This document shows positions 1-64,000 of a stretch of DNA of 64,000 bases, piece after piece. A program made the position numbers and the translations under genes. Under the pieces are notes generated by a model. The model had not been told where the DNA came from. It was given only the letters and a program-made list of their open reading frames with translations, and did not search any database. The stretch covers positions 124,001-188,000 of the forward strand of contig NC_015501.1 of NCBI RefSeq assembly GCF_000212375.1. The letters run 5' to 3'. Within the stretch, counting starts at the first letter, position 1. Each line of letters opens with the position of its first letter. This DNA comes from Porphyromonas asaccharolytica DSM 20707. GTDB taxonomy: Bacteria > Bacteroidota > Bacteroidia > Bacteroidales > Porphyromonadaceae.

Positions 1-2163
1 CGCTGGGAGCTCACCTCCAAGCAACGGGTCAAGAGACTCGTCGTGAGCTATGTGGGCTACAAGAGCAAGCGCATCACATCACCACGGCAAGATGGCAAGC
101 CGATCAGCGTGAGACTAGAGGTCGACGAGACGACGCTAAGCAGTGTCGTCGTCGTTGCCAAGCGTCAGGAGCGCGCGCTGCGTGAGTCCGCTATGCCTAT
201 CTCGGTCATCTCGATGCGACAGCTACAAGGCACCGCCTCCTCGATAGACGAGGTGCTGTCTCGCACTACTGGCGTGACGCTGCGCAATACGGGCGGACTA
301 GGGAGTGCCTCGCGCATCTCGCTACGTGGACTAGAGGGCAAGCGGATGGGCATCTACATTGACGAGACGCCCTTTGGCGAGATGAGCGACTTCATCTCGA
401 TCAATGACATCCCGACCGATATGATCGAGCGGGTGGAGGTCTACAAGGGGATCGTACCCTACAAGTTTGGCGGCTCGGCTATGGGCGGAGCGGTGAATGT
501 GGTACTCAAGGAGTACCCGCCGAAGTACTTTGACGCTTCGTATGAGGTGGGATCGTACAATTCGCACATGCTCTCGACAGTCTTCAAGCGCACACTAGAG
601 GATGCGGGCGTGCAGCTAGGACTTGGCGGTACGCTCGCCTACTCGGACAACAACTACAAGATGGAGCTGCCACACTACAAGGATCGGATCGTGAGGCGCG
701 ACCACGATCAGTTTCGGAAAGCGATCCTAGGCGGTAGCCTCAAGGCGACGAAGTGGTGGTTTGACGAGATCAAGCTAGAGTGCGCTGGGACCTACATTCG
801 CAGAGAGATACAGGGCTTCGAGTGGGACGTACGAGAAGCTTTTACCCTCTCCAAGGGCTTGGCTATGGAGAGTACCTTCAAGCGTGCGGACTTCTTCCTC
901 CCAGGGCTCGATCTAGACGCATCGGTCGGGGTGGTCTTCGGGCAAAATGGACTGACCGACAAGGCTGCGCATCGCTACGACTGGGATGGCAAGGAGTACC
1001 CCGCAGGCTCCTCTTATGGGGGCGAGCTATCGAGCATACCTACCGATGGGGTCAATCGAACGATCAACTTGGTGGACAAGGTCAACCTAAACTATACGCT
1101 AGACCGCCATCAGGCTTTCAACCTCAACCTGTGCCACACTTACGCTTATCGCAATCCCACGGACACGCTTATGGATCGAGCTTTGGGCTATAAGGCGAAC
1201 TTCAAAAGCCGTATGAACAGCCTCACGGCAGGAGCCTCCTACGACCTCACGCTCTTTGAGGATCGGCTCCAAAATGCCTTCACCGCAAAGTACTACAACT
1301 ACCGCTCCCGCTCTAAGGTCATCGGAACGATCAGTATGGGCGACCTCAAGGATGTGGAGACTAACCGACACTTCTTCGGCTGGAGCGAAGCTATCCGCTA
1401 CCGCTTCACGCCAGACTTCCTGATCAAGGCTTCCTATGCGGACGAGGTGCGCATCCCTACGAGTGAGGAGCTACTAGGCAATGGCTACTCAATCAGCGCC
1501 TCGACGGACCTGCGCCCCGAGCATAGCCGTGGAGGTAACATTGGCTTGGTCTATCGCAACCTCTCGCCCACATCAATGCGGTTGATCGAGGCTGAGATCA
1601 ATGCTTTCGGCTCTTACATCACCGATATGATCCGCTTTATGCCAGGAATTATTCCCTCCATGAGCTGCTATCAGAACTTCGGGAGCATCCGCACGTGGGG
1701 CGTAGAGGGCGAGGTGAAGTGGGATGCCCTCCCCTGGCTCTACCTCTATGGCAATGCAACTTACCAAGACCTCAGAGACACGCGCCGACTGATCCCCTCG
1801 ACAAATGTCGCTAACCCGACGTACCTCAAGCGTATGCCCAACATCCCCTACTTCCTAGCTAATGCGGGCTTGGAGCTACACAAGGAGAATCTCTTCGGTG
1901 GGGAGGGCTACAACAGCCGTCTGATGCTCGATGCCTCCTATGTGCATCAGTACTACTACGACTTCGAGGTGAGCCAGTACCAAGAGCGCAAGATACCGAC
2001 GGCACTGCGCCTAGACTTAGGACTAGAGCAGAGCCTGCGCAATAATCAGTGGACGATCACCTTCAAGGTCAAGAACCTGACCAACCAGCGTCAGATGTCG
2101 GAGCTAAACCGTCCGTTACCAGGCATTAACTTCTCGGTAAAGCTGCGCTACCTCTTCAGATGA
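1..2163 (+). CDS. TonB-dependent outer-membrane receptor (5' end outside window)
   Basis: The frame is open to the left edge, so the N-terminus is missing; the GTG at 43 lies inside a carboxypeptidase-regulatory-like segment (VVSYVGYKSK) and is not a real start. A TonB plug domain follows (codons about 55-160; SISLRG-like core ISLRGLEG, then IERVEVYKG and GGAVNVV), then a long beta-barrel ending in the aromatic-rich strand VKLRYLFR. Such receptors import siderophores, haem, cobalamin or glycans across the outer membrane with TonB/ExbBD energy. The next gene is a DUF4374 lipoprotein; that pairing resembles xenosiderophore uptake loci of Bacteroides (receptor plus surface propeller lipoprotein), so an iron-chelate substrate is the best guess. 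It is not a long SusC type and no SusD follows. Family is certain, substrate is inferred. Confidence 0.93.
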   Translation, partial: RWELTSKQRVKRLVVSYVGYKSKRITSPRQDGKPISVRLEVDETTLSSVVVVAKRQERALRESAMPISVISMRQLQGTASSIDEVLSRTTGVTLRNTGGLGSASRISLRGLEGKRMGIYIDETPFGEMSDFISINDIPTDMIERVEVYKGIVPYKFGGSAMGGAVNVVLKEYPPKYFDASYEVGSYNSHMLSTVFKRTLEDAGVQLGLGGTLAYSDNNYKMELPHYKDRIVRRDHDQFRKAILGGSLKATKWWFDEIKLECAGTYIRREIQGFEWDVREAFTLSKGLAMESTFKRADFFLPGLDLDASVGVVFGQNGLTDKAAHRYDWDGKEYPAGSSYGGELSSIPTDGVNRTINLVDKVNLNYTLDRHQAFNLNLCHTYAYRNPTDTLMDRALGYKANFKSRMNSLTAGASYDLTLFEDRLQNAFTAKYYNYRSRSKVIGTISMGDLKDVETNRHFFGWSEAIRYRFTPDFLIKASYADEVRIPTSEELLGNGYSISASTDLRPEHSRGGNIGLVYRNLSPTSMRLIEAEINAFGSYITDMIRFMPGIIPSMSCYQNFGSIRTWGVEGEVKWDALPWLYLYGNATYQDLRDTRRLIPSTNVANPTYLKRMPNIPYFLANAGLELHKENLFGGEGYNSRLMLDASYVHQYYYDFEVSQYQERKIPTALRLDLGLEQSLRNNQWTITFKVKNLTNQRQMSELNRPLPGINFSVKLRYLFR

Positions 2164-2169
2164 CAACTA

Positions 2170-2345
2170 TGAGACTGTTGCATAAAGGCGAATCGCTGTG
2201 TTGCTTTCGGAATTCGGCTTCGGTCACATACGGAGGTATGCTCCCTTCAGACCTCACCCTCAGCGCCTTGCGCTTCATCCTTTCTGCAAAGTCAGGACAA
2301 TCTTGCAAGCAAGATTGTGAGACTGTTGACTTTGCAACAGTCTCA
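2170..2345. mobile_element. MITE-A copy 1 (176 bp, non-autonomous)
   Basis: The ends are perfect inverted repeats TGAGACTGTTGCA / TGCAACAGTCTCA, flanked by a 3-bp direct repeat CTA (2167-2169 and 2346-2348). It lies 6 bp after the receptor stop, between receptor and DUF4374 gene; without it the gap would be only about 40 bp. The interior has no transposase. Near-identical copies lie at 3628-3804 and 15264-15440. The short ORF across it is an artefact. Confidence 0.9.
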
Positions 2346-2380
2346 CTATATATTCACCAATTCAAATAACAGATTTCACT

Positions 2381-3643
2381 ATGACCAGATTCAACAAACT
2401 AACCAACAGGCTCACCCTTGTTGCTGCCCTCCTACTAGGACTAGCGCTCACCAGCTGTGACAAGGAGCCTAAACCGACACCCCAGATGGGTAATGAGCGA
2501 ATTCTCTTCTCCACCTCAATAATGAATGCAGACGGTGCCTCGGGCAATGGTTACCTGCAGGCTATCGGCTCTATCGAGGCGAAGAAGTACGACAACAGCC
2601 GTGGCGTGCCGGTCGGCTTCGGCACAGAGCCTATCTACTGCGGAGATCATCTCTACGTCCTGCCCGACTATATGGGGATGGGCAAGGCTGAGCTCGTCTG
2701 CTACACCGTAAGCAAGGAGTTGCAGCTCACCAAGCGTGGCGCTATGGAGCTCCCGGGTGGAGCCGCTGCCTGCAATGTGGTCGAGGTCTCTCCGGAGAAG
2801 GCTTACATCAGCTTCCAAAACATCGGACAGGTCTGGGCGTTTAACCCCAAGACGATGACCAAGACGGCCGTGATAGACCTCAACCAGTACAAGCACGCTG
2901 ATACCAATGTGATGCCTGGTGCTATGGCAGTACGCGACGGCAAGCTCTACGTAGGGCTCTGCCAGTTGGACTCCAAGTGGATGCCACTACACAAGGAGGT
3001 CGAGCTGGCGCTCATAGACATCGCTACGGACAAGGTGGAGAAGAAGATTTCCTCCTCCACCTCGGGGCTCTCTGTCGCTACCCGTCCGATCGTAGCTAAC
3101 TCGATCTTCCTCGATGACAAGGGCGATCTGTACATACTCTGCATGGGGAGCTTTGGCTTCAACCCTGAGTTCCCTGGAGGTATCGTTCGCATCAAAAAGG
3201 GTGAGACCGAGATCGACCCTTCATGGTCTATGAATCTCTCGGAGATCAACATAGAGGTCAAGGGCATCCTACCCCAGACGACCAAGCTACCCGCCAACTA
3301 CATCGTATCGATGCACTACGTCTCTGGCTCTAAGGTGGTCGCCATCATGGGCATCTATGCGCTCGACCCCACAAGCAAGAACCCCTACACGGCTCTCTAC
3401 TGTATTCCTACGGTCATCGACCTAGAGCAGCGTACCATCCAGCAGATCGAGGGTATCCCCGTGTCCAATCCTCACGCATGCGCCCTCGGGCGGTACAACG
3501 ATCGGATCATGATCGGCTCGGCAGGCAAGGAGCGTAGCGGATTTTACTCCTACGATCCTAAGACAGGTGCCGTCTCTGACGGTCCCGTCTTTGAGGTAGA
3601 GGGCAATCCTATCTCCTTCTATCAGATGGAGACTATTGCATAA
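2381..3643 (+). CDS. DUF4374 surface lipoprotein (beta-propeller type)
   Basis: 420 residues. A lipoprotein signal ends at LALTSC (Cys about 26), followed by an Asp/Glu/Lys/Pro-rich tether. The body has repeated blade-like strands (YLQAIGSI, LYVLPDY, VWAFNPKTM, LYVGLC) as in DUF4374 family proteins, thought to be seven-bladed propellers. In Bacteroides, comparable lipoproteins sit beside TonB receptors and bind siderophores at the cell surface; that role here is inferred from the upstream receptor. The last four residues (ETIA) and the stop codon come from the miniature element inserted at 3628. Removing that element and one target copy restores a reading that ends YQMK-stop, so the protein is essentially full length with an altered tail. 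Confidence 0.85.
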   Translation: MTRFNKLTNRLTLVAALLLGLALTSCDKEPKPTPQMGNERILFSTSIMNADGASGNGYLQAIGSIEAKKYDNSRGVPVGFGTEPIYCGDHLYVLPDYMGMGKAELVCYTVSKELQLTKRGAMELPGGAAACNVVEVSPEKAYISFQNIGQVWAFNPKTMTKTAVIDLNQYKHADTNVMPGAMAVRDGKLYVGLCQLDSKWMPLHKEVELALIDIATDKVEKKISSSTSGLSVATRPIVANSIFLDDKGDLYILCMGSFGFNPEFPGGIVRIKKGETEIDPSWSMNLSEINIEVKGILPQTTKLPANYIVSMHYVSGSKVVAIMGIYALDPTSKNPYTALYCIPTVIDLEQRTIQQIEGIPVSNPHACALGRYNDRIMIGSAGKERSGFYSYDPKTGAVSDGPVFEVEGNPISFYQMETIA

Positions 3644-3804
3644 AGGCGAATCGCTGTGTTGCTTTCGGGATTCGGCTTCGGTCACATACAGAGGTATGCT
3701 CCCTTCAGACCTCACCCTCAGCGCCTTGCGCTTCATCCTTTCTGCAAAGTCAGGACAATCTTGCAAGCAAGATTGTGAGACTGTTGACTTTTGCAACAGT
3801 CTCA
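3628..3804. mobile_element. MITE-A copy 2 (177 bp), overlapping the 3' end of the DUF4374 gene
   Basis: Same family as 2170-2345, with left end GGAGACTATTGCA (outer base and one inner base changed) and right end TGCAACAGTCTCA. The flanking 3-bp direct repeat is GAT (3625-3627 and 3805-3807). The upstream gene reads into it and stops at 3641-3643. With copy 1 it brackets the DUF4374 gene in the same orientation. Confidence 0.9.
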
Positions 3805-3836
3805 GATGAAGTAGTTTTAGAGGTCTATAGAATCCT

Positions 3837-3873
3837 AAAAAGGCGGGTCGCTAAGAGAGCGATCCGCCTTTTT
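3837..3873. terminator. Bidirectional rho-independent terminator
   Basis: A 12-bp stem (AGGCGGGTCGCT at 3841-3852 with AGCGATCCGCCT at 3858-3869, one G-T pair) is preceded by A residues and followed by TTTT, so it works on both strands. It lies between the receptor operon (+) and the converging Na/Pi gene (-). Confidence 0.85.
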
Positions 3874-3941
3874 CTATGGTTTGGTATTTGACTAGAAAGA
3901 CTACTCGGAGTGCGTCTTTACTAGCGAGTCAAAGCGTATGC

Positions 3942-5759
3942 CTACCCTTTGGTGGCGGCCTGTACGACGTTGAGCACGTAATCACCCAGCTGCTCGTAGT
4001 AGCCGACGAGGTCCATATAGCTCACGGACTCGGGGTAGTCGTACTTCTGCGTACGGACGTTGTCCATGTTCTGAGCTTTCAGCAAGGTACGCAGGTCGTT
4101 GAGCTGCTTCTCTAGCGTGTAGCTCTCACGTGCGTCAGACTCGGAGAGCTTGTTGCGTCGCAGTAGCTCGGCCATCTTGAGGGCTGTCTCGGTGGCAATC
4201 ATATGGATCTGCAGGAGGTTGTTGCGCACCATCTCGGTGTAGCTCTTGCCGAGCTGGTGGTAACGATTGATCTCACGCGCTATGCCCACCGCAGCATCGG
4301 CAACACTCTCTATCTCGGTCGCTACGCGGTAGTAGACGAGTATGTCGCTCTGTGACTCCTTGCCTAGCTCCGTATGAGAGATCTTATTGAGGTAGTCAGC
4401 TATCTCGACCTCTACGGCATCGGATATATCCTCTTCCTGCTCGCATTTGTTGTAAAGCCTCTTGAGCTCGACATCATTATCCGTCTTGAGCATCCCCTCA
4501 CAGTAAGACATCATTTGCGTGACTCTACTGGCGTACTCGGCCAGCTCTTGCTGTACTTGTAGCAGACCGATCTCACCCGTTGGTAGGATACCAGCACGGA
4601 TGTAGCGTAGGTGTGTCTGCTCTGTGTCACCCTTCTTAGACTTCTTCATCGGTATGGCTCGCTGGCAAATCTTGACATAGACAGGTACGAACCAGATCAT
4701 CACAAAGGCGTTCAGCAGGTTGAAGGTGGTGTGGAAGAGTGATAGCCCGATAGAGACGGTTGCTGCTAGAGATACTATCTGAGCTTGTATCGCAGCTAAC
4801 GAGGGATCGGTGAGTGTCTCTGTCGAGGAGATGGCACTCATACTAGCGGGATCGTAGACCTGACTGAGGCGAGAGGTGTACTCGTATAGCTCTCGTGGAT
4901 CACCTACCCCCATATTCATCATCCAGTTGGCGATCATATTGGTAAAGGGATAGAAGAAGATCAAGACGAGTAGCACACCGAAGACGTTGAACAGTAGGTG
5001 AGAGAGCGCAGCCCGCTTAGCATTGACATTAGCCCCGAGGGCTGCCAGATTGGCGGTAATAGTCGTTCCGATGTTTTCGCACAGGATCATGGCCGTGGCG
5101 ATCTCAAAGGGTATCCACCCTTTTGAACACATGATAAGTGTGATTGCTACCGTCGCACTGGAGGACTGAACCAGCAGCGTCATAACCGTACCTATTAGGA
5201 GGAAGATCAGGATAGATCCAAAGCCCATATCGGTGTACCCACGGAGGAATTCGAGAGCCTCGGGGTGGCTCTGGAGATCTGGCATCGAATCCTTGAGAAA
5301 CTGCAATCCGAGGAAAAGCAGTGAGAAGCCTACGAGGAACTCGCCCAGCGAGTTGAGCTGCTCCCGCTTCATATAGATAAGCGGTATGGATACAGCGAAG
5401 AGCGGTATGGCAAAGGTCGATATATCTATCTTAAAGCCAAAGAGGGTGATAATCCAAGCGGTGACGGTCGTACCAATGTTGGCACCCATAATGACCGATA
5501 TCGCCTGTCCTAGCTGGAGGAGTCCCGCATTGACGAAGCTGACGACCATCAGAGTCGTAGCACTAGAGGACTGCACCAATGCGGTCACCAAGACACCAGT
5601 GAGTAGCCCTAAGACTCGCCAGGAGGTCATCGCTGATAGGATCTGACGCATCCTATCGCCTGCTGCCTTTTGGATGCCCTCGCTCATGATCTTCATACCA
5701 AAGAGGAAGAGTCCTAGCGAGCCCAGCAGATAGATAAAGTCAAACAGAGTAAATGCCAT
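3942..5759 (-). CDS. Na+/phosphate cotransporter with C-terminal PhoU-like domain
   Basis: 605 residues, the usual length for the bacterial NptA-like family fused to PhoU. Two inverted-repeat transporter halves are visible: QSSSATT (63-69) with GANIGTTVTA (92-101), and QSSSATV (198-204) with ENIGTTITA (228-236). These are the substrate-binding loops of Na/Pi-II symporters. Hydrophobic helices fill the first 360 residues; the remainder, from about 400, is a charged helical PhoU-like bundle. It would take up inorganic phosphate at the inner membrane using the sodium gradient. It is a single gene, converging with the receptor operon and divergent from the nucleoside kinase. Confidence 0.93.
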   Translation of the reverse strand: MAFTLFDFIYLLGSLGLFLFGMKIMSEGIQKAAGDRMRQILSAMTSWRVLGLLTGVLVTALVQSSSATTLMVVSFVNAGLLQLGQAISVIMGANIGTTVTAWIITLFGFKIDISTFAIPLFAVSIPLIYMKREQLNSLGEFLVGFSLLFLGLQFLKDSMPDLQSHPEALEFLRGYTDMGFGSILIFLLIGTVMTLLVQSSSATVAITLIMCSKGWIPFEIATAMILCENIGTTITANLAALGANVNAKRAALSHLLFNVFGVLLVLIFFYPFTNMIANWMMNMGVGDPRELYEYTSRLSQVYDPASMSAISSTETLTDPSLAAIQAQIVSLAATVSIGLSLFHTTFNLLNAFVMIWFVPVYVKICQRAIPMKKSKKGDTEQTHLRYIRAGILPTGEIGLLQVQQELAEYASRVTQMMSYCEGMLKTDNDVELKRLYNKCEQEEDISDAVEVEIADYLNKISHTELGKESQSDILVYYRVATEIESVADAAVGIAREINRYHQLGKSYTEMVRNNLLQIHMIATETALKMAELLRRNKLSESDARESYTLEKQLNDLRTLLKAQNMDNVRTQKYDYPESVSYMDLVGYYEQLGDYVLNVVQAATKG

Positions 5760-5921
5760 GAGTATGTCGTTGTTTGTATGTCATTACCGTGTGAAAGTCC
5801 CCCAAGACCTACCAGCTACTTAGACTCAGAGCCGCAAATTTACAATGGTTGTCATGCGACTGAGCCACCTGATACGACTGATTATGGCCCTTTGGTGACA
5901 GCTATTTCGTAACTTCGCATG

Positions 5922-5929
5922 CAAAGGTA
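5922..5929 (-). promoter_or_regulatory. Bacteroidetes -7 box for the Na/Pi gene
   Basis: The minus strand reads TACCTTTG (TAnnTTTG consensus) in the 241-bp divergent gap, implying a leader of about 155 nt. No TTG lies at the expected 19-21 bp. Confidence 0.5.
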
Positions 5930-6000
5930 ACGATTTTAGACTGCTTAGCCTAACTAACCGACCTAACAATTTGACAAAAGATATCTAAGCATCACCCCCT

Positions 6001-7671
6001 ATGGAGAATCTATCAATATACTGCCCCAACCTAGACGAGCATCTCAGCGTGCCACCTGGAGCCACACTCTACCAGGTAGCCCAGAGCTACCGCAACGCTC
6101 TAGGCTTCGAGCCTGTCAACGCTCGTGTCAACAATCTTACCGTCGCCCTCGACTGGAGGCTCCGCGAGTCCTGTCAGGTCGAGTTCGTCGGACTCACCGA
6201 GGAGAGCGGTCGGCACACCTATCTGCGCTCCCTCTGCCTCCTCTTTGCTAAGGCGCTCCACGATGAGCTACCTCACTACCATCTGAGCGTACGACACTCT
6301 CTCTCGGGGGGATACTTTAGCGTCGTCAGGTGTGGCGACAAGGGCATCACCGATGAGCAGCTAGCCCTCATCAAGCGACGCATAGACCACCTCATTGCTG
6401 AGGACCTGCCCTTCGAGCGTCGCACCGTACCGGCCGAAGAGGCGGTGCAGATCTTTACGGCTATGGGAGAGATGGACAAGGTGGATCTCATCACCTCCAG
6501 CGGACAGCCCTACGTCACCTATCACTATCTCGATGGGTACCCCGACAACTACTACGGCTCGCTGCTTCTCTCCACGGGACAAGTTCAGCTCTACGACCTC
6601 GTCCCTTACCTCGGGGGTGTACTGATACGGGTACCTTCGATCGTCCAGCCTACGGAGCTCGCACCATTCGAGCCACAACAGCCAATGCGTGAGGTCTTTG
6701 ACAAGCAGTCTCGTCTGCTCACCCTCCTCGACGTAAGCTATGTAGGTAGTCTCAACAAAGCGATCAGCACGGGACACTTCTCCGAGATCGTACAAGTCGC
6801 CGAGGCTGCACAGGAAAAGGAGATAGCCGCCATAGCTACTGAGATCGCTGAGGCATACAACCAAAAGGGTGTGCGCATCGTACTCGTTGCGGGGCCCTCC
6901 TCTTCAGGCAAGACAACCTTTACCAAGCGGCTGCGCCTGCAGCTTATGGCTAACTACCTTCGCCCTCACCAGATATCGCTCGACAATTACTTCGTAGCCC
7001 GTGAGTTCACCCCTCTCGATGACAATGGAGAGTACGACTTCGAGCACATTGAGGCGCTAGATCTAGAGCTCTTCGCCAGTGATCTGCGTCGGCTCCTAGC
7101 GGGCGAATTGGTCGATATGCCACTCTTCGACTTTACCCAAGGAGCTAGAGTGTACCAAAAGGAGCTCCTACAGCTTGGTGAGGGAGACTTGCTCCTCATC
7201 GAGGGCATCCATGCGCTCAATCCACGACTCATCCCCGAGGATCTACAGCCACTGACCTACAATATATATATCAGTGCCCTGACCGCCCTCGGACTAGATG
7301 CACACAACCGCATCCCTAGTACCGACATACGTCTCCTCAGACGCATGGTGCGAGACCATAACTATAGGGGCTACTCAGCCATCGACACCATAAGCCGATG
7401 GCGCAGCGTGCGAGCTGGCGAGAAGCGTTGGATCTTCCCCTACCAGAATAGAGCCAACGTACTCTTCAATAGTGCACTCCTATACGAGGTCGCCGTCCTC
7501 AAGACCCTTGCCGAGCAGATCCTCTACCAGGTACCCGCCTGTGTCAAGGAGTACAGCGAGGCGCGCCGACTGCTACGCTTCCTAGATCACGTCAGACCAG
7601 CCCCGATTAACGAGATCCCCTCCACTTCGCTCCTGCGCGAATTCATCGGAGGTAGTTCATTTCACTATTGA
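6001..7671 (+). CDS. Nucleoside kinase (uridine kinase family, with TGS-like N-terminus)
   Basis: 556 residues. The N-terminal 60 residues look like a TGS domain (ubiquitin-like fold, GATLYQVA) and residues 70-230 resemble the editing-domain-like region found in this family. The C-terminal half is a P-loop kinase of the uridine kinase/phosphoribulokinase family: Walker A GPSSSGKTTF near residue 298, and later DNYF and LIEGIHALNP. It probably phosphorylates uridine/cytidine or a related nucleoside in the cytosol. This three-part architecture is common in Bacteroidetes and Firmicutes. The start at 6001 is the first ATG after the divergent gap. It is followed 10 bp later by the SUI1-like gene, suggesting one transcript. 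Confidence 0.9.
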   Translation: MENLSIYCPNLDEHLSVPPGATLYQVAQSYRNALGFEPVNARVNNLTVALDWRLRESCQVEFVGLTEESGRHTYLRSLCLLFAKALHDELPHYHLSVRHSLSGGYFSVVRCGDKGITDEQLALIKRRIDHLIAEDLPFERRTVPAEEAVQIFTAMGEMDKVDLITSSGQPYVTYHYLDGYPDNYYGSLLLSTGQVQLYDLVPYLGGVLIRVPSIVQPTELAPFEPQQPMREVFDKQSRLLTLLDVSYVGSLNKAISTGHFSEIVQVAEAAQEKEIAAIATEIAEAYNQKGVRIVLVAGPSSSGKTTFTKRLRLQLMANYLRPHQISLDNYFVAREFTPLDDNGEYDFEHIEALDLELFASDLRRLLAGELVDMPLFDFTQGARVYQKELLQLGEGDLLLIEGIHALNPRLIPEDLQPLTYNIYISALTALGLDAHNRIPSTDIRLLRRMVRDHNYRGYSAIDTISRWRSVRAGEKRWIFPYQNRANVLFNSALLYEVAVLKTLAEQILYQVPACVKEYSEARRLLRFLDHVRPAPINEIPSTSLLREFIGGSSFHY

Positions 7672-7681
7672 CCCCGCAGCT

Positions 7682-8023
7682 ATGTCCAAGAAGAAGAACA
7701 AAGCCCCCGCTACGGGAGGCATCGTATACAGTACCGACCCCGACTGGTCACCACAACAAGCGAGTAGCGAGGCTGAGACCCTCCCTCCCGCTCAGCAACG
7801 ACTACGCATACAGTACTCCCGCGCTGGCAGAGGAGGCAAGGAGGCACTCATCATCATGGGCTTCGTCGGGTCTGACAGCGATCTAGCAGACCTCGCCCGC
7901 CAGCTCAAGCAGTCGCTCGGCTGTGGTGGATCCACACGTGATGGCGAGATACTGCTCCAGCAAAACGATAAGGAGAAGCTCATCAAGCTCCTTCAGTCCA
8001 AAGGTTACAAAGACACCAAGTAA
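7682..8023 (+). CDS. SUI1/YciH-like translation initiation factor
   Basis: 113 residues. A basic, low-complexity N-terminus (KKKNK) precedes an eIF1/SUI1 domain from about residue 40: RIQYSRAGRGGKEALIIMGF, then CGGSTRDGEILLQ and LLQSKGYKD, the three conserved strands of bacterial YciH. The family is proposed to affect start-codon discrimination, but its bacterial role is not settled. It lies 10 bp after the nucleoside kinase and 11 bp before the SpoU methyltransferase. Confidence 0.92.
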   Translation: MSKKKNKAPATGGIVYSTDPDWSPQQASSEAETLPPAQQRLRIQYSRAGRGGKEALIIMGFVGSDSDLADLARQLKQSLGCGGSTRDGEILLQQNDKEKLIKLLQSKGYKDTK

Positions 8024-8034
8024 AGCCTTCCGCT

Positions 8035-8589
8035 ATGCCCATAGAGAAAACCTCTATCCTAGAGATGAATCGTCTCACCACCGAGGAGTACCACTCCGCT
8101 CCCAAGGTGCCGCTCACCATCCTCCTAGACAATGTACGTAGCATGCACAATGTCGGCTCGATCTTTCGCACGGCAGACGCCTTTCGCCTGGAGGAGCTTC
8201 TCCTCGTTGGCATCACAGGCTGTCCGCCACACCCGCTCATTCACAAGACCGCCATCGGCGCCGAGGAGGCTGTGCCCTGGCGACACCTAGACTCCGCCAT
8301 TGAGTTTCTTGAGCAGTGCCGAGCAGCCGGACGCACCATCCTCGCACTCGAGCAGACTCATCAAAGCATCCCGCTCGGTAACCAGCCAGCACTGGACGAT
8401 CGTGGTGCGGTGCTGATCGTAGGCAACGAGGTACACGGCATCTCTGACGAAGTCATTCAGTATGCTGACTACTGCCTGGAGATCCCACAGTACGGCACCA
8501 AGCACTCGCTCAATGTGAGCGTCGCCACAGGCATCGCCATCTACGATCTCTGCACACCTTATCTAGAGATGCAGCATAGCTTAACCTAG
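8035..8589 (+). CDS. TrmH/SpoU-family RNA 2'-O-methyltransferase
   Basis: 184 residues, with all three SPOUT motifs: motif 1 NVRSMHNVGSIFRTAD (about 33-48), motif 2 LIVGNEVHGIS (about 125-135) and motif 3 PQYGTKHSLNVSVATGIAIY (about 151-170), which forms the knotted SAM-binding C-terminus. It methylates a ribose in tRNA or rRNA; the target cannot be read from sequence. The short N-terminus lacks the L30-like extension of RlmB. The start at 8035 is the first ATG after the preceding stop; 8065 is an in-frame alternative. It ends the nucleoside kinase cluster. Confidence 0.92.
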   Translation: MPIEKTSILEMNRLTTEEYHSAPKVPLTILLDNVRSMHNVGSIFRTADAFRLEELLLVGITGCPPHPLIHKTAIGAEEAVPWRHLDSAIEFLEQCRAAGRTILALEQTHQSIPLGNQPALDDRGAVLIVGNEVHGISDEVIQYADYCLEIPQYGTKHSLNVSVATGIAIYDLCTPYLEMQHSLT

Positions 8590-8617
8590 CCGCAAAGGTC
8601 GTCTCGATCTTTTTACG

Positions 8618-8625
8618 TAGCTTTG
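8618..8625 (+). promoter_or_regulatory. -7 box TAGCTTTG that decides the start of the next gene
   Basis: It matches TAnnTTTG. Transcription would begin near 8631, so the upstream ATG at 8623 cannot be used and the ATG at 8656 is the start. Confidence 0.65.
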
Positions 8626-8655
8626 CCATATAGAAAAACCAATACCCACAACACT

Positions 8656-8868
8656 ATGGAAGAAAACATGATCGAATACATCGGCACCAATGCAGGTCTC
8701 GTCTGGAACGCACTAGACAAACTAGGCAAAATGGACATCAAGCAACTCAAGAAAGCGACTAAGATACGTACCGAGAAGGATGTCTACGCAGCGCTCGGCT
8801 GGCTTGCCAAAGAGGAGAAGCTCACCTTCGTCTACGAAGACAACACGCTACTAGTCGCACTGCGATAG
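8656..8868 (+). CDS. Small winged-helix protein (DUF2582-like)
   Basis: 70 residues from the ATG at 8656. The pattern NAGLVWNALDKLG, then IKQLKKATKI, then DVYAALGWLAKEEKL and a beta-wing (LTFVYEDNTLLVAL) is that of DUF2582 winged-helix proteins of Bacteroidetes. No other domain is present. It is likely a small DNA- or RNA-binding protein; its target is unknown. It has its own promoter and lies between the methyltransferase and tRNA-Leu as a single-gene unit. Confidence 0.8.
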   Translation: MEENMIEYIGTNAGLVWNALDKLGKMDIKQLKKATKIRTEKDVYAALGWLAKEEKLTFVYEDNTLLVALR

Positions 8869-8971
8869 TATCTCCTAGACAAGTAGACTAGCCAAACTAT
8901 CTAGATCACTACACATCAGAGCGTTGAGTCTCTCTGCCGTGAGATTTACGAGATCTAGGTCGTACAGTTGC

Positions 8972-9001
8972 TTGTTAATTCAAAGATTATTCTTACCTTT
9001 G
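8972..9001 (+). promoter_or_regulatory. Promoter of tRNA-Leu
   Basis: TTG at 8972-8974, a 19-bp spacer and TACCTTTG at 8994-9001: an ideal Bacteroidetes sigma-ABfr promoter 18 bp before the tRNA. Confidence 0.85.
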
Positions 9002-9018
9002 CAAACGCAAACCTCGCT

Positions 9019-9100
9019 GCGGTCGTGGCGGAATTGGTAGACGCGTTAGACTTAGGATCTAATGCCGCAAGGTGTGTGGGTTCGAGTCCCACCGACCGTA
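9019..9100 (+). tRNA. tRNA-Leu (anticodon UAG)
   Basis: The acceptor stem GCGGTCG/CGACCGT pairs with a G1-U72 wobble. The anticodon stem TTAGA/TCTAA encloses loop CTTAGGA with anticodon TAG. A long type-II variable arm and the T-arm GTGGG-TTCGAGT-CCCAC are present. Position 73 is A; CCA is not encoded. Confidence 0.96.
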
Positions 9101-9107
9101 CAACGGT

Positions 9108-9160
9108 AGAGAGACCTCTCTGAAACCCCTCGTGGGAGCAGACAGGTCTCTCTCTTTTTT
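9108..9160 (+). terminator. Terminator of tRNA-Leu
   Basis: AGAGAGACCT (9108-9117) pairs perfectly with AGGTCTCTCT (9144-9153), followed by a run of T. Confidence 0.85.
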
Positions 9161-9279
9161 ATTCCCGTCCCCACGCCACGTCCACCCTCTCTAGACCCAA
9201 GTCTCACGGTAAAAACGAGTTTCGGTGAATTATCCCGGCATAGTAACGTCGTTGTAATCGCTATGTGCGCCATAAATCG

Positions 9280-9287
9280 TACATTTG
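9280..9287 (+). promoter_or_regulatory. -7 box TACATTTG for the acyltransferase pair
   Basis: It matches TAnnTTTG just before the first plausible ATG codons at 9299 and 9308, and excludes a start at 9263. Leaders of only 5-15 nt are implied. Confidence 0.6.
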
Positions 9288-9298
9288 CAACAAATCAC

Positions 9299-10147
9299 AT
9301 GCAATCTATGCCTGAAGAGAGCTTTCATCCACAGCAGGTCGACATAGCAGCTATCCTCAATCGACGACGCAAGAAGCCATTGCCCGCTTTCGTGACCAAT
9401 GGGGTCGCTCGACTGATCCACCAGCGTGAGATCAATGATGTGCTACGTCGCTACGGACACCTTGAGGGGGTAGACTTTATGGATGCCCTGGTCCAAGAGT
9501 TTCGCATTGACTTAGCACTCATCGGTGCTGAGCATCTGCCAGCAGATCCTCGTGCACTCTTTATCAGCAATCACCCGCTAGGAGGACTGGACGGGATCTG
9601 TCTGACACACCTCATAGCTAGTCACTATCAGTCTGACATTCGCTACATCGTCAACGATCTCCTACTCAATCTCAAGCCGCTCGCCAATATCTTCGTTCCT
9701 GTCAACAAGTACGGAGCGCAGGCTCGCACCTCTATTCAGAGAATGCACGAAGCGCTTGAGAGCGACCTGCCCGTGATCACCTTTCCCGCGGGACTCTGCT
9801 CACGCCTCATCAAGGGACAGATACAGGATCCCCTCTGGCGACCTAGCTTTATCAAGCAGGCAAGACAATATCACCGTCCCATCGTACCGCTCTACTTCCA
9901 CGGGCGCAACTCGATGAAGTTTTACCGTATCGAGCAGCTACGCAAGGCGCTCGGCATACGCTTTAACATAGGCACCGCATTGCTGCCACACGAGATGTTT
10001 GCCGCACAGGGCAGCTCCTTTACCATAGTGGTCGGGGAGCCTATCCCTTACGAGACGCTCGAAGGTATAAGACCTAGTGAATTACCTGAGCAGGTAGAGC
10101 GCATCAGGCAGCAAGTATACCAACTGAAAGACCAACTACCCAAATGA
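9299..10147 (+). CDS. PlsC-like acyltransferase, GlsA/OlsA-type (glycine lipid O-acylation)
   Basis: 282 residues. The lysophospholipid acyltransferase fold is shown by SNHPLGGLDG (the His/Asp catalytic pair, near residue 97), FVPVNKYG, ITFPAGLCSR and VPLYFHGRNS. The next gene, a GNAT-type N-acyltransferase, overlaps it by 4 bp. The same two-gene arrangement in Bacteroides (glsA/glsB) makes glycine lipids: N-acylation of glycine with a 3-hydroxy fatty acid, then O-acylation by this enzyme. It probably acts at the inner face of the cytoplasmic membrane. Function is assigned by family and neighbour. ATG 9308 is the alternative start. Confidence 0.85.
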   Translation: MQSMPEESFHPQQVDIAAILNRRRKKPLPAFVTNGVARLIHQREINDVLRRYGHLEGVDFMDALVQEFRIDLALIGAEHLPADPRALFISNHPLGGLDGICLTHLIASHYQSDIRYIVNDLLLNLKPLANIFVPVNKYGAQARTSIQRMHEALESDLPVITFPAGLCSRLIKGQIQDPLWRPSFIKQARQYHRPIVPLYFHGRNSMKFYRIEQLRKALGIRFNIGTALLPHEMFAAQGSSFTIVVGEPIPYETLEGIRPSELPEQVERIRQQVYQLKDQLPK

Positions 10148-11097
10148 GTGCTACAGAGCAACCCATCATAGCGCCGATAGATCGGCAATTGATCAGACAG
10201 GAGCTAACACCAGAGCTCTTCGTCCGTAAGACCAATAAGAGTAATAACGAGATCTACGCCTTTCGAGCTGCGCAAGCACCACACACGATGCGTGAGGTGG
10301 GACGTCTGCGCGAAGAGAGCTTTCGTGCGGGCGGTGGCGGTACGGGGCTTGAGTGCGATGTAGATAAGTATGATCTGATGGACGATGGCTATGTACAGCT
10401 CATCGTCTGGAGTCCTGAACTAGAGAAGATCATGGGTGGCTACCGGTACATCCTCGGTGAGGCGGTGCTACGCCATCAGGAGCAGACGGATGCGCTAGCC
10501 ACATCGCACATGTTCAGTTTCAGCGAGGAGTTTGTTCGCGACTACCTCCCCTACACGATCGAGCTAGGGCGCTCATTCGTGAGCCACGAGTTTCAGACGA
10601 CACGGGCGGGGCTCATGTCCTCCATCTACACGCTCGACAACTTGTGGGACGGGCTCGGAGCCTTGACAGTCATCTATCCTGAGATCAAGTACTTCTTTGG
10701 CAAGGTCACTATGTACAAGACCTACAACAAGTATTGCCGCAACCTGATCCTCAAGTTTATGGAGATCTACTTCGGCGACAAGGATCGCTTGGTCGTTCCG
10801 ATGAATCCTGTCGAGGTGGACATAGATCCCGAGGAGATAGATCGTCTCTTTGTCAAGAACGACCTCAAGAGCGACTACCGCACGCTTAAGGCGGAGGTGC
10901 GCAAGCACAATATCAACATTCCCCCGCTCTTTAATGCCTATATGTCGCTCACCCCGACGATCCGCATCTTCGGCACTGCGATCAACGATGAGTTTGGCGA
11001 TGTCGAGGAGACAGGACTACTGACCCCTATAGCGGACATTATCCCAGAGAAGAAAGAACGTCACATAAACACCTTCCAAAACACCCGTAAGTCCTAA
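10144..11097 (+). CDS. GNAT-fold N-acyltransferase, GlsB/OlsB-type (glycine lipid N-acylation)
   Basis: 317 residues, overlapping the acyltransferase by 4 bp (ATGA). The core is the acyl-ACP N-acyltransferase (Acetyltransf_5, OlsB-like) signature: VGRLREESFRAGGGGTGLE, later GGYRYILG, FSFSEEF and ELGRSFVSHEFQ. In Bacteroides GlsB joins a 3-hydroxyacyl chain to glycine as the first step of glycine lipid and serine-glycine dipeptido-lipid synthesis. The C-terminal 90 residues (after about 225) are family-specific. The tight coupling supports a two-enzyme pathway. An ornithine-lipid role is possible but less likely in this phylum. Confidence 0.85.
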   Translation: MSATEQPIIAPIDRQLIRQELTPELFVRKTNKSNNEIYAFRAAQAPHTMREVGRLREESFRAGGGGTGLECDVDKYDLMDDGYVQLIVWSPELEKIMGGYRYILGEAVLRHQEQTDALATSHMFSFSEEFVRDYLPYTIELGRSFVSHEFQTTRAGLMSSIYTLDNLWDGLGALTVIYPEIKYFFGKVTMYKTYNKYCRNLILKFMEIYFGDKDRLVVPMNPVEVDIDPEEIDRLFVKNDLKSDYRTLKAEVRKHNINIPPLFNAYMSLTPTIRIFGTAINDEFGDVEETGLLTPIADIIPEKKERHINTFQNTRKS

Positions 11098-11109
11098 GAG
11101 CTCAGCTTC

Positions 11110-11520
11110 ATGGCTCTCGCTAATGAGCTCGGTGCCGCTGGCGAAAAGGCAGCTCAGCGCTACCTCCTCTCTCGACGGATACGCATCCTCGAGGTCAACT
11201 GGCGTGATCCGCTCTGCGAGATAGACATCATAGCGTCTGACGGGCGGTACCTACTGATCGTTGAGGTGAAGAGCCGTATGGAGTACACCGCCACGAGTCC
11301 GCTAGATGCGATCAATGTGGCGAAGGCTCATCAGATGATGCTCGGCGGTATGCGCTATGCACAGCGAATGCGCATCGACCTACCGGTACGTTATGATGTC
11401 GTCGAGGCACTCTACTGCCCTGCGAGCGATCTCTTTGAGATTAAGTACCACAGGGGATACTTCCCCGCAGAGGAGATCGCCCTTCAGGAGGCACTCCCCC
11501 ACGGCTCTGCCCAGCCCTAG
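11110..11520 (+). CDS. YraN family (UPF0102) predicted nuclease-fold protein
   Basis: 136 residues. The family pattern is GAAGEKAAQRYLLSR near the N-terminus, then NWRDPLCEIDIIASDGRYL and IVEVKSR (E-x-D ... E-V-K, a PD-(D/E)XK-like core). Biochemical role is unknown. It begins 12 bp after the GlsB-like gene and is probably on the same transcript. Confidence 0.9.
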   Translation: MALANELGAAGEKAAQRYLLSRRIRILEVNWRDPLCEIDIIASDGRYLLIVEVKSRMEYTATSPLDAINVAKAHQMMLGGMRYAQRMRIDLPVRYDVVEALYCPASDLFEIKYHRGYFPAEEIALQEALPHGSAQP

Positions 11521-11674
11521 ATGAGAGTTTGTTCACGGCAGCTGAGTGCAAAGGTAGTCTAAGCAATAAAAGGAGCTGCGCCCTACTGCATGCTAGTGAG
11601 CTTCTACAAGAATCTATCGTCTGCCAACGTTTCTCAATCGGTCTCAAGATATGGGTGCGCACTTCCTTTTTATC

Positions 11675-11682
11675 TATATTTG
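11675..11682 (+). promoter_or_regulatory. -7 box TATATTTG for the next lipoprotein
   Basis: It matches TAnnTTTG 18 bp before the ATG at 11701 and rules out upstream in-frame starts. The rest of the 180-bp gap (11521-11700) shows nothing recognisable. Confidence 0.65.
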
Positions 11683-11700
11683 CAGAAAGGACTCGCAGTT

Positions 11701-12231
11701 ATGAAACAAACTCACTTACCCAAGCTATGGTGCGTCGTTGCAGCCATACTGTTTATGCTCACCCTGTCGGGCTGTGGGCTGAATGCTCCTCAGGTGAAAA
11801 CGTACCTCCCCCTATCTCAATACGAGTACGCCTACATTGCTCCAACGGGCAGCGTGTTAGGATCATTTGGCGGCTACTCACAAGCCAACCTTAACTCTGT
11901 CAATCCTAGAGACTTTATCGCTGGGCAGCTCTTCAAGAGAGGCATTATAGTCGTTCCTGAGATCAATCCCGCACAGGCACAGAAGACGCTTGTCGTAAGC
12001 TACGGCGAGGGCGACAAGAGAAATATATTGGTCGGCTATGCTCTAGAAGTTACTATCCAGCTAACTACTGCCGACATGAATAAGCTCGTGGCAGTAGCTA
12101 CTGCCGAAGGGTATGGAGAGACCGAGTCTGACAAGATCCGAGATGCTATCTCACAAGCTATGACAGCACTCTTTGAGCCTGAAAAAATCAACGAGAGCTC
12201 CTCTCCCTTTTCCCTCGGACGCTACTTCTAA
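11701..12231 (+). CDS. Small lipoprotein, possibly DUF4136-like
   Basis: 176 residues. The signal peptide MKQTHLPKLWCVVAAILFML ends in a lipobox LSGC (Cys about 25). The mature part, about 150 residues, carries YEYAYIAPTGS, NPRDFIAGQLFKRG and a central block ending LFEPEKINES. The arrangement recalls DUF4136 lipoproteins, but the match by eye is weak. A periplasmic or outer-membrane location is likely. It has its own promoter and a strong terminator. Confidence 0.7.
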   Translation: MKQTHLPKLWCVVAAILFMLTLSGCGLNAPQVKTYLPLSQYEYAYIAPTGSVLGSFGGYSQANLNSVNPRDFIAGQLFKRGIIVVPEINPAQAQKTLVVSYGEGDKRNILVGYALEVTIQLTTADMNKLVAVATAEGYGETESDKIRDAISQAMTALFEPEKINESSSPFSLGRYF

Positions 12232-12307
12232 GCATCCTAGAGAATCCGTCCGTCTTACGGATCAGACGAACGACTAGTGGTGTAGCTGCGGTCGTATAGT
12301 GGATCTG

Positions 12308-12371
12308 GATACAACTAGGAGGCTCAACCGCTGTATAGTGCGATCGAGCCTCCTAGTTGTATCGTTTTTTT
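12308..12371 (+). terminator. Strong terminator after the lipoprotein gene
   Basis: An 18-bp perfect stem, GATACAACTAGGAGGCTC with GAGCCTCCTAGTTGTATC, a 20-nt loop, then GTTTTTTT. It lies between converging genes. Confidence 0.92.
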
Positions 12372-12404
12372 AGCTTCTTGTCAGATAGAGCCCTCTCTGG
12401 GGTG

Positions 12405-12914
12405 CTAGAAGTTGATCGAAAAGCCCATATCCAAGCCTAGACGATGCATTAGGCTGGGACCTGAGTAGATGCCCATCTTGTAGTCAATGCCTGATCTCCA
12501 TGCTACACGTGAGGTTATGGCGCAAGAGACACCGGCACCGACACCGATGGCTCCTCCGACGAAGTTGTAGCCCGAGAAGTGAATCATCTGGAGACCTCCG
12601 AAGGCATCCAAAAAGAAGTTCACATTACTCTTGGAGGGGAAGTAGTAAGTGACCTGAGGCCCTAGTCCGAGACCTCCTAGTTCACCAGTGCCCTCGTAGT
12701 GGATCGTAGCTCCTACGGAGAGGTTGTCCTTGACAAACCAACCCATAGAGGGGTTCACCAGTACGTTGAAGATACCAATTCCTCCATCAACGGCAACAGC
12801 CGAGAGGCTGAGAGTACCAGTAAACTCACGACGTCCAGCCGTCCTCTGAGCCTGTAGACTACAGACACTAAGAAGACTGACGATCAGTGCGATAAGCAGT
12901 GCTTTCTGTTTCAT
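12405..12914 (-). CDS. Small outer-membrane beta-barrel protein
   Basis: 169 residues from the ATG at 12914, chosen because the signal peptide MKQKALLIALIVSLLSVCSL-QAQ starts there. The mature protein alternates hydrophobic and polar residues in short Gly-rich strands (LSVGATIHYEG, GPQVTYYFP, GAIGVGAGVS) and ends in MGFSINF, a terminal-Phe strand typical of Omp insertion signals. It resembles 8-stranded OmpA/OmpW-type barrels. No partner is nearby; function is unknown. Confidence 0.8.
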   Translation of the reverse strand: MKQKALLIALIVSLLSVCSLQAQRTAGRREFTGTLSLSAVAVDGGIGIFNVLVNPSMGWFVKDNLSVGATIHYEGTGELGGLGLGPQVTYYFPSKSNVNFFLDAFGGLQMIHFSGYNFVGGAIGVGAGVSCAITSRVAWRSGIDYKMGIYSGPSLMHRLGLDMGFSINF

Positions 12915-13027
12915 ATGACTTATGTTATGTGACAAATAAATGATTTCTCGTCAAGTCCTTCCCAAATCCTGCAGGGATACACCGAAAATGTACAAAAAGT
13001 TAAAGAGATCCGTCCTTTTTTGTAGAC

Positions 13028-13541
13028 CAGGGCTGACGCATTATATACAGTGAGTTCATCTATCTCCTTATTTCTCGCTTGTCGCTAATATGTAGCTTCT
13101 GAAAGAGCGATTATGATGCGTTAGCCCTGACTGGGCAAATTAGGCGCTGGCTCGTTACAATAATTTATGACCAACTACATATCGATACGGAGCTGTGTTG
13201 GGGAAAACTGATTTCCACGTGGAGATTTCGAAATTTCCACGTGGAGGATTTTTATTTCCCACGTGGGGAAGAAAAAACTCTTCGGAGGAATCAAATGAAA
13301 CTTCGGAGGAAATGAATCACGCCCACGTGGAAAATAAAAAATATCCACGTGGAGATTTGAGATTTTCTACGTGGATTTTCAAGAAAGGAGGGAATCGGAC
13401 GAGTCCCCTCGTAAATATATGTAAAGCAACAAGAGGTGAGGATCGCGAGAATCCATGGGCTGACACATTACATTATAATGAGCTCATCTATGCCTCACTT
13501 GTCGCTAATGTGTAGCTCCTAATTATAATGCATCAGTCCTG
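13028..13541 (+). mobile_element. Composite repeat element (514 bp) with 10-bp target duplication, carrying a CACGTG array
   Basis: The ends are CAGGGCTGACGCATTATA and TATAATGCATCAGTCCTG, which pair as inverted repeats at 16 of 18 positions. The direct repeat TTTTGTAGAC flanks it (13018-13027 and 13542-13551). Inside are two direct copies of a roughly 95-bp mini-element (13028-13125 and about 13458-13541, each with GCTGACNCATTA-type ends) either side of the CCACGTGG array. An inverted relative is at 39403-39857. No transposase is encoded; the ORF across it (PRGD/STW-rich) is a by-product of the repeats. It fills the 660-bp gap between genes. Confidence 0.8.
13215..13374 (+). repeat. CCACGTGG six-site array, copy 1
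   Basis: Palindromic octamers start at 13215, 13237, 13259, 13323, 13345 and 13367 (the last is CTACGTGG): spacing 22, 22, 64, 22, 22. The 56-bp centre holds two copies of CTTCGGAGGAA around ATCAAATGAAA. The spacers of the left and right halves are partly complementary, so the whole can fold as one imperfect hairpin. Confidence 0.9.
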
Positions 13542-13570
13542 TTTTGTAGACTAATTTCTACATCTAGTTG

Positions 13571-13601
13571 TTGCATTTTTCTTGATTTATCTGTACATTT
13601 G
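13571..13601 (+). promoter_or_regulatory. Promoter of the BIG2 lipoprotein gene
   Basis: TTG at 13571-13573, a 20-bp spacer and TACATTTG at 13594-13601. The leader is about 70 nt to the ATG at 13677. Confidence 0.75.
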
Positions 13602-13676
13602 CTTTTAAGAAGGGTCAGCATACACGCTACTGATCTGAGACTTCAAAGAATACATACTAACCAAAGCAATATTTCT

Positions 13677-15035
13677 ATGAAACGAATTGCAGTTTTACTT
13701 TCTTGTGTTGCTCTACTGGCAATAGTCTCTAGTTGTAACAAGCCTGATCCAGCTCCCCAGCCTCAACCAGTCAACCCAACGGGCATCACCATCAGCCCCA
13801 CGACGGTCTCTCTCAGTGTAGGTGAGACCCAGCAACTGACGGCGGTTGTAGAGCCTACGGATCACAACTTCTCTGTAATCTATAGCTCCAACAAAGCTAC
13901 GGTGGCAACCGTCGACAACAAGGGACTAGTCACGGCTGTTGCTGAGGGCGAAGCCATGATTACCGCCACGGTAGGGAACCTATCGGCTACTGCTAAGGTG
14001 ACCGTCAAGGGAGCCTCCATTTCAGCCGAACAGGAATTGCCACTCCTGAAGTTTGATCCAAAGAAGGACGACTCTGAGAAAATCATCGATGCTGAGATCC
14101 TCGCCTACGAAGAGAAGTTAGGTCGTCAGCCTCAAGATATCAAATACTCTAGCAAAGTAACTGTCCCAGGCTTCGTCAATAAAGATCTGTCTGTCATTCC
14201 TGCAGTCGCTTATGGTATAGAGATAGAAGAGACCGCTGATATCATCCTATGCTACAGCAAGGAGCCTGTCGAGAACGCTACAAAGACTCAAGAGATGCTT
14301 CGTAAGCTAGGCTTCACCAAGTTTGAGAAGGTCAACGTAAGAATCGACAGCGATGGCAATACCGTCCCTGGATTTCGCTCACGTAATGACCAAAACAAAG
14401 AGATCTCTCTCATAGCTAAGCAAGACTACTCACACAAGGGCGACTTTGATGCCAGTATGTCTATAGAGATTCAGCGTCACCAGCTGATCCCTACGAAGCA
14501 TAAGATCCTCCGAGATGCTAAGGATATGCCCTCTATCGAAACGCTACTCACTAAAGATGGTAAGAAGATTGAGGAGTTTGAAAACGCTCTGGGTCTCCGT
14601 GTGCTAGAAGAAAGTGAAGAAGGTAGTGTCAACCAGCGATTCAATACCAAGCCCGAATGTGTCGATAAGACCAACCTGGAGTGGGTGCTCTATGTCCGCA
14701 CTTCATTCTTTAGCGACCAGCTTTTCATCAATTCGCAGTCCAATGCAATAGAAGGATATTCCGATCTCTATTCTGACGACTTCAAGAGCTATCTTGCTAA
14801 CATTGGTTTTGACAAGGATTACCAAATCATCAAGGAGACAGTTCTTGCTAAGAACGCTCAGGGCGATATCTGTATGGGGTATATCGACCTTATGTTCAAC
14901 TGCTGCTATATTCAGTTCGTCCCGAAGGAAACCTCAGAAGCGTCTTACAGAAGACCCCAGAGAGCCTCACATTGGGGCCTGCAAGGCGGTATGACGGCAC
15001 TTGACCGTCCCGTCTCTTGTTTACTAGACCGATAA
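13677..15035 (+). CDS. BIG2-domain lipoprotein of a local paralogous family
   Basis: 452 residues from the ATG at 13677; the upstream in-frame ATG at 13599 lies over the promoter. The lipobox is IVSSC (Cys about 20). A Pro/Asp-rich linker is followed by a bacterial Ig-like group 2 domain (ITISPTTVSLSVGETQQL, then AEGEAMITATVGN; about 35-112). The C-terminal 330 residues are not recognised; the start of that region (DAEILAYEEKLGRQPQDIKY) resembles YTFEEIEAYEKQLGLRKQ in the lipoprotein at 28238, so the two are probably paralogues. A surface or periplasmic location is likely; function is unknown. Confidence 0.8.
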   Translation: MKRIAVLLSCVALLAIVSSCNKPDPAPQPQPVNPTGITISPTTVSLSVGETQQLTAVVEPTDHNFSVIYSSNKATVATVDNKGLVTAVAEGEAMITATVGNLSATAKVTVKGASISAEQELPLLKFDPKKDDSEKIIDAEILAYEEKLGRQPQDIKYSSKVTVPGFVNKDLSVIPAVAYGIEIEETADIILCYSKEPVENATKTQEMLRKLGFTKFEKVNVRIDSDGNTVPGFRSRNDQNKEISLIAKQDYSHKGDFDASMSIEIQRHQLIPTKHKILRDAKDMPSIETLLTKDGKKIEEFENALGLRVLEESEEGSVNQRFNTKPECVDKTNLEWVLYVRTSFFSDQLFINSQSNAIEGYSDLYSDDFKSYLANIGFDKDYQIIKETVLAKNAQGDICMGYIDLMFNCCYIQFVPKETSEASYRRPQRASHWGLQGGMTALDRPVSCLLDR

Positions 15036-15073
15036 CTGGTAAGCACTACCCGACTAAGGGTCATAACAATCAG

Positions 15074-15111
15074 CAATGGTCACGGGGGAAATGCCAATTT
15101 CCTTCGTGACC
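15074..15111 (+). other. Long hairpin after the BIG2 lipoprotein gene
   Basis: ATGGTCACG and CGTGACCAT frame an inner GGAAAT/ATTTCC stem. It has no T-run, so it is an imperfect terminator or RNA 3'-end structure. Confidence 0.4.
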
Positions 15112-15263
15112 ATATCGCGTATAGCCGCTTAGTATAATGCGTCATACCTCCTCACCTTCGTACTTCTCACGAGTAGCGACAACTAGGGGTACACAATCCG
15201 TACCTCCACAAGAGGATTAGTCTTTTGTAGAGCTGCTAGTCAGCATTTTAATCAACTTCATAA

Positions 15264-15440
15264 TGAGACTGTTGCATAAAGGCGAATCGCTGTGTTGCTT
15301 TCGGGATTCGGCTTCGGTCACATACGGAGGTATGCTCCCTTCAGACCTCACCCTCAGCGCCTTGCGCTTCATCCTTTCTGCAAAGTCTGGACAATCTTGC
15401 GAGCAAGATTGTGAGACTGTTGACTTTTGCAACAGTCTCA
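15264..15440. mobile_element. MITE-A copy 3 (177 bp)
   Basis: Same family as 2170-2345 and 3628-3804. Ends are TGAGACTGTTGCA and TGCAACAGTCTCA, flanked by the 3-bp direct repeat TAA (15261-15263 and 15441-15443). It is intergenic, upstream of tRNA-Pro. Confidence 0.92.
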
Positions 15441-15499
15441 TAATGAGCCCTGCCAAACTTAGCATCCGGCTGAGCAGTATGTGGTGTCGCATTATTTAG

Positions 15500-15507
15500 T
15501 ACCTTTG
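15500..15507 (+). promoter_or_regulatory. -7 box of tRNA-Pro
   Basis: TACCTTTG about 45 bp before the tRNA. Confidence 0.7.
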
Positions 15508-15551
15508 CAGTCGCAAGTAGGGACTAGTCGCCGTAGGGCGGTAGTCACTAT

Positions 15552-15624
15552 CGGGATGTAGCACAGTTGGTAGCGCGCCACGTTCGGGACGTGGAGGTCG
15601 GAAGTTCGAGTCTTCTCATCCCGA
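15552..15624 (+). tRNA. tRNA-Pro (anticodon CGG)
   Basis: The acceptor CGGGATG/CATCCCG carries the C1-G72 pair typical of bacterial tRNA-Pro. The anticodon stem CCACG/CGTGG encloses loop TTCGGGA, anticodon CGG. The T-arm contains GTTCGAG; discriminator A; no encoded CCA. Confidence 0.96.
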
Positions 15625-15627
15625 CTC

Positions 15628-15666
15628 AAGGTGATAGTCGAAGTAGTTCGGCTGTCACCTTTTTTC
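15628..15666 (+). terminator. Terminator of tRNA-Pro
   Basis: AAGGTGATAG pairs with CTGTCACCTT (one G-T pair), followed by TTTTTT. Confidence 0.85.
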
Positions 15667-15692
15667 TTTGCACAGATTGGCGAAGACAGGGC

Positions 15693-15797
15693 TTTCCAAC
15701 GTTGGAACTAAAGAGTTCCCCCCTTGGACCTTAAGCTCCAAGAGGGGATTTGTTTTTGGGAACTCGTATGTATATCGGGTTCAACACGATACAAAGA
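15693..15797 (+). repeat. GGAACT/AGTTCC palindrome repeat, copy A
   Basis: It contains GTTGGAACTAAAGAGTTCC, a diverged second unit, and a tail GGAACTCGTATNTATATC...TTCA(A/G)CACGATAC shared with 48312-48462. The remaining part of the gap to 16015 carries a decayed GACGCA...TGTGTCCCTACA unit (about 15910-15945) and nothing else recognisable. Confidence 0.75.
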
Positions 15798-16014
15798 GCG
15801 TAGATAAACGACCCAATCGATGGCGATGCACAGATATGTGAGGGCGGGCGGTCGTCCGTTGTAGAGCCCCAAGACGAGTATTAAGTCAAAGTACTGACAC
15901 TGTCACCTTTGACACAGCGGACGCACAGATCATGTGTCCCTACATGTCGCTACACATCAGCATGTTGGACTTGTTTGTAATGAGATTTGCGGGGACTAGA
16001 GCTCTACCCTCTTT

Positions 16015-16045
16015 TTTGTGTCAGTCTTCTTTTTTGCTACCTTTG
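16015..16045 (+). promoter_or_regulatory. Promoter of the YitT-ricT-gldH cluster
   Basis: TTTG at 16015-16018, a 19-bp spacer and TACCTTTG at 16038-16045. Transcription from about 16051 makes the ATG at 16111 the likely start, not the upstream ATG at 16060. Confidence 0.8.
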
Positions 16046-16110
16046 TGTAACTTCTGAGTTTGGTGTCGTGGGACGTGTTCCCTCTTCGCCAAATAATAAA
16101 CTTGTCACTC

Positions 16111-17127
16111 ATGACTACGAAAAGACCTTTACGCTATCCCGATCCACGCAAGTCTGCGCGCTTTCTAAAGGATGTCCTACTCATCTTCGCTGGTGTAGTC
16201 GTCTACACATTCGGTTGGACAGCCTTCATCCTCTCTCAAAACATCACCTCGGGAGGACTGGCAGGACTGACCACTATCATTCAGCTGGCGACAAATATCC
16301 CGGCCAGTATACCTTACAACATCATCAATGTCGGCTTGCTACTCCTCTCGATATGGATCCTAGGGTGGCGCTTCTCGATGAAGACGATCATAGCCGTCCT
16401 AATGCTTGCCGTCACGATCCCCGTAGGACAAGCGTTTTTTACCCCCATGGTGGGACAAGGACTAGAGGTGTACAACAATCTGCCCACGTGGCTGACGAGT
16501 ACACTCCCTAACTTCGGGCCACTCTTGGCGTCCGATGAGCCATTTGTCGCTCTAATCGTCGGTGCTGGACTCTGTGGTGCCGGACTAGGCCTGGTCTTCT
16601 CTGCCAATGGTAGTACAGGTGGCACCGACATTATCGTTGCTATCATTAATAAGTACAGCACGCTCTCTCTAGGTCGTGCCATGATCTTTATGGATGCGAT
16701 CATCGTCACGACGGGTGCAGTTGTCAGCCACTTCTTCGGACCTCAGTACAGTTGGGGTACAGCGCTAGGCAAGCTCGCCTTTTCCTTCATCGAGATCACG
16801 ATCGTAGGGCAGATGCTGGACTACATTATGGATGCCAATAAGCAGTCTGTACAGCTACTCATCGTCAGTACCAAGTACGAGCAGCTCAGCGAGGCTGTAA
16901 CACGTCGCCTAGGGCATGGATGCACCATACTCCACGGCGAGGGAGGCTATAGTCACCAACCGATGCACGTGGTGCTGGTGACCATCCGCAAGAACCTGCG
17001 TGGAGGTCTCTACCAAGTGATTAACTCGGTAGACCCGAACGCTTTTATCTCCGAATCTACGGTGCACGGCGTATATGGGCAGGGCTTTGACTCGCTCGAG
17101 CGAGTAACTGGACGAAAGAAGAAGTAA
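16111..17127 (+). CDS. YitT family membrane protein
   Basis: 338 residues from the ATG at 16111. Five to six transmembrane segments occupy residues about 20-230 (VLLIFAGVVVYTFGWTAFIL; SGGLAGLTTIIQL; GLGLVFSANGSTGGTDIIV). The Gly-rich SGGLAG and GSTGGTDI motifs are typical of YitT/DUF161. A soluble DUF2179 domain follows (from about 255: QLLIVSTKY, TVHGVYGQGFD), a cyclic-nucleotide-type small-domain fold. Transport function is unknown. It lies 34 bp before ricT. Confidence 0.92.
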   Translation: MTTKRPLRYPDPRKSARFLKDVLLIFAGVVVYTFGWTAFILSQNITSGGLAGLTTIIQLATNIPASIPYNIINVGLLLLSIWILGWRFSMKTIIAVLMLAVTIPVGQAFFTPMVGQGLEVYNNLPTWLTSTLPNFGPLLASDEPFVALIVGAGLCGAGLGLVFSANGSTGGTDIIVAIINKYSTLSLGRAMIFMDAIIVTTGAVVSHFFGPQYSWGTALGKLAFSFIEITIVGQMLDYIMDANKQSVQLLIVSTKYEQLSEAVTRRLGHGCTILHGEGGYSHQPMHVVLVTIRKNLRGGLYQVINSVDPNAFISESTVHGVYGQGFDSLERVTGRKKK

Positions 17128-17160
17128 TCCTCCTCCTCTCCCCTTTTTTGAAACTAATTG

Positions 17161-18465
17161 ATGGAATACAAACCAGACCTACTAAATAAGATAGACTGTC
17201 CTCGATGCAAAGGGCTAGGGTCACGCTGTTGCAAGCTCTCGACCTATGACTGGCTAGCTGATCTGCCCGACGGCGTACAGCAGCAGGAGATCGTCGAGGT
17301 ACAGTTCAAGAACACTCGCAAGAACTACTACCGCAACGTGGATCACCTCGACCTCAAGCGAGGTGACTATGTAGTCGTCGAGGCTGATAGCGGAGGCTAC
17401 GATGTCGGCATGGTGGCTCTCACGGGGACACTCGTCTCCACAAAGATACGAGCTAACCATGATGAGCAGTATGTGGATGGTGCGAAAGCGATCTATCGCA
17501 AGGCACGTCCTGCCGATATGGATCATTATCACGCGGCTAAGCTACGGGAACACCCGACGATGATCGAGTCGCGCGAGATCGCCACTTCGCTAGGACTAGA
17601 TATGAAGATCGGCGATGTGGAGTATCAGGCTGACGGGACGCGCGCCATATTCTACTACATAGCAGATCAGCGAGTAGACTTTCGCAAGTTGATACGGCTT
17701 CTAGCGGACGCCTTCCACATACGCGTGGAGATGCGTCAGATAGGTGCTAGACAGGAGGCAGGGCGTATCGGGGGTATAGGCCCTTGTGGACGAGCTCTAT
17801 GCTGCGCTACCTGGCTCTCACGCTTTAACTCCGTCAGTACGGCTGCGGCTCGCTTTCAGAACTTAGCCCAGAACTCGCTCAAGCTCACCGGACAGTGTGG
17901 CAAGCTCAAGTGCTGTACAAACTACGAGGTGGACGTCTATATGGAGGCAAAGAAAGCCTTCCCCTCGAGTCGTACGCCCCTAGAGACGGAGAGCGGTACC
18001 TACTACTTCAATAAGTGCGACCTCCTAGCAGGAGAGATCACTTACAGCCTAGCTCCTAAGAGCCTCGAAGAGCCTGAGACCATATCCGTAGAGCGGGCTA
18101 AGGAGATTATAGAGATGAACCAGCGTGGCGAGACACCCGAGACGCTCTCTGACCAGCAGGAGGCACCGAAGAAGCCTAAGGACATACTCTTTGACAATGC
18201 GATCAACCGCTTTGACCAGCCGAAGAAGCGTAAGCGTCGCAAGACAAATCGAAAAAAAACTCGCAGCAATACCGACGCTCCTGTAGCCCAGAGCGAAAAC
18301 CCTATGAGTGACCGTGCCGAGGAGCCTACCAACGCTGTCGAAGAGCCTCAGGACAGATCAGACCCTCGCGAGGAGGGCGCTACGCAGCCCACTCGCAAGC
18401 CGAGACGCAAGCCTCAGGAAGGTGGCCGTCGTCGCCGTCCACGTAGGAAGCCTCAGGAGGAGTAA
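17161..18465 (+). CDS. ricT: RicT/YaaT-like PSP1 domain protein
   Basis: 434 residues from the ATG at 17161. The N-terminus has CPRCKG and a second Cys cluster. The PSP1 domain spans about 40-270, with two cysteine motifs: IGPCGRALCC (about 200-209) and GQCGKLKCC (about 242-250), expected Fe-S ligands. The last 100 residues are a Lys/Arg-rich disordered tail. In Bacillus, RicT joins a Fe-S complex that controls RNase Y. In Bacteroidetes the gene commonly sits next to gldH, as here (28 bp apart). The regulatory role in this phylum is inferred. Confidence 0.88.
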   Translation: MEYKPDLLNKIDCPRCKGLGSRCCKLSTYDWLADLPDGVQQQEIVEVQFKNTRKNYYRNVDHLDLKRGDYVVVEADSGGYDVGMVALTGTLVSTKIRANHDEQYVDGAKAIYRKARPADMDHYHAAKLREHPTMIESREIATSLGLDMKIGDVEYQADGTRAIFYYIADQRVDFRKLIRLLADAFHIRVEMRQIGARQEAGRIGGIGPCGRALCCATWLSRFNSVSTAAARFQNLAQNSLKLTGQCGKLKCCTNYEVDVYMEAKKAFPSSRTPLETESGTYYFNKCDLLAGEITYSLAPKSLEEPETISVERAKEIIEMNQRGETPETLSDQQEAPKKPKDILFDNAINRFDQPKKRKRRKTNRKKTRSNTDAPVAQSENPMSDRAEEPTNAVEEPQDRSDPREEGATQPTRKPRRKPQEGGRRRRPRRKPQEE

Positions 18466-18492
18466 TCCACCACGACTAGATCAGTTGTAGCT

Positions 18493-18981
18493 ATGAGCAG
18501 AGCCTGCAGAGGTCGCATCGTAGGGGGACTAGTTTTGCTGGCCGTCCTGACGCTTGGCTCTTGCCGCTATGCAACTTATCAAGAGCGGATGCAGACGAAA
18601 GAGCTACCACGAGCTGTATGGTCTGCGGAGGATCGTATCACCTTCGACAGCTTCGTCGAGCAGTCTCGGGCACCCTACACGCTCTACCTCTATGTGCGGT
18701 ACAACAGCCGCTACGCATACACGTCCCTACCGCTCGCCGTCGAGCTTCGCTCCACTCTAGGGTGGAGTGCTACGACAACGCTGGCACTACCCCTCACGGA
18801 GGAGCCAGGCGTATGGTCTGGAGAGGGCTATGCGCTACGTCAGCAACTCTATAAAGTCAATGCCTCACTGACTCCTCCACACCCAGGGCTCTACACCATC
18901 GAGCTAAGGCAAGCAACGGGGCAGGGCACACTAGCGGGCATAGAGACGATCGGCGTCGCTTGGGTCGCTGCCGAGCCGTAG
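18493..18981 (+). CDS. gldH: GldH-like gliding/T9SS-associated lipoprotein
   Basis: 162 residues. The signal peptide ends in a lipobox LTLGSC (Cys about 24). The body matches the GldH pattern: AVWSAEDRITFDSF, then YTLYLYVRYNSRYAYTSLPL, then an Ig-like end HPGLYTIELRQ. GldH is a lipoprotein first found in gliding Flavobacterium; homologues persist in non-motile Porphyromonas. Position directly after ricT supports the call. A specific role here is unproven. Confidence 0.8.
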   Translation: MSRACRGRIVGGLVLLAVLTLGSCRYATYQERMQTKELPRAVWSAEDRITFDSFVEQSRAPYTLYLYVRYNSRYAYTSLPLAVELRSTLGWSATTTLALPLTEEPGVWSGEGYALRQQLYKVNASLTPPHPGLYTIELRQATGQGTLAGIETIGVAWVAAEP

Positions 18982-18989
18982 GTAGCTCC

Positions 18990-19092
18990 TTGAGCCGTGC
19001 GTCCCTACAGGTCGACATCTCGCTTTGACACAACATTTTGATACAACGGACGCACCGACGGTCTGCGTCCGAGCCGTACGTCCCTACCAATC
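18990..19092. repeat. GTGCGTCC-type intergenic repeat, copy A
   Basis: GAGCCGTGCGTCCCTACAGG, then TACAACGGACGCACCG and CGAGCCGTACGTCCCTACC: opposed units that pair as hairpins. The same vocabulary recurs at 36954-37052 and 48591-48830. Confidence 0.75.
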
Positions 19093-19133
19093 GTTACTCG
19101 TAGAGTTTGCAGAGTTGAGGTCAGAAGCCTCTA

Positions 19134-20747
19134 CTAGCGAATGAATCGTACGGTGCTCACGCCACGCTCCGTGACGAGCTGACCGATGTAGAGCCCCTGC
19201 GCTAGTTCTGTCAGGGAGAGCCTGGAGGCTGCTGCCAGCGAGTAGCTGTCTAGTAGTCTACCTGTCGTGTCATACAGATAGAGCGTACCCGTAGCGGGCG
19301 CCGAGAAGTAGAGCGCATCGCCCTGCCAGAGGATCGAGAGATCGCCACGCTCGACCTGAATAGGAGCGACTCCTAGAGGCTGAGCAAGGAAGTGCTTGTC
19401 CACACGTAGATAAGCATTGCGATAATACCTGGTACCAGTCATATCTACCGCACAAGAAACCAACGTCTTGCCATCTGCAGAGAACTGCACGGTACCCATA
19501 TCCGTGATACTCTTTTGCTCCGTCTTACCATAAGGTGTGTAGGAGTAGGTGAAAGCCGGAGATAGGTCTTTGCCCGTGAGCTGCTTCAAGTACTCCAGCA
19601 TCGTAAGCTTCTTGCCATCAGGATAAACTACATAGGTAGTACGATCATTGGGGTCTAAGCTACCATCGGGGTAGCAGAGCCAGCCACCATCATGAGTACG
19701 TCCGAGACCGCCGAGACCATAAGCCTCTGGGATGTTGATCCGCTCGATGCTACCATCAGCTACATTTAACGCACCAGGGTAAGAGATGATCGTGTAGTCG
19801 TCACCCTTACCGACGACCTCTTGGATAGATATCATCCAGTAGCCACTCGTTGGAGCCATCATCTGCCACGCAAGATCAGGGGAGACGCCCTTGACTACCT
19901 TATCGTAGGCTTTTTGCCAAGCTTCGTGAGCCTTGTTGTACTCAGCTTCTTGCTGGGCATATAGATCAGGATCTTGCTCATAGTCTGCCGTCACGTAGTC
20001 GTCCCAGTCAGGCTCAGGACCAGGCAGTGGCGCATCTAGATTGTAGAGGAATGAGTCACAAGGTGTAGAGCACTGGTACTGTCCCTGCTCATTTAGCTGC
20101 CAGAATAGTGGTCTGTCAGAACCATTGCGGGTGTTTTGTCGGCCTAGGATCTTCTTGCCGTCAGGCGAGCAGAAGAAAGCTTGCGTATAGTTAGGTTTGT
20201 TGCCTAGGTAGTCTTTGTCCAGCATCGGAAGCGTCTTGATCGTCCAGGAGCCGTCCTCACCACGTGTACCATAGATCGGTAGCGTCATACTCTCCTGAGC
20301 ATAAGTAGGATCCATCAGATAGCCTACGAGGTGCTTGGCATCAGGTGTCACATAGACAGGCCTTACGTCAGGCCACGCACTCTCTGGAGTTTTAATCTCT
20401 TGTAGCTTCTTCTGAGCCATGTTGCAGACAAAAGCTCCTACCTCATCCTGAGCGACAAAGATCTCACCATCATCAGAGACTGCGTAGATCATATACTTCT
20501 CAGCACCCGTCTCAGAGAGGAAGAGCGAAGTGGTGTCACGCTCGGTGTCGTAACAGAAGGCTGTCGAGTTGGGACTGCCTCCGTAGATGTAACGGCCATT
20601 GGGGCTAGTACCATAGATAGAGAAGTCACACGCCTCTGCGGGTAGAGACTTCGGCTCTTGCGTGACTTTGCAACTCACTTGCTGTGCACCGAGCGAGTAG
20701 CTCAAAGCAAGGAGTAAGAGTAGCGGAGATAGTAGTTTTCTTGTCAT
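19134..20747 (-). CDS. Secreted protein with T9SS C-terminal signal
   Basis: 537 residues from the ATG at 20747; the 39 residues upstream in frame come from the CACGTG array and lie over the promoter. A signal peptide MTRKLLSPLLLLLALSYSLG-AQQ is followed by a body of about 440 residues with beta-propeller-like repeats (SPNGRYIYGG, SDDGEIFVAQ, TPDAKHLVGY, SPDGKKILG, SADGKTLVSC). The last 75 residues form a type-A T9SS sorting domain (LYFSAPATGTLYLYDTTGRL ... GLYIGQLVTERG). It is predicted to be exported and anchored at, or released from, the cell surface. Substrate is unknown. Confidence 0.85.
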   Translation of the reverse strand: MTRKLLSPLLLLLALSYSLGAQQVSCKVTQEPKSLPAEACDFSIYGTSPNGRYIYGGSPNSTAFCYDTERDTTSLFLSETGAEKYMIYAVSDDGEIFVAQDEVGAFVCNMAQKKLQEIKTPESAWPDVRPVYVTPDAKHLVGYLMDPTYAQESMTLPIYGTRGEDGSWTIKTLPMLDKDYLGNKPNYTQAFFCSPDGKKILGRQNTRNGSDRPLFWQLNEQGQYQCSTPCDSFLYNLDAPLPGPEPDWDDYVTADYEQDPDLYAQQEAEYNKAHEAWQKAYDKVVKGVSPDLAWQMMAPTSGYWMISIQEVVGKGDDYTIISYPGALNVADGSIERINIPEAYGLGGLGRTHDGGWLCYPDGSLDPNDRTTYVVYPDGKKLTMLEYLKQLTGKDLSPAFTYSYTPYGKTEQKSITDMGTVQFSADGKTLVSCAVDMTGTRYYRNAYLRVDKHFLAQPLGVAPIQVERGDLSILWQGDALYFSAPATGTLYLYDTTGRLLDSYSLAAASRLSLTELAQGLYIGQLVTERGVSTVRFIR

Positions 20748-20779
20748 ATCGTTTGGATCATTAAGAGTTATAGTTATCG

Positions 20780-20810
20780 CAAAGCTAGCGTTCTTTTTCG
20801 AGAAAAACAA
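20780..20810 (-). promoter_or_regulatory. Promoter of the T9SS cargo gene
   Basis: On the minus strand TTG (20808-20810), a 20-bp spacer and TAGCTTTG (20780-20787). The nearest array octamer (20817) is only 6 bp upstream of the TTG, so anything bound to the array would touch the promoter. Confidence 0.78.
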
Positions 20811-20816
20811 TATTCC

Positions 20817-20976
20817 CCACGTAGGGATTTCGAAATCTCCACGTGGAGAATAAAAATTCTCCACGTAGGCGAGAAATGAAATTTCGGAGGAATCAAATGA
20901 TAAGTCCGAAGAATTGATTTTTCCCTACGTGGAGAATAAAAAATAGCCACGTGGGAAATTGAAATTTTCCACGTGG
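20817..20976 (+). repeat. CCACGTGG six-site array, copy 2
   Basis: Octamers CCACGTAG 20817, CCACGTGG 20839, CCACGTAG 20861, CTACGTGG 20925, CCACGTGG 20947 and CCACGTGG 20969: spacing again 22, 22, 64, 22, 22. The centre contains TTTCGGAGGAATCAAATGA. It lacks the outer mini-elements seen with copies 1 and 4. It lies between divergent genes. Confidence 0.9.
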
Positions 20977-21070
20977 CCGTTCTGTTAGGGCTGAGCAGTT
21001 ACAAGGCATCCTCTATAAGTTGGTCGGATAGTTGGTCAGACGTAACCCTCGCTATATAATTGGAAATAGT

Positions 21071-21078
21071 TACCTTTG
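21071..21078 (+). promoter_or_regulatory. -7 box TACCTTTG for the PCMD lipoprotein operon
   Basis: It matches TAnnTTTG 30 bp before the ATG at 21108; no clear TTG upstream. Confidence 0.65.
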
Positions 21079-21107
21079 CCGCATCTTAGTGTAAAATATA
21101 GTACAGT

Positions 21108-22100
21108 ATGAAACGAATCTCTTGGACCCTCGTTATCCTACTCACCCTATCTCTCCTCGTAGCGACAGGTTGTAGTGGTGAAGACCCTATCAAGGCTAAG
21201 CGTATCGCTATCGAAAACGGGACCTACAAACCAGATCCTAACAAACCAGATCCCAATAAGCCTGATCCCAATAAGCCTGACACAGTTCCAACACCTGATC
21301 CAGATCCCAATCCACTAGGCAAGATGGAGACTCAAGAGATCTCCTTTACTTTTGACGACTGGGCACATCCTAATGACAAGGCAGCCTTCATGCTTCCCGT
21401 AGAGAAGGCACTTCCTAAGCTCCTGGCGGGTGATCCTTATTGGGCTTGCGCTAGCAACTTAGGCGCAGCTTTCGGAGGTACGAGTCAAATAGAAGACTTC
21501 CCCGTGCATCCACTAGTTAAGGGGCGTACTGGACAAGCTCTCGAAGTGATGACCATCAAGGGGGTACCACTCTTTGGTAAGGGCATCATCGCTGGAGCTC
21601 TCTACGCTGGCACACTAGATGCAGGCAGTATGATGGTGAAGCCTCTAGAGTCCACGAAGTTTGGTCAGCCCGTCTTTGCCATACCGCTCGCTATCAAGGG
21701 ATACTATCAGTGGCTCCCAGGCGAGAAATTAGTCAATGGAACGAAGGGGAATAAGGCTATCGAGGGACAGGACGAGGCTACGATCGCTTGCGTCTTCTAC
21801 GACACGACAGACGACGACACTCCGCTCAACGGAACCAACCTCTACACCGATCCACGTATCCTAGCAAAAGTGCAGCTACACCCCAAGCCTACCAAGGAAG
21901 GGGCATGGACGACCTTCGAAACAAAGCTAGAAATCATCAACGAGGCTGCATACAAGCAGATAGACCTCCAGAAGAGTAAGTACCACATGGCACTTATCTT
22001 CTCATCGAGTGCTCGTGGTGATGAATTCATCGGAGCCATCGGCAGCCGCCTGCGCATTGACGATCTAGTCGTGACGCTAGGTATACCCACCAAGAAGTAA
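21108..22100 (+). CDS. Lipoprotein with PCMD-like domain
   Basis: 330 residues. The lipobox is VATGC (Cys about 22). A Pro-Asp-Pro-Asn-Lys tether repeats KPDPN several times (residues about 40-60), a spacer often used to hold domains off the membrane. The C-terminal 250 residues (ISFTFDDW ... GKGIIAGALYAGTL ... SRLRIDDLVVTLG) look like the putative carbohydrate metabolism domain (PCMD) of Bacteroidetes, a jelly-roll-like fold. It is followed 12 bp later by an outer-membrane barrel and probably co-transcribed. Ligand is unknown. Confidence 0.75.
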   Translation: MKRISWTLVILLTLSLLVATGCSGEDPIKAKRIAIENGTYKPDPNKPDPNKPDPNKPDTVPTPDPDPNPLGKMETQEISFTFDDWAHPNDKAAFMLPVEKALPKLLAGDPYWACASNLGAAFGGTSQIEDFPVHPLVKGRTGQALEVMTIKGVPLFGKGIIAGALYAGTLDAGSMMVKPLESTKFGQPVFAIPLAIKGYYQWLPGEKLVNGTKGNKAIEGQDEATIACVFYDTTDDDTPLNGTNLYTDPRILAKVQLHPKPTKEGAWTTFETKLEIINEAAYKQIDLQKSKYHMALIFSSSARGDEFIGAIGSRLRIDDLVVTLGIPTKK

Positions 22101-22112
22101 CCCGCTACAGAT

Positions 22113-22862
22113 ATGACTATACAGCAACTATACAGAGGGGCTCTCGGGCTCTTGCTCGCACTCATCACGACTCCACTCCTATGGGGGCAGAGCAGCAATG
22201 ATAATCTAGAGTTTGGCATCAAGGCTGGACTAAACATTGGAGCCACTACGCCCCTGCCCAAGCCTAAAGCTATTGACAAGATCTATACGTGGAATCCGCA
22301 TATGAACATAGCCCTCAAGGGGTGGCTCTCCTACCAGCTCCCAGACACCAAAGGGTGGCACCTAGACACGGGGCTAGAGATGGAGCGCAAGGGTATGTAC
22401 GTCTGCACCCACGCTACCAACCTGAGAGTCAATATGGGCGATGGCAAGGAGGCTGCGTGGGGGTTCTTCACGGGCAATAACAGCACCGAGTTTATCAACT
22501 ACTACCTCACGATCCCCATGCTGGTTGCTTACCACACGAGCAAGGACAAGTTTCGTATGCAGGTGGGCTTCTACCTCTCCTACTTGATGCAGCAAAGCTT
22601 TAAGGTAACACTCGATGGTGACGGCACGCTCAATGACCTGCCACTATCTCCTGGACACCTCGTCGACTACGACCTGTCAGACCACTTTAACAAGCTAGAT
22701 ATGGGTGTCAGAGTAGGCTTCGACTACTTCTTTCATCAGCGTCTCGGTGTGACCGCACAGCTCAATATGAGCTTCGAGCCAGCTCTAGACAGGAGCTTTA
22801 CGATGATGCCCTTCCCGCTTTACAATATCTACGCCTTTGCGGGATTTGCCTATCGGATCTAA
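22113..22862 (+). CDS. PorT-family outer-membrane beta-barrel protein
   Basis: 249 residues. A signal peptide ends at LLWGQ. The pattern FGIKAGLNIG at the mature N-terminus and paired barrel strands (WLSYQLPDTKGWHLDTGLEM, YYLTIPMLVAYHT, MGVRVGFDYFF) ending IYAFAGFAYRI are those of the outer-membrane beta-barrel (PorT-like) domain. It lies directly downstream of the PCMD lipoprotein. It should not be equated with the T9SS assembly factor PorT itself; the family is broad. Confidence 0.82.
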   Translation: MTIQQLYRGALGLLLALITTPLLWGQSSNDNLEFGIKAGLNIGATTPLPKPKAIDKIYTWNPHMNIALKGWLSYQLPDTKGWHLDTGLEMERKGMYVCTHATNLRVNMGDGKEAAWGFFTGNNSTEFINYYLTIPMLVAYHTSKDKFRMQVGFYLSYLMQQSFKVTLDGDGTLNDLPLSPGHLVDYDLSDHFNKLDMGVRVGFDYFFHQRLGVTAQLNMSFEPALDRSFTMMPFPLYNIYAFAGFAYRI

Positions 22863-22938
22863 GTAGGACTGACAGAGGACTCTGTTATCTCAGACAGCGC
22901 AGAGAGCGGACGCATGATATCTGAAGAGAGTTTTTTAC

Positions 22939-22946
22939 TACCTTTG
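22939..22946 (+). promoter_or_regulatory. -7 box TACCTTTG for the GT2-pyrC unit
   Basis: It matches TAnnTTTG 74 bp before the ATG at 23020, preceded by a T-run. Confidence 0.65.
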
Positions 22947-23019
22947 TAGTGCAGTGGTAGGGAGCATCTGACAGCGTCCCCTGCCCTGCGCATTACCACT
23001 CACAGAGACCCATCACGCT

Positions 23020-23775
23020 ATGCACGCTAGCCTTGTCATCATACCCACCTACAACGAGCGAGAGAATGTCGCTGAGATGATTCGAGCCGTCTTGGCACTG
23101 CCCGAAGATTTCGACCTGCTGATCCTTGATGACAATTCGCCTGACGGTACCGCTGAGATCGTACGTACACTACAACAAGAGCCAGACTACACGGACCGTC
23201 TGAATCTCATCGTGCGTCCAGGTAAGCTGGGACTAGGGACCGCTTATCTTACAGGCTTCGAGTGGGCGCTGGAGCATGGCTACGACTACATCTTCGAGAT
23301 GGATTGCGACTTTAGCCATCCGCTCTCAGCGCTACCACACCTCCTACGTGCGGTCTCGGAGGAGGGCTACGATGTGGCGGTGGGCTCTCGCTACGTACGT
23401 GGTGGTGGGGTCAAGGACTGGCCCCTGAACCGCATCCTCATGAGCTATCTCGCATCGGTCTACGTGCGCATTATCACTTGGCTACCAGTACGAGACACCA
23501 CGGCCGGCTTCGTCTGCTACCGGCGTGAGGTGCTAGAGACGATGAGACTAGATGAGGTACACTTCAAGGGCTACGCCTTCCAAATTGAGATGAAGTACAC
23601 GGCTCACTGCCTAGGCTTCAAGATCAAGGAGGTACCCATCACCTTTGTCAATCGTAAGCTCGGAAGCTCGAAAATGAATGGCTCGATCTTTGGCGAAGCC
23701 TTCACGGGTGTCCTCAAGCTACGCTACTGGCGGCTCTTCAAGGGCTTCCCCAAGCGCCATAATCCTGCTAAATAA
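23020..23775 (+). CDS. Polyprenol-phosphate mannosyltransferase-like GT2 enzyme
   Basis: 251 residues, the usual length of DPM1-like bacterial enzymes without membrane helices. GT-A motifs are present: IIPTYNERENV (7-17), LDDNSPDGT (about 36-44), EMDCDFSHP (about 92-100, the metal-binding DxD) and GSRYVRGGGVKDWP. It would transfer a hexose, probably mannose, from a nucleotide sugar to polyprenyl phosphate at the inner membrane. The sugar is inferred from family only. Dihydroorotase follows with its ATG 1 bp after this stop. Confidence 0.9.
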   Translation: MHASLVIIPTYNERENVAEMIRAVLALPEDFDLLILDDNSPDGTAEIVRTLQQEPDYTDRLNLIVRPGKLGLGTAYLTGFEWALEHGYDYIFEMDCDFSHPLSALPHLLRAVSEEGYDVAVGSRYVRGGGVKDWPLNRILMSYLASVYVRIITWLPVRDTTAGFVCYRREVLETMRLDEVHFKGYAFQIEMKYTAHCLGFKIKEVPITFVNRKLGSSKMNGSIFGEAFTGVLKLRYWRLFKGFPKRHNPAK

Positions 23776-23776
23776 T

Positions 23777-25132
23777 ATGCGACAGATCATACTCGGAGCG
23801 ACCATAATCAATGAAGGTCGACAGGTCGTCGGCTCCGTATGCCTCTCCGACGAGCGCATTGAGTCTATATGTATAGGTGTCGACAAGGTGTCTGACCTCC
23901 CTGACGAACTGGCCCAAGGAGCGGAGATCGTGGAGGCGCACGGGCTCTGGCTACTACCAGGCTGCATCGACGATCAGGTGCACTTTAGAGAGCCTGGACT
24001 AACTCACAAGGGAGACATAGCACACGAGAGCCGTGCCGCCGTGGCCGGTGGTGTCACCTCCTATATGGACATGCCGAACGTGAAGCCTCCGACGGTCACT
24101 CTCGAGGCGCTCCTCGACAAGCGTCAACGTGCTCAGAAGACAAGCTGGGCAAACTACGCCTTTTACTTCGGCGGGACTAATGACAATGCCCCCGAAGCGT
24201 GTGCCATAGACCCTGCCTTGATCCCTGGTTACAAGCTCTTCCTGGGAGCCTCCACGGGCAATATGCTGGTGGACAGCGAGGAGGCGCTCGACTACTTCTT
24301 CGCCCATGCGCCCAAGCTCATCGCCACGCACTGCGAGAGCGAGGAGATCATCACACGCAATAAGGAGCTTTACCGCCAGCGATACGACGGGCATCCACCC
24401 ATCGAGACACATCCGCTGATACGCTCCCGTGAGGCGTGCTACGAGTCTTCACGCAGTGCCATAGAGCGTGCCAAGCGTCTCGGTGCTAGACTACACGTAC
24501 TCCACCTATCGACAGCAGAGGAGATGGATCTCTTCTCGGCAGCTCCGCTTTCGTCCGAGAAGCGCATCACCGCAGAGGTGTGCGTCCACCACTTATGGTT
24601 TACCGATGAGGACTACAGCCGCTTAGGCAATCGCATCAAGTGGAACCCCGCCGTCAAGACGGCTCGCGATCGTGAGGCTCTGCGCCAAGCACTCGTCGAG
24701 GGTCGCATCGACGTGGTCGCTACCGATCACGCGCCTCACGCACTGGCCGACAAAGAGGGCGATGCCCTCACAGCAGCCTCTGGAGGGCCACTTGTACAGC
24801 ACAGTCTCTTGATGATGCTGGAGCTGGCTCACGAGGGGCTTTGGTCGCCTGAGCTAGTCGTTGAGAAGATGGCACACGCTCCTGCACAGCTCTTTGGTGT
24901 TCGCGAGCGAGGCTATATCCGCACAGGCTACTACGCAGACCTAGTCCTCGTCGATCCTCATCAGGAGACAACGGTCACGACGGAAAGTCTCTACAGCAAG
25001 TGTGGATGGTCGCCACTGGAGGGTTACACCTTCTCGCATCGCATCGTAGCTACCTGGGTCAACGGACAGGTTGCTTATCGTGACGGACAACTGATCAGTC
25101 GCCCGCCTGTGCATGCACTCACGTTCGCCTGA
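23777..25132 (+). CDS. pyrC: Dihydroorotase
   Basis: 451 residues, from the ATG at 23777 (upstream frame overlaps the previous gene). It catalyses ring closure of carbamoyl-aspartate in pyrimidine synthesis. Amidohydrolase motifs: DDQVHFREPG (65-74), the carboxylated-lysine segment YKLFLGASTGN (about 151-161), ATHCESEE, LHVLHLSTAEE and VATDHAPH (about 316-323). The first motif has Gln where many family members have the first His of HxH; I recall DQVHFREPG from Bacteroidetes dihydroorotases, so it looks lineage-typical and not inactivating. It is translationally close to the GT2 gene although functionally unrelated. Confidence 0.92.
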   Translation: MRQIILGATIINEGRQVVGSVCLSDERIESICIGVDKVSDLPDELAQGAEIVEAHGLWLLPGCIDDQVHFREPGLTHKGDIAHESRAAVAGGVTSYMDMPNVKPPTVTLEALLDKRQRAQKTSWANYAFYFGGTNDNAPEACAIDPALIPGYKLFLGASTGNMLVDSEEALDYFFAHAPKLIATHCESEEIITRNKELYRQRYDGHPPIETHPLIRSREACYESSRSAIERAKRLGARLHVLHLSTAEEMDLFSAAPLSSEKRITAEVCVHHLWFTDEDYSRLGNRIKWNPAVKTARDREALRQALVEGRIDVVATDHAPHALADKEGDALTAASGGPLVQHSLLMMLELAHEGLWSPELVVEKMAHAPAQLFGVRERGYIRTGYYADLVLVDPHQETTVTTESLYSKCGWSPLEGYTFSHRIVATWVNGQVAYRDGQLISRPPVHALTFA

Positions 25133-25201
25133 GCCAGCTCTCCATAGAGAGCAAATCGCTATTTGGTCGTCAAACCCTTTCGCTACGTGAGCGATTATTC
25201 T

Positions 25202-25242
25202 TATATTTGCAGTCGGTGATAGTTTCTAGAGAGATTATCACC
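25202..25242 (+). promoter_or_regulatory. -7 box and leader hairpin of the methylmalonyl-CoA operon
   Basis: TATATTTG (25202-25209) is followed by a hairpin GGTGATA (25215-25221) / TATCACC (25236-25242) at the predicted 5' end of a leader of about 90 nt. A 5' stabilising stem is plausible; no known riboswitch is recognised. Confidence 0.55.
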
Positions 25243-25305
25243 ATAGGGAGGGCGCAGTCCATCCCCCCACTAAAGTAGACACACAAATCAAAAACAATAT
25301 AGCGT

Positions 25306-25722
25306 ATGAATCTGTCACACATCGAGCATCTTGGGATAGCAGTCAAGAGCATAGAGGAGGCACTGCCCTTCTTCGAGGGAGTCCTCGGACTAACCTGCTA
25401 CAACATTGAGGAGGTCGCTGACCAGAAGGTGCGTACCGCATTCCTCAAGATAGGCGAGGTCAAGCTAGAGCTTCTAGAGCCCACAAGCGATGAGAGCCCC
25501 ATAGCCAAGTTTATCGAGAAGCGTGGCGAGGGCATTCACCACCTAGCACTATCATCTGACGATGTAGCACCAGCTCTCGAGGAGCTCAAGGGCAAGGGCT
25601 TACGCCTCATCGATGAGAAGCCTCGCAAAGGTGCCGAGGGTCTCAACATTGCCTTCGTACACCCCAAGAGTGCACACGGCATACTTCTAGAGATCTGCGA
25701 CTGCAAGGATGTCGCTAAGTAA
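25306..25722 (+). CDS. mce: Methylmalonyl-CoA epimerase
   Basis: 138 residues, the family length. Two VOC/glyoxalase-fold halves: [19 protein letters not shown] (5-23), [19 protein letters not shown] (about 85-96) and HGILLEIC. Conserved metal ligands His (position 8 region), His (about 89) and Glu (about 130) are present. It interconverts (R)- and (S)-methylmalonyl-CoA between the B12-dependent mutase and the decarboxylase. It is first in a four-gene operon. Confidence 0.95.
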
Positions 25723-25755
25723 TATCGTCCAATCAAACAAACGCTACATAGAATA

Positions 25756-27309
25756 ATGAGTGTACAACAAGAGAAGATAAAGCAGCTCCTTGCCAAGCGT
25801 GAGGAGGCTCGTCTCGGAGGAGGCGAAGCACGCATTGAGAAGCAACACGCCAAGGGCAAGTACACAGCTCGTGAGCGTATAGCTATGCTCCTCGATGAGG
25901 GTTCCTTTGAGGAGATCGACATGTTCGTCCAGCACCGCTGCACGAACTTTGGTATGGAGAAGAAGAAGTTCCTCGGTGATGGTGTCGTCGTAGGTAGCGG
26001 TACCATCGATGGACGTCTCGTCTACGTCTTCGCTCAGGACTTCACCGTCATAGGTGGCGCACTCGGCGAGATGCTCGCTGCCAAGATCTGCAAGGTGATG
26101 GATCTAGCTATGACTATGGGCGCACCGTGTATCGGTCTCAACGACTCTGGTGGTGCACGTATCCAAGAGGCGGTCAACGCACTCTGTGGCTACGGTGAGA
26201 TCTTCGAGCGCAACATCCTTGCTTCGGGTGTCATCCCTCAGATCTCTGGTATCTTCGGTCCATGCGCCGGTGGTGCTGTCTATTCGCCCGCACTGACCGA
26301 CTTCAACATTATGGTACGCAACTCCAGCTACATGTTCCTCACAGGTCCTAAGGTGGTCAAGACGGTCACCGGCGAGGACGTCACTCAGGAGGAGCTAGGA
26401 GGTGCCGACGTACACGCATCTAAGAGTGGTGTGGCACACTTCGCCGTAGACAACGACGAGGCTGGTCTTCAGCTCATCCGTCAGCTGCTCTCCTTCCTGC
26501 CACAAAACAACATGGAGGAGCCACCCTTCGTCGCTTGCGATGATCCCGCAGACCGCTGCGAGGATCTACTCAATGAGATCATCCCCGACTCGCCAAACCG
26601 TGCTTACGACATGTACGAGGTGATCGGAGCAATCGTTGACCATGGTGAGTTCCTCGAGGTACATCGTGACTACGCACGCAACATCATCGTCGGCTTCGCA
26701 CGCTTCAACGGACAGAGCGTCGGTATCGTAGCTAACCAACCCAAGGTAATGGCTGGTAGTCTTGACTGCAACTCCTCTCGCAAGGCAGCACGCTTCGTAC
26801 GCTTCTGCGATTCATTCAATATCCCCATCGTCACACTCGTCGACGTACCAGGCTTCCTCCCAGGTACTGGTCAGGAGTACAACGCTGTCATCACGCACGG
26901 TGCTAAGCTTCTCTACGCTTACGGCGAGGCTACCGTACCTAAGATCACGGTCGTCCTACGCAAGGCATACGGTGGTGCCTACATCGTGATGGGCTCTAAG
27001 CACCTCCGTGCAGACATCAACTACGCTTGGCCATCTGCAGAGATTGCCGTCATGGGTCCGTCAGGAGCCGTCGAGGTAGTCTTTGCTAAGGAGGTCAAGG
27101 CGAGCGATGATCCCGCCAAGACAGCTCTGGAGAAGGAAGAGGAGTATCGTGAGGCTTTTGCCAATCCGTACAATGCTGCTTCCTACGGTTACATCGATGA
27201 TGTCATCGAGCCGAGGAACACCCGTTTTCGCATCATCCGTGCGCTACAGCAGCTACGCACGAAGCGTCAGACGCTCCCCGCTAAGAAGCATGACAACGTA
27301 CCGCTCTAA
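25756..27309 (+). CDS. mmdA: Methylmalonyl-CoA decarboxylase/carboxyltransferase alpha subunit
   Basis: 517 residues. Carboxyltransferase N domain ([32 protein letters not shown]) and C domain ([46 protein letters not shown]) are complete. It moves the carboxyl of (S)-methylmalonyl-CoA to biotin on the carrier protein encoded two genes downstream, giving propionyl-CoA. Position after mce fits the succinate-to-propionate route. Propionyl-CoA carboxylase beta subunits are the close alternative; the small OadG-like and biotin-carrier genes beside it favour the decarboxylase. Confidence 0.93.
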
Positions 27310-27321
27310 CCCCTTCTACAG

Positions 27322-27555
27322 ATGGCAACCAAAAAGATAGAAAAGGGTAAGAAGGCACCCGCTAAGAGAGCCAAGAAGGCAGCTACAGCACCCTCTCCCG
27401 AAGAGGTTGCTATAGCACTCGCCTTAGCCCAGGCTCTAGGCACCCCTCACGATGAGGAGTCCTATCAGCTCACGATACGGCACAAAGAGTTTGATCCTTG
27501 GTCATTCAAGCTACAGAACATGCGTGTCACACCACAGAAGCAGTATTACATCTAA
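27322..27555 (+). CDS. Small OadG/MmdD-like accessory subunit lacking a membrane helix
   Basis: 77 residues. A Lys/Ala-rich N-terminus is followed by EEVAIALALAQALGTPHDEE, then LTIRHKEFDPWSFKLQNMR. The spacing Ala-rich helix - HDEES - LTI - W-S-x-K is that of the C-terminal part of Bacteroidetes decarboxylase gamma/delta subunits. The N-terminal transmembrane helix usual in OadG is absent. It lies 12 bp after mmdA. It is probably a subunit-linking peptide; assignment is by position and pattern. Confidence 0.65.
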   Translation: MATKKIEKGKKAPAKRAKKAATAPSPEEVAIALALAQALGTPHDEESYQLTIRHKEFDPWSFKLQNMRVTPQKQYYI

Positions 27556-27620
27556 CCCTAAACGGCAGTACCTTAGTAGTCTAGTGCGCTAGACCGCTAA
27601 GCACCCATATCAAACCCCTT

Positions 27621-28055
27621 ATGAAAGAATATAAGTATAAGATCGATGGCAAAGAGTACGCCGTCAAGATTGACAAGATCGAGGGTGACCAAGCTCAGCT
27701 AGAGGTCAACGGCACCCCATACAACGTCGAGATCATACAGGAGAAGAAGGATACCCCTAAGGTCTCCAAACCCACTCCTACAGCAGCACCTGCAGCCACA
27801 GCAGCCCCTGCGCCCGCTGCAGCTCCAGCCGCCACAGGCAAGGGCAAAGCGGTCAAGGCTCCCCTACCTGGCGTCATCATATCAGTAGACGTACAGGTCG
27901 GTCAGCAGGTCAAGCGCGGTCAGCAAGTCGCTGTGCTCGAAGCCATGAAGATGGAGAACGGCATCAACGCTGAGTGCGACGGCACCATCACCGAGATCAA
28001 AGTCAAGGCTGGAGACTCTATCCTAGAGGGTACAGACATCGTTATCATCGGATAG
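27621..28055 (+). CDS. mmdC: Biotin carboxyl carrier subunit
   Basis: 144 residues. The N-terminal 45-residue beta domain (YKYKIDGKEYAVKIDKI) is joined by a long Ala-Pro linker (residues about 50-75) to a biotinyl domain with EAMKMEN, biotin on Lys 110, then GDSILEG. It carries CO2 between the alpha subunit and the membrane beta subunit in sodium-pump decarboxylases. No beta subunit gene follows; a large hairpin and an unrelated lipoprotein gene come next. Confidence 0.93.
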   Translation: MKEYKYKIDGKEYAVKIDKIEGDQAQLEVNGTPYNVEIIQEKKDTPKVSKPTPTAAPAATAAPAPAAAPAATGKGKAVKAPLPGVIISVDVQVGQQVKRGQQVAVLEAMKMENGINAECDGTITEIKVKAGDSILEGTDIVIIG

Positions 28056-28081
28056 ACAGGACAGTCTGACAACCGACTATA

Positions 28082-28212
28082 GAGCGAGTTGGGATTAAGA
28101 AGTGGACGGCAAGAGAGCTTAGTAAGAGCAAGTGGCACAGCTCCACGATCGCTTACTTCGTCTCTCACTAGTTGTCCGCAGCTTATCCCCAACTCGCTTG
28201 CATTTTTTCCTT
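28082..28212 (+). terminator. Large imperfect hairpin closing the mmd operon
   Basis: GCGAGTTGGGAT (28084-28095) pairs with ATCCCCAACTCGC (28185-28197, one bulge), with GTGGAC/GTCCGC further in and about 80 nt of interior, then GCATTTTTTCC. It is far larger than the other terminators in this window, so a structured 3' RNA or decayed mobile element is possible. Confidence 0.6.
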
Positions 28213-28237
28213 CATCACATACTTTAGATTCACTGTT

Positions 28238-29818
28238 ATGACAAACTTACAGCGTCTCTTGGCAACACTGACGGCAATCCTCTGCGTGATCCTTGCCACG
28301 AGTAGTTGCCACCCCAATCAAGCTCCCAACCCCGGTTCCGATACGACAGGCGTCGACACAACGGGCGTGACACCGCAGCCAGACCCACAGCCCTTCCAGT
28401 CCATCCTCGAGCTAGATGCCAACGGCGAGCTCACCGCCATCCCCTTCCCCTGTGTCGATTGGCTTGGAGGCGAGAAGGCTGTCCAAGCCTTTGAGCAGAG
28501 CAAGGGTGCTACCCTCGATGGAACAATAGATAAGAATGGCAAGAAGGTCCTCCGCTACAAGACGGGCGACCCCAAGGGACAGCAGCCCATACGACTCTAC
28601 ATCATCGATCCGGCTAAGGCAATCCTCGAGACCTCTTCCATACAGATTGCAGCGCATCTAGTCGCTGAGGGAGACGACATCAATGATAATATGGAGATCC
28701 TCCTCAGCGACGCCGGCTATCAGAAGGTGCCTGAAGCTAAGGGTATCGCTTACTCCAACGGCACCTACCTGCTCGTCTTCTCTAAGATCAATGACAGCTC
28801 ATGGGCTATCGCCTACAAGTCCGCTGGCGATCCCGCCCAGCTAGCAGGCATCCTACAGATCAAGGACTTCCCCTATCTCAAGAAGGAGACCAAGATGAGC
28901 GCTTACACCTTCGAAGAGATCGAAGCTTACGAGAAGCAGCTCGGACTACGCAAGCAGACCAGCAAGACAAAGACCAGTGTCACCTATCAGGCGATCGATC
29001 CCAGCAAGGTGAACTTCACCTACGTTCGCTACGACATTGACCCCAACGACGAAGGCAAGTCTGGTCCTATAGTACGCACCGACCGCTTCACAATGGCTAT
29101 GTACAAGCAGCCTGAGCTACGCTCTTACTTTGAGCTCAACGGCTTCAACTACGAGGGCGCTTTCCAAAACTATGCCGAGAAGTTTGTCAACAAAGACCTA
29201 GCCGTACGTCTTCGTCTCTCCGACAAGAGACCTGGAGCCATCATCACATTTGAGGACGCTCCCGACCTATATCACAAAGGGCCGAAGCCCGGTCAGCCCA
29301 CCTTCCAGGCACTCTACCTACCGCTGCTAGATGTCTTCGGTCAGAAAATTAGCAAGGAGAGCCCCATCATCGATCGTGAGCGAGAGATCCACCCCGACTG
29401 CGAGGTAGAGTTTAAGCCAGCCAATCCTGATGCTGGATATAAACACGATGCCATCAAGGTAAGCATGCCTCTCTCCTTCAAGCTCGATCCCGCAGATCGC
29501 AACAAGCCTCGTACGATAAGCTACGCCTACGAGTCAAAGAGTGGCTCGACTATAGAGCAGATTTCTTATGACTTCTCTCCCGAGTGGGAAAAAGCTAAGA
29601 TCGATGGAGATAACGCCATCATCAAGGACTTTATGACGAAAAACGGCTTTGCCTACAAGGGCGATCAGATACTTGAGAACGAGCAAGGGCAGCTCCACCT
29701 TTATCAGTATTACAATGCATCTCTAGGTATCTACTTTGAGTATGTACGCTTTATAAAGCCCGCCTTTATGACCCTCCCCATAGGGATCTACACCAAGACT
29801 CCGACTGTAAAGCTATAA
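28238..29818 (+). CDS. Large lipoprotein, paralogue of the gene at 13677
   Basis: 526 residues from the ATG at 28238. The lipobox is LATSSC (Cys about 26), followed by a Thr/Pro/Asp-rich tether (DTTGVDTTGV). The mature part is not recognised. EEIEAYEKQLGLRKQ (about 225) mirrors LAYEEKLGRQPQD in the BIG2 lipoprotein at 13677, and both are acidic, about 40-55 kDa and lipid-anchored. Blocks of strand-rich sequence recur (e.g. AYKSAGDPAQLAGIL). A terminator follows. A surface location is likely; function is unknown. Confidence 0.72.
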   Translation: MTNLQRLLATLTAILCVILATSSCHPNQAPNPGSDTTGVDTTGVTPQPDPQPFQSILELDANGELTAIPFPCVDWLGGEKAVQAFEQSKGATLDGTIDKNGKKVLRYKTGDPKGQQPIRLYIIDPAKAILETSSIQIAAHLVAEGDDINDNMEILLSDAGYQKVPEAKGIAYSNGTYLLVFSKINDSSWAIAYKSAGDPAQLAGILQIKDFPYLKKETKMSAYTFEEIEAYEKQLGLRKQTSKTKTSVTYQAIDPSKVNFTYVRYDIDPNDEGKSGPIVRTDRFTMAMYKQPELRSYFELNGFNYEGAFQNYAEKFVNKDLAVRLRLSDKRPGAIITFEDAPDLYHKGPKPGQPTFQALYLPLLDVFGQKISKESPIIDREREIHPDCEVEFKPANPDAGYKHDAIKVSMPLSFKLDPADRNKPRTISYAYESKSGSTIEQISYDFSPEWEKAKIDGDNAIIKDFMTKNGFAYKGDQILENEQGQLHLYQYYNASLGIYFEYVRFIKPAFMTLPIGIYTKTPTVKL

Positions 29819-29847
29819 GACTATACACAGAGCCTTATATACACACA

Positions 29848-29892
29848 GAGCCAGCTCTCAGACTATAAGCGTCTGAGAGCTGGCTCACTTTC
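29848..29892 (+). terminator. Terminator after the lipoprotein gene
   Basis: A 16-bp perfect stem GAGCCAGCTCTCAGAC / GTCTGAGAGCTGGCTC with a 7-nt loop, then ACTTTCT. Confidence 0.85.
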
Positions 29893-30070
29893 TATCGGGA
29901 CATAAAGACTACCTATTTGCGCAAAATCGGGTCACGTTGTCCCCATTTCGTGCTTTTATCTCGTCGTTTTGGCCCGATCCGACGCCGTTGCTGACCATTC
30001 TCGTAGCGTGAACTTTTGGCAATGTCGGGACTTTTCTCTATCTTAGAGGTCGATTTAATGAGTATAATAG

Positions 30071-30550
30071 ATGAAGCCTATACAATTCATACAGAAGTCT
30101 CTCCTGCTCGTGGCTGCGCTACTCACGCTCAGCATCGCCTGCACGGCTCAGAGCAAGGAGCAGCAAGAGACCGCCAAAACCGAGATACTGCACATCAATG
30201 CAAACTATATGCGCGAGCATATCTACGACTTTGAGGCGCATCCCGACACCTTTGTATACAAGGGTGACAAGCCCGCCATCATCGACTTTTACGCCGATTG
30301 GTGTCGTCCCTGTCGCCAACTAGCTCCCAAGCTACAGAAGGTAGCCGACCAATACGCTGATCAGCTCGTTGTCTACAAGGTCAATGTGGACGAGAACCCA
30401 CAGCTGGCCGCACTCTTTGGCGTACAGAGCATCCCGATGGTACTCTTCGTACCGCTTGATGACCTACCCTATCAGAGTCTCGGAGACCTCCCTATGGATC
30501 ATATTGAGGGGCTCCTCGGCAAGATAGGGGTCAAAACCGATAACCAGTAA
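30071..30550 (+). CDS. Periplasmic thioredoxin-fold protein
   Basis: 159 residues. Signal peptide or lipoprotein leader (LLLVAALLTLSIAC). After a 45-residue N-terminal extension comes a thioredoxin domain: PAIIDFYADWCRPCRQLAPK with active site WCRPC (77-81), and the cis-Pro loop SIPMVLFVP. Arg replaces the Gly of WCGPC, which usually alters redox potential. It lies 39 bp before the thiol peroxidase, but that enzyme has no signal peptide, so the two work in different compartments. It probably acts in envelope thiol exchange. Confidence 0.9.
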   Translation: MKPIQFIQKSLLLVAALLTLSIACTAQSKEQQETAKTEILHINANYMREHIYDFEAHPDTFVYKGDKPAIIDFYADWCRPCRQLAPKLQKVADQYADQLVVYKVNVDENPQLAALFGVQSIPMVLFVPLDDLPYQSLGDLPMDHIEGLLGKIGVKTDNQ

Positions 30551-30589
30551 AACACTCAATACACAGTAACTATAAACCAAACAAACACT

Positions 30590-31114
30590 ATGTCTACAGT
30601 AAAATTTCAAGATAAGATCACTGTCACCCTCGCTGGTGAGCAACCTAAGATAGGGACCATGGCTCCCAACTTCGAGCTAGTTCGCAAGGACCTCTCCACA
30701 GCCAAGCTCTCTGACTATCGTGGCAAGCGTGTCGTCCTCAACATCTTCCCCAGCGTCGACACAGGGGTCTGCGCAGCATCCGTACGTCGCTTCAACGCTG
30801 AGGCTGCTAAGCTCGACAATACCGTCGTCCTCTGCATCTCTCAGGATCTACCCTTCGCACAGGCACGCTTCTGCGGTGCTGAGGGGCTGGACAATGTCGA
30901 GACGCTCTCTACCTTCCGCTGCTGTACGGTACCCTCTTCAGAGCCTGCTTTCTGCAAGAACTACGGACTGATGATGCAGGACGGACCTCTCGCTGGGCTA
31001 CAGGCTCGCTGCGTTATCGTCATCGATGCTGAGGGTAAGGTCATCTACGAGGAGCTAGTTCCTGAGATCACCCAGGAGCCTAACTACGACAAGGCTATCG
31101 CTGCACTCAAGTAA
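30590..31114 (+). CDS. tpx: Thiol peroxidase
   Basis: 174 residues. Atypical 2-Cys peroxiredoxin: peroxidatic Cys 61 in PSVDTGVC and resolving Cys 95 in QARFCGAEG, exactly the Tpx spacing. It reduces hydrogen peroxide and alkyl hydroperoxides in the cytosol with thioredoxin as donor. It is the main visible oxygen-defence enzyme in the window. Terminal LKD-like strand features are typical. Confidence 0.95.
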
Positions 31115-31253
31115 GCGCGCCCTCACACAGGCAGACGACGGCGTCACAGCCTTCGATCTCCTCACACACGATAGCGGCACCACACCCCAGACATTACACA
31201 TTATGGAGCTTGGTGCCGCTCTCTTTCTCTCTAACTACACCACCCCCTATCTT

Positions 31254-33869
31254 ATGAAGAGAACTACCATATTACTACTCCTCCTTACCGCACTCTGGCA
31301 GTCGCTGGGGGCGCAGGTTCAAGTGCCTAAGCCTAGTGATGCGGACTTTGCTACGAGCAACGTACTCGCCGTCTACGATGGCGGATTGCGCATAGCTACT
31401 ATCTGTCGTGAATATATTGTCGACAGCAACCTTAAGGAGGGTGTCGTCGCTGACGTCCTCTACCTGGCTAATGAAGATGGCTCGACCAACTACGCCTTCG
31501 GGTACGACCTTAAGGAGGCAACCCACTACAGCTGGGATCTAGAGCAAAACAGCTGTGACCGTCTTTATGTAGATATGGAGTACGAGGGACTCTTTATCTC
31601 CCAGACCCTAACCGTTAGCTATGCTAAGCTTGCTAACGCTCGTACCGCTACACTTCAGCCTCTGCTCCTCACCGATCAGCGAGGTGACGAGACCACAAGC
31701 TATGGCATCGTCAAGATCGGCGCACAGCTATGGATGCGAGAAAATCTCGCAACTCTGCGCTGGCGTGACGGGTCGAAAATAACGACTGGACTGAGCAAGT
31801 CGCAGTGGTGGAGTACAGAAGAGGCTGCCGTCTGTTACTACAATAACGACCTCAACCTACTCGCTTCACACGGGGCTCTTTACAACTTCTTTGCTGTAAT
31901 TGATTCTCGTGGACTAGCTCCCGAGGGGTGGACTGTACCCAGTGACGATGCGTGGCACTCGATGATACACTACGTAGACCCCAAGGGCTTTGAACCCAAC
32001 CCAGATCTCCTAGATCGCGAATCCGAGCACGCAGGCTTACTGCTCAAGAGTACTGAGGGGTGGAGGGTCCCCCCCGTACCTGACGAGGGCGCTGTCCTTA
32101 AGCAGGGCAATAACTTGACAGGCTTCAACGCACGCCCTATGGGTAGCACATCGCAGTCTAACTATATGGACTACTCTGCTGAGGGGTACCAGGCATACTT
32201 CTGGACCTCCTCTATTTATGAGAAGAGTGCACTCTTCAGACGTTTCTTTTGGGATGAAGATATTGCAAACAGATGGTTTGAGAGCAAGAACTACGGCTAC
32301 TCCGTCCGTTGCGTCCAGCCTGCCACAAAAGTGGAGATCGTCCCCTCCGCTCCGCAAGTGATAACTGGCGTGCAGCTTGAGACCAATCTCGACACCAAGA
32401 CACCCTTCATGATTCGTGCCGTCAGCAAGAGCGGTGAGATCGTAGTCACAGACGCTTCTGGGGCTAAGCACACCTTTACAGTGGACAAGCGCATCGACCA
32501 GCTTATGGGAGGTGTCGGCACACTCGTCTCTCTGCCCGCCTCAGAGCACAATGATAAGCTAACGATCTCTGGAGACCTCATCTATCTCGACCTTTCTGGA
32601 CAGGAGATCACATCATGCCGCGTCGGAGAGGCTAACCTACTACAAGCTCTCATACTCAATAATAATAAGCTCACCCAGCTAACGCTCCCCACGCTACCAG
32701 ACCTGCGCCTGCTCTATGTGCACTCTAACCGGCTGAAGAGCGTATTCCTAGGAGCGCAGCCACAGCTTACTGAGCTAGTTCTCATGACCAACCTACTCTC
32801 AAAGGTGGACTTGTCGCAGCTCCCCGCACTAAAGCACCTAGGCGTAGCGATGAACCAGATTACAGAGCTAGACCTAACTCACAACGTAGCTCTCCAAGCC
32901 CTCGACTGTCAGGTGAACATGCTTAGAGAGCTGCACATCGCACACCTCACGCAGCTCAAAGAGCTACACTGCTCTAAAAACAAGATCACCACGCTCCCCG
33001 TAGCAGATCTGACACAGCTCGAGAAGCTATACTGCGCAGACAACAAGCTCAAGACACTGGACATCTCTAAGCTCAACAATCTCACAGAGATAAACTGTAG
33101 CAACAATGAGCTCTCCACCCTTGATCTCAAAGGCAAGAAGGCACTCACAGAGCTCTACGCCTTTACCAACCAGTTCTCTCAGCTAGACCTCAGCGAGGCA
33201 AAAGCTCTTGAGACGATCAGCATAGGAGACAATCAGTTATCCCAGTTAGCTCTCGTCGATATGGGTCATCTTGAGTCTCTCTCAGCTCCCTTTAACACGC
33301 TCTCTCAGCTGACGCTCACCGACTGCCCCAATCTCGGTGCCGTCTCTGTCTTTGCTAATAGGCTAGCGAGCATCTCCCTAGCAAACTGTCCTAAGCTCAC
33401 AATCCTAGAGATCAACAACAACCGCTTTACCGATCCACTACCTCTAGTGGAGAGCCTGCCGACTCATCCTGACTTACAGGACAATGCCGGCTACATCGTC
33501 TTCCTCAACAGTAACGAGTATGGCGACTTCCCCGAGGGCAATGTCAAGAGTGACGCCTTCATCACCGCTGCCAACAAGAAGGGGTGGGTCGTGCTCAATG
33601 GAGAGACACCGCTCACGACACACATCTCCGAGGTCACCCCTGCAGCTATGGGGCAGATCATCTCGACAGACCACGAGGGGTGCTACGAGATCGTCGGAGC
33701 AAACCCCGCCCTGTGGCAAGTCTACACAGCCGAGGGCCTGCTCGTAGCGACCAGCCGTCAGGCACACGCTGACAACGTCATCGACCTCACTCAGCAGCCT
33801 CACGGAGTCTACCTCGTACGGCTTATCGCCCACGACGGCTCGCAGCAGAGCTACCGCATCGTTCGATAG
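31254..33869 (+). CDS. Secreted FISUMP + leucine-rich-repeat protein with T9SS signal
   Basis: 871 residues from the ATG at 31254 (signal peptide MKRTTILLLLLTALWQSLG-AQ). Three parts: residues about 130-360 form a Fibrobacter-paralogous (FISUMP) domain (QLWMRENLATLRWRDG, GWTVPSDDAWHSM, FWTSSIYE, GYSVRCVQ); about 440-740 carry 11-12 leucine-rich repeats of about 21 residues (e.g. LTELDLTHNVALQALDCQVN); the last 75 residues form a T9SS sorting domain (VYTAEGLLVATS ... GVYLVRLIAHDG). LRRs of this form mediate host or bacterial binding in Porphyromonas relatives. Role as a surface adhesin is inferred. Confidence 0.87.
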   Translation: MKRTTILLLLLTALWQSLGAQVQVPKPSDADFATSNVLAVYDGGLRIATICREYIVDSNLKEGVVADVLYLANEDGSTNYAFGYDLKEATHYSWDLEQNSCDRLYVDMEYEGLFISQTLTVSYAKLANARTATLQPLLLTDQRGDETTSYGIVKIGAQLWMRENLATLRWRDGSKITTGLSKSQWWSTEEAAVCYYNNDLNLLASHGALYNFFAVIDSRGLAPEGWTVPSDDAWHSMIHYVDPKGFEPNPDLLDRESEHAGLLLKSTEGWRVPPVPDEGAVLKQGNNLTGFNARPMGSTSQSNYMDYSAEGYQAYFWTSSIYEKSALFRRFFWDEDIANRWFESKNYGYSVRCVQPATKVEIVPSAPQVITGVQLETNLDTKTPFMIRAVSKSGEIVVTDASGAKHTFTVDKRIDQLMGGVGTLVSLPASEHNDKLTISGDLIYLDLSGQEITSCRVGEANLLQALILNNNKLTQLTLPTLPDLRLLYVHSNRLKSVFLGAQPQLTELVLMTNLLSKVDLSQLPALKHLGVAMNQITELDLTHNVALQALDCQVNMLRELHIAHLTQLKELHCSKNKITTLPVADLTQLEKLYCADNKLKTLDISKLNNLTEINCSNNELSTLDLKGKKALTELYAFTNQFSQLDLSEAKALETISIGDNQLSQLALVDMGHLESLSAPFNTLSQLTLTDCPNLGAVSVFANRLASISLANCPKLTILEINNNRFTDPLPLVESLPTHPDLQDNAGYIVFLNSNEYGDFPEGNVKSDAFITAANKKGWVVLNGETPLTTHISEVTPAAMGQIISTDHEGCYEIVGANPALWQVYTAEGLLVATSRQAHADNVIDLTQQPHGVYLVRLIAHDGSQQSYRIVR

Positions 33870-33914
33870 ACCGATATTGTGGCCCCATAGGCACAGTTCA
33901 CTAAGTAAAGTTAT

Positions 33915-33990
33915 AGCTGTCTGACACAGCAACAGACAGCTCCACAACGGAGGGCTCCATCGCTAAGTAATCGCGGTAGAGCCCTCTGTC
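33915..33990 (+). terminator. Tandem hairpin terminator
   Basis: A 9-bp perfect stem AGCTGTCTG/CAGACAGCT (33915-33941), then GGAGGGCTC...GAGCCCTC (33949-33986). The second hairpin is almost identical, loop included, to the terminator at 36661-36710. Confidence 0.7.
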
Positions 33991-34188
33991 ATTATACCGG
34001 TTATCGCTTTCTTAAACGCAACACCCCCCCCTCTGAAGGGTCAGCCAGCTTTAGGAAGAGTCGACTTCAAGAGAGTGCTAGCAAAGAGTTCCAAAGCGAT
34101 ATTCTTGAGCAAGTCTTTTTTACGCAGCCCATTCTTCATTTTTTTGTTTCTTTGCATTTGAACACTAACCAAACAACTAAACTATTGT

Positions 34189-36582
34189 ATGAAAAGATTA
34201 CTACTATCGCTGATTATCGTCAGCCTCTCACTCACTTATGCTAAGGGAGGTGAGACCTCTCCACCATTTGTAACTGTAGTCTCTGAGGACTTCAGCCTAT
34301 GGACTAAAGGTAGCGAGACAGTCCCCCACAACGAGATGGAGGGAGGTAAGGAGCGGCAGTTTATGATTGATAAGACTATCACTCATCAACCTGGATGGAT
34401 GGGCAACTATATCTATCAAGCAGGAGGCTGTGCTTACCTCAAGCTCAACGATGACGGTCGTGCGGGACACATTCAGACTCCTGAGATGGCGCTCTATGGT
34501 GAAGTCAAGATCACCTTTCGCGCCAAGATTTTAGCTGGAAAGCAAGAAAAGGGGCAGCTCTGGATAGCTCTTTGCGATAATAACTCAGGACCTGTAGACA
34601 ATAAGGATGTCGACTTAACTACAGAGTGGCAGACCTTTGAGATGGTATCTACACAAGCGACCTTTAATGAGCAAAACATTTTTCAGCTTCAGCCTCTAGA
34701 CTGTGACGCACTCATTGACGACATTGTCGTAGAGAGACGCAAGACGGTGCTAATTCCTCCTCGAGCTTTAAACCCTATAAACACTTCGTCCACTTCGTTC
34801 CAAGCCGTATGGACTCCATCTCCCGATGCGACTTCTTACCTCTGCAGTATTTACTACCTAGATATGCCAAAAGAGGTGACACCTCCTACGACAGTGGTAG
34901 AGGGCTTTGACCAAATCCGTCTAAGCGGCAAAGGGAAGATCGACACCACAAGTCCTAACTACCCCAAAGGGTGGGAGATAGATCTATCAACCAATGGAAG
35001 TGTGGACATAACTCAAGAGGAGGGCTTCTACCACTCAGCGCCACAAGCTCTGGTCTTCGATGCTCCTGGCGACTATGTCGTTACACCTAAGACGTCTGCT
35101 CCTATTACAGCTCTATCTTTTTGGGTTAGACCTTCAAAAGTCGAAACGGAAAAAGATTGGAACTACACGCTACTAGAAGTATCTGTCTACTCTGATGGTA
35201 AGTGGCAAGCTATTGCCAATCTTCCCAATACCTGGATGAAACCGGAGGGAGACTTCTACACTTTTGACCCAGAGATGCTTAAGACCTATGACATCGAGCA
35301 GGTACGCTTGGAACTAATACAGAAAAACGAAGTTACGTTCTACGTTGATGATATCACCTATACGTATGAGAGTAAGCCTGTTCCCTACTACATAATACAG
35401 GATAAAGAGGTCCAAGACACCCTATACAATGTTGCTTCGTACGATCCCTCTAAGGAGCATTTCTACTACGTTCAGGCAAAGGACGGGGAGACTCTCTCTG
35501 AGGCGACTTATCCTACATGGGTAGATGGACTCATCGGTGTAACCCCTCAGGTAGAAGAGGCTACAGACGTAACCGAGACAAGCTTCAAGGCACACTGGGA
35601 GAAACTATACAATGCAGCCTACTATCAGTTCAACAGCTATCGTCTACTCAAGCACCTAGAGGAGAAACCTCAGCAGACGGTTCTGTATGAGACTTTTGAT
35701 CAGATCACTATGGGTAGCATAGACAAGCCTATCACACCAGAGGAAACTGTCGTACAGCTAGCCAAGGAGCAACTCACCCAGAGTGACTGGGTGCTACAGT
35801 TACCCGCTTATGTCAAAGGGATGGCTGGAGTCAAAGAGACCCAACCATATAGCTCTACAGCAGGCTTGGTCGTTTCTCCTGTTATCTCATTAGATGCTGA
35901 CGGAGGTGCTTTTGAGGTGGATGTACAGGCAATAAGCACTGTCCCTCAGGACACCCTCTTTGTGATGATCATGAAGGACTATACAGACCGTAAGGTGGAT
36001 GAATATATGCGTATCCCATTTCCTGAAAATGGAGGAGCAGTCTCTTCTTCGGTTAAGTTCGCAGCTCCAAAAGACCTTAACGCTAGAAAGGACATTCGCA
36101 TTGGATTCATGAGCGCTAGAGGCAAGCCATTTTATATTGACGAAGTATCTATCCTACAGAACGTCCGCAAGGGTGAGACTCTGTATGCTCCCTACAAGAC
36201 AAGTTTTCCTGAAGAAAACGCACTCTCAGTAGAGCACGGAATGAAGGGTGAGGACTTTGCATATAGTGTACAGGCTTTTCGCACACGCTTCTACTTCAAC
36301 TATATTTCTGAAGTATCAGACCTTATGATTGTAAAGAACCCATACAGGACAGCCCTCGAAGAGCCTATACAAGACACACCACGCTCTCTAAAAATTTACC
36401 AAAGAGAGGGTGGTATGCTTCTCACAGCCTCAGCTTCAGAGACAGTCTCACTATACAATCTCTCGGGGCACTTACTACTTCAGCTAGAGCTCTCTGAGGG
36501 TGAGTCTACTTTTATCCCACTACCCGCAGGATACTATATACTACACACCTCTCACGAGAACTATAAAGTGCAAGTTAAGTAG
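34189..36582 (+). CDS. Large secreted multi-domain protein with T9SS signal
   Basis: 797 residues. A signal peptide ends at LTYAKGG. Domains seen: a beta-sandwich (about 25-180; EDFSLW ... AGGCAYLKLNDDGRAGHI ... LTTEWQTFEM), a fibronectin-III-like segment (about 195-290), a second sandwich (about 240-400; TALSFWVRP ... VTFYVDDITYTYE), a repeat of both in the second half (GVTPQVEEATDVTETSFKAH ... KPFYIDEVSILQ), and a T9SS C-terminal domain (SETVSLYNLSGHLLLQLELS ... LPAGYYILHT). It is predicted to be exported to the surface. No catalytic motif is apparent. The following terminator matches that of the preceding T9SS gene. Confidence 0.8.
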   Translation: MKRLLLSLIIVSLSLTYAKGGETSPPFVTVVSEDFSLWTKGSETVPHNEMEGGKERQFMIDKTITHQPGWMGNYIYQAGGCAYLKLNDDGRAGHIQTPEMALYGEVKITFRAKILAGKQEKGQLWIALCDNNSGPVDNKDVDLTTEWQTFEMVSTQATFNEQNIFQLQPLDCDALIDDIVVERRKTVLIPPRALNPINTSSTSFQAVWTPSPDATSYLCSIYYLDMPKEVTPPTTVVEGFDQIRLSGKGKIDTTSPNYPKGWEIDLSTNGSVDITQEEGFYHSAPQALVFDAPGDYVVTPKTSAPITALSFWVRPSKVETEKDWNYTLLEVSVYSDGKWQAIANLPNTWMKPEGDFYTFDPEMLKTYDIEQVRLELIQKNEVTFYVDDITYTYESKPVPYYIIQDKEVQDTLYNVASYDPSKEHFYYVQAKDGETLSEATYPTWVDGLIGVTPQVEEATDVTETSFKAHWEKLYNAAYYQFNSYRLLKHLEEKPQQTVLYETFDQITMGSIDKPITPEETVVQLAKEQLTQSDWVLQLPAYVKGMAGVKETQPYSSTAGLVVSPVISLDADGGAFEVDVQAISTVPQDTLFVMIMKDYTDRKVDEYMRIPFPENGGAVSSSVKFAAPKDLNARKDIRIGFMSARGKPFYIDEVSILQNVRKGETLYAPYKTSFPEENALSVEHGMKGEDFAYSVQAFRTRFYFNYISEVSDLMIVKNPYRTALEEPIQDTPRSLKIYQREGGMLLTASASETVSLYNLSGHLLLQLELSEGESTFIPLPAGYYILHTSHENYKVQVK

Positions 36583-36660
36583 ACACGGGTATATCAAATT
36601 CGTCGGATCAAAAGCTTGCTCCTGATTAGAAGCTACTTTCACCCGACAGAAAGCAATGTA

Positions 36661-36710
36661 ACGGAGGGCTCCATCGCTAAGTAATCGCGGTAGAGCCCTC
36701 CACTTTTTTG
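36661..36710 (+). terminator. Terminator after the T9SS gene
   Basis: GAGGGCTCCATCGC and GCGGTAGAGCCCTC form a nearly continuous stem with loop TAAGTAAT, then CACTTTTTT. Confidence 0.85.
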
Positions 36711-36738
36711 TGCCAAACTGTAGGGATAAGCGCAATCT

Positions 36739-36898
36739 CTACCGAGGAAATCGAAAATCTCCACGTGGGCAATTTATATTCTCCACGTGGGCGTGAAATG
36801 AAACTTCGGAGGAATCAAATGAAACTTCGGAGGAATTCTTTCTCGCCTACGTGGAAAATAAAAAATATCCACGTGGAGATTTGAGATTTTCCACGTGG
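36739..36898 (+). repeat. CCACGTGG array, copy 3 (site 1 decayed)
   Basis: Octamers at 36761, 36783, 36847 (CTACGTGG), 36869 and 36891, spacing 22, 64, 22, 22. Exactly 22 bp before the first is CTACCGAG (36739), a decayed sixth site. The centre has two AAACTTCGGAGGAAT repeats. No outer mini-elements. Confidence 0.88.
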
Positions 36899-36953
36899 CT
36901 ATCGCACAAAACGTGTAACAACGTGTAGGAATGCTCGGCTCGTGACGACTCCT

Positions 36954-37052
36954 GTAGGGACGCACGGCTCGTGCGTCCGTTGTAGAACATTGTGACGAGT
37001 ATCGATACCATAACCTTTGATACAACGGACGCACGAGCCGTGCGTCCCTACA
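36954..37052. repeat. GTGCGTCC-type intergenic repeat, copy B
   Basis: GTAGGGACGCACGGCTCGTG ... GTTGTAGAAC, a spacer, then TACAACGGACGCACGAGCCG ... CCCTACA: two perfect opposed units forming a long inverted repeat. Confidence 0.8.
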
Positions 37053-37054
37053 AA

Positions 37055-37170
37055 GGGTTACACGTATCATCGTTACACGTCACGGGTTGCACGTATCATC
37101 GTTACACGTCACGGGTTGCACGTATCATCGTTACACGTCACGGGTTGCACGTATCATCGTTACACGTCAA
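37055..37170 (+). repeat. 29-bp tandem repeat, 4 units
   Basis: The unit GGGTTGCACGTATCATCGTT + ACACGTCAC is repeated four times head to tail (first unit has A for G at position 6; the last ends in A). No spacers. Confidence 0.92.
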
Positions 37171-37249
37171 GAGCGTCCCCACATATCACTACACGAGATA
37201 TTTGCGGGAGGTTGGGACGCTGGGTGGGCGTTCATTCGGAGATTATCGT

Positions 37250-37257
37250 TACTTTTG
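37250..37257 (+). promoter_or_regulatory. -7 box TACTTTTG of the moxR (bat) transcript
   Basis: Context ATTATCGTTACTTTTGTAGC, 22 bp before the ATG. A near-copy precedes the second half of the bat locus at 42767. Confidence 0.65.
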
Positions 37258-37278
37258 TAGCATTAATCAGTAGAAACT

Positions 37279-38268
37279 ATGACGCAGGTATCAGATCTAG
37301 AGAATCGTCAAGCATATATCACCCAGCAGAGTGGCTTCATACGCCAGCTGCAGGAGGGCATGCACACCACGATCATCGGGCAGGAGCATCTTGTGGAGTC
37401 GCTCTTGATCGGTTTGCTAGCCGATGGACATATCCTCCTCGAGGGTGTGCCAGGGCTTGCTAAGACGCTCGCTATCACGACGCTCGCTAAGCTTATCGAT
37501 GCAGACTACAGCCGCATACAGTTTACCCCCGACCTACTTCCAGCCGACCTCGTCGGTACGCTGATCTATAGTCAGCGCAGTGAGTCCTTTTCAGTCAAGA
37601 AGGGTCCTATCTTCGCTCACTTTGTTCTCGCTGATGAGATCAACCGCGCTCCAGCCAAGGTGCAGAGCGCACTCCTCGAGGCGATGCAAGAGCGACAGGT
37701 GACACTTGGCGAAGAGACTTATCCGCTCCCCTCGCCTTTCCTTGTGATGGCAACGCAAAACCCTATCGAGCAGGAGGGTACCTATCGACTGCCTGAGGCG
37801 CAGGTAGACCGTTTCCTGCTCAAGGTGGTGCTGGACTACCCCTCGCACGAGGAGGAGATGAAGATCATTGAGATGAATCTGGCTAGTCAGCTACCCACGG
37901 TAAAGCCTGTGGCGACAGCCCAGCAGATCTTAGCAGCTCGCAAAGCGGTGCAGCAGGTTTATCTCGATGAGAAGATCCTCCGCTACATCGTGGATCTGGT
38001 GATGGCGACACGACAGACGGAGGGCATCCCCGCCCTACAAGGGATGATAGCTTATGGCGCTTCGCCACGTGCGTCGATCTCGCTGGCAGCAGCTGCACGA
38101 GCCTACGCCTTCATCGCTCAGAGAGCCTATGTGATCCCAGAGGATGTGCGTGCCGTGTGCCACGACGTGCTACGTCATCGTCTCGGCATGAGCTACGAGG
38201 CTGATGCCGTTGGTATGAGTGCCGACAAGGCAATCGACGAGATCATCAACGTGGTGCCGGTACCCTAG
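37279..38268 (+). CDS. MoxR-type AAA+ ATPase of the bat locus
   Basis: 329 residues. Walker A EGVPGLAKT (55-63), Walker B VLADEINRA (116-124), sensor region ATQNPIEQEGTYRLPEAQVD and a C-terminal lid domain (GASPRASISL). MoxR ATPases are thought to act as chaperones that activate VWA-domain partners; those are encoded downstream (DUF58, BatA, BatB). First gene of the bat locus; DUF58 follows after a 58-bp gap filled with CTCTAA repeats. Cytosolic. Confidence 0.95.
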   Translation: MTQVSDLENRQAYITQQSGFIRQLQEGMHTTIIGQEHLVESLLIGLLADGHILLEGVPGLAKTLAITTLAKLIDADYSRIQFTPDLLPADLVGTLIYSQRSESFSVKKGPIFAHFVLADEINRAPAKVQSALLEAMQERQVTLGEETYPLPSPFLVMATQNPIEQEGTYRLPEAQVDRFLLKVVLDYPSHEEEMKIIEMNLASQLPTVKPVATAQQILAARKAVQQVYLDEKILRYIVDLVMATRQTEGIPALQGMIAYGASPRASISLAAAARAYAFIAQRAYVIPEDVRAVCHDVLRHRLGMSYEADAVGMSADKAIDEIINVVPVP

Positions 38269-38275
38269 CACCACT

Positions 38276-38326
38276 AGACTCTAACCTCTAAAGTCTAATC
38301 TCTAACTTCTAATTTCTAACCTCTAA
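38276..38326 (+). repeat. CTCTAA/TTCTAA simple repeat between moxR and the DUF58 gene
   Basis: Seven or more degenerate copies of (C/T)TCTAA(C/T) run up to the ATG. Similar strings are at 39431-39471 and, inverted, at 53975-54035. They occupy the ribosome-binding region, so no Shine-Dalgarno is present. Confidence 0.8.
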
Positions 38327-39199
38327 ATGCAGGATCTCTTACGTAAGGTCAGACGCATCGAAATCAAAGCTCGGGGTCTCAGCCAAAACATTTTGGCTGG
38401 GCAGTACCGCTCAGCCTTTAAGGGGCGAGGAATGGCTTTTAGCGAGGTGCGGGAGTACTACGTAGGAGATGACGTGCGTGACATTGACTGGAACGTGACG
38501 GCACGCTATGCGCAGCCGCATGTCAAGGTCTTTGAGGAGGAGCGCGAGCTAACTATCATGCTCCTCGTCGATGTCTCTCACAGTCTAGACTTCGGCTCTA
38601 CGAGTGAGACGAAGCGGGATCTGGTAGCGACGATCGCTGCGACGATTGCTTTCGCCTGCATTCACAACAACGACCGTGTCGGGCTCATGCTTTACACCGA
38701 CCGTGTGGAGCGCTACATCCCTGCAGGTCAGGGTCGTAAGCATGTGCTACAGCTCATTCGTGAGATCCTGACTTACCGCCCTGAGCGTCACTCTACACAG
38801 ATCTCCTCTAGCTTAGAGATGCTTTCACGAGTAGTCAAGAAGCGCTGCTCAGCCTTTATCGTGAGTGACTTCATCACCGACCAACCGACCGATGCGGAGC
38901 GCGCCCTGATCCAGCGCACGGCTCGTCGACACGACCTGCTGGCGATACGAGTCGTGGACAGACGTGACTACGACCTCTCGGCTATGGGCCTGACCCTCGT
39001 GCATGACTTGGAGACGGGCGCGAGTCGCTACGTAGACACCTCGTCGGAGCGACTTCGTGAGCAGTATGCGGTCAACTATACGACCTTTGCCGCCGAGTGG
39101 GAGCGTCTGATGCGTGAGTCGGGCATCGACCACGCCATCGCCGAGACTGGCGAAGACATCATCCCCGTCCTCTCGCAGCTCTTCCGCAAGCGCATCTAA
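38327..39199 (+). CDS. DUF58 (VWA-like) protein of the bat locus
   Basis: 290 residues. DUF58 signature EYYVGDDVRDIDWNVTAR (43-60) and VKVFEEERELTIMLLVDVSH (MIDAS-like DVSHS), then FIVSDF. In other Bacteroidetes this gene lies between moxR and the batA block, as here, but in this genome a 3.6-kb accessory islet separates it from the next bat gene. Function: likely partner of the MoxR ATPase in envelope stress or aerotolerance. Confidence 0.93.
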   Translation: MQDLLRKVRRIEIKARGLSQNILAGQYRSAFKGRGMAFSEVREYYVGDDVRDIDWNVTARYAQPHVKVFEEERELTIMLLVDVSHSLDFGSTSETKRDLVATIAATIAFACIHNNDRVGLMLYTDRVERYIPAGQGRKHVLQLIREILTYRPERHSTQISSSLEMLSRVVKKRCSAFIVSDFITDQPTDAERALIQRTARRHDLLAIRVVDRRDYDLSAMGLTLVHDLETGASRYVDTSSERLREQYAVNYTTFAAEWERLMRESGIDHAIAETGEDIIPVLSQLFRKRI

Positions 39200-39402
39200 C
39201 TAAACGAGAGTGGCCAAAGACTCCCTTCACTCTTGTTCATGATACAGACATCTATCATCTGCAAGGGGGCACATCTCGCACGTATCACACGATAGGCGTT
39301 AGCTATCAGCAAGATACAATCACTAGATCTAAACAAACATCTAGCACACTGCCCGAACAAAGATCTCTCATCTCAGTGAAGCTTTCAGCGCTTATTTACC
39401 TC

Positions 39403-39857
39403 CCCGGCTGACGCATTATAATATAATGTGTCACCCCTGCCCTCTAATCTCTAACCCCTAATCTCTAATTACATATCTTTACAGGGAAATTCGTCTGATT
39501 CCCTCCTTTCTCGAATATCCACGTGGGGAATCTAAAATCTCCACGTGGATGTTTTTTATTTTCCACGTGGGCGTCAAACAATTCCTCCGAAGTTTCATTT
39601 GATTCCTCCGAAGAATTTTTTCTTCCCTACGTGGAAAATAAAAATTCTCCACCTGGATATTTCGAAATATCCACGTGGAAATCAGTTTTCCCCGACATGA
39701 CGCCGTTTTGATATGTAGTTGGTTCTAAATTATTGTAACACGCCAACGTTGTATTTCCCCAGCTAGGAATGACGCATCATAATCACTCTGTCAGGAGCTA
39801 CACAATGGTGACCAGAGAGGAATAGGTGAACTCATTATATATAATGCGTCAGCCCTG
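39403..39857 (-). mobile_element. Composite repeat element, inverted relative of 13028-13541
   Basis: Read on the minus strand it begins CAGGGCTGACGCATTATATA (39857 downward) and aligns with the element at 13028 through TTACAATAATTTA, CCAACTACATAT, GGGGAAAACTGATTTCCACG, the array, and GAAAGGAGGGAATC. The far mini-element is shortened by about 45 bp and the far end is CCCGGCTGACGCATTATA. No target duplication is visible. A stretch of CTCTAAT repeats (39431-39471) lies inside. It fills most of the 740-bp gap 39200-39937; 39200-39402 shows nothing recognisable. Confidence 0.75.
39519..39678 (-). repeat. CCACGTGG six-site array, copy 4 (inverted)
   Basis: Octamers at 39519, 39541, 39563, 39627 (CTACGTGG), 39649 (CCACCTGG) and 39671: spacing 22, 22, 64, 22, 22. 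The centre is the reverse complement of the TTCGGAGGAATCAAATGAAA core of copies 1-3. Confidence 0.9.
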
Positions 39858-39897
39858 GTACTTCACCAACCATTCTGACCTTTACGCCGTTTTTTCC

Positions 39898-39905
39898 TAC
39901 ATTTG
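39898..39905 (+). promoter_or_regulatory. -7 box TACATTTG at the start of the accessory islet
   Basis: It matches TAnnTTTG, 33 bp before the ATG at 39938 and 40 bp after the end of the composite repeat. Confidence 0.6.
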
Positions 39906-39937
39906 TAACTGTGTTGCACTTGACACTGGGATGTGCG

Positions 39938-40399
39938 ATGAAGAAACAATTATTGAAGATGTTGCTAATAATAGGAGCTGGAATTGCATCCTATTTTATA
40001 ATAATACACCCACTGAACTGGGGTATATCTGAAGAACTTGGGAGTGGGTTTATAATCACATCAGACAAAAGTTTATTATATAGAGATGGTAATACGGAGT
40101 ATTTTGTACTTCCATTTGGAGTGACGAAATATAAATACAATACAAAATGGATTGTGGCATACACCGAAGGATATTCCATAACACGCAATTTACAGGAGAA
40201 GAAAAATAGTTCAAGTCTAACCAATTATTGGATTATCGACAAAGAAATGCCAATACATCTCAATAAGCAGGACTCTGTTGTTTTATACATAAATGGCATT
40301 GCCTATCCTATTATTACTAATGGGTTAATAGGACCAATGGATTCTTTGTCTTTTATTGATTCTGTTAGAAAATTCGACATTCCCCTAAGAATAAACTGA
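39938..40399 (+). CDS. Membrane-anchored immunity-like orphan protein
   Basis: 153 residues from the ATG at 39938. One N-terminal hydrophobic helix (MLLIIGAGIASYFIIIH) then a small soluble domain (SGFIITSDKSLLYRDG, VTKYKYNTKWIVAYT, NYWIIDKEM). The layout recalls DUF3997-type small proteins that accompany polymorphic toxins, but this is not certain. It is clearly richer in A+T than the flanking bat genes, and is the first gene of an islet of Rhs remnants, so an acquired immunity gene is the best guess. Confidence 0.6.
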   Translation: MKKQLLKMLLIIGAGIASYFIIIHPLNWGISEELGSGFIITSDKSLLYRDGNTEYFVLPFGVTKYKYNTKWIVAYTEGYSITRNLQEKKNSSSLTNYWIIDKEMPIHLNKQDSVVLYINGIAYPIITNGLIGPMDSLSFIDSVRKFDIPLRIN

Positions 40400-40417
40400 A
40401 CTATCACTGTCCGATGA

Positions 40418-40705
40418 TTTTCGTCTCGCTCAAAAACTGGTCCATCCGAGATTCTGTGTGATGACCTGATTGCGGGCAAAGAAAGAAGCTGGCTCTATCT
40501 TCATCCTGGAAATGTAAGCTGGGGCTGTGTTACGGTTTGTAGAAACAACTCGCTATCCCCTGAGGAAAGGGAACAGGAATGGCATATAATTCATAATATG
40601 ATAAGTCATACAAAAACGGAGAAAGTCCCCGACAATCGTGGATTACATAAGTATTTCCCTGGTAAGCAGATTAAGTTTGGCGTTCTAAAAGTTCGAGATA
40701 GATGA
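40418..40705 (+). pseudogene. Toxin-tip remnant, L,D-transpeptidase/Tlde1 (DUF2778)-like
   Basis: A 95-codon open frame without a credible start, bounded upstream by an in-frame TGA (40415-40417). Its key segment WLYLHPGNVSWGCVTV has the H-x(5)-SWGC arrangement of L,D-transpeptidase-like catalytic centres (Ser-x-Gly-Cys nucleophile), as in Tlde1 effectors carried at the ends of Rhs proteins. The stop overlaps the ATG of the next gene (ATGA at 40702-40705). Probably the detached C-terminal toxin of an Rhs protein, attacking peptidoglycan. It cannot be translated alone unless a non-standard start is used. Confidence 0.6.
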
Positions 40706-41133
40706 AAAATAAATATCTCCTCTGCTTTCTATTTCTATGGCATTGCTATTCTTGTACATTAGAGCCAAGAATAGCAATACCTCAAGAATTAAAACAAGAG
40801 CTTGTAAGAACAGGGCATTATAATTCGTATGTAAGATTATTGAATCAGTCTTTGGATTCAAATAACGCAGAGGACTTATCTCATTTCTTAAGCATAGATT
40901 ATTTTTCCACTTGTTCAACAGGTTCAGAACATGGACAAATTTTACTAGAAATATTACGGGAAAAAGGTGACGTGTTTGTTTTCAAAGCCCTTACACTTCT
41001 AAGTCAATCAAAAAAAACAAGTGTCAAAGGGTATCTCTTAATAGGAATAGATAGTCAAGGAAAATGCGATATCAGCTATTTTATAGAAAAGTACCCTAGG
41101 TCTTTTGGATATCTAAAGATAAAGCCATGGTAA
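40702..41133 (+). CDS. Putative immunity lipoprotein for the Tlde1-like toxin tip
   Basis: 143 residues. A signal peptide MKNKYLLCFLFLWHCYSC with two possible lipid-Cys positions directs it to the periplasm. The mature part is helical and not recognised (ELKQELVRTGHYNSYVRLLN, LEILREKGDVFVFKALTLL). The start overlaps the toxin-tip stop by 4 bp, the usual toxin-immunity coupling, and a periplasmic location matches a peptidoglycan-targeting toxin. Codons are A+T-rich. Function is inferred from position. Confidence 0.65.
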   Translation: MKNKYLLCFLFLWHCYSCTLEPRIAIPQELKQELVRTGHYNSYVRLLNQSLDSNNAEDLSHFLSIDYFSTCSTGSEHGQILLEILREKGDVFVFKALTLLSQSKKTSVKGYLLIGIDSQGKCDISYFIEKYPRSFGYLKIKPW

Positions 41134-41243
41134 ATGATTTGCATTCTTACAACCTCGGTGGACTGGTGGATCATGTGCGTGGTTACAAGTCCTACAGCTA
41201 CGACTATGTGAACAAGATTGGCTACGACATGGTCATATCTTGA
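41127..41243 (+). pseudogene. Rhs-repeat fragment
   Basis: 38 codons overlapping the previous gene's end by 7 bp. NLGGLVDHVRGYKSYSYDYV and NKIGYDMV match the core YD-repeat region of Bacteroidetes Rhs proteins; base composition returns to that of the core genome. It breaks off at 41243 in a hairpin. It is a decayed piece, not a gene. Confidence 0.7.
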
Positions 41244-41275
41244 TAGGTTCTTTTAGAATAAGTCAAGATATGACC
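41231..41275 (+). other. Perfect 13-bp inverted repeat at the Rhs breakpoint
   Basis: GGTCATATCTTGA (41231-41243) and TCAAGATATGACC (41263-41275) with a 19-nt loop. The left arm is the last codons of the Rhs fragment. Confidence 0.75.
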
Positions 41276-41294
41276 GTATTAAAAGACAAATAGC

Positions 41295-41558
41295 ATGACA
41301 TATAAGAATTTTCCTATACTAACTAAAGTTGTTATAACCTTGATTCTAACATATTCTGTATTTATGATACTGCTCATGTCGATTTTTGACTTGCTCTCTA
41401 TGTCGACATCAGTGAGTTTTACAACATTCTTGATCGAAAAGATGATTCCTAATATTTCAGCTGTAATTGCACTTATTTTTCTTGTTAGGTATCTTTGGAT
41501 TACAGATAAGAACTCCAATACTTCTAAAAAAGATCCCATTGAAAGAAACAATCGCTAA
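41295..41558 (+). CDS. Small two-helix membrane protein in the islet
   Basis: 87 residues with two transmembrane segments (VVITLILTYSVFMILLMSIF and ISAVIALIFLVRYLWI) and a charged C-terminus (KKDPIERNNR). A+T-rich. Not recognised. Its placement between two Rhs fragments suggests an immunity protein whose toxin tip has been lost. TAATG overlap with the next Rhs fragment. Confidence 0.55.
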   Translation: MTYKNFPILTKVVITLILTYSVFMILLMSIFDLLSMSTSVSFTTFLIEKMIPNISAVIALIFLVRYLWITDKNSNTSKKDPIERNNR

Positions 41559-41980
41559 TGATGTTCGACGGACATAAAGACAGTACAGTCGGAGAGCGCA
41601 AGCTAATATGGGACGAGGAGAACCGCTTGCTGGCAGTCGATGAGAATGGTTTTGTGAGCAACTATTGGTATGATGCCGATGGTGAGCGCACGGTGAAGAC
41701 TAGTGGTGAGAACGAAGCGATCTATGTAAACTCCGAGTTCTCGGGTGGCAACACTGGTACGGCACGCTTCTCGCTCTATGTCAGCCCATACTTGGTAGCC
41801 GGACAGGGTGGTAGTCTTAAGGATGCAGCAGATCTATCCGACACAGGAGATGTAGTTGATAAGATGAATGTTCGTGGAAAAGAACTGAACGATAACAACA
41901 ATAATCGCCTTGGACAAAGACTAAGCCATAAAAGTATTATTCCAACTAAAGATGGATGCGTCAGTTTTATTCCTTGTTGA
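41558..41980 (+). pseudogene. Rhs core fragment with hypervariable tail
   Basis: 140 codons. RKLIWDEENRLLAVDENGFV, then NYWYDADGERTVKTSG and FSLYVSPYLVA, form the conserved end of an Rhs repeat barrel. After LVAGQGG the sequence changes to an unrelated tail (KMNVRGKELNDNNNNRLGQR ... FIPC), the usual switch point to a toxin, here only about 45 residues. The N-terminal thousands of bases of an Rhs gene are absent. Confidence 0.7.
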
Positions 41981-42059
41981 CTCAAGTTCTCTTGAGAATA
42001 TTGAAAGATGCAGTAATCCACCTGACGATTCAAAAACAGATAAGAATTGAAACTCCGAA

Positions 42060-42557
42060 ATGATGAAAAGACTCCTGCTATATACTGTCGTGCTGTTTTC
42101 TTTTTCTAGTTATGTAAAAGGCCAAGCGAATGACAGTATAGCTCTGTATAACAATGTCCTTGATTACATTTCAAGAGATCTAAATGTGGATAGAGAAAGC
42201 ATTGCCGTTTCAAGCGTTATTTACGATCTAGACTCCTTTTTCTATATCCCTGTGGCTGAAAACCAGGAACAAAAGGAAATGCTGATAAAAAGGCAAAACT
42301 TCTCCCGAGGTGATTTTCATTCAGATATCCTTGATAGTAACTTCAGAAAGTTGTCAAGCAATAGTAAGTACTGCCTTTTCTTCTCTTACCTTATGGATGG
42401 AGTACTTCTAGCAGAGATATACGAGCTTCAAAGAAGATTTACATGTCAAATTGACTACTCTTTTATTGTGGCGACGAGCCTGCGTAGGTATGCCTATATG
42501 TTGATCATTAGCAAGGAATACGAAATAGTCAAATCGCACAAGATAGAATTAAATTGA
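42060..42557 (+). CDS. Small secreted immunity-like protein
   Basis: 165 residues. Signal peptide MMKRLLLYTVVLFSFSSYVKG-QA, then a soluble domain (SIALYNNVLDYISRDLNVDR, SKYCLFFSYLMDGVLLAEIY, YAYMLIISKEYEIVKSHKIE). A+T-rich. ATG 42063 is an equal alternative. Not recognised. It follows an Rhs tail by 80 bp, so a periplasmic immunity role is likely but unproven. Confidence 0.58.
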   Translation: MMKRLLLYTVVLFSFSSYVKGQANDSIALYNNVLDYISRDLNVDRESIAVSSVIYDLDSFFYIPVAENQEQKEMLIKRQNFSRGDFHSDILDSNFRKLSSNSKYCLFFSYLMDGVLLAEIYELQRRFTCQIDYSFIVATSLRRYAYMLIISKEYEIVKSHKIELN

Positions 42558-42658
42558 GTCGAACTTAGTTCGCACTTAAACAAGCCACAATTGTCCATTT
42601 TTCAATAGTGTCCTAAACGTTTTTGGAGGACGATGGGTGTAAGATAGCTGTCAAAGAG

Positions 42659-42739
42659 GAGACTATTGACTTTTGCAATAGTCTCAAGAGAGGAATAGAG
42701 AGGTGGTTGAGCTTATCGTATCTAATACGTCAGCTCTGT
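42659..42739 (+). repeat. Chimeric scar: MITE-A right end joined to a mini-element right end
   Basis: GAGACTATTGACTTTTGCAA ... TAGTCTCA (42659-42686) equals the right subterminal palindrome of MITE-A. It continues directly into AGAGAGGAATAGAGAGG ... TCTAATACGTCAGCTCTG (42687-42739), a decayed version of 39814-39857. It marks the right edge of the islet. The rest of the gap (42558-42658) shows nothing recognisable. Confidence 0.7.
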
Positions 42740-42766
42740 ATTTACCTCCTATTCGTGAATTATCGG

Positions 42767-42774
42767 TACTTTTG
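42767..42774 (+). promoter_or_regulatory. -7 box TACTTTTG of the second bat transcript
   Basis: The context ATTATCGGTACTTTTGTGGC resembles the moxR promoter ATTATCGTTACTTTTGTAGC (18 of 20 positions). It lies 64 bp before the ATG. Confidence 0.65.
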
Positions 42775-42838
42775 TGGCGTTGTATGGTCTAGAGGCACAT
42801 AGTCAGCGGTTGCCAATCTAGATGCTTAAGGCTAATCT

Positions 42839-43789
42839 ATGCGATATCGTCTACTATTATATATACTACTGATTTGTGGCGGCGGAGGTCTATGGAGCTT
42901 CGCAGCGGCACAGGATATCGTGATCACGACTGAGCTGACGCCCTCGACGATTCAGATCGGAGAGTATGCACAGATCAAGATGACTATCCGCACGAATGAC
43001 CTCGACAATACGCTCCTCGTGATACCCCAAGAGCGGCAGATGGGGCAGGCGGAGATGATTGCCTTTGAGGTGACCGACACGATACCGCTCCAGGGGACAG
43101 AGGTGCAGCTGAATGCTCTGATGACCATCACTTCGTTTGCCGAGGGTATGGCGGAGCTACCTGCTTTTGGCGTGACGGTGGGCGGGGAGAGCTACTTCTC
43201 CAAGCCGCTCTACCTCAAGGTGACGATGCCCGAGGTAGACACGACGCAACCGCTCAAGTACAACCCGATCAAAGCACCTGTTTCGGTCTCGCTACGCTGG
43301 TGGGAGTATCTCCTCCTCGTCCTCATGAACCCCATAACGTGGGTGGTGCTGGGCATCATCATAGTGGTACTCCTCATCTTGTGGTACCGACACTACAAGC
43401 GCACACGACCCGAACCCGAGGTGGTCGTGGTGCCACTGACCGCTTTAGAGACTTTCGACCAAAGGCTTGCAGCACTACGTGCACTACCCTTTGACCAGCA
43501 AGAGGAGCAGATAGCTTACTACGATGGCTTGATCACCGCCTTGCGAAGCTATCTGACCGAAGGCTTAGGCTTGGAGATAGATGAATTGACCGCTCGCGAA
43601 CTAGCCCAGCTACTCCAAAAGGCCCCCTACGAAGTGCCTCAGAGTGCGCTAGCGCAATGGGTGATCCACTCAGAGTGGGTACGCTTTGCCGACACCTGGG
43701 CGGAGCGTGCGTGGCAAGCCGAAGACGCAACGACCATCTACGAGGTAGTGCATCAACTAGCTAGCAGAAAGGAGGGTAAGTCTCTATGA
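42839..43789 (+). CDS. BatX-like (DUF4381-type) membrane protein
   Basis: 316 residues. Signal peptide ending FAAAQD, an N-terminal beta domain of about 120 residues (LTPSTIQIGEYAQIKMTIRT), a central transmembrane helix (about 160-185; PITWVVLGIIIVVLLILWY) and a cytosolic helical domain (EEQIAYYDGLITALRSYLTE). This matches the unnamed bat gene between DUF58 and batA in Bacteroidetes, similar to DUF4381. It overlaps batA by 4 bp. It probably belongs to the membrane complex with BatA/B/D. Confidence 0.85.
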   Translation: MRYRLLLYILLICGGGGLWSFAAAQDIVITTELTPSTIQIGEYAQIKMTIRTNDLDNTLLVIPQERQMGQAEMIAFEVTDTIPLQGTEVQLNALMTITSFAEGMAELPAFGVTVGGESYFSKPLYLKVTMPEVDTTQPLKYNPIKAPVSVSLRWWEYLLLVLMNPITWVVLGIIIVVLLILWYRHYKRTRPEPEVVVVPLTALETFDQRLAALRALPFDQQEEQIAYYDGLITALRSYLTEGLGLEIDELTARELAQLLQKAPYEVPQSALAQWVIHSEWVRFADTWAERAWQAEDATTIYEVVHQLASRKEGKSL

Positions 43790-44766
43790 TATGGGTTCAC
43801 CCTGAGTGGCTCTGGGCGCTCCTACTCCTACCGCTGCTGGTGCTGCTCTACATGCGCTACAACAAGCGTCACCAAGCAAAGCTTTCGCTCTCAGCATACC
43901 GTCTTTTGCCTAAGGGGAGCGGGTGGCGGAGCTATCTGCGGGCTTTACCTTTTGCCCTAGAACTACTGGCACTGGCGGCGATGATCTTAGCACTGGCTCG
44001 CCCGCAAGACTCCAACCACTGGGAGGAGCGATCGATACAAGGCATCGACCTCGTCCTCGCTATGGACCTCAGTGGCAGTATGCAGGCACTAGACTTAAAG
44101 CCGAACCGCTTTGAGGCAGCGCGTGATGTGGCGAGCGAGATGATCGCTGCACGCCCGAATGATAATATAGGTCTGGTGGTTTTCGCGGGGGAGAGCTTTA
44201 CGCTCTGTCCGCTGACGGTAGACCACAACGTGATCCAGCAGATGCTCGAGACCACCGAGATAGGACAACTGGAGGACGGCACCGCCATAGGACTAGGGCT
44301 AGCGACGGCGATCAATACGCTCCGCGGTAGCGACAACAAGAGCAAAGTGATCATCCTCCTGACCGATGGGTCAAACAATGCGGGCGACATAACCCCCTCG
44401 ATGGCCGCTGAGCTGGCACAGCAGTACGGCATACGTATCTACACGGTGGCAGCGGGAACCAATGGGGTCGCAAAGTTCCCCGTGCAGACAGCCTTCGGCA
44501 CCGAGTATGTGGAGGCCGATGTGCAGATTGACGAAGGCACGCTACGACACATTGCCGAGCAGACAGGCGGCAAGTACTACCGTGCGACCGACGAGACGAA
44601 GCTGCACGAGATCTACAAGGAGATAGACTCACTCGAGAAGTCTCGTCTCACCTCTCGCTCGGTGAGTGCCTACGAAGAGCGCTATATGCTCTTTGCCCTG
44701 CTCGCTATCGTGCTCCTTGGCGCTGCTTTCTTATTACGAACCACCTTACTGCGAGCTAACCCATGA
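43786..44766 (+). CDS. batA: BatA, VWA-domain aerotolerance protein
   Basis: 326 residues. N-terminal membrane segments (WLWALLLLPLLVLLYM; FALELLALAAMILALA), a VWA domain with MIDAS DLSGSM (94-99), a Thr/Asp pair (GTAIGLG; LLTDGSNNAG), and a C-terminal helix. All metal-site residues are present. Bat proteins were linked to oxygen tolerance in Bacteroides fragilis; the mechanism is unknown. It overlaps both neighbours by 4 bp. Confidence 0.95.
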   Translation: MIWVHPEWLWALLLLPLLVLLYMRYNKRHQAKLSLSAYRLLPKGSGWRSYLRALPFALELLALAAMILALARPQDSNHWEERSIQGIDLVLAMDLSGSMQALDLKPNRFEAARDVASEMIAARPNDNIGLVVFAGESFTLCPLTVDHNVIQQMLETTEIGQLEDGTAIGLGLATAINTLRGSDNKSKVIILLTDGSNNAGDITPSMAAELAQQYGIRIYTVAAGTNGVAKFPVQTAFGTEYVEADVQIDEGTLRHIAEQTGGKYYRATDETKLHEIYKEIDSLEKSRLTSRSVSAYEERYMLFALLAIVLLGAAFLLRTTLLRANP

Positions 44767-45791
44767 TACAGTTTGCCTATCCCCTCCTGCTGTGGCTCCT
44801 GCTACTCGTACCGCTCCTGCTACTCGTTATGATTGTCGGTCAGAGACGGCGACGCAAGCAGCAGCGACGCTTTGCCACGCCTCAGATGCTACGGCAGATC
44901 ATGCCCGACCGCTCTGCCAAGCGGGACTGGTGGCGCGCCTCGCTCAAGCTTATCGCCATCGCTCTGCTCTTCGTGGCACTCGCACGTCCACAACTCTACA
45001 CCCATGCGCCCGTCTCGTCACAGCAGACGATCGGTGTCGACCTAGCCTTCTGCATCGATGTCTCCAACTCGATGGCGGCACGTGACGTCAAGCCCGACCG
45101 CATCGGCTTTGCCAAGCAGATTGTGACCCATACGATGCAGGAGTTGGCGGGCTCACGGGTAGCTATGGTCGTCTTCGCTGGAGGCGCTTACATACGTCTG
45201 CCACTGACGCCCGACTTGCCGACGGCTCGCACCTTCCTCGCAGACATACAGCCTGGTATGGTCTCCAACCAAGGCACCAATCTAGGACAAGCACTCGAGC
45301 GCTCCGCACAGGCCCTCTCAGCACCCTCACGAGCCGGCAAAGCGGTCATCATCCTGACCGATGGCGAGGATCACGAGGGCGGACTCGAAGAGGGCATCGA
45401 GCGACTCAAGAAGCAGGAGATCAAGGCTTACGTCGTAACCATCGGACTCCCCGATGGTGCCAACATACCCTTTGGTGAAACGCTCCTCACAGACTCACTC
45501 GGTGTGCCTGTACTCTCGAAGCCTAACCCCGAGATCACGGCAGAAATAGCCAACGCTACGGGCGGTCAGAGCTTCGTCGGTAGCAGTCCCCGCGCCATTA
45601 GCAACCAGCTGGTTAACCAGCTCCGCACTTTACCCCAAGCCAACCTGAGTGGCGAGGGTGAGCAGATCGAGGAGCTCTATGCGCTCCCCACGCTAGCTGC
45701 GCTCCTCTTGCTCCTGCTCGCCAATGGGATCATGCGCCGCAAGAGTCGCTTGTTCAGTCGTATTCAAATCTTTGGTCATCATGATGCGTAA
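44763..45791 (+). CDS. batB: BatB, VWA-domain aerotolerance protein
   Basis: 342 residues. Two N-terminal helices, VWA domain with MIDAS DVSNSM (99-104), NQGTNLGQAL and ILTDGEDHEG, and a C-terminal helix (ALPTLAALLLLLLANGIM). Paralogue of BatA; the pair probably forms a membrane heteromer activated by the MoxR ATPase. It overlaps batC by about 11 bp. Confidence 0.95.
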   Translation: MIQFAYPLLLWLLLLVPLLLLVMIVGQRRRRKQQRRFATPQMLRQIMPDRSAKRDWWRASLKLIAIALLFVALARPQLYTHAPVSSQQTIGVDLAFCIDVSNSMAARDVKPDRIGFAKQIVTHTMQELAGSRVAMVVFAGGAYIRLPLTPDLPTARTFLADIQPGMVSNQGTNLGQALERSAQALSAPSRAGKAVIILTDGEDHEGGLEEGIERLKKQEIKAYVVTIGLPDGANIPFGETLLTDSLGVPVLSKPNPEITAEIANATGGQSFVGSSPRAISNQLVNQLRTLPQANLSGEGEQIEELYALPTLAALLLLLLANGIMRRKSRLFSRIQIFGHHDA

Positions 45792-46440
45792 GCTTCTATA
45801 TATTGTCTTACTCTTGCTCTCTAGCCTGACGCTCATCGGGCAGACCGTACGTCTAGACGCACGGCGGGGTAATAAGAGCTACAATCGGAGCAACTACTCG
45901 TCAGCACGTGCCGCTTATCTCTCGTCCGTGGCTCGTGACTCGACCTACGCCCCCGCCCGACTCGGTCTGGGCGACGCTCTCTACATGTCAGGCGACACGG
46001 TCGCTGCCGTGCAGATGTGGCAGCGTATAGCGAGCGACAGCAAGGCTGATCCACGCTTGCAGGCCTTAGCATGGCACAACCTGGGCAACCGCTGTATGGA
46101 CACGCAGCAGTATGACAAAGCGATCGAAGCTTACAAAGAGTCGCTCCGCAGAAACCCTACCGACGATGAGACACGCTACAACTTAGCCTTGGCGATCAAG
46201 CTCAACAAGCAGCCCCCACAGCAAGGTGGCGGAGGCGGTGGTGGAGGCTCACAGTCCGATCCGTCGCAGACACCTCCCGACCAGCAGCCCGACCAGCAGC
46301 CGCAAGGCAAGGAGCCGGACCTCGACAAGTCACAGGCTGACCGCATCCTCGACGCACTCCGCCAGCAAGAGCAACACACACGCCAGCGCATCAACCAGCG
46401 CCAGCCACAGCAAAAGAATCAGAACAAGAAGAACTGGTAA
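45781..46440 (+). CDS. batC: BatC, TPR protein
   Basis: 219 residues from the ATG at 45781 (45784 is equal). Signal peptide LLYIVLLLLSSLTLIG-Q. Three TPR motifs span about 25-135 (YAPARLGLGDALYMSGDTVA, ALAWHNLGNRCMDTQQYDKA, AIEAYKESLRRNPTDDETRY). A Gly-, then Pro/Gln/Asp-rich linker and a basic tail follow. Periplasmic adaptor of the Bat complex. TAATG overlap with batD. Confidence 0.93.
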   Translation: MMRKLLYIVLLLLSSLTLIGQTVRLDARRGNKSYNRSNYSSARAAYLSSVARDSTYAPARLGLGDALYMSGDTVAAVQMWQRIASDSKADPRLQALAWHNLGNRCMDTQQYDKAIEAYKESLRRNPTDDETRYNLALAIKLNKQPPQQGGGGGGGGSQSDPSQTPPDQQPDQQPQGKEPDLDKSQADRILDALRQQEQHTRQRINQRQPQQKNQNKKNW

Positions 46441-48221
46441 TGCTACGCCTACGCACTTCGATACAACGCACTCTCCTGACAGTCATCTGGCTCTGTACCG
46501 TCGCCTTTGCAGGCTTGGCACAGCTCACGGTGATCGTCCCCCCGCAGGTTGCCGAGGGAGAGACCTTCCAGTTAGTTTATCGTGCTGCGGGAGCGCACGA
46601 GCTAGGGGCTTTCACCGCTCCTCAGATTGCCTCTGGGCTGAAAGTGCTCTACGGTCCTCAACTCAACGTACTGCACAAGATGAGCGGAGGTGTCTCAAAA
46701 GAGTACACCACCATCACCTATACGCTACAAGCGACCAAGGCGGGTAGCTACTCCATCAGTGCTGCTCAGCTACGGGTCGGGCAGAAGAGCCTCAAGGCTC
46801 TATCCAAGCGCATACAAGTCGCCAAGGCGCAAGGGCTGACGCAGCAGGCTATCGCCTCTGGCGAGTCACTACGAATCGCAGACCGAGATATGTATATGCG
46901 TGCCGTCGTCTCCTCGCAGTCGGTCTACACACAGCAGCCCGTCCTCGTATCGCTCTACCTCTACTCCCGCTATGGCAACCTCGCAGGCGTAGACCGCAAG
47001 CCGCCCGAGGTGACAGACTTCGTCACCAAGGAGATCCCGCTACAGCACACCAGCCTCACCACAGAGCGCGTCGGTGGCAGGCTCATGTACAAGGCGCTCA
47101 TCTGGCAGATCCTTGCCTACCCACAGCGTAGTGGCGAGCTAGTCATCCCCTCCTTTGAGTATGACTTCCAGGTATCTGTAAATCGAAAGGTGGATAACGA
47201 GGAGGATCTTTTTGCCAATAAAGCTGTCGCAACGGCTCATAAGAAGTTGCACTCGCAACCCTTGAAGTTGACCGTACGACCACTCCCTGAGGGAGCTCCC
47301 GAAGGATTCGATCAGTTGGTCGGCTCTTTTCAGATCCAAGGCACGCTCTCCGCGCCCGACCCGACCTACGAGACGGGTCGCGCTATGACCTACCAACTAG
47401 ATATCAGAGGTCGAGGCAATGTCTCCCTACTCTTAGCTCCAGAGCTAGGCTTGTCCGACAAATTTGAAGTGTACGAGCCGCAACTCATCCGTGACGACCA
47501 AAAGGTGCAAAATGGCAATACGGAGGTGCATCGCATCTACGAATATACCATCATACCGCACGCCACGGGACAGCAGACGGTGCCAGCCGTCAGCCTCCCT
47601 TACTTCGACCCCGCTACGAATAGCTACCGTACCGCCACCACAGCACCTATCCGTATAAAGGTAGCGCAAGGCTCTAACGATGTGCCACAAGTGGGCAAAG
47701 CTGGAGAGGCAAGCAGCTCACAGCGATATACGCCCTACCCTTACGATGCGCCCGCTCCGACCATCGTATGGCACCCCTGGAGTCGTGCCGGATGGGCTTA
47801 CTGGCTCCTCTACGTGCTCCTGCTCATCGGTGGCGGAGTCGCTTATTGGCTCATACGTAGCGATCAGCGTCTCCGTGCCGACCATGTCGCTTATCATAAG
47901 AAGCGCTCCACGCCTATGGCGGAGCAGCAGATCCAGGCGATACGTCAGCTGATCAAGGCGGGGCAGCAGTCGGAGGCTACGGCCCGACTATACGCTGCCA
48001 TAACGCACTATCTGCAAGATCACTACGCACTCGCCACCTCCAGCCTCACACGGCAGCAGCTAGCGAGTGCACTCAAGCAGCAAGGCGTAGCGGACGCAGA
48101 GGTCAACGCGTGGCTCTCCCTCCTCTCAGAGATCGAGCTAGCACGCTATGCGCCACAGCAAGAGGGCGACAGTCTGCCCCGCTGGGTAGACCAGCTAGAG
48201 CGACTCATCTCGCAGTCGTGA
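46440..48221 (+). CDS. batD: BatD-like protein
   Basis: 593 residues. Signal peptide ending GLAQ, several Ig-like beta domains through residue about 420 (VIVPPQVAEGETFQLVYRAA, YTLQATKAGSYSISAAQLRV, YEYTIIPHATGQQTVP), one transmembrane helix (about 445-470, AYWLLYVLLLIGGGVAYWLI) and a cytosolic helical domain. This is the BatD (BatD/oxygen tolerance) architecture. Last gene of the locus; strong terminator at 48252. Confidence 0.93.
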   Translation: MLRLRTSIQRTLLTVIWLCTVAFAGLAQLTVIVPPQVAEGETFQLVYRAAGAHELGAFTAPQIASGLKVLYGPQLNVLHKMSGGVSKEYTTITYTLQATKAGSYSISAAQLRVGQKSLKALSKRIQVAKAQGLTQQAIASGESLRIADRDMYMRAVVSSQSVYTQQPVLVSLYLYSRYGNLAGVDRKPPEVTDFVTKEIPLQHTSLTTERVGGRLMYKALIWQILAYPQRSGELVIPSFEYDFQVSVNRKVDNEEDLFANKAVATAHKKLHSQPLKLTVRPLPEGAPEGFDQLVGSFQIQGTLSAPDPTYETGRAMTYQLDIRGRGNVSLLLAPELGLSDKFEVYEPQLIRDDQKVQNGNTEVHRIYEYTIIPHATGQQTVPAVSLPYFDPATNSYRTATTAPIRIKVAQGSNDVPQVGKAGEASSSQRYTPYPYDAPAPTIVWHPWSRAGWAYWLLYVLLLIGGGVAYWLIRSDQRLRADHVAYHKKRSTPMAEQQIQAIRQLIKAGQQSEATARLYAAITHYLQDHYALATSSLTRQQLASALKQQGVADAEVNAWLSLLSEIELARYAPQQEGDSLPRWVDQLERLISQS

Positions 48222-48251
48222 TAACTTCGCAACGAAGCCCTACAAAATACC

Positions 48252-48290
48252 AAGCCCCCCTCATCACAAGACGAGGGGGGCTTCTTTTGT
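48252..48290 (+). terminator. Terminator of the bat locus
   Basis: AAGCCCCCCTC pairs perfectly with GAGGGGGGCTT across a 10-nt loop, then CTTTTGT. Confidence 0.9.
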
Positions 48291-48311
48291 CTCTCAGCTG
48301 TTCGGCTAAAC

Positions 48312-48462
48312 GGTTCCTCCGTTGGAACCGAAAAGTTCCCACGCTGGAACTAAAGAGTTCTTCCCTTGGAACTAAAGAGTTCCTCTCTTGGAACTTTTTA
48401 GTTCCAAGAGGAGAACAATTTCTGGAACTCGTATCTATATCAAGTTCAGCACGATACGAACG
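48312..48462 (+). repeat. GGAACT/AGTTCC palindrome array, copy B
   Basis: TTGGAACCGAAAAGTTCC, CTGGAACTAAAGAGTTC, TTGGAACTAAAGAGTTCC and TTGGAACTTTTTAGTTCC at about 20-25 bp intervals, then the same tail as copy A (GGAACTCGTATCTATATC ... CAGCACGATACGAA). More units than copy A. Confidence 0.82.
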
Positions 48463-48475
48463 TACCACAGACGAG

Positions 48476-48590
48476 TAACGATTTGCTTTCTAAGTTCATA
48501 CGCAAGTAAAAAGCGAAGTTTTTTCTCGTTTCGCAAGCTCGGTCGACTTCTCTTCGGGTGAACCGCTCGGCGGGGTGGAAGCTCCCACCG
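48476..48590 (+). repeat. 115-bp inverted repeat, left arm
   Basis: It starts TAACGATTTGCTTTCTAAGT, contains GAAGTTTTTTCTCGTTTCGC, and ends GGGGTGGAAGCTCCCACCG. Near-identical in inverse at 50169-50283 across the IS110 element. Confidence 0.88.
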
Positions 48591-48830
48591 TAGGGGCGGA
48601 CCTGTGTGTCCGCCCGTCCTCACCTGAGCACAGCCTATTCTGCGGGCGGACACGTAGGTCCGCCCCTACACAAGCTACGTCAGCACGACAATTCCATTCA
48701 TCAAACGCTGTAACCTCGATTTGTAGGGACGCACGGAGAGCGTCTAGTGGGAGGGCGTCCGTTGTAGAACGAAAGTTACAGCATCCTTTCGCTGGTTTGG
48801 AGACGGATGCACGACCGTGCGTCCCTACTT
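48591..48830. repeat. GTGCGTCC/GTCCGCCC-type intergenic repeats
   Basis: GTAGGGGCGGACCTGTGTGT ... CACGTAGGTCCGCCCCTACA (48591-48670) is a long inverted repeat; TTGTAGGGACGCACGGAGAG ... GCGTCCGTTGTAGAAC and GACCGTGCGTCCCTAC follow (48720-48827). Same family as 18990 and 36954. Confidence 0.75.
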
Positions 48831-48889
48831 TAAGTTTGCAGAGTGAAAAGGAATCGACCCGAGAATAGGTCAGTTGAACGGGTTGTTCT

Positions 48890-48897
48890 TACCTTTG
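48890..48897 (+). promoter_or_regulatory. -7 box TACCTTTG before the IS110 leader
   Basis: It matches TAnnTTTG 188 bp ahead of the transposase start, so a long leader RNA is made. Confidence 0.6.
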
Positions 48898-49084
48898 TTG
48901 TAGTAAGGTAAGGACAGCAACCAGAAGGTAATCTATCGTCCCTACGAGGCTTCGAGCCTAAGACTTGTTAGAGACCCTCTGGAGTTCAGCTACTCGAGAC
49001 TTATTAGAAAGGAAGGCTCAGAGCCTAATTAAAGTAATAGCCTAATGTAGCCTAGCTGCCTTATCAAGATTCAAGTACAAAGTT
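48898..49084 (+). ncRNA. Candidate IS110 bridge RNA region
   Basis: The 187-nt non-coding leader between promoter and transposase has the size of known IS110 bridge RNAs. It holds two hairpins with the same stem, AGGCT-TCG-AGCCT (48947-48959) and AGGCT-CAG-AGCCT (49014-49026), and two near-identical single-strand candidates, AGACTTGTTAGAGA (48961-48974) and AGACTTATTAGAAA (48997-49010), arranged mirror-fashion between them. IS110-group elements carry the bridge RNA upstream of the transposase. Loop specificities cannot be assigned without element ends. Confidence 0.5.
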
Positions 49085-50122
49085 ATGAAATACTACTTTA
49101 TTGGCATCGACGTTTCCAAAGAAAAATTGGACGCCACCCTGATTCACTACGAATCCGAATCAGACAGCGAGCAACAGCTCGCCTACACCACTGTAGAAAA
49201 CAACCCTAAGGGATTCAAGAGCCTTGTCTCTTGGAGCAAGAAGAACGCAGGTCGAGGAGTCAAGACCGACGCCATGCTCTTCTGCTGTGAGACTACAGGA
49301 GGATACGATCGCGCACTCTGTGACTGGCTCTATGGCAACGGGCTAAACATCTGGCGCGAGAGCGCCCTGCAGATCAAGCGTAGCATGGGTCTGCGCAAAG
49401 GCAAGGACGATAAAGCTGACTCGGAGATGATCGCTTACTACGCCTTACGCTTCCGCTCCAAAGCCACTCTCTATAAACCTCTGGACGGGAACATGCGCAA
49501 CCTACGCGACCTTTTCCTCTACCGGCAGTCACTAGTTGCCGATAGGCAGGCTAAGCTAGTTAGTGCCAAGGAAAAACGGCACATCTCTAGCAAGTCTAAA
49601 GCCGACAGCTTCATCTACCGAGATGCCCAAAAGGCTATCGACCTCTTGACCAAAAGCATCAAAGAGTGCGAGCGCCGAATGCTTGAGATCATCAAGGCAG
49701 ACGAGGAGATGTACCGCAACTACCTGCACCTCATTTCCTGCAAAGGAGTGGGTCTCGTCACCTCCGTCATGCTGATCATCTACACCGACAACTTCAAGAC
49801 TTGGAGTGCCAAGAAGATGGCTAGCTACTGCGGTATAGCGCCCTTCTACGAGAGCTCTGGGAGCTCAGTCTTTCACAAAGCCAACACAGGAGGCTACAGT
49901 AACCGACGGCTAAAAGGAATCTTGACCCAAGCAGCCCGAAGTGCCATAACGCATAACCCAACATTAAGACAATACTACCTACGCATGAAAGCCCAAGGCA
50001 AGCCCTACGGGGTTATCCTCAACAATGTCAACAACAAGCTCGTACACATTCTCTTCTCTTTGGTTCTGCACGACTGTGACTTCGAGCTAGACCACGAGAC
50101 GAAGAGAGCTGCTCGAGCCTAG
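49085..50122 (+). CDS. IS110-family transposase (bridge-RNA-guided recombinase type)
   Basis: 345 residues. The N-terminal RuvC-like DEDD domain has GIDVSK (Asp 9), CCETTGGYD (Glu 69), and KGKDDKADSEMIAYYA (Asp pair about 108-112). The C-terminal Tnp20 domain has LISCKGVGLVTSVMLI, the YCGIAPFYESSGSS block (catalytic Ser among 257-261) and an ending LNNVNNKLVHILFSL. All expected catalytic residues are present, so the enzyme may be active. The upstream non-coding part is longer than the downstream one, matching the IS110 and not the IS1111 subgroup. Element ends cannot be fixed because IS110 leaves no target duplication. Confidence 0.93.
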   Translation: MKYYFIGIDVSKEKLDATLIHYESESDSEQQLAYTTVENNPKGFKSLVSWSKKNAGRGVKTDAMLFCCETTGGYDRALCDWLYGNGLNIWRESALQIKRSMGLRKGKDDKADSEMIAYYALRFRSKATLYKPLDGNMRNLRDLFLYRQSLVADRQAKLVSAKEKRHISSKSKADSFIYRDAQKAIDLLTKSIKECERRMLEIIKADEEMYRNYLHLISCKGVGLVTSVMLIIYTDNFKTWSAKKMASYCGIAPFYESSGSSVFHKANTGGYSNRRLKGILTQAARSAITHNPTLRQYYLRMKAQGKPYGVILNNVNNKLVHILFSLVLHDCDFELDHETKRAARA

Positions 50123-50168
50123 TCCAAGGGAAGGAAACTCTTCGCTCGGGGAGCGCCTCCGCGGCAAG

Positions 50169-50283
50169 GGGTGGGAGCCCCCACCCCGCCGAGCGGTTCC
50201 CCGCCGAGCAGTCGACCGAGCTCGCGAAACGAGAAAAAACTTCGCATTTTACTTGCATATGAACTTAGAAAGCAAGTCGCTAC
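50169..50283 (-). repeat. 115-bp inverted repeat, right arm
   Basis: Reverse complement of 48476-48590 with about a dozen differences and small indels (GGTGGGAGCC ... CGAACTT-type core GCGAAACGAGAAAAAACTTC). A further perfect 20-bp inverse match is AGTGGGAGGGCGTCCGTTGT (48746-48765) with 50299-50318. The gap 50123-50168 and 50319-50386 shows nothing else. Confidence 0.88.
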
Positions 50284-50386
50284 ACGTAGAGCTGTACGAC
50301 AACGGACGCCCTCCCACTAAATACTTCCGTGCATCCTTACACGGGGTTACTCGTGAGAGTTGTGGCATCTAGTCAACCGTCTCAGA

Positions 50387-50417
50387 TTGTGAATTCTAGC
50401 GAAAAGCGGTACCTTTG
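50387..50417 (+). promoter_or_regulatory. Promoter of proS
   Basis: TTG at 50387-50389, a 20-bp spacer and TACCTTTG at 50410-50417; 29-nt leader. Confidence 0.8.
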
Positions 50418-50446
50418 CTAGCAAATAATTTAGACAGACTAGCATC

Positions 50447-51931
50447 ATGGCTAAGAAAGAGATCAAAGAACTCACACCACGTGACGAAAACTACTCACAG
50501 TGGTATCAAGATATTGTCGTAAAGGCCGGGCTGGCAGAGAACTCCTCCGTGCGCGGCTGTATGGTCATCAAGCCCTACGGCTACGGCATCTGGGAGAAGA
50601 TGCAGCAAGACCTCGATCGTCGATTTAAGGAGACAGGACACAGCAACGCTTACTTCCCACTTTTTATCCCGAAGAGCTACCTCAGCCGCGAGGCCGAGCA
50701 TGTCGAGGGCTTTGCCAAGGAGTGTGCCGTCGTGACGCACTACAGACTGCGTACCAACGAGGCGGGCGATGGCGTAGAGGTGGACCCCAACGCTAAGCTC
50801 GAGGAAGAGCTGATCGTCCGTCCGACGAGTGAGACGATCATCTGGAGTACCTACAAGAACTGGATCCAGAGCTACCGTGACCTGCCTCTACTCTGTAATC
50901 AGTGGGCCAACGTAGTGCGCTGGGAGATGCGTACGCGTCTCTTCCTTCGCACGGCTGAGTTCCTCTGGCAAGAGGGTCACACGGCACATGCTACCCAAGA
51001 GGAGGCAATCGCTGAGGCACGTAAGATGATCGGTGTCTATGAGGACTTCGCCCGTGAGATGCTGGCACTGCCGGTTATCGTTGGAGTCAAGAGTGAGACC
51101 GAGCGCTTCGCTGGCGCTATCGACACCTACACCATCGAGGCGATGATGCAGGACGGCAAAGCTTTGCAGTCTGGCACTTCGCACTTCCTAGGACAAAACT
51201 TCGCTAAGGCGTTTGACGTTACCTTTCTCGATAAGGAAGGCAATCGTGACTACGTCTGGGCTACCTCATGGGGCGTATCCACACGTCTCGTCGGTGCGCT
51301 CATCATGGCGCACAGCGATGACAACGGGCTGGTTCTGCCGCCACGCATTGCGCCTATCCAGGTGGTCATCGTGCCGATCTACAAGAGCGAGGAGGAGCTG
51401 CAGCGTATCCACGAGACAGCCGACAAGATCGTCAGCGAGCTACGCCAGCATGGCGTATCGGTTCAGATCGATGACAACGACAATAAGAAGCCCGGGTGGA
51501 AGTTTGCTGAGTATGAGATGAAGGGTGTCCCCGTACGGCTCGCTCTCGGTATGCGCGACCTGGAGCATGGCACCGTCGAGGTGGCTCGTCGTGACACGCT
51601 CACCAAGGAGACCATGCCGCTAGAGGGCATCTCCGCACATATTGAGCAGCTACTCGAGGATATTCAGAGCAATCTCTACAACCGCTCACTCCAGTCGCTC
51701 AAGGAGCGCACTTACATCTGCGACAGCTACGATGAGTTCAAGGAGCGCATCGAGGGCGGCGGCTTCTTCCTCTGCCACTGGGACGGCACAGCCGAGACGG
51801 AGGCACGTATCAAGGAGGAGACCAAGGCAACGATCCGCTGCATACCTCGTGACATCCCCTCGGAGCCTGGTCGCTGTATGGTGACTGGTCGCCCCTCTAA
51901 GTGCAGGGTCATCATCGCTCGCTCTTACTAA
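50447..51931 (+). CDS. proS: Prolyl-tRNA synthetase (archaeal/eukaryotic-like short form)
   Basis: 494 residues, the length of the short ProS type without the bacterial editing insertion. Class II motifs: [12 protein letters not shown], motif 2 [20 protein letters not shown] (about 160-180), motif 3 region [20 protein letters not shown] (about 283-302), anticodon-binding domain from about 305, and a C-terminal Zn-like domain ([10 protein letters not shown] ... [13 protein letters not shown]). It charges tRNA-Pro in the cytosol. queC and a helicase follow closely. Confidence 0.96.
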
Positions 51932-51942
51932 GACATAAGACA

Positions 51943-52602
51943 ATGGTAATGCGCAATTCACTGATCGCACACTCAGGCGGCGTGGATAGCACGACGCTCC
52001 TCTACGAGTATCGTGAGGAGGTGGCTTGTGCCGTGGGCTTTGACTACGGCTCCAAGCACAATGCTCGTGAGCTGGCCGCTGCCAAGGCTATCTGTCGTGA
52101 GCTAGATATACCCTACCTGATCATCCCGCTCGCCTTCATCGAGGAGTACTTTCGCAGTGACCTCCTCCTCTCGGGTGGCGAGATGCAGCTGGGGGACTAT
52201 TCGGAGGAGAATATGCGCTCGACGGTGGTACCCTTTCGCAATGGCATCATGCTGAGCGTCCTCGCAGGGTTGGCCGAGAGCCGAGACTTGCAGCAGGTAC
52301 TCATAGCCAACCACTTTGGCGACCACGCCATCTACCCAGACTGTCGTGAGAGTTTTGTCAAGCCTATGGGCGAGGCGATCACGGCTGGCACCAGCAATGG
52401 GGTCAAGCTGGTGGCACCCTACACGGCCCTCACGAAAGCTGAGATCGTAGCTCGGGGCACTCGTCTTGGGGTACCCTACGGCAAAACGTACAGTTGCTAT
52501 CAAGGGGGCGAGCGGCACTGCGGACGCTGCGGCACCTGTCGGGAGCGTCACGACGCTTTTGTGGCAAACGGACTGGAGGATCCGACGCTTTACGAGGAGT
52601 AA
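51943..52602 (+). CDS. queC: 7-cyano-7-deazaguanine synthase
   Basis: 219 residues from the ATG at 51943, 11 bp after proS. PP-loop SGGVDS (11-16), the family core FDYGSKHNARELAAAKAI, and the zinc-binding end CYQGGERHCGRCGTCRERHD with four cysteines. It converts 7-carboxy-7-deazaguanine to preQ0 with ATP and ammonia in queuosine synthesis. Other que genes are not in the window. The N-terminus is one or two residues different from typical (LIAHSGGVD in place of LVLSGGVD). Confidence 0.93.
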   Translation: MVMRNSLIAHSGGVDSTTLLYEYREEVACAVGFDYGSKHNARELAAAKAICRELDIPYLIIPLAFIEEYFRSDLLLSGGEMQLGDYSEENMRSTVVPFRNGIMLSVLAGLAESRDLQQVLIANHFGDHAIYPDCRESFVKPMGEAITAGTSNGVKLVAPYTALTKAEIVARGTRLGVPYGKTYSCYQGGERHCGRCGTCRERHDAFVANGLEDPTLYEE

Positions 52603-52610
52603 GTGGCGGT

Positions 52611-53972
52611 ATGCTGGTTATCCCAGAAGCTTTCGATCAGAACAATGCGGAGCAGATGTCTGCCCTGCAATGCCTCGAGCAGACCTCTATGAGTCTCTTC
52701 CTGACGGGTAGTGCGGGAACCGGCAAGTCCTACTTCCTGCAGCACTACTGCGAGGTGACTCACAAGAAGTTTGTCAAGCTTGCTCCGACGGGGCTAGCTG
52801 CGCTCAACATCCATGGGCAGACGATCCACAGCTTCTTCCGGCTACCACTAGCACCGCTGACAGATCCCAACCATACCTCCGCCATCACACGCCGCTACCG
52901 CAAGGACAAGCGGGAGCTCATTCGTCAGCTCGATCTGATCATCATCGACGAGATATCGATGGTGCGGTGTGACCTGCTCGATGCGATGGATCGTATCCTG
53001 CGCAGTGTGAGGCACAGCCGGGTGCCCTTTGGGGGTGTGCAACTCCTCATGGTGGGCGACCCTTTTCAGCTACCGCCAGTCACGACAGCCTCCGACCAGG
53101 AGGAGATGCAGCGCGCTTACCCTGAGAGTGACGGCTTTTACTTCTTTGAGGCGCACGCCTACGCTGCACTGGCACCCATCTCCATAGTCCTACGTCGCAT
53201 GTATCGCCAGAGCGATCAGCACTTTGTCTCCGCACTTGAGGAGATCCGTCTAGGACGTGTCAGCGATGATACGGTCGCCCTGCTCAACAGCCGCGTCTCC
53301 CCACAGTGGCAGAAGGAACTGCTCCAGAGCGATCAGCATGCGGTGCTACTCTTCTCTCACAGAGCCAATGTGGAGGCGTACAACCAGTCTCGCTGCGCCC
53401 AGCTTGATGCCAAAGAAGTAACCTTCCGCGGCAAGCTCAAGGGCAAGATCCCCGCCTCTGCTCTGCCCGTTCCCGAAGAGTTTTCGCTCAAGGTGGGGAC
53501 TCAGGTGATGCTCGTGAGCAACCACCCCGACGGGGCGTGGGTCAATGGCACGACGGGCGTCATCACGAAGCTCGTCGGCGGAACTATCGGTGACATCACG
53601 GAGCCTTATGCCAAGGTGAAAACGCCCGATGGCGAGACTATCATTGTCACGCCACACACCTGGTCGCAGGTGGACTACGACTACGACGAGGAGAAGGGAG
53701 AGATCGTCGAGCGACAGACCGGCTCCTACACGCAGCTACCGCTCATCGTCGCTTACTCCATCACGGTACACAAAGCGCAGGGGCAAACGTGCGACCAGAT
53801 CGTGGTCGACCCGAGTCGCTTCTTCGCCCCAGGACAAGGGTACGTGGCACTCAGTCGCTGTCGCACGCTCGAGGGTCTGACGCTCACACAGCCACTTAAG
53901 CCATACAACCTACGCACCGCCCCTTCGGTACTGCAATTCTACCGAAAGATCCTTTCAGAGGTTAGGGGGTAG
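52611..53972 (+). CDS. Pif1/RecD-like ATP-dependent helicase
   Basis: 453 residues from the ATG at 52611, 8 bp after queC (an upstream in-frame extension overlaps queC). SF1B motifs: Walker A GSAGTGKS (33-40), LAPTGLAAL (motif Ia), DEISM (113-117, Walker B), GDPFQLPPV (motif III), LRRMYRQ (motif IV region), and the C-terminal KAQGQT with VALSRCRTLEGL. Likely a 5'-3' DNA helicase for replication or repair. It is a common Bacteroidetes core gene. Confidence 0.92.
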   Translation: MLVIPEAFDQNNAEQMSALQCLEQTSMSLFLTGSAGTGKSYFLQHYCEVTHKKFVKLAPTGLAALNIHGQTIHSFFRLPLAPLTDPNHTSAITRRYRKDKRELIRQLDLIIIDEISMVRCDLLDAMDRILRSVRHSRVPFGGVQLLMVGDPFQLPPVTTASDQEEMQRAYPESDGFYFFEAHAYAALAPISIVLRRMYRQSDQHFVSALEEIRLGRVSDDTVALLNSRVSPQWQKELLQSDQHAVLLFSHRANVEAYNQSRCAQLDAKEVTFRGKLKGKIPASALPVPEEFSLKVGTQVMLVSNHPDGAWVNGTTGVITKLVGGTIGDITEPYAKVKTPDGETIIVTPHTWSQVDYDYDEEKGEIVERQTGSYTQLPLIVAYSITVHKAQGQTCDQIVVDPSRFFAPGQGYVALSRCRTLEGLTLTQPLKPYNLRTAPSVLQFYRKILSEVRG

Positions 53973-53974
53973 AG

Positions 53975-54062
53975 GGTAGAAGTTAGAGATTAGAGATTAG
54001 AGATTAGAGGCTAGTTTCTAGTGGCTCTAGTGTTTCTAGTGGCTCTAGTCGCACTAGCGTCC
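53975..54062 (+). repeat. TTAGAGA simple repeat and 18-bp tandem
   Basis: (TTAGAGA)-like copies run from 53978 to 54015, then AGTTTCTAGTGGCTCT / AGTGTTTCTAGTGGCTCT. It is the inverse of the CTCTAA strings at 38276 and 39431. The rest of the gap to 54345 shows nothing recognisable. Confidence 0.7.
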
Positions 54063-54345
54063 TAGCTCAAGCTTCATGGGAGGGCTCCTGTCATAGTTGC
54101 TGGGAGGGGTCGTAGGGCTCGCTGTGACGCTATTCTTTGTGGATTGTTGGGATGTTTGCCAGCTACAGACGGGCGCTGCATACACTAAAATGCATTTTGC
54201 GGTGAAACTGGATAGAATATTCTCGAAACGGCCCGGATTGTCTTAACGATCTATCTCTGTGTAAGATAAAGCTTCAGATTCAAGTGTGAGAGCAGAAGAC
54301 TCGGAAGAAATTTCAGATTGAGGCGAAAAAAAGTGGCGCAAACGC

Positions 54346-54375
54346 TTGCATTGTTCAGAAAAAGTTGTACCTTTG
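54346..54375 (+). promoter_or_regulatory. Promoter of tRNA-Lys
   Basis: TTG at 54346-54348, a 19-bp spacer and TACCTTTG at 54368-54375. Confidence 0.82.
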
Positions 54376-54424
54376 CATCGCAGTTCAGGAGAGAAGTCGC
54401 TGATGACTCACCTGAATGAGGATT

Positions 54425-54497
54425 GACTTCGTAGCTCAGTTGGTAGAGCAACTGACTCTTAATCAGTGGGTCGAGGGTTCGAGCCCCTCCGAGGTCA
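54425..54497 (+). tRNA. tRNA-Lys (anticodon CUU)
   Basis: Acceptor GACTTCG/CGAGGTC (one G-T pair), D-arm GCTC-AGTTGGTA-GAGC, anticodon stem ACTGA/TCAGT with loop CTCTTAA (anticodon CTT), T-arm GAGGG-TTCGAGC-CCCTC; discriminator A; CCA not encoded. Confidence 0.96.
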
Positions 54498-54516
54498 CAA
54501 GTGACAGATCACTTTG

Positions 54517-54555
54517 AATAGCTTCTTGCAGTATGCAGGGAGCTATTTTTCTTTT
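54517..54555 (+). terminator. Terminator of tRNA-Lys
   Basis: AATAGCTTC with GGAGCTATT, then TTTCTTTT. Confidence 0.78.
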
Positions 54556-54616
54556 GGGGATTTACGAAGTCTAGGCTGCCCCATCGGGAGAGGAGGATAG
54601 CTCGCTGCTTTTTCTG

Positions 54617-54624
54617 TATCTTTG
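54617..54624 (+). promoter_or_regulatory. -7 box TATCTTTG of the nfo operon
   Basis: It matches TAnnTTTG, 35 bp before the ATG at 54660. Confidence 0.65.
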
Positions 54625-54659
54625 CGAGAGTTAGGCTTGTACAACTAACCGTTTTCACC

Positions 54660-55517
54660 ATGAGCTATACCAAACATCCTAATAAATATATCGGAGCGCA
54701 TGTGAGTGCTGCTGGTGGCGTGGAGGAGGCTCCGCTGCGTGCTGGCGAACTGGGCGCACGTGCTTTCGCTTTCTTCCTCAAAAATCAGCGTCAGTGGCAG
54801 GCTAAGCCATACACGGAGGAGCAAATTGATGCGTTCGTCGCCAACTGTGACCAGGTGGGCATCAAGCGAGAGCATATCCTCCCCCATGCAAGCTACCTAT
54901 ATAATATAGGGAATGCGGATGCTACCAAGCGTCAGCGCAGTCGCCGTGCGATGATCGATGAGATGCACCGCTGCGAGCAGCTGGGACTGAGCCTGCTCAA
55001 CTTCCACCCAGGGAGCCACCTCAAGGAGATCTCTGAGGAGCAGTGTATGGAGTACATAGCTGCTGAGATGAATGCCGTGCTGGCTGAGTCGGAGGGGGTC
55101 AAGCTGGTCCTAGAGAATGTGGCGGGTCAAGGGACGAACGTGGGCTACACTTTCGAGCAGCTCGCCTACATCATTTCGCTCATTGACGATGATAGCCGTG
55201 TGGGCGTCTGCATTGATACGGCACACACGCTGGCGGCAGGATATGAGATACGCACGGCCGATGGCTATACGGCTATGTGGCAAGCCTTCGATGACATCAT
55301 CGGTTACGACAAGCTCTGCGCTATCCATCTGAATGATAGTAAGAAGGACTTGGGGACCCGTGTGGATCGACACGAGTCTATTGGTAAAGGCTTTATGGGT
55401 ACGGACCTTTTCAAAATGCTGATGGACGACCCACATCTAGACAACATCCCGATCGTCCTAGAGACGCCTGTGCCTGAGCTCTGGGCGGAGGAGATCGCTT
55501 ACCTCTATGCACTCTAA
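54660..55517 (+). CDS. nfo: Endonuclease IV (deoxyribonuclease IV)
   Basis: 285 residues. TIM-barrel AP endonuclease with all metal ligands: GAHVSAAGG (His 14), LNFHPGSH, LVLENVAGQGTNVG (Glu about 146), CIDTAHTLAAGY, HLNDSK and DRHESIGKG, LETP. It cuts 5' of abasic and oxidised sites in DNA. Fits an anaerobe that must repair oxidative damage. It is followed 6 bp later by a YrdC-like gene. Confidence 0.96.
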   Translation: MSYTKHPNKYIGAHVSAAGGVEEAPLRAGELGARAFAFFLKNQRQWQAKPYTEEQIDAFVANCDQVGIKREHILPHASYLYNIGNADATKRQRSRRAMIDEMHRCEQLGLSLLNFHPGSHLKEISEEQCMEYIAAEMNAVLAESEGVKLVLENVAGQGTNVGYTFEQLAYIISLIDDDSRVGVCIDTAHTLAAGYEIRTADGYTAMWQAFDDIIGYDKLCAIHLNDSKKDLGTRVDRHESIGKGFMGTDLFKMLMDDPHLDNIPIVLETPVPELWAEEIAYLYAL

Positions 55518-55523
55518 TATACT

Positions 55524-56126
55524 ATGCTAACGAAGATCTACGCAGACACCCCCGACTACGCAGTGGTGCGTGAGGTGGTTCAATGTCTGGAGAGTGGCGG
55601 AGTCATTATTTATCCTACAGGTGTAGGCTATGCGCTTGGTTGCTCGGCACTGAAGAAGCGTGCCGTGGAGCAGGTTTGCCAGATCAAAGGGGTAGACAGC
55701 AAGCGTCACACACTGGCGATCATGTGTCAAGACCTTGGCGAGGTGGCCCAGTATGCTAAGCTGGGAAATGAGACTTTTGCCCTGATGAAGTCGGGTAAGT
55801 ACGAGCCAGCTACCTATATATTGCCTCCGACGACGACGCTGCCGACACCTTTTCGCCAACGCAAGGAGGTGGGGGTGCAGCTATGCAAGCATCCCGTGAC
55901 GCGTATCATATTGGAGGAGCTGGAGGCTCCGCTCCTGACGGGCTCTCTGCCAGACTTGCCAGAGGGATACGACATGAACTACCTGACTGATCCTGAGCTC
56001 ATCGAGGAGTACTATGGACATCAGGTAGATCTGATCATCGATGGGGGCGTGGCTCCTGGCGGTCATGGTGCGATCATCGACTGCACGGGTGAGACGCCAC
56101 AACTGCTCCGTGAGGGTACTATCTAA
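55524..56126 (+). CDS. YrdC/YciO-type protein (Sua5 family)
   Basis: 200 residues. SUA5-YciO-YrdC domain: GGVIIYPTGVGYALGCSA (25-42), KRHTLAIMCQDL, YILPPTTTLP, VGVQLCKHPVTR, LTGSLPD. Members catalyse or resemble threonylcarbamoyl-AMP synthesis for tRNA t6A; the YciO subgroup, which this length and KRHTLAIMC pattern suggest, may have another role. Confidence 0.88.
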   Translation: MLTKIYADTPDYAVVREVVQCLESGGVIIYPTGVGYALGCSALKKRAVEQVCQIKGVDSKRHTLAIMCQDLGEVAQYAKLGNETFALMKSGKYEPATYILPPTTTLPTPFRQRKEVGVQLCKHPVTRIILEELEAPLLTGSLPDLPEGYDMNYLTDPELIEEYYGHQVDLIIDGGVAPGGHGAIIDCTGETPQLLREGTI

Positions 56127-56148
56127 AGCTCTATAGGCAATACCATAT

Positions 56149-58536
56149 ATGTTTCATTCGCACCAGCAGCTTCCTACACTCTTAGTCGCCTTCCTGCTCC
56201 TAATCCTAGGTGCTGTGGGGTGTGCCAAGCAATCTTCGCCAGAGGGTGGTCCTTACGATATGACCCCGCCTCGGGTAGTGCGTTGCACGCCTGAGATGGG
56301 TAGTACGAATGTTACATCACATCGTGTGCGCATCACCTTCGATGAGTACATACAGCTGGAGCGAGGCGAGGATAAGATAATCTATTCGCCACCACAGCGC
56401 ATTCCACCGAAGGCTTTGGTCAATCAGAAGCAGCTGGTCATCACTTACCAAGATAGCCTCATCGCCAATACGACCTACACGATCAACTTCAATCGTGCGA
56501 TCAAGGACTACAACGAGGGTAACTACATCGAGCAGTATGTCTATGCCTTTAGTACGGGCGACTACCTAGACACGATGCAAGTAGCGGGGCTGGTACTTGA
56601 TGCTTACACACTACAGCCGGTGCCTCGTATCCTGGCGGGTATCTACGCTACGCCGCTTCCGGCGGACACGCTAGACCGGCCAATGACCCGCATGACCTAT
56701 ACGGACGACCAGGGGCACTTTACCCTACAAAATGTACGAGATGGTGCTTACTACGCTATCGCGCTCGTTGATATGGACCGTAGCTATAGCTACAACGCTC
56801 CGAACGAGAGCTTTGCGATCACGACCGACAGCTTCCGTACTGAGGTGGTACACGGTTCGGCTTTCATCCCCGCCAAGGAAACAAAGGTGGACTCACTTAG
56901 GAATGCTCCCGACTCACTGCAAAGTGCAGTCGACTCGCTTGGAGCGTCTGCAGATAGTTTGCTCACCAAGGAGGCAGCTCCTACGACAGCGACAGACAGT
57001 ACTGCGACGTCAGCAGACAGCGTCTCGCCTTACGTTTATCTGCCCAACGATCTGGTGCTCCTCTTGACACGCCCGAAGACGAATATTATCCGCCTCGAGA
57101 GACTTACGAGACGGGACTCGATGTCGCTCATGGCGACTTTTACAGAGCCTCTTGATACGTTGCCCCAGCTTACAATCCTCTCACCAAGCTACCTTACGAG
57201 TACAACGAGCTACTACCCTGATCTCTCGACAGATCGTAAGAGTCTCGTCTACTGGCTCTCGCCTCACGACTCACTAGCGAGAGACTCTGTCGTGGTGGCT
57301 TTTGCCTATCCTACGACCGACTCGATCGGTAGTCCGATCAATAAGCTTGACACGATGACGCTACAAGCGCCTAGAGTGCATGCAGCCAAGGCTAAAGCTA
57401 GTCCAAAGAAGCGACCGAAGATCGCAGCTCCTCAGACGGCTACCGACAGCCTTACTCTGACGAGTGACTCCACGGCTCTAGCAGACCCGAAGAATGATCT
57501 AAAAGCTATCACGATCCTTTCACTCGATAATATCAATAAAGAGACGACCCGCGACTCCCTTTGGATTAGCTATGACATGCCTATCTTGGGCATTGACACG
57601 ACGCTGGTACAGCTTGCTAAGTTGGTCGATTCGGTGCCACAGCCGATCTCCTGCCAGTTACGACCGGATAGTATACGACGCTGCCGATGGTTGGTAGACT
57701 TTGCCAAAGAGCCTGGTACTACTTATCGACTCATGGTAGATACCGCTGCCATAACGGGACTCTATGGCGGTGTCAGTGCACCAGCACAGAAAGATCTCAA
57801 GATCGCCTCCGAGACCGAGCTAGGCTCTCTCTCTGTCACGCTCACGGGACACCCTACGGATAGTCCGCTCTACGTCTACCTACTCAGTAGTAAGGAGGAG
57901 ATACTGGCGACTGCTCAGCCCGACAGTGCAGGCTTAGTGACCTTTACGGAGCTGGCTCCTGGAGCATACTTCCTCAAGCTTTATGTGGACCTTAATAGCA
58001 ATGGTACGTGGGATGGGGGCGTCTACCCAGCGACTCCTCCTGAGCCTGTGCGCTATCTACCTCAGACGGTAAATGTACAAGCGCGCTTTGCCACAGAGCA
58101 GACGTGGGCATACGATGGTACGCCCCTAGCTGAGCAACGCCCGAAAGAATTGGAAGGCGATAAGCAAGCGGAGGAAGATGGTAATCGCGCTAAGCCGGAG
58201 ACACAAAAGCGAGATCTCAACGTCGAGTACGCTCAGCGTATGCGGGAGCGGTACGGCAAGCGTTGGAACCCGACAGATCGCGAGCGTAAAATCATGGGAC
58301 TCCCCTCTCGTGAGGAGGAGCGACTGGCGCGAGAGCGTGGCGAAGAGATGGAAATCGGGGCTCCTCCCAAGGAGCAAGAGAAGGGTCAAGACAACAAGCA
58401 GAGTAAGCCCCAGACGCAACCGCTCGGCACAGGGAGTGGCTCGCCCCTCCGCACCAATCCAACCCAGACCAATCCATCGACGACTCGACAATCTGCTGGA
58501 CAGCTACAAAATCGCTCTCAGAAGGTCTCTCGCTAA
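56149..58536 (+). CDS. Large Ig-like (SbsA/BIG5) domain lipoprotein
   Basis: 795 residues. Lipobox GAVGC (Cys about 25), then SPEGGPYDMTPPRVVRCTPE, the usual start of the Bacteroidetes Ig-like-domain lipoprotein family. An SbsA-like Ig domain (about 40-140; VRITFDEYIQLE, INFNRAIKD), a carboxypeptidase-regulatory-like domain (about 140-230), a Ser/Asp/Thr-rich low-complexity stretch (about 245-290) and a second carbohydrate-like domain near 590-640 (GAYFLKLYVDLNSNGTWDGG) follow. The last 130 residues are charged and Gln/Lys/Pro-rich, disordered. Surface lipoprotein of unknown function, conserved in the phylum. Confidence 0.85.
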   Translation: MFHSHQQLPTLLVAFLLLILGAVGCAKQSSPEGGPYDMTPPRVVRCTPEMGSTNVTSHRVRITFDEYIQLERGEDKIIYSPPQRIPPKALVNQKQLVITYQDSLIANTTYTINFNRAIKDYNEGNYIEQYVYAFSTGDYLDTMQVAGLVLDAYTLQPVPRILAGIYATPLPADTLDRPMTRMTYTDDQGHFTLQNVRDGAYYAIALVDMDRSYSYNAPNESFAITTDSFRTEVVHGSAFIPAKETKVDSLRNAPDSLQSAVDSLGASADSLLTKEAAPTTATDSTATSADSVSPYVYLPNDLVLLLTRPKTNIIRLERLTRRDSMSLMATFTEPLDTLPQLTILSPSYLTSTTSYYPDLSTDRKSLVYWLSPHDSLARDSVVVAFAYPTTDSIGSPINKLDTMTLQAPRVHAAKAKASPKKRPKIAAPQTATDSLTLTSDSTALADPKNDLKAITILSLDNINKETTRDSLWISYDMPILGIDTTLVQLAKLVDSVPQPISCQLRPDSIRRCRWLVDFAKEPGTTYRLMVDTAAITGLYGGVSAPAQKDLKIASETELGSLSVTLTGHPTDSPLYVYLLSSKEEILATAQPDSAGLVTFTELAPGAYFLKLYVDLNSNGTWDGGVYPATPPEPVRYLPQTVNVQARFATEQTWAYDGTPLAEQRPKELEGDKQAEEDGNRAKPETQKRDLNVEYAQRMRERYGKRWNPTDRERKIMGLPSREEERLARERGEEMEIGAPPKEQEKGQDNKQSKPQTQPLGTGSGSPLRTNPTQTNPSTTRQSAGQLQNRSQKVSR

Positions 58537-58562
58537 AGGTTTTTACCTAGGAAATGAGGGGA

Positions 58563-59549
58563 TCACTCCATCATAGCGTAGACCAGCGTATGCTGGAGGG
58601 GGGACAATGTTACGAGGAGCTGATCGGGCGTGAGAGGCTTGATGAGCCGGTCGATAGGACGTGGTGCGAAGAGTAGCTGGCGACGCTGGCGCAAGACGCA
58701 ATAACGTCCGCTATTCGTTGAGATCTGCTCATCGAGTAAGTCAAAGACGATGCGCTGCTCATCGTGATAGAGCGCAGCGGGGTGGAGCTGATCCTCTTCT
58801 AGCAAGCCTAGCTCGACAGCCCACATCAGTAGCTCAGCGATACGCAGTGGACGCAGCATGCCAAAGGGAGCGGATAAGTCAAAGGTGCCGTCAGCTGGCT
58901 CCTCCGCAGAGGGTATAGCGAGGACACTTTGCGTCTTTCCCTCGGCATCTCTATAATAGTAGTAGGTTCTTTCTCCGATCGTGCCGATGCCACCGCCCTC
59001 GAGTGCTAAGCTCTCTCGGAGCGTGCGCCACTGATGGTAGCTATGTGCGACCGTAGGATACTGCTCGGCGAGTGTAGCCTGCCAATGACGGTAGCGCTGC
59101 CAAGCCTCACTAGATGGAAGGTCGGTGAGCTTTTCTTGCAATGTAGGGGTATGGCGCTTGCCATAGAGCGTGGCATAGCCCATCTTGCGATAGAACTGGT
59201 AGAGCCACTCCTCGGCTGGTATGAGGAAGGCGCAAAGACAACCCTCCCGCCACATCTGCTGGTGGCTCGCTCGCATAAGGTACTGTACGAATCCTTTGCC
59301 TCGCTGGTCGCTCTCGGTAGCTGCTCCCGATATGTAGCCAGCGCGCCACCACTGGTCGCGGTAACGCATCAGATAAGGGAGGTACTGCACATGACTGAGC
59401 GCACGGCTCTGGTCTAGAGCGGTCAGTAGATGGGTGCGATGTGGGTCAAAGGTGGTACGACTGTAGAGCGCGATGAAGTCTTCGCTATCCCCAAAGGTGG
59501 TGCTCCAGATCTCTTCGTAGAGTCGTTGCTGCTCAGACTTTAGTCTCAT
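58563..59549 (-). CDS. GNAT-family N-acetyltransferase
   Basis: 328 residues from the ATG at 59549, 2 bp after the preceding stop. The acetyl-CoA-binding core is ISGAATESDQRGKGFVQYLM (about 93-112; the R-G-x-G-F loop), then FYRKMGYATLYG. The C-terminal half is an Eis-like or lipid-carrier-like extension (LRIAELLMWAVELGLLEE). Substrate unknown. Last gene of the minus-strand operon, downstream of the DUF2156 gene. Confidence 0.85.
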   Translation of the reverse strand: MRLKSEQQRLYEEIWSTTFGDSEDFIALYSRTTFDPHRTHLLTALDQSRALSHVQYLPYLMRYRDQWWRAGYISGAATESDQRGKGFVQYLMRASHQQMWREGCLCAFLIPAEEWLYQFYRKMGYATLYGKRHTPTLQEKLTDLPSSEAWQRYRHWQATLAEQYPTVAHSYHQWRTLRESLALEGGGIGTIGERTYYYYRDAEGKTQSVLAIPSAEEPADGTFDLSAPFGMLRPLRIAELLMWAVELGLLEEDQLHPAALYHDEQRIVFDLLDEQISTNSGRYCVLRQRRQLLFAPRPIDRLIKPLTPDQLLVTLSPLQHTLVYAMME

Positions 59550-59551
59550 GC

Positions 59552-60493
59552 TTAGGACTCGAGCTCGCCAGCCCACTCTGGGCGACGCCATACACAAGTG
59601 TGCTTCACGAGGCGTACCTCAGGATGGTAAGACTCTTTCGCACGGCGTAAGCCAGGCAGACCGAGATCTTCCTCTCTATTGACATAGGTGTACTGCTCAG
59701 GAATGCTGCGGGCGAACTCACGATTGATGATCGTATAGGCTCCGTCGATGTCGGTGCGTGCCTTCTCGATATGTACGTCGAAGGTATCCTCCGTGATAGG
59801 CGAGCCAAGGGTAAAAGCAACGATCTCACCACCAATCTCGATCATACCGCCACGCATTTCTAGTGCCTCGTAGTTGTCGAGGAAGCGCTGTATGACCTTT
59901 CGCTCCATACGTAGGCTGGGATCAGGCTCGCCCGTCTCCTCGGCATGTGCCAGCCACTCATCGGCAAAGTGTGCCACGCGCTCTAGATCGTCTGTCGTGA
60001 TGGGGAGGTAGCGGTAGTCAGGGTAGGTCGCTTCGAAGCGGTTAATGTGATTGCGCTTCGACTGAAGCTTCTTGCCATTGAGCCGTGCGAGCTTGTCTCT
60101 GAGATAGACGTAGTCAATGTAGTCGTCGTCCTGAATATGAACGAATTCATCAGGAAAAAGCTTCTCCAGTCGCTCTTTGCAGCCTGGTGTCACCCCCATG
60201 AAGACAAGAGGGTAAGCTTCCCGCTCGGAGATCTCCATAAGCTCCTTGATGGTCATCGTCCACGAGTTGTCGTCACGACAGAAAGGACAGAGGTAGACGG
60301 GGTGGTCTCGCCGTGGGGAGCGAAAGCGGATCACGAGTGTCTGCGTGCCACCGATAGCCCACGAGGTCTCGTACTGCACCGCCCAGCCATAAAGATTGGC
60401 AAAGGAGATATCGCAGATCGGCTCTGCTGCATAATATATATAAGGAAAGACTGTGGAGCGGTCGGCTACATCAATCTGTCGAAAAGGGGTCAT
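59552..60493 (-). CDS. DUF2156 protein (phosphatidylglycerol lysyltransferase C-domain-like)
   Basis: 313 residues. DUF2156 core with FGWAV-type GNAT-related fold: CDISFANLYGWAVQYETSWA, KKLQSKRNHINRFEATYPDY, GGEIVAFTLGSPI, INREFARSI, NREEDLGLPGLRRAKESYHP. No transmembrane part, so it is the soluble aminoacyl-transferase-like form common in Bacteroidetes. Substrate unknown. It lies 12 bp after sufE in the operon. Confidence 0.9.
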   Translation of the reverse strand: MTPFRQIDVADRSTVFPYIYYAAEPICDISFANLYGWAVQYETSWAIGGTQTLVIRFRSPRRDHPVYLCPFCRDDNSWTMTIKELMEISEREAYPLVFMGVTPGCKERLEKLFPDEFVHIQDDDYIDYVYLRDKLARLNGKKLQSKRNHINRFEATYPDYRYLPITTDDLERVAHFADEWLAHAEETGEPDPSLRMERKVIQRFLDNYEALEMRGGMIEIGGEIVAFTLGSPITEDTFDVHIEKARTDIDGAYTIINREFARSIPEQYTYVNREEDLGLPGLRRAKESYHPEVRLVKHTCVWRRPEWAGELES

Positions 60494-60505
60494 AATCTCT
60501 ATCTC

Positions 60506-60925
60506 TTAGTGGCTCAAAAACTCTTGGACACGTCGTCTGATCGTCTCATACATCGACTGAAGGCCGTTGCTTCGTGTCGGAGAGAGGTGTGACTGGAGTC
60601 CCAGTCGGTCAATAAAGTAGAGGGGTGTCTCCACGATAGCCTGTGCAGGCTGGTCATTGTAGCAGTAAAGGAGCATGGCTGCAATGCCCTTGGTGATAAG
60701 CGCATCGCTGTCTGCCTTGAGGTGTAGTGTGCCATCGTCCTGAGGAGAGATGATGATCCACACTCGGCTCTGACAGCCGTCGATGAGATTTTCGCTTGTA
60801 TGCTCCGTATCATCGACAGGCTCCAGTTGGTCGCCCAGGTCGATGATCATTTGGTAGCGATCCATCCAGTCGTCAACGAGTTCAAACTGTGAGATGAGTT
60901 CCTCTTGTCGTTCGTCTATAGTCAT
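60506..60925 (-). CDS. sufE: SufE-type cysteine desulfurase acceptor
   Basis: 139 residues. The SufE domain with the sulfur-accepting Cys 51 in LIDGCQSRVW, then LKADSDALITKGIAAMLLYC and the C-terminal helix SNGLQSMYETIRRR. It accepts persulfide sulfur from a SufS-type enzyme for Fe-S cluster assembly; no other suf gene is in the window. In operon between the glutaminyl cyclase and DUF2156 genes. Confidence 0.93.
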   Translation of the reverse strand: MTIDERQEELISQFELVDDWMDRYQMIIDLGDQLEPVDDTEHTSENLIDGCQSRVWIIISPQDDGTLHLKADSDALITKGIAAMLLYCYNDQPAQAIVETPLYFIDRLGLQSHLSPTRSNGLQSMYETIRRRVQEFLSH

Positions 60926-60941
60926 AAGTTGATCAAGCTAA

Positions 60942-61934
60942 TCAGTGAGCATCTAGTTCTTTGAGCACCGCCACGACGGTATGCCCGACAGCTCCTAGCG
61001 TCTCTGCCGAGATGTTGCTCATATTATCTTGCAGTGTGTGCCAATAGGGGGCAAAACCCTCTTCGCTCCGTGGATCGTAATTGACAATGTCTATGCAGGG
61101 GATACCAAGATTGCGAATCACGGGGACATGGTCGTCGGTCAAGCCCCCACCGTCAGCTTGGTGAAAGTAGGATCCGTAGCCGAGGTCGACGGCTTTGCTC
61201 CACACCTTGGTGAGTAGCTGCGGTGCGTAGCTCTTAGAGAAATACTCCCAGTAGAAGGACGCATCACGTCCGCCCACCATATCTAGAAGGATACCGCCCA
61301 TCGCTTGGTAGTCAGCCACGTGAGGGTTCTTGCTCCAGTGGGTAGAGCCTAGGCACCAGCTCTCCTCGTTGGAGTAACTGCCGTAGTCCTCTCCATCGAA
61401 AAGCACGATGTCCACCCCAATCGTCTGAGGCGATGCAACACTGCCTAGTAGACGAGCCACCTCAAGTAGGACGCCTACGCCACTGCCCCCGTCGTCGGCT
61501 CCGAGGATCGGCTCCGTATGGTTGGCTGCGTTAGGATCTTTGTCCGCCCAGGGACGTGTGTCCCAGTGCGCCATGAGGAGGATACGCTGCGAGGCAGAGG
61601 GATTGTACGAAGCGATCAGATTGGTCAGCGGAAGCTTCGTGCCGTCATGCGCTGTCGCCTCAAAGCTCTGCTCCACGACCGTCGCACCATACTGCGTCAG
61701 TCGCTCCTTCATCCAAGCGAGACAAGCGGTATGTCCCGAGGAGCCTGGGATACGAGGTCCAAAAGCAACCTGCTTGGCCACAAAGTTGTACGCACTATCC
61801 GCCTCAAAGGGAGTAGCTACACGGGGTGTCTGCTGCTCGTCCTGAGCCGTCTGTTGACTCTGCTTACCCTTACTGCAGGAGAGCAGCAAGAGGCCGAAGA
61901 GTAGTGGTAAGATATATTGCGTGATACGTGTCAT
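60942..61934 (-). CDS. Lipoprotein glutaminyl-peptide cyclotransferase (M28 family)
   Basis: 330 residues. Lipobox LLLLSC (Cys 20). M28 zinc-peptidase fold: MAHWDTRPWADKD, ILGADDGGSGVGVLLEVARL (zinc Asp), VLFDGEDYG, TDDHVPVIR and YWHTLQDN (His ligand). The W-Q/D-rich pattern is that of bacterial type-II-like glutaminyl cyclases, which form N-terminal pyroglutamate. In Porphyromonas most exported proteins begin with Gln after signal cleavage and are cyclised by this enzyme; several signal peptides in this window end before AQ or Q. Periplasm-facing inner membrane location expected. Confidence 0.88.
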   Translation of the reverse strand: MTRITQYILPLLFGLLLLSCSKGKQSQQTAQDEQQTPRVATPFEADSAYNFVAKQVAFGPRIPGSSGHTACLAWMKERLTQYGATVVEQSFEATAHDGTKLPLTNLIASYNPSASQRILLMAHWDTRPWADKDPNAANHTEPILGADDGGSGVGVLLEVARLLGSVASPQTIGVDIVLFDGEDYGSYSNEESWCLGSTHWSKNPHVADYQAMGGILLDMVGGRDASFYWEYFSKSYAPQLLTKVWSKAVDLGYGSYFHQADGGGLTDDHVPVIRNLGIPCIDIVNYDPRSEEGFAPYWHTLQDNMSNISAETLGAVGHTVVAVLKELDAH

Positions 61935-61955
61935 AAGAGTTAAAAGGTAAGTGGG

Positions 61956-62504
61956 TCAATGCTCGATTCCAGTGCGAGATAAGACTCCGTCATGGTAATA
62001 ATGCTTGACCTCTGCAAAGTTAGTGACAAGCTGACAATGTGGGAGCAATTCCTCACAGTATTGTCGTCCCGTGAGGATCAGTTCGCACGCCTCGGGGCGC
62101 CGCTTGATGGCATCTATGAGTTCTTCTACTCTGAGCAATCCCAAGCCGACAGCCATCGAAACCTCGTCCCAAATGACTAGATCATATAGTCCTGAGCACA
62201 TCTGCTCGACAGCTCGTGCCAGTCCCTGCTCGGCAGCCTGCACATCTTTAAGACTCGCACTATGGTCTATCAGGCAGCCCGTACCACCATACATCGAGCC
62301 ATACAGCTCGATCGTACACTCCTCAGGCTTCGTATGCTGCTCCAGAAAGAGTACATCACCGTAGCGCATCGTCTTGATGAACTGCCCGATATAGATCCGT
62401 CCACCATGACCGAGCGTGCGTATTGCCAGCCCCATGGCTGCGGTGCTCTTCCCTTTGCCCGTACCGTAATAGTAGTGAACAAAGCCTCGCTCCCACATAC
62501 TCAT
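61956..62504 (-). CDS. cobO: Cob(I)yrinic acid a,c-diamide adenosyltransferase
   Basis: 182 residues. CobA/CobO/BtuR type: P-loop YYYGTGKGKSTAAMG (about 12-26), GRIYIGQFIKT, VIWDEVSMAV, ELILTGR. It transfers the adenosyl group of ATP to cob(I)alamin or corrinoid. The product is the cofactor of methylmalonyl-CoA mutase, which ties it to mce/mmdA at 25.3-28 kb. TAATG overlap with the upstream M48 gene. No cobalamin riboswitch is seen. Confidence 0.93.
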   Translation of the reverse strand: MSMWERGFVHYYYGTGKGKSTAAMGLAIRTLGHGGRIYIGQFIKTMRYGDVLFLEQHTKPEECTIELYGSMYGGTGCLIDHSASLKDVQAAEQGLARAVEQMCSGLYDLVIWDEVSMAVGLGLLRVEELIDAIKRRPEACELILTGRQYCEELLPHCQLVTNFAEVKHYYHDGVLSRTGIEH

Positions 62505-63466
62505 TAGCGACTGACAGGCTCATAGTGAAAGCCCCCTCCGTCTTGCTTCTTAGCTGAAGAGGTGCTTCCATTGTCTCTCAATTGACTAGAAACTTGGCGA
62601 CGATCTTGGCGCATACTCTTGTCAAGCGACTTGATCTGGAGCTTGGGACCCTGTGACATAACACCAGGACCACGATAATACTGTCGCGCCTCAGGGAGGA
62701 ACTCCTGAATGGCTCGGATACGGTTCTGATCACTCGGGTGGGTACTGAGGAACTCAGGAGACTTCTGTCCCTGCTGTGCCATCTTCTGCCAGAGCGTCAC
62801 AGCTGCTGCTGGATCGTAGCCCGCCATAGCCATAAAGACCATGCCAATCTTGTCCGCCTCATACTCCTGCTTGCGACCATAAGGAAGCGAGACCAAGAGC
62901 TGCGAGCCAATAGGATAAACCTGCTGCAGGATGCCCCCGAGAGCAGCACTCTGAGAGCCGACCATCCCCGTCAAGACCTGTCCGCCTAGCTGCGTAAGCA
63001 TCTCACGACTGATGCGCTCATTGGCATGCTTAGCTACAGCGTGAGAGACCTCGTGTGCTATGACCGCGGCCAGCTCATCGTCAGTAGGACGTGTTGCCTG
63101 GAGCAAACCACTATAGACGACAATTTTGCCACCAGGCATACAGAAAGCGTTGACCTGACGATCACGGACGAAGTTAAACTCCCAGCGTGTCGCCTGCGCT
63201 ATCTGATCGTAGCCGTTGTTGCGCAGATAGTTATCCGTAGCCTGTGCTATGCGCTGCGCTACACGGAGCGTTTGCTGTCCTTGAGGTGAGCGATTGTCCA
63301 CGTTCGCCCTGCGGATAAACTGATTATACTGCTGTGCGCTGGCCGCCGAGATTTCAGCGTCCGACACCAGATTGAGCTGCTGTCGTCCCGTGATAGGCAC
63401 GACGCCACACCCGGCTAGTAAGAGCGTCAGGGTGAGTGCTGTAAACCATCTTGCTATCTGTGTCAT
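62504..63466 (-). CDS. M48-family periplasmic metallopeptidase lipoprotein
   Basis: 320 residues. Lipobox LLLAGC (Cys 20). M48 protease core: VNAFCMPGGKIVVYSGLL, zinc site HEVSH (138-142), EYEADKIG (third ligand Glu, about 205) and STHPSDQNRI. BepA/LoiP-like outer-membrane proteostasis enzyme is the closest role. First gene of the six-gene minus-strand operon. The tail after residue 270 is Gln/Arg-rich. Confidence 0.92.
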   Translation of the reverse strand: MTQIARWFTALTLTLLLAGCGVVPITGRQQLNLVSDAEISAASAQQYNQFIRRANVDNRSPQGQQTLRVAQRIAQATDNYLRNNGYDQIAQATRWEFNFVRDRQVNAFCMPGGKIVVYSGLLQATRPTDDELAAVIAHEVSHAVAKHANERISREMLTQLGGQVLTGMVGSQSAALGGILQQVYPIGSQLLVSLPYGRKQEYEADKIGMVFMAMAGYDPAAAVTLWQKMAQQGQKSPEFLSTHPSDQNRIRAIQEFLPEARQYYRGPGVMSQGPKLQIKSLDKSMRQDRRQVSSQLRDNGSTSSAKKQDGGGFHYEPVSR

Positions 63467-63514
63467 CTTCGTAGTATGTTGATTAAATCTATGAGACCAT
63501 AGTCTCTACTAATG

Positions 63515-63522
63515 CAAAGATA
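63515..63522 (-). promoter_or_regulatory. -7 box of the minus-strand operon
   Basis: The minus strand reads TATCTTTG, 48 bp before the M48 ATG. No TTG at the expected distance. Confidence 0.6.
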
Positions 63523-63629
63523 CTCTTTTCGCATTAGCTGTGCCATACCCCAAGGGATTAAGATTACGCCGTACATTCCACCCTCTAATGCCCTATACGA
63601 GCAAGGAGCCACACTGGATCTCAGGTAGG

Positions 63630-63680
63630 CTAGAAAAGAAGAGCCCCCGTCTAGATGACCGAAGTCGTACTGACGGAGGC
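63630..63680 (-). terminator. Terminator of the TPR gene
   Basis: On the minus strand GCCTCCGTC and GACGGGGGC form a 9-bp stem with one G-T pair, then TCTTCTTTTC. Confidence 0.65.
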
Positions 63681-63732
63681 GCCTTATTTGTGTAATCCTA
63701 TCTGCTCAGTGACTAGTATCGTCTGTCAACTA

Positions 63733-64000
63733 TTACTTCCTGAAGTAGAGCTTCTCAGCCTCAGCCTTGCGGCCCATCATGTCGAGTGCGATAGCTGTGG
63801 GTAGCGTAGCACGACTGTCTGACTGCATGGTAGAGAGGATGCTGTATGCTTCCTTAGCATCTTTGTCATACTCAAGGAGCGCATTAGCGTAGTTGAGCAT
63901 AGCAACAACATCATTAGGATTCTGCTCATAAGCTGTCCGGTAGATAGCAACAGGATTCTCACCTCTTGCTACCTTTTGGTTAGCTAGAGTATAAAGCTCC
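63733..64000 (-). CDS. TPR protein, 3' end only
   Basis: The last 88 codons of a gene that runs off the right edge; the stop TAA is at 63733-63735. The frame reads LYTLANQKVARGENPVAIYR, then AYEQNPNDVVAMLNYANALL, then EAYSILSTMQSDSRATLPTA, ending KLYFRK: about two and a half tetratricopeptide repeats. It precedes the M48 operon, separated by a terminator and promoter. Full function cannot be judged. Confidence 0.8.
   Translation of the reverse strand, partial: ELYTLANQKVARGENPVAIYRTAYEQNPNDVVAMLNYANALLEYDKDAKEAYSILSTMQSDSRATLPTAIALDMMGRKAEAEKLYFRK

What the first reader, a model, noticed from the sequence alone, without database searches (positions are those of the whole stretch)
13215..13374. 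Four copies of a six-site CCACGTGG array with invariant 22-22-64-22-22 bp spacing
Octamers CCACGTGG (variants CCACGTAG, CTACGTGG, CCACCTGG) sit at 13215/237/259/323/345/367, 20817/839/861/925/947/969, 36739(decayed)/761/783/847/869/891 and, inverted, 39519/541/563/627/649/671. Spacer sequences differ between copies but the spacing never does, even where octamers have decayed. 22 bp is close to two helical turns and 64 bp to six, so all sites face the same side of DNA. 22 and 64 are not multiples of 3, so coding constraint cannot explain it. The centre always keeps CTTCGGAGGAATCAAATGA. Either a dedicated protein binds six sites cooperatively, or the RNA/DNA hairpin formed by the symmetric halves is the selected object. 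I do not know of a described element with this form.
Basis: partly seen in the sequence, partly recalled or inferred. Interest (0 to 1): 0.85.

Follow-up and report, generated by a model that had tools for sequence, protein, structure and literature searches.

The report
Evenly spaced 22-bp palindrome arrays
The six-site array is one of roughly 120 copies of a short DNA element that, together with unrelated-looking arrays sharing the same 22-base rhythm, marks a Porphyromonas chromosome at fairly even steps of about 13,000 bases, which hints at an unknown chromosome-organising role.

Summary
They belong to roughly 120 copies in this 2.19-Mb genome, probably Porphyromonas asaccharolytica (name recalled from genome length). 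In the half of the genome read, neighbouring CYACGTRG sites are exactly 22 bp apart in 290 of 294 cases. 'Spacing never varies' is wrong for the centre, which holds two or three 21-bp units (offset 64 or 85).

Three things go beyond the finding. (1) Arrays are evenly spread: in two fully read 400-kb stretches all families together lie 13-14 kb apart on average, CV 0.40-0.42, against 0.86-0.91 for random intergenic placement (0 of 5000 draws as even). (2) Arrays with other sequences but the same 22-bp dyad period (TTCC-N6-GGAA; GTTTC-N8-GAAAC) tend to fill the gaps, and at four loci related species carry different families in the same intergenic place. (3) P. uenonis keeps the centre but uses another palindrome; a more distant congener has further 22-bp families. 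In a sequence-blind scan of periods 14-33, 22 bp leads in most stretches; 200 kb of E. coli has none.

Best reading: sites of an unknown chromosome-organising system. Main rival: selfish repeats with insertion repulsion. No binding protein was found. My searches listed no description in print.

The parts
13211..13381 (+). Array copy 1: octamers at 13215, 13237, 13259, 13323, 13345, 13367; two 21-bp central units between
   Evidence: profile match 137209-137381 of the genome
20813..20986 (+). Array copy 2: octamers at 20817, 20839, 20861, 20925, 20947, 20969
   Evidence: profile match 144813-144986
36734..36905 (+). Array copy 3: octamers at 36739 (CTACCGAG), 36761, 36783, 36847, 36869, 36891
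   Evidence: profile match 160734-160905
39511..39684 (-). Array copy 4, inverted: octamers at 39519, 39541, 39563, 39627, 39649 (CCACCTGG), 39671
   Evidence: profile match 163511-163684 on the minus strand
48306..48415 (.). Array of the second family (TTCC-N6-GGAA dyads, 22-bp steps); no octamer array lies between it and the end of the window
   Evidence: tandem repeat; pattern matches 172314-172415 of the genome
15694..15729 (.). Two units of the second family with one mismatch
   Evidence: pattern match 139694-139729

Best explanation
The arrays are lineage-variable sites of one chromosome-wide system that needs a row of short DNA dyads phased at 22 bp about every 12-14 kb. Proposed mechanism: a dimeric, oligomerising nucleoid-type protein (or a structure-specific one that recognises extruded hairpins) loads one dimer per dyad, all on the same face of the helix, and the loaded rows act as anchors or barriers that divide the chromosome into loops or supercoil domains of about 13 kb. 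Arrays are gained and lost between operons; what is kept is the density, the dyad symmetry and the 22-bp register, while the dyad sequence drifts in concert within a genome. Shown: rigid register, even spacing, several families with one period, copies gained, lost and replaced. Inferred: a binding protein, domain formation, and selection (rather than the way copies insert) as the cause of the spacing.
For: Even spacing in fully read stretches, all families: G000 440-840 kb 29 arrays, mean 13.8 kb, CV 0.40 (intergenic null 0.86); G000 1680-2080 kb 31 arrays, 12.8 kb, 0.42 (0.91); G025 57 arrays, 13.8 kb, 0.53 (0.90); 0 of 5000 null draws as even in each; P. uenonis 100 kb 10 arrays, 0.34 (0.74, P 0.002). 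Other families lie far from CCACGTGG arrays: P 0.004 (G000 second stretch), 0.010 (G025), 0.032 (P. uenonis 100 kb). In 1680-2080 kb adding the other families lowers CV from 0.57 to 0.38. A sequence-blind scan finds dyad arrays mainly at 22 bp; E. coli 200 kb has none at 22. Register 290 of 294. Dyad symmetry inside sites kept. Different families at the same intergenic place at four loci.
Against: No protein, contact or expression data. Families differ in sequence, so a single sequence-specific protein cannot explain all. P. uenonis 300 kb is only borderline even (CV 0.63 against 0.85, P 0.051); the avoidance test is not significant there (P 0.087) nor in G000 440-840 kb, which has one other-family array (P 0.145). 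Over the whole-genome list adding the second family lowers CV only from 0.52 to 0.50, though random addition would raise it to 0.62. Exchange of families at one place is 3 of 15 against about 5% by chance, P 0.036. Evenness could come from insertion immunity. Some G025 copies lie inside larger units with inverted ends.
Confidence: 0.42

Rival explanations
1. Selfish small interspersed repeats (MITE-like minisatellites in the manner of BrickBuilt or BOX) that spread by transposition or by conversion between copies; even spacing comes from target immunity or from loss of copies close to a neighbour.
For: High copy number, species-specific form (two or three central units), clean empty sites between close relatives. 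One G025 copy (686476) lies in a roughly 400-bp insertion with inverted ends and a 9-bp direct repeat that is single in this genome, read by eye. At 783354 a 7-base direct repeat flanks the insertion, which could be a target duplication or microhomology (by eye). BrickBuilt and BOX are precedents (PMC4596501, PMC3049150).
Against: Avoidance holds between families of different sequence; one period is shared by unrelated families; flanks of the short form are not conserved across copies; the Y1 transposase that mobilises REPs is absent from three of five array-rich genomes. I did not search for other transposases.
Confidence: 0.35
2. The arrays act as transcribed hairpin RNA: terminators, attenuators or insulators next to promoters.
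For: Strong folding: RNA z -11.9 for copy 1 and -7.1 for the second-family array; three of four DNA pieces have z below -4. Divergent intergenic regions are preferred, 41 of 94 against 94 of 371 (P 0.0009). Outer site pairs covary.
Against: No pairing excess in any of the four spacers and none between sites 3 and 4; the central DNA piece folds no better than shuffles (27 of 200 as good); terminators would not favour divergent regions; does not explain even spacing; no Rfam match in the window besides tRNAs.
Confidence: 0.1
3. DNA uptake or conspecific-recombination sequences whose even spacing follows from the length of exchanged fragments.
For: Even spacing of uptake sequences has been reported and debated (PMC1939737, passages read). 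An abstract in a listing mentions natural transformation in P. gingivalis (PMC5570325, listing only).
Against: A 174-bp multi-site array is far larger than known uptake words; several different families coexist in one genome.
Confidence: 0.04

Closest known systems
BrickBuilt MITE/minisatellite of P. gingivalis (PMC4596501; outline, section 5, part 1 of section 7 and section 9 read)
   Same: Same genus, always intergenic, tandem units of similar length, copies gained and lost between strains
   Different: 23-nt units without spacers, 1 to 22.8 units, 19 copies, leader and tail with IS5-type ends; the CACGTG word is absent from the paper text. Here fixed eight-unit arrays of dyads at 22 bp, about 120 copies, evenly spaced
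REP/BIME palindromes and their RAYT transposases (PMC2817692 abstract; PMC3733652 passages)
   Same: Intergenic palindromes in over 100 copies, composite arrays, proposed role in chromosome organisation
   Different: No associated Y1 transposase in three of five genomes; unit period fixed at 22 bp; several sequence families share one even spacing
BOX elements of Streptococcus pneumoniae (PMC3049150 passages)
   Same: Modular element with outer modules round a variable number of inner units
   Different: BOX is judged parasitic and its distribution is discussed relative to convergent genes; I saw no report of even spacing or of dyads at a fixed register in the passages
DNA uptake sequences of Haemophilus and Neisseria (PMC1939737 passages)
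   Same: Reported even spacing, once read as a sign of a role in replication, repair or compaction
   Different: Short words, many inside genes; no arrays

Membership tests
BrickBuilt | 23-nt direct repeats without spacers | tested here: not met
   290 of 294 neighbouring sites at 22 bp; central units 21 bp
BrickBuilt | Leader and tail with GAGACC-type inverted ends | tested here: inconclusive
   Column conservation stops about 5 bp outside the outer sites in 100 aligned copies. Some G025 copies have GAGACTGTTGCA ends nearby (by eye); a systematic search for ends was not made
REP/BIME | Cognate RAYT (Y1) transposase in the genome | tested here: not met
   Pfam PF01797: 2 matches in G000, 2 in G023 (one over the cut-off), none in G025, G005, G021
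REP/BIME | Repeated extragenic palindromes in high copy number | tested here: met
MITE | Terminal inverted repeats and target-site duplication | tested here: inconclusive
   Of the insertions compared with an empty site by eye (6, 9), one has clear inverted ends and a 9-bp duplication; one has an ambiguous 7-bp repeat
BOX | Homologous boxA, boxB and boxC modules | not tested
   No sequence comparison made
CRISPR | Identical repeats with unique spacers and cas genes | not tested
   Not searched for; eight units of about 22 bp with short spacers do not resemble a CRISPR (judgement)
Known structured RNA (Rfam 15) | Match at gathering score | tested here: not met
   Only three tRNAs in the window
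Nucleoid-protein or domain-boundary site | Bound by a protein in vivo and coincident with domain borders | not testable with these tools
   No binding or contact data

The most novel reading that the evidence does not exclude
Porphyromonas, and perhaps many Bacteroidota, carry a chromosome-wide lattice of structural DNA sites defined by architecture (rows of dyads at 22 bp about every 13 kb) and not by sequence, in which unrelated repeat families replace one another at lattice positions: a sequence-independent chromosome-organising code not previously described.
Probability: 0.36. Interest if true: 0.92.

Novelty: new variant of a known kind. Interest (0 to 1): 0.78.

Why it matters
Small intergenic repeats are mostly treated as parasitic or as scattered regulatory sites. 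Here the placement itself carries information: even spacing, mutual avoidance between families of different sequence, and one shared period. If selection keeps it, these arrays are a ready handle on how Bacteroidota chromosomes are folded, and the prediction (borders, bound proteins or supercoil steps at mapped sites) is directly testable. If it is insertion repulsion instead, it would be an unusual case of immunity acting across families.

Tried and rejected
Coding explanation: arrays lie in intergenic DNA by my own simple gene caller; an in-frame reading of the central 21-bp unit was considered by eye and dropped because many copies carry early stops. RNA structure as the single selected object: no pairing excess inside any of the four spacers, though outer site pairs covary. 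Replication-strand marker: orientation split about evenly (50 plus, 47 minus, 3 unclear). RAYT origin. Presence in viral contigs: the three-site pattern has no match there. Distant hits (Streptomyces, Burkholderiaceae, Calothrix and others) look like ordinary tandem repeats (by eye); ten other distant genomes have 2-19 pairs and were not followed further. Transcription-factor reading of CACGTG: not pursued. No structure prediction was run, as there is no protein to fold. One hit of the blind scan in G025 (287423) does not look like an array and was not counted.

Limits: the genome-wide array list is incomplete because pattern listings stop at about 100 places and BLAST scored 40 of 147 candidates; one of the 101 exact offset-64 arrays was never listed; a few of the 120 merged profile hits are small pieces. 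Most second-family clusters lie in the half where that list is poorest, so one search is weaker than the fully read stretches. Array sets differ between calls because score cut-offs differ (G000 1680-2080 kb: 21 CCACGTGG-family arrays above 60 bits, 24 with that family above 25 bits). Second-family clusters for one search were compiled by hand, leaving out matches inside CCACGTGG arrays. Intergenic gaps over 3 kb were left out of the context counts. Three of 100 arrays without clear orientation were left out of the 97-array alignment. Copies are related, so permutation P values overstate.

Full report
What was checked. The four arrays are where the finding puts them. Each is eight units long, about 174 bp: three octamer units, two central units and three octamer units. 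The central 21-bp unit (CTTCGGAGGAATCAAATGAAA) explains the 64-bp step as 22+21+21. The window lies at 124001-188000 of a single 2,186,370-bp contig. From memory that length is P. asaccharolytica DSM 20707; no call named it.

Copies and register. In the whole genome the two-site pattern occurs 605 times against 11 for its reversed control. There are 101 arrays with exact offset 64 and 5 with offset 85. A profile search of the 435 kb fetched by then gave 120 merged hits, a few of them small pieces. In the 1.09 Mb finally read, consecutive CYACGTRG sites 18-26 bp apart are at 22 bp in 290 of 294 cases. Spacers vary more than sites (1.18 against 1.64 bits per column, 97 arrays). So the rigid register is right inside each half and wrong for the centre, which changes by whole 21-bp units.

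Where it occurs. Of 38 genomes of the family, 5 have the two-site pattern without mismatch: the own genome 305, G025 274, G021 77, G023 5, G024 3. G023 has contigs of 388,310 and 306,555 bp, the lengths of two P. uenonis DSM 23387 scaffolds listed, so I take it as that strain. G025 is unnamed; proteins next to its arrays match this genome at a median of 96% identity among those with a hit.

Even spacing. Over the incomplete genome list the gaps have mean 18.2 kb and CV 0.53 against 0.99 for random points, with 11 gaps under 8 kb where 42 are expected. I therefore read whole stretches. In 440-840 kb the 28 CCACGTGG arrays have mean gap 14.3 kb, CV 0.39 and minimum 6.5 kb; intergenic placement gives CV 0.82-0.87 and never reached the observed value in 5000 draws at three length cut-offs. 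In 800 kb of G025 (43 arrays) CV is 0.59 against 0.89-0.92, P at most 0.0012.

Other families with the same period. While reading empty sites I saw arrays of other palindromes. TTCC-N6-GGAA pairs at 22 bp occur 93 times in this genome and 174 times in G025 at up to one mismatch, controls 1 and 0; of the 38 family genomes 14 have at least one match, some no more than their control. A third type, GTTTC-N8-GAAAC, came from a sequence-blind dyad scan. That scan, for periods 14-33 in six Porphyromonas stretches with two criteria, gives 22 bp the highest count in five of six stretches by the first criterion (in G005 23 bp has 8 against 6) and in five of six by the second (tied with 33 bp, three each, in 100 kb of P. 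uenonis); 33 bp, three half-steps of 11, has a smaller signal in several stretches. A Markov-resampled G005 gives at most one at any period. E. coli, 200 kb, gives none at 22 and one at 26.

Families share one spacing. The 27 second-family clusters compiled for this genome lie on average 10.4 kb from the nearest CCACGTGG array against 5.8 kb at random (none of 20,000 independent placements as far; rotation null P 0.002), and 11 of the 15 largest CCACGTGG gaps hold at least one. Two sit close: 125 bp and 2.4 kb. Adding them lowers the genome-wide CV only from 0.52 to 0.50, where random addition would raise it to 0.62. In 1680-2080 kb, fully read, CCACGTGG arrays alone have CV 0.57 and with the other families 0.38, mean 13.7 kb; the stretch made almost only of CCACGTGG arrays has 0.40 and 13.8 kb. 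The distance of other-family arrays from CCACGTGG arrays, with weaker arrays included, gives P 0.145 (one array), 0.004, 0.010, 0.087 and 0.032 in the five stretches. With all families counted, mean gaps are 13.8, 12.8, 13.8, 12.0 and 11.0 kb and CVs 0.40, 0.42, 0.53, 0.63 and 0.34, against intergenic nulls of 0.86, 0.91, 0.90, 0.85 and 0.74 (P 0, 0, 0, 0.051, 0.002 of 5000). Two further arrays found by the blind scan lie in gaps over 20 kb.

Turnover. Seventeen array loci of this genome could be aligned on both sides with the G025 stretch: 8 hold a profile hit inside the aligned interval in G025 (two of them degraded, one at the far end of a 1.7-kb interval) and 9 do not. At four shared loci with matching flanks G000 has two central units and G025 three, within the same total length (by eye), which points to homogenisation within each species. 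At 632308 the array is turned round relative to a shared right flank. Different families stand at the same intergenic place at four loci: 654809 and 713888 (CCACGTGG here, TTCC-N6-GGAA in G025), 790990 (TTCC-N6-GGAA here and in P. uenonis, CCACGTGG in G025), and about 1904217 (CCACGTGG here, GTTTC-N8-GAAAC in P. uenonis). At 654809 pieces of the other family flank the array (by eye). For G000 against G025 this is 3 of 15 places without a matching CCACGTGG array (9, 6), against about 5% by chance: P 0.036, suggestive only.

Other species. P. uenonis has arrays with the same centre but with CTACCTAGG/CCTAGGTAG sites and AATTTGCCAAATT-like spacers, still in 22-bp steps, seen by eye. G005, a more distant congener, has further dyads (TTTCCACTAGTGGAAA, GATTTATATATAAATC, AATAGTATATACTATT) at 22 bp. 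Scattered Bacteroidota and a Chlorobiota genome carry lineage-specific 22-bp arrays found through the CYACGTRG pattern; these were chosen by the pattern, so they show existence and not frequency.

Placement relative to genes. Of 145 intergenic regions with arrays, 78 are tandem, 41 divergent and 26 convergent; among regions with at least 150 bp besides the array, divergent ones are favoured (41 of 94 against 94 of 371, P 0.0009, own gene caller). Orientation is about equal on both strands.

Structure. Both RNA folds and three of four DNA folds are far more stable than shuffles; the central DNA piece is not. Covariation in 97 aligned copies, double changes observed against expected: inside sites 44 against 19.7; sites 1-2, 16 against 8.8; sites 5-6, 21 against 5.0; sites 2-3, 10 against 6.9; sites 4-5, 7 against 6.0; sites 3-4, 17 against 16.7; the four spacers below expectation; of two tests between mirrored spacers one is slightly above (paired fraction P 0.006). 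Dyad symmetry of the sites and of the outer pairs is kept; a full-length hairpin is not supported.

Known elements. The nearest described element in the genus is BrickBuilt (PMC4596501; outline, section 5, part 1 of section 7, section 9). It differs in unit length, copy number and ends. REP/BIME (PMC2817692 abstract, PMC3733652 passages) and BOX (PMC3049150 passages) are similar in kind; the Y1 transposase of RAYT systems is missing from three of five genomes tested. Ten full-text searches listed no paper that I recognised, from titles and abstract beginnings, as describing these arrays or their spacing; this covers open-licence PMC papers only. Passages of PMC5771137 were also read and do not mention them.

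Verdict. Best reading: variable sites of a chromosome-organising system; main rival: selfish repeats with repulsion. What separates them is protein, contact and deletion data, and a comparison of old against young copies.

Noticed in passing
window 37055-37169: Four near-identical 29-bp tandem units (98% match) shortly after array copy 3.
   Followed up: no
window 38279-38326, 39442-39469, 53957-54014: 7-bp telomere-like CTCTAAT/CTCTAAC repeats, common in G000 and G025 intergenic DNA and often beside arrays.
   Followed up: no
L316-L335 (G005): Besides 22 bp, dyad arrays at 23 bp stand out (8 by one criterion), recalling the 23-nt BrickBuilt unit.
   Followed up: partly
window 13030-13135 and 13455-13545: Inverted elements with CAGGGCTGACGCATTATA-type ends flank array copy 1; similar ends lie beside copy 4 and beside several G025 arrays.
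   Followed up: partly
L156, L167, L194, L198, L201 (Chlorobiota MAG); L175, L177, L178, L184 (Prevotella RUG759); L181 (Bacteroides UBA939): Lineage-specific 22-bp dyad arrays scattered over several contigs in other Bacteroidota and Chlorobiota genomes.
   Followed up: partly
G025 686347-686750: An array inside a roughly 400-bp unit with TACTGCTGTCCGG-type inverted ends and a 9-bp direct repeat, single at the empty site in this genome.
   Followed up: partly

Follow-up and report, generated by a model that had tools for sequence, protein, structure and literature searches.

An intact IS110-group insertion sequence with a predicted bridge RNA encoded in its left end

The element and its copies

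The window (the whole stretch of 64,000 nucleotides that was analysed) belongs to a host genome, G000, of 2,186,370 bp in one contig. It carries an IS110-group element and, adjoining it, a much shorter element that shares its right end:

48485-48722, minus strand: RE-only MITE-like element of 238 bp; its right end is the RE of the IS and its left junction reads CGTCCCTAC^AAATCG
48820-48828, plus strand: left target half CGTCCCTAC, core AC at 48827-48828 (from the flanks of full copies)
48829-50273, plus strand: IS110-group element, 1445 bp (from copies with unrelated flanks and the joint guide search)
48829-49084, plus strand: LE, 256 nt
49085-50122, plus strand: intact IS110 recombinase, 345 aa (D9, E69, D109, D112, S258)
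50123-50273, plus strand: RE, 151 nt
50265-50272, plus strand: left donor half, the RE end TTAGAAAG, a terminus conserved in all full copies
50273-50278, plus strand: core C and right target half CAAGTC, directly 3' of the conserved right end

The recombinase scored 151.5 bits against NF033542, 'IS110 family RNA-guided transposase' (cut-off 140), and the presence of both PF01548 and PF02371 above their cut-offs places it in the IS110 family. It matched the IS621 structure 8wt6 with E = 2.8e-17, and its DEDD and serine residues (D9, E69, D109, D112 and S258) are aligned with those of IS621, in agreement with the original prediction that the transposase keeps its catalytic residues.

The same prediction spoke of an apparently intact element and advised collecting further copies. 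Both points were borne out: the reading frame is complete, and an alignment of 10 full copies with unrelated flanks from two genomes (3 in the host genome and 7 in a related genome, G025, all with intact frames) defined the ends. The left boundary falls directly after CGTCCCTAC, or in one copy after CGCCCCTAC, and its counterpart on the right lies at ...GAACTTAGAAAG^C; the joint guide search described below puts the cores at 48828 and 50273, matching these ends. As is usual in the IS110 group, the two ends of the element lack long terminal inverted repeats according to the repeat scan, and LE is longer than RE (256 versus 151 nt) and holds all the guides. The copy in the window and the one at 1841 kb of the host genome hardly differ in sequence, so the movement is recent. 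A search of genome and viral collections for related loci returned no relatives.

G025 additionally carries one deleted copy, and the copies of a further genome, G024, sit at contig ends. At L055 1489-1515 (G025:C1:2189 kb), an IS copy with an internal deletion has a left flank, CTCCTAGAAAGC, that resembles the donor (right end) and not the target repeat. To the left of the window element, positions 48313-48400 contain four 22-nt imperfect tandem repeats (GTTCC...GGAACT).

The predicted bridge RNA

The LE region upstream of the recombinase gene has the following features, all on the plus strand:

48890-48897: Bacteroidota-type -7 motif TACCTTTG (TAnnTTTG), the probable bridge RNA promoter, kept in all IS copies of three genomes
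48903-49075: predicted bridge RNA of about 170-180 nt, with approximate ends (start placed from the -7 motif; fold, alignment and guides)
48907-48918: closing helix, 5' arm GGTAAGG-a-CAGC, pairing with 49055-49065 (MFE and alignment fold)
48921-48928: target-binding-loop stem, 5' arm CCAGAAGG, pairing with 48975-48982
48935-48945: left target guide (LTG) ATCGTCCCTAC
48947-48959: hairpin AGGCT-tcg-AGCCT between LTG and RTG (MFE fold and relatives test)
48962-48967: right target guide (RTG) GACTTG
48975-48982: target-binding-loop stem, 3' arm CCCTCTGG (alignment fold and relatives test)
48989-48993: donor-binding-loop stem, 5' arm GCTAC, pairing with 49047-49051 (MFE and alignment fold)
49004-49011: left donor guide (LDG) TTAGAAAG
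49014-49026: hairpin AGGCT-cag-AGCCT between LDG and RDG (MFE fold and relatives test)
49029-49036: right donor guide (RDG) TTAAAG plus UA, that is TTAAAGTA
49047-49051: donor-binding-loop stem, 3' arm GTAGC (MFE and alignment fold)
49055-49065: closing helix, 3' arm GCTGCCTTATC (MFE and alignment fold)

The original prediction had given a 187-nt leader its own TAnnTTTG promoter. The motif is indeed present just 5' of this interval, and a relative with 33% identity (L086) has TATCTTTG as its -7 motif; upstream of the window motif, however, no -33 box is evident at Bacteroides-type spacing, and so it is the -7 motif by itself that points to a promoter. Both hairpins with the stem AGGCT/AGCCT were found as described, as were the two near-identical 14-nt segments, AGACTTGTTAGAGA (48961-48974) and AGACTTATTAGAAA (48997-49010), which agree at 12 of 14 positions.

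The single-sequence fold of the leader is no better than that of shuffled sequences (z = -1.3), therefore further evidence was needed, and Rfam contains no family matching the leader. Covariance folding, suggested in the original prediction, gave a divided answer. Among close homologues there are no compensatory pair changes, since the sequences are too similar; in five distant relatives, a target-loop stem of unrelated sequence (GACTGGC/GCCAGTC, GATTAGGTG/CACCTAATC, AAACAGCAGGGG/CCCCTGCTGTTT and others) occurs at the matching position, equalled in only 0-2 of 500 shuffles each (39 of 500 for the window's own stem). In all six elements tested, a small hairpin stands between the target guides, and most of them have a donor hairpin. 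The target-loop stem and the inner hairpins are structures kept with different sequence. The outer stem of the donor loop was not significant by itself in the shuffle test. The closing helix is kept with few changes in 12 aligned sequences; as a universal feature it was rejected, because comparably long helices, significant there, were found in L083 and L086 only. The evidence that goes beyond chance lies in the guide-to-DNA matches and in the homologues.

Guide segments and their DNA matches

The LTG is identical over 9 nt to the left flank CGTCCCTAC (48820-48828), and in G024 the copy on contig C197, inserted inside a gene, has a flank that reads ATCGTCCCTAC, a match to the full 11-nt guide. 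At 6 of 6 positions the RTG pairs with the right flank, CAAGTC (50273-50278), and it is followed by UU (core and handshake positions); at most copies its pairing is imperfect (4-5 of 6). The LDG is identical to the RE end at 50265-50272, and the RDG with its UA is the reverse complement of TACTTTAA, which spans the left junction. The guides follow the order LTG, RTG, LDG, RDG, and all four meet at one core C per junction.

A single-junction shuffle test with an overlap penalty proved too loose (5-23% of shuffles matched) and was superseded by a blind joint search, which looked for four guides in bridge-RNA order with one shared core nucleotide and was not supplied with positions. For the window it gave a total of 31 with all guides meeting at C, and 1 of 400 dinucleotide shuffles did as well. 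Three relatives whose recombinases are 33-38% identical to that of the window gave totals of 35 (L083, 0 of 400 shuffles), 31 (L086, 0 of 400) and 33 (L087, 1 of 400), each with C as the core base, and the guide positions in these RNAs and in that of the window differ by no more than about a dozen bases. L085 and L096 are further cases (0 of 100 shuffles each), so that the layout, with different target guides, recurs in relatives at 31-38% protein identity. Three further relatives yielded solutions of poor specificity or unusual placement, with shuffles nearly as good in some of them; no solution was obtained in 8 other relatives tested, nor, at six-base stringency, a four-guide solution for the copy at 1288 kb.

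In IS110 bridge RNAs, donor guides are similar and target guides variable (PMC11208160). The same pattern is seen here: donor motifs at the corresponding place of the relatives' RNAs (ATAGAATTC, ATAGAAAT, ATAGATTG and TTAGAAT) are alike and resemble TTAGAAAG of the window, whereas the target guides differ. The handshake-type pairing of guide-adjacent bases with the recombined junction, which has been described for IS621 (PMC11208158), is found in L083, L086 and L087, in which the RTG reaches donor-side bases of the junction. In the window it is found in the donor loop: the RDG with its UA pairs with the target-side TAC.

The leader thus combines two loops with paired guides, which fit both strands of target and donor about a common core. 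The original prediction took it for a bridge RNA, and the loop bases, which match the left end, the right end and both target halves, support this assignment. It had also named the lack of a conserved fold, or of loop matches to the ends and target, as grounds for abandoning the idea; a stem kept in distant relatives and loop matches to both were found.

Target site and core

Insertion is site-specific and directed at repeats. All 10 full-length copies in the two genomes follow CGYCCCTAC (CGTCCCTAC or CGCCCCTAC), a repeat end that is over-represented roughly sevenfold, CGTCCCTAC occurring 155 times in the genome versus 21 times for the reversed control string. A palindromic repeat unit at 48723-48828 has it facing outwards at either end, with the MITE-like element at one and the IS at the other.

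The core is AC in the target and GC in the donor, therefore position 8 is mismatched and position 9 fixed; C occupies position 9 in the window and in L083, L085, L086 and L087. A CT core like that of IS621, placed at CC-CT-AC, was rejected, as CTAC is absent from every right junction. Likewise, targeting of an R2|R1 composite junction was discarded: the left flanks vary, and there is no shared core that would fit.

Comparison with known systems

The best reference is IS621 of E. coli with its 177-nt bridge RNA (PMC11208160, PMC11208158). The two systems share the IS110-group layout with a long LE that contains the RNA, a target loop preceding the donor loop, the guide order LTG, RTG, LDG, RDG with guides that include the core, insertion adjoining palindromic repeat ends, and a DEDD and serine recombinase. 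Unlike the CT core with a near-invariant T of IS621 and its close orthologues, the core here is AC (target) or GC (donor) with an invariant C at position 9; the mismatched position 8 is one at which IS621 tolerates changes. To our knowledge, a CT core is a feature of IS621-like members and is not stated to be definitive for the whole family. Furthermore, whereas IS621 rebuilds a sigma-70 promoter across the circle junction, the window element has its -7 promoter motif inside LE, and its RNA is closed by a 5'-3' helix, with a separate 5' stem-loop not clearly present.

The recombinase of ISCro4 (PDB 9t56) is a homologue of distant sequence (E = 1.8e-15). Members of the IS1111 group also combine a DEDD recombinase with a bridge RNA, but they carry the RNA in a long RE and have subterminal inverted repeats of 7-17 bp, in contrast to the guides in LE seen here. 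TIGR-Tas (NF052498) matched weakly, at 19.4 bits against a cut-off of 100 bits, in the C-terminal part that the two have in common, and no TIGR array was seen. The system is a new member of the known IS110 bridge RNA family.

Proposed mechanism and alternative explanations

By analogy with IS621, the bridge RNA would bind a recombinase tetramer, with one loop holding the genomic site CGTCCCTAC|AARNNN and the other the junction of the excised circle, TTAGAAAGC|TTTAAG. As in the IS621 structures (PMC11208158), the top strands would be cut after the core C (position 9) and exchanged with the aid of bases adjoining the RTG and RDG, and the circle would be inserted at the end of a palindromic repeat.

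We estimate at about 0.95 the probability that 48829-50273 is an intact IS110-group insertion sequence with a bridge RNA encoded in its left end that is working or was so recently. Read from the DNA, its architecture, guide matches, choice of target, intact recombinase and recent copies all speak for this, and because four guide segments match the element's own ends and the insertion site, we regard it as a true RNA-guided jumping gene, belonging to a type discovered only recently. Less favourably, the element could have decayed to a remnant with a non-functional bridge RNA, with which the imperfect RTG pairing at several copies would agree; this is unlikely given that all guides and catalytic residues are retained and that near-identical copies with intact frames exist (3 in G000 and 7 in G025).

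Two other explanations are still less probable. Lying directly upstream of the CDS and folding weakly as a single sequence, the leader might be only a structured 5' UTR regulating the recombinase, with guide matches that are coincidental or stem from short shared repeats. However, four matches converging on one nucleotide, their recurrence at matching RNA positions in unrelated sequences of relatives, and target guides that vary with the target while donor guides stay alike already make this very unlikely. An equally slim chance is given to a true right end further upstream, near 50169, with the terminal 118 bp belonging to a pre-existing composite repeat that is the target, not to the IS. Such an arrangement would account for the last 118 bp being present on their own, without an IS, at about 27 places, where they immediately follow a CCCCTAC repeat end, but not for their presence in all IS copies despite differing left flanks, the match of their last bases to the LDG, or the sequence beyond them, which fits the natural continuation of CGTCCCTAC repeats.

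Orphan bridge RNAs and RE-only elements

The less ordinary parts of the system, and those most worth following, are bridge RNAs found beside rRNA operons without a recombinase and short elements that have only the right end of the IS. The orphan RNAs are:

G000:C1:750580-750870, minus strand: L004
G024:C31: L051
G025:C1:1501926-1502211: L056

In these loci the -7 motif is lost and the CDS is reduced to a remnant, and all guides are kept; the right target guides (AUUUG, GAUCUG) match CTAC-AAATCG and CTAC-AGATCG repeats. Between the three species, identity amounts to 91-94% in the RNA body and 64-68% in the 5' flank. For the 3' flank it is 47-53% when G024 is one of the pair, and 88% for G000 against G025. 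Since the body is more conserved than most of its flanks, selection on the orphan RNA is likely, though not proven for every pair.

The terminal 118 bp of the IS are shared by short elements, about 27 of them in G000 and about 8 in G025, which end in the same sequence and lack a recombinase, a bridge RNA and a recognisable right donor half. They share the target of the IS, being inserted at CGTCCCTAC repeats, and at the left junction they have the whole target site, CGTCCCTAC followed by AGATCG, AAATCG or similar. Among the roughly 22 left junctions examined, 10 are exact, 2 lie directly after another right end and the others have one mismatch. We propose that recombination between a target site and a nearby right end, carried out by the recombinase, may mobilise the intervening DNA. 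A further idea, which we consider rather doubtful, is that the bridge RNA has escaped the transposon, the orphan acting in trans with the IS recombinase and the RE-only elements moving with a target site of the genome in place of a left end.

Our literature search, itself incomplete, found no description of the orphan RNA or the RE-only elements, and a lead for an IS110 MITE was rejected as it concerns an IS982 derivative. If active in trans, either would show how bridge RNAs get shared or domesticated. The element itself offers an anatomised Bacteroidales bridge RNA system with a non-CT core, an internal promoter motif and ready natural targets, besides relatives whose target guides are different. 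Systems of this kind broaden the choice of programmable recombinases. In the right flank of L039 and at L019, MITE-like elements lie immediately next to another copy, IS or MITE, at its right end and represent tandem insertions.
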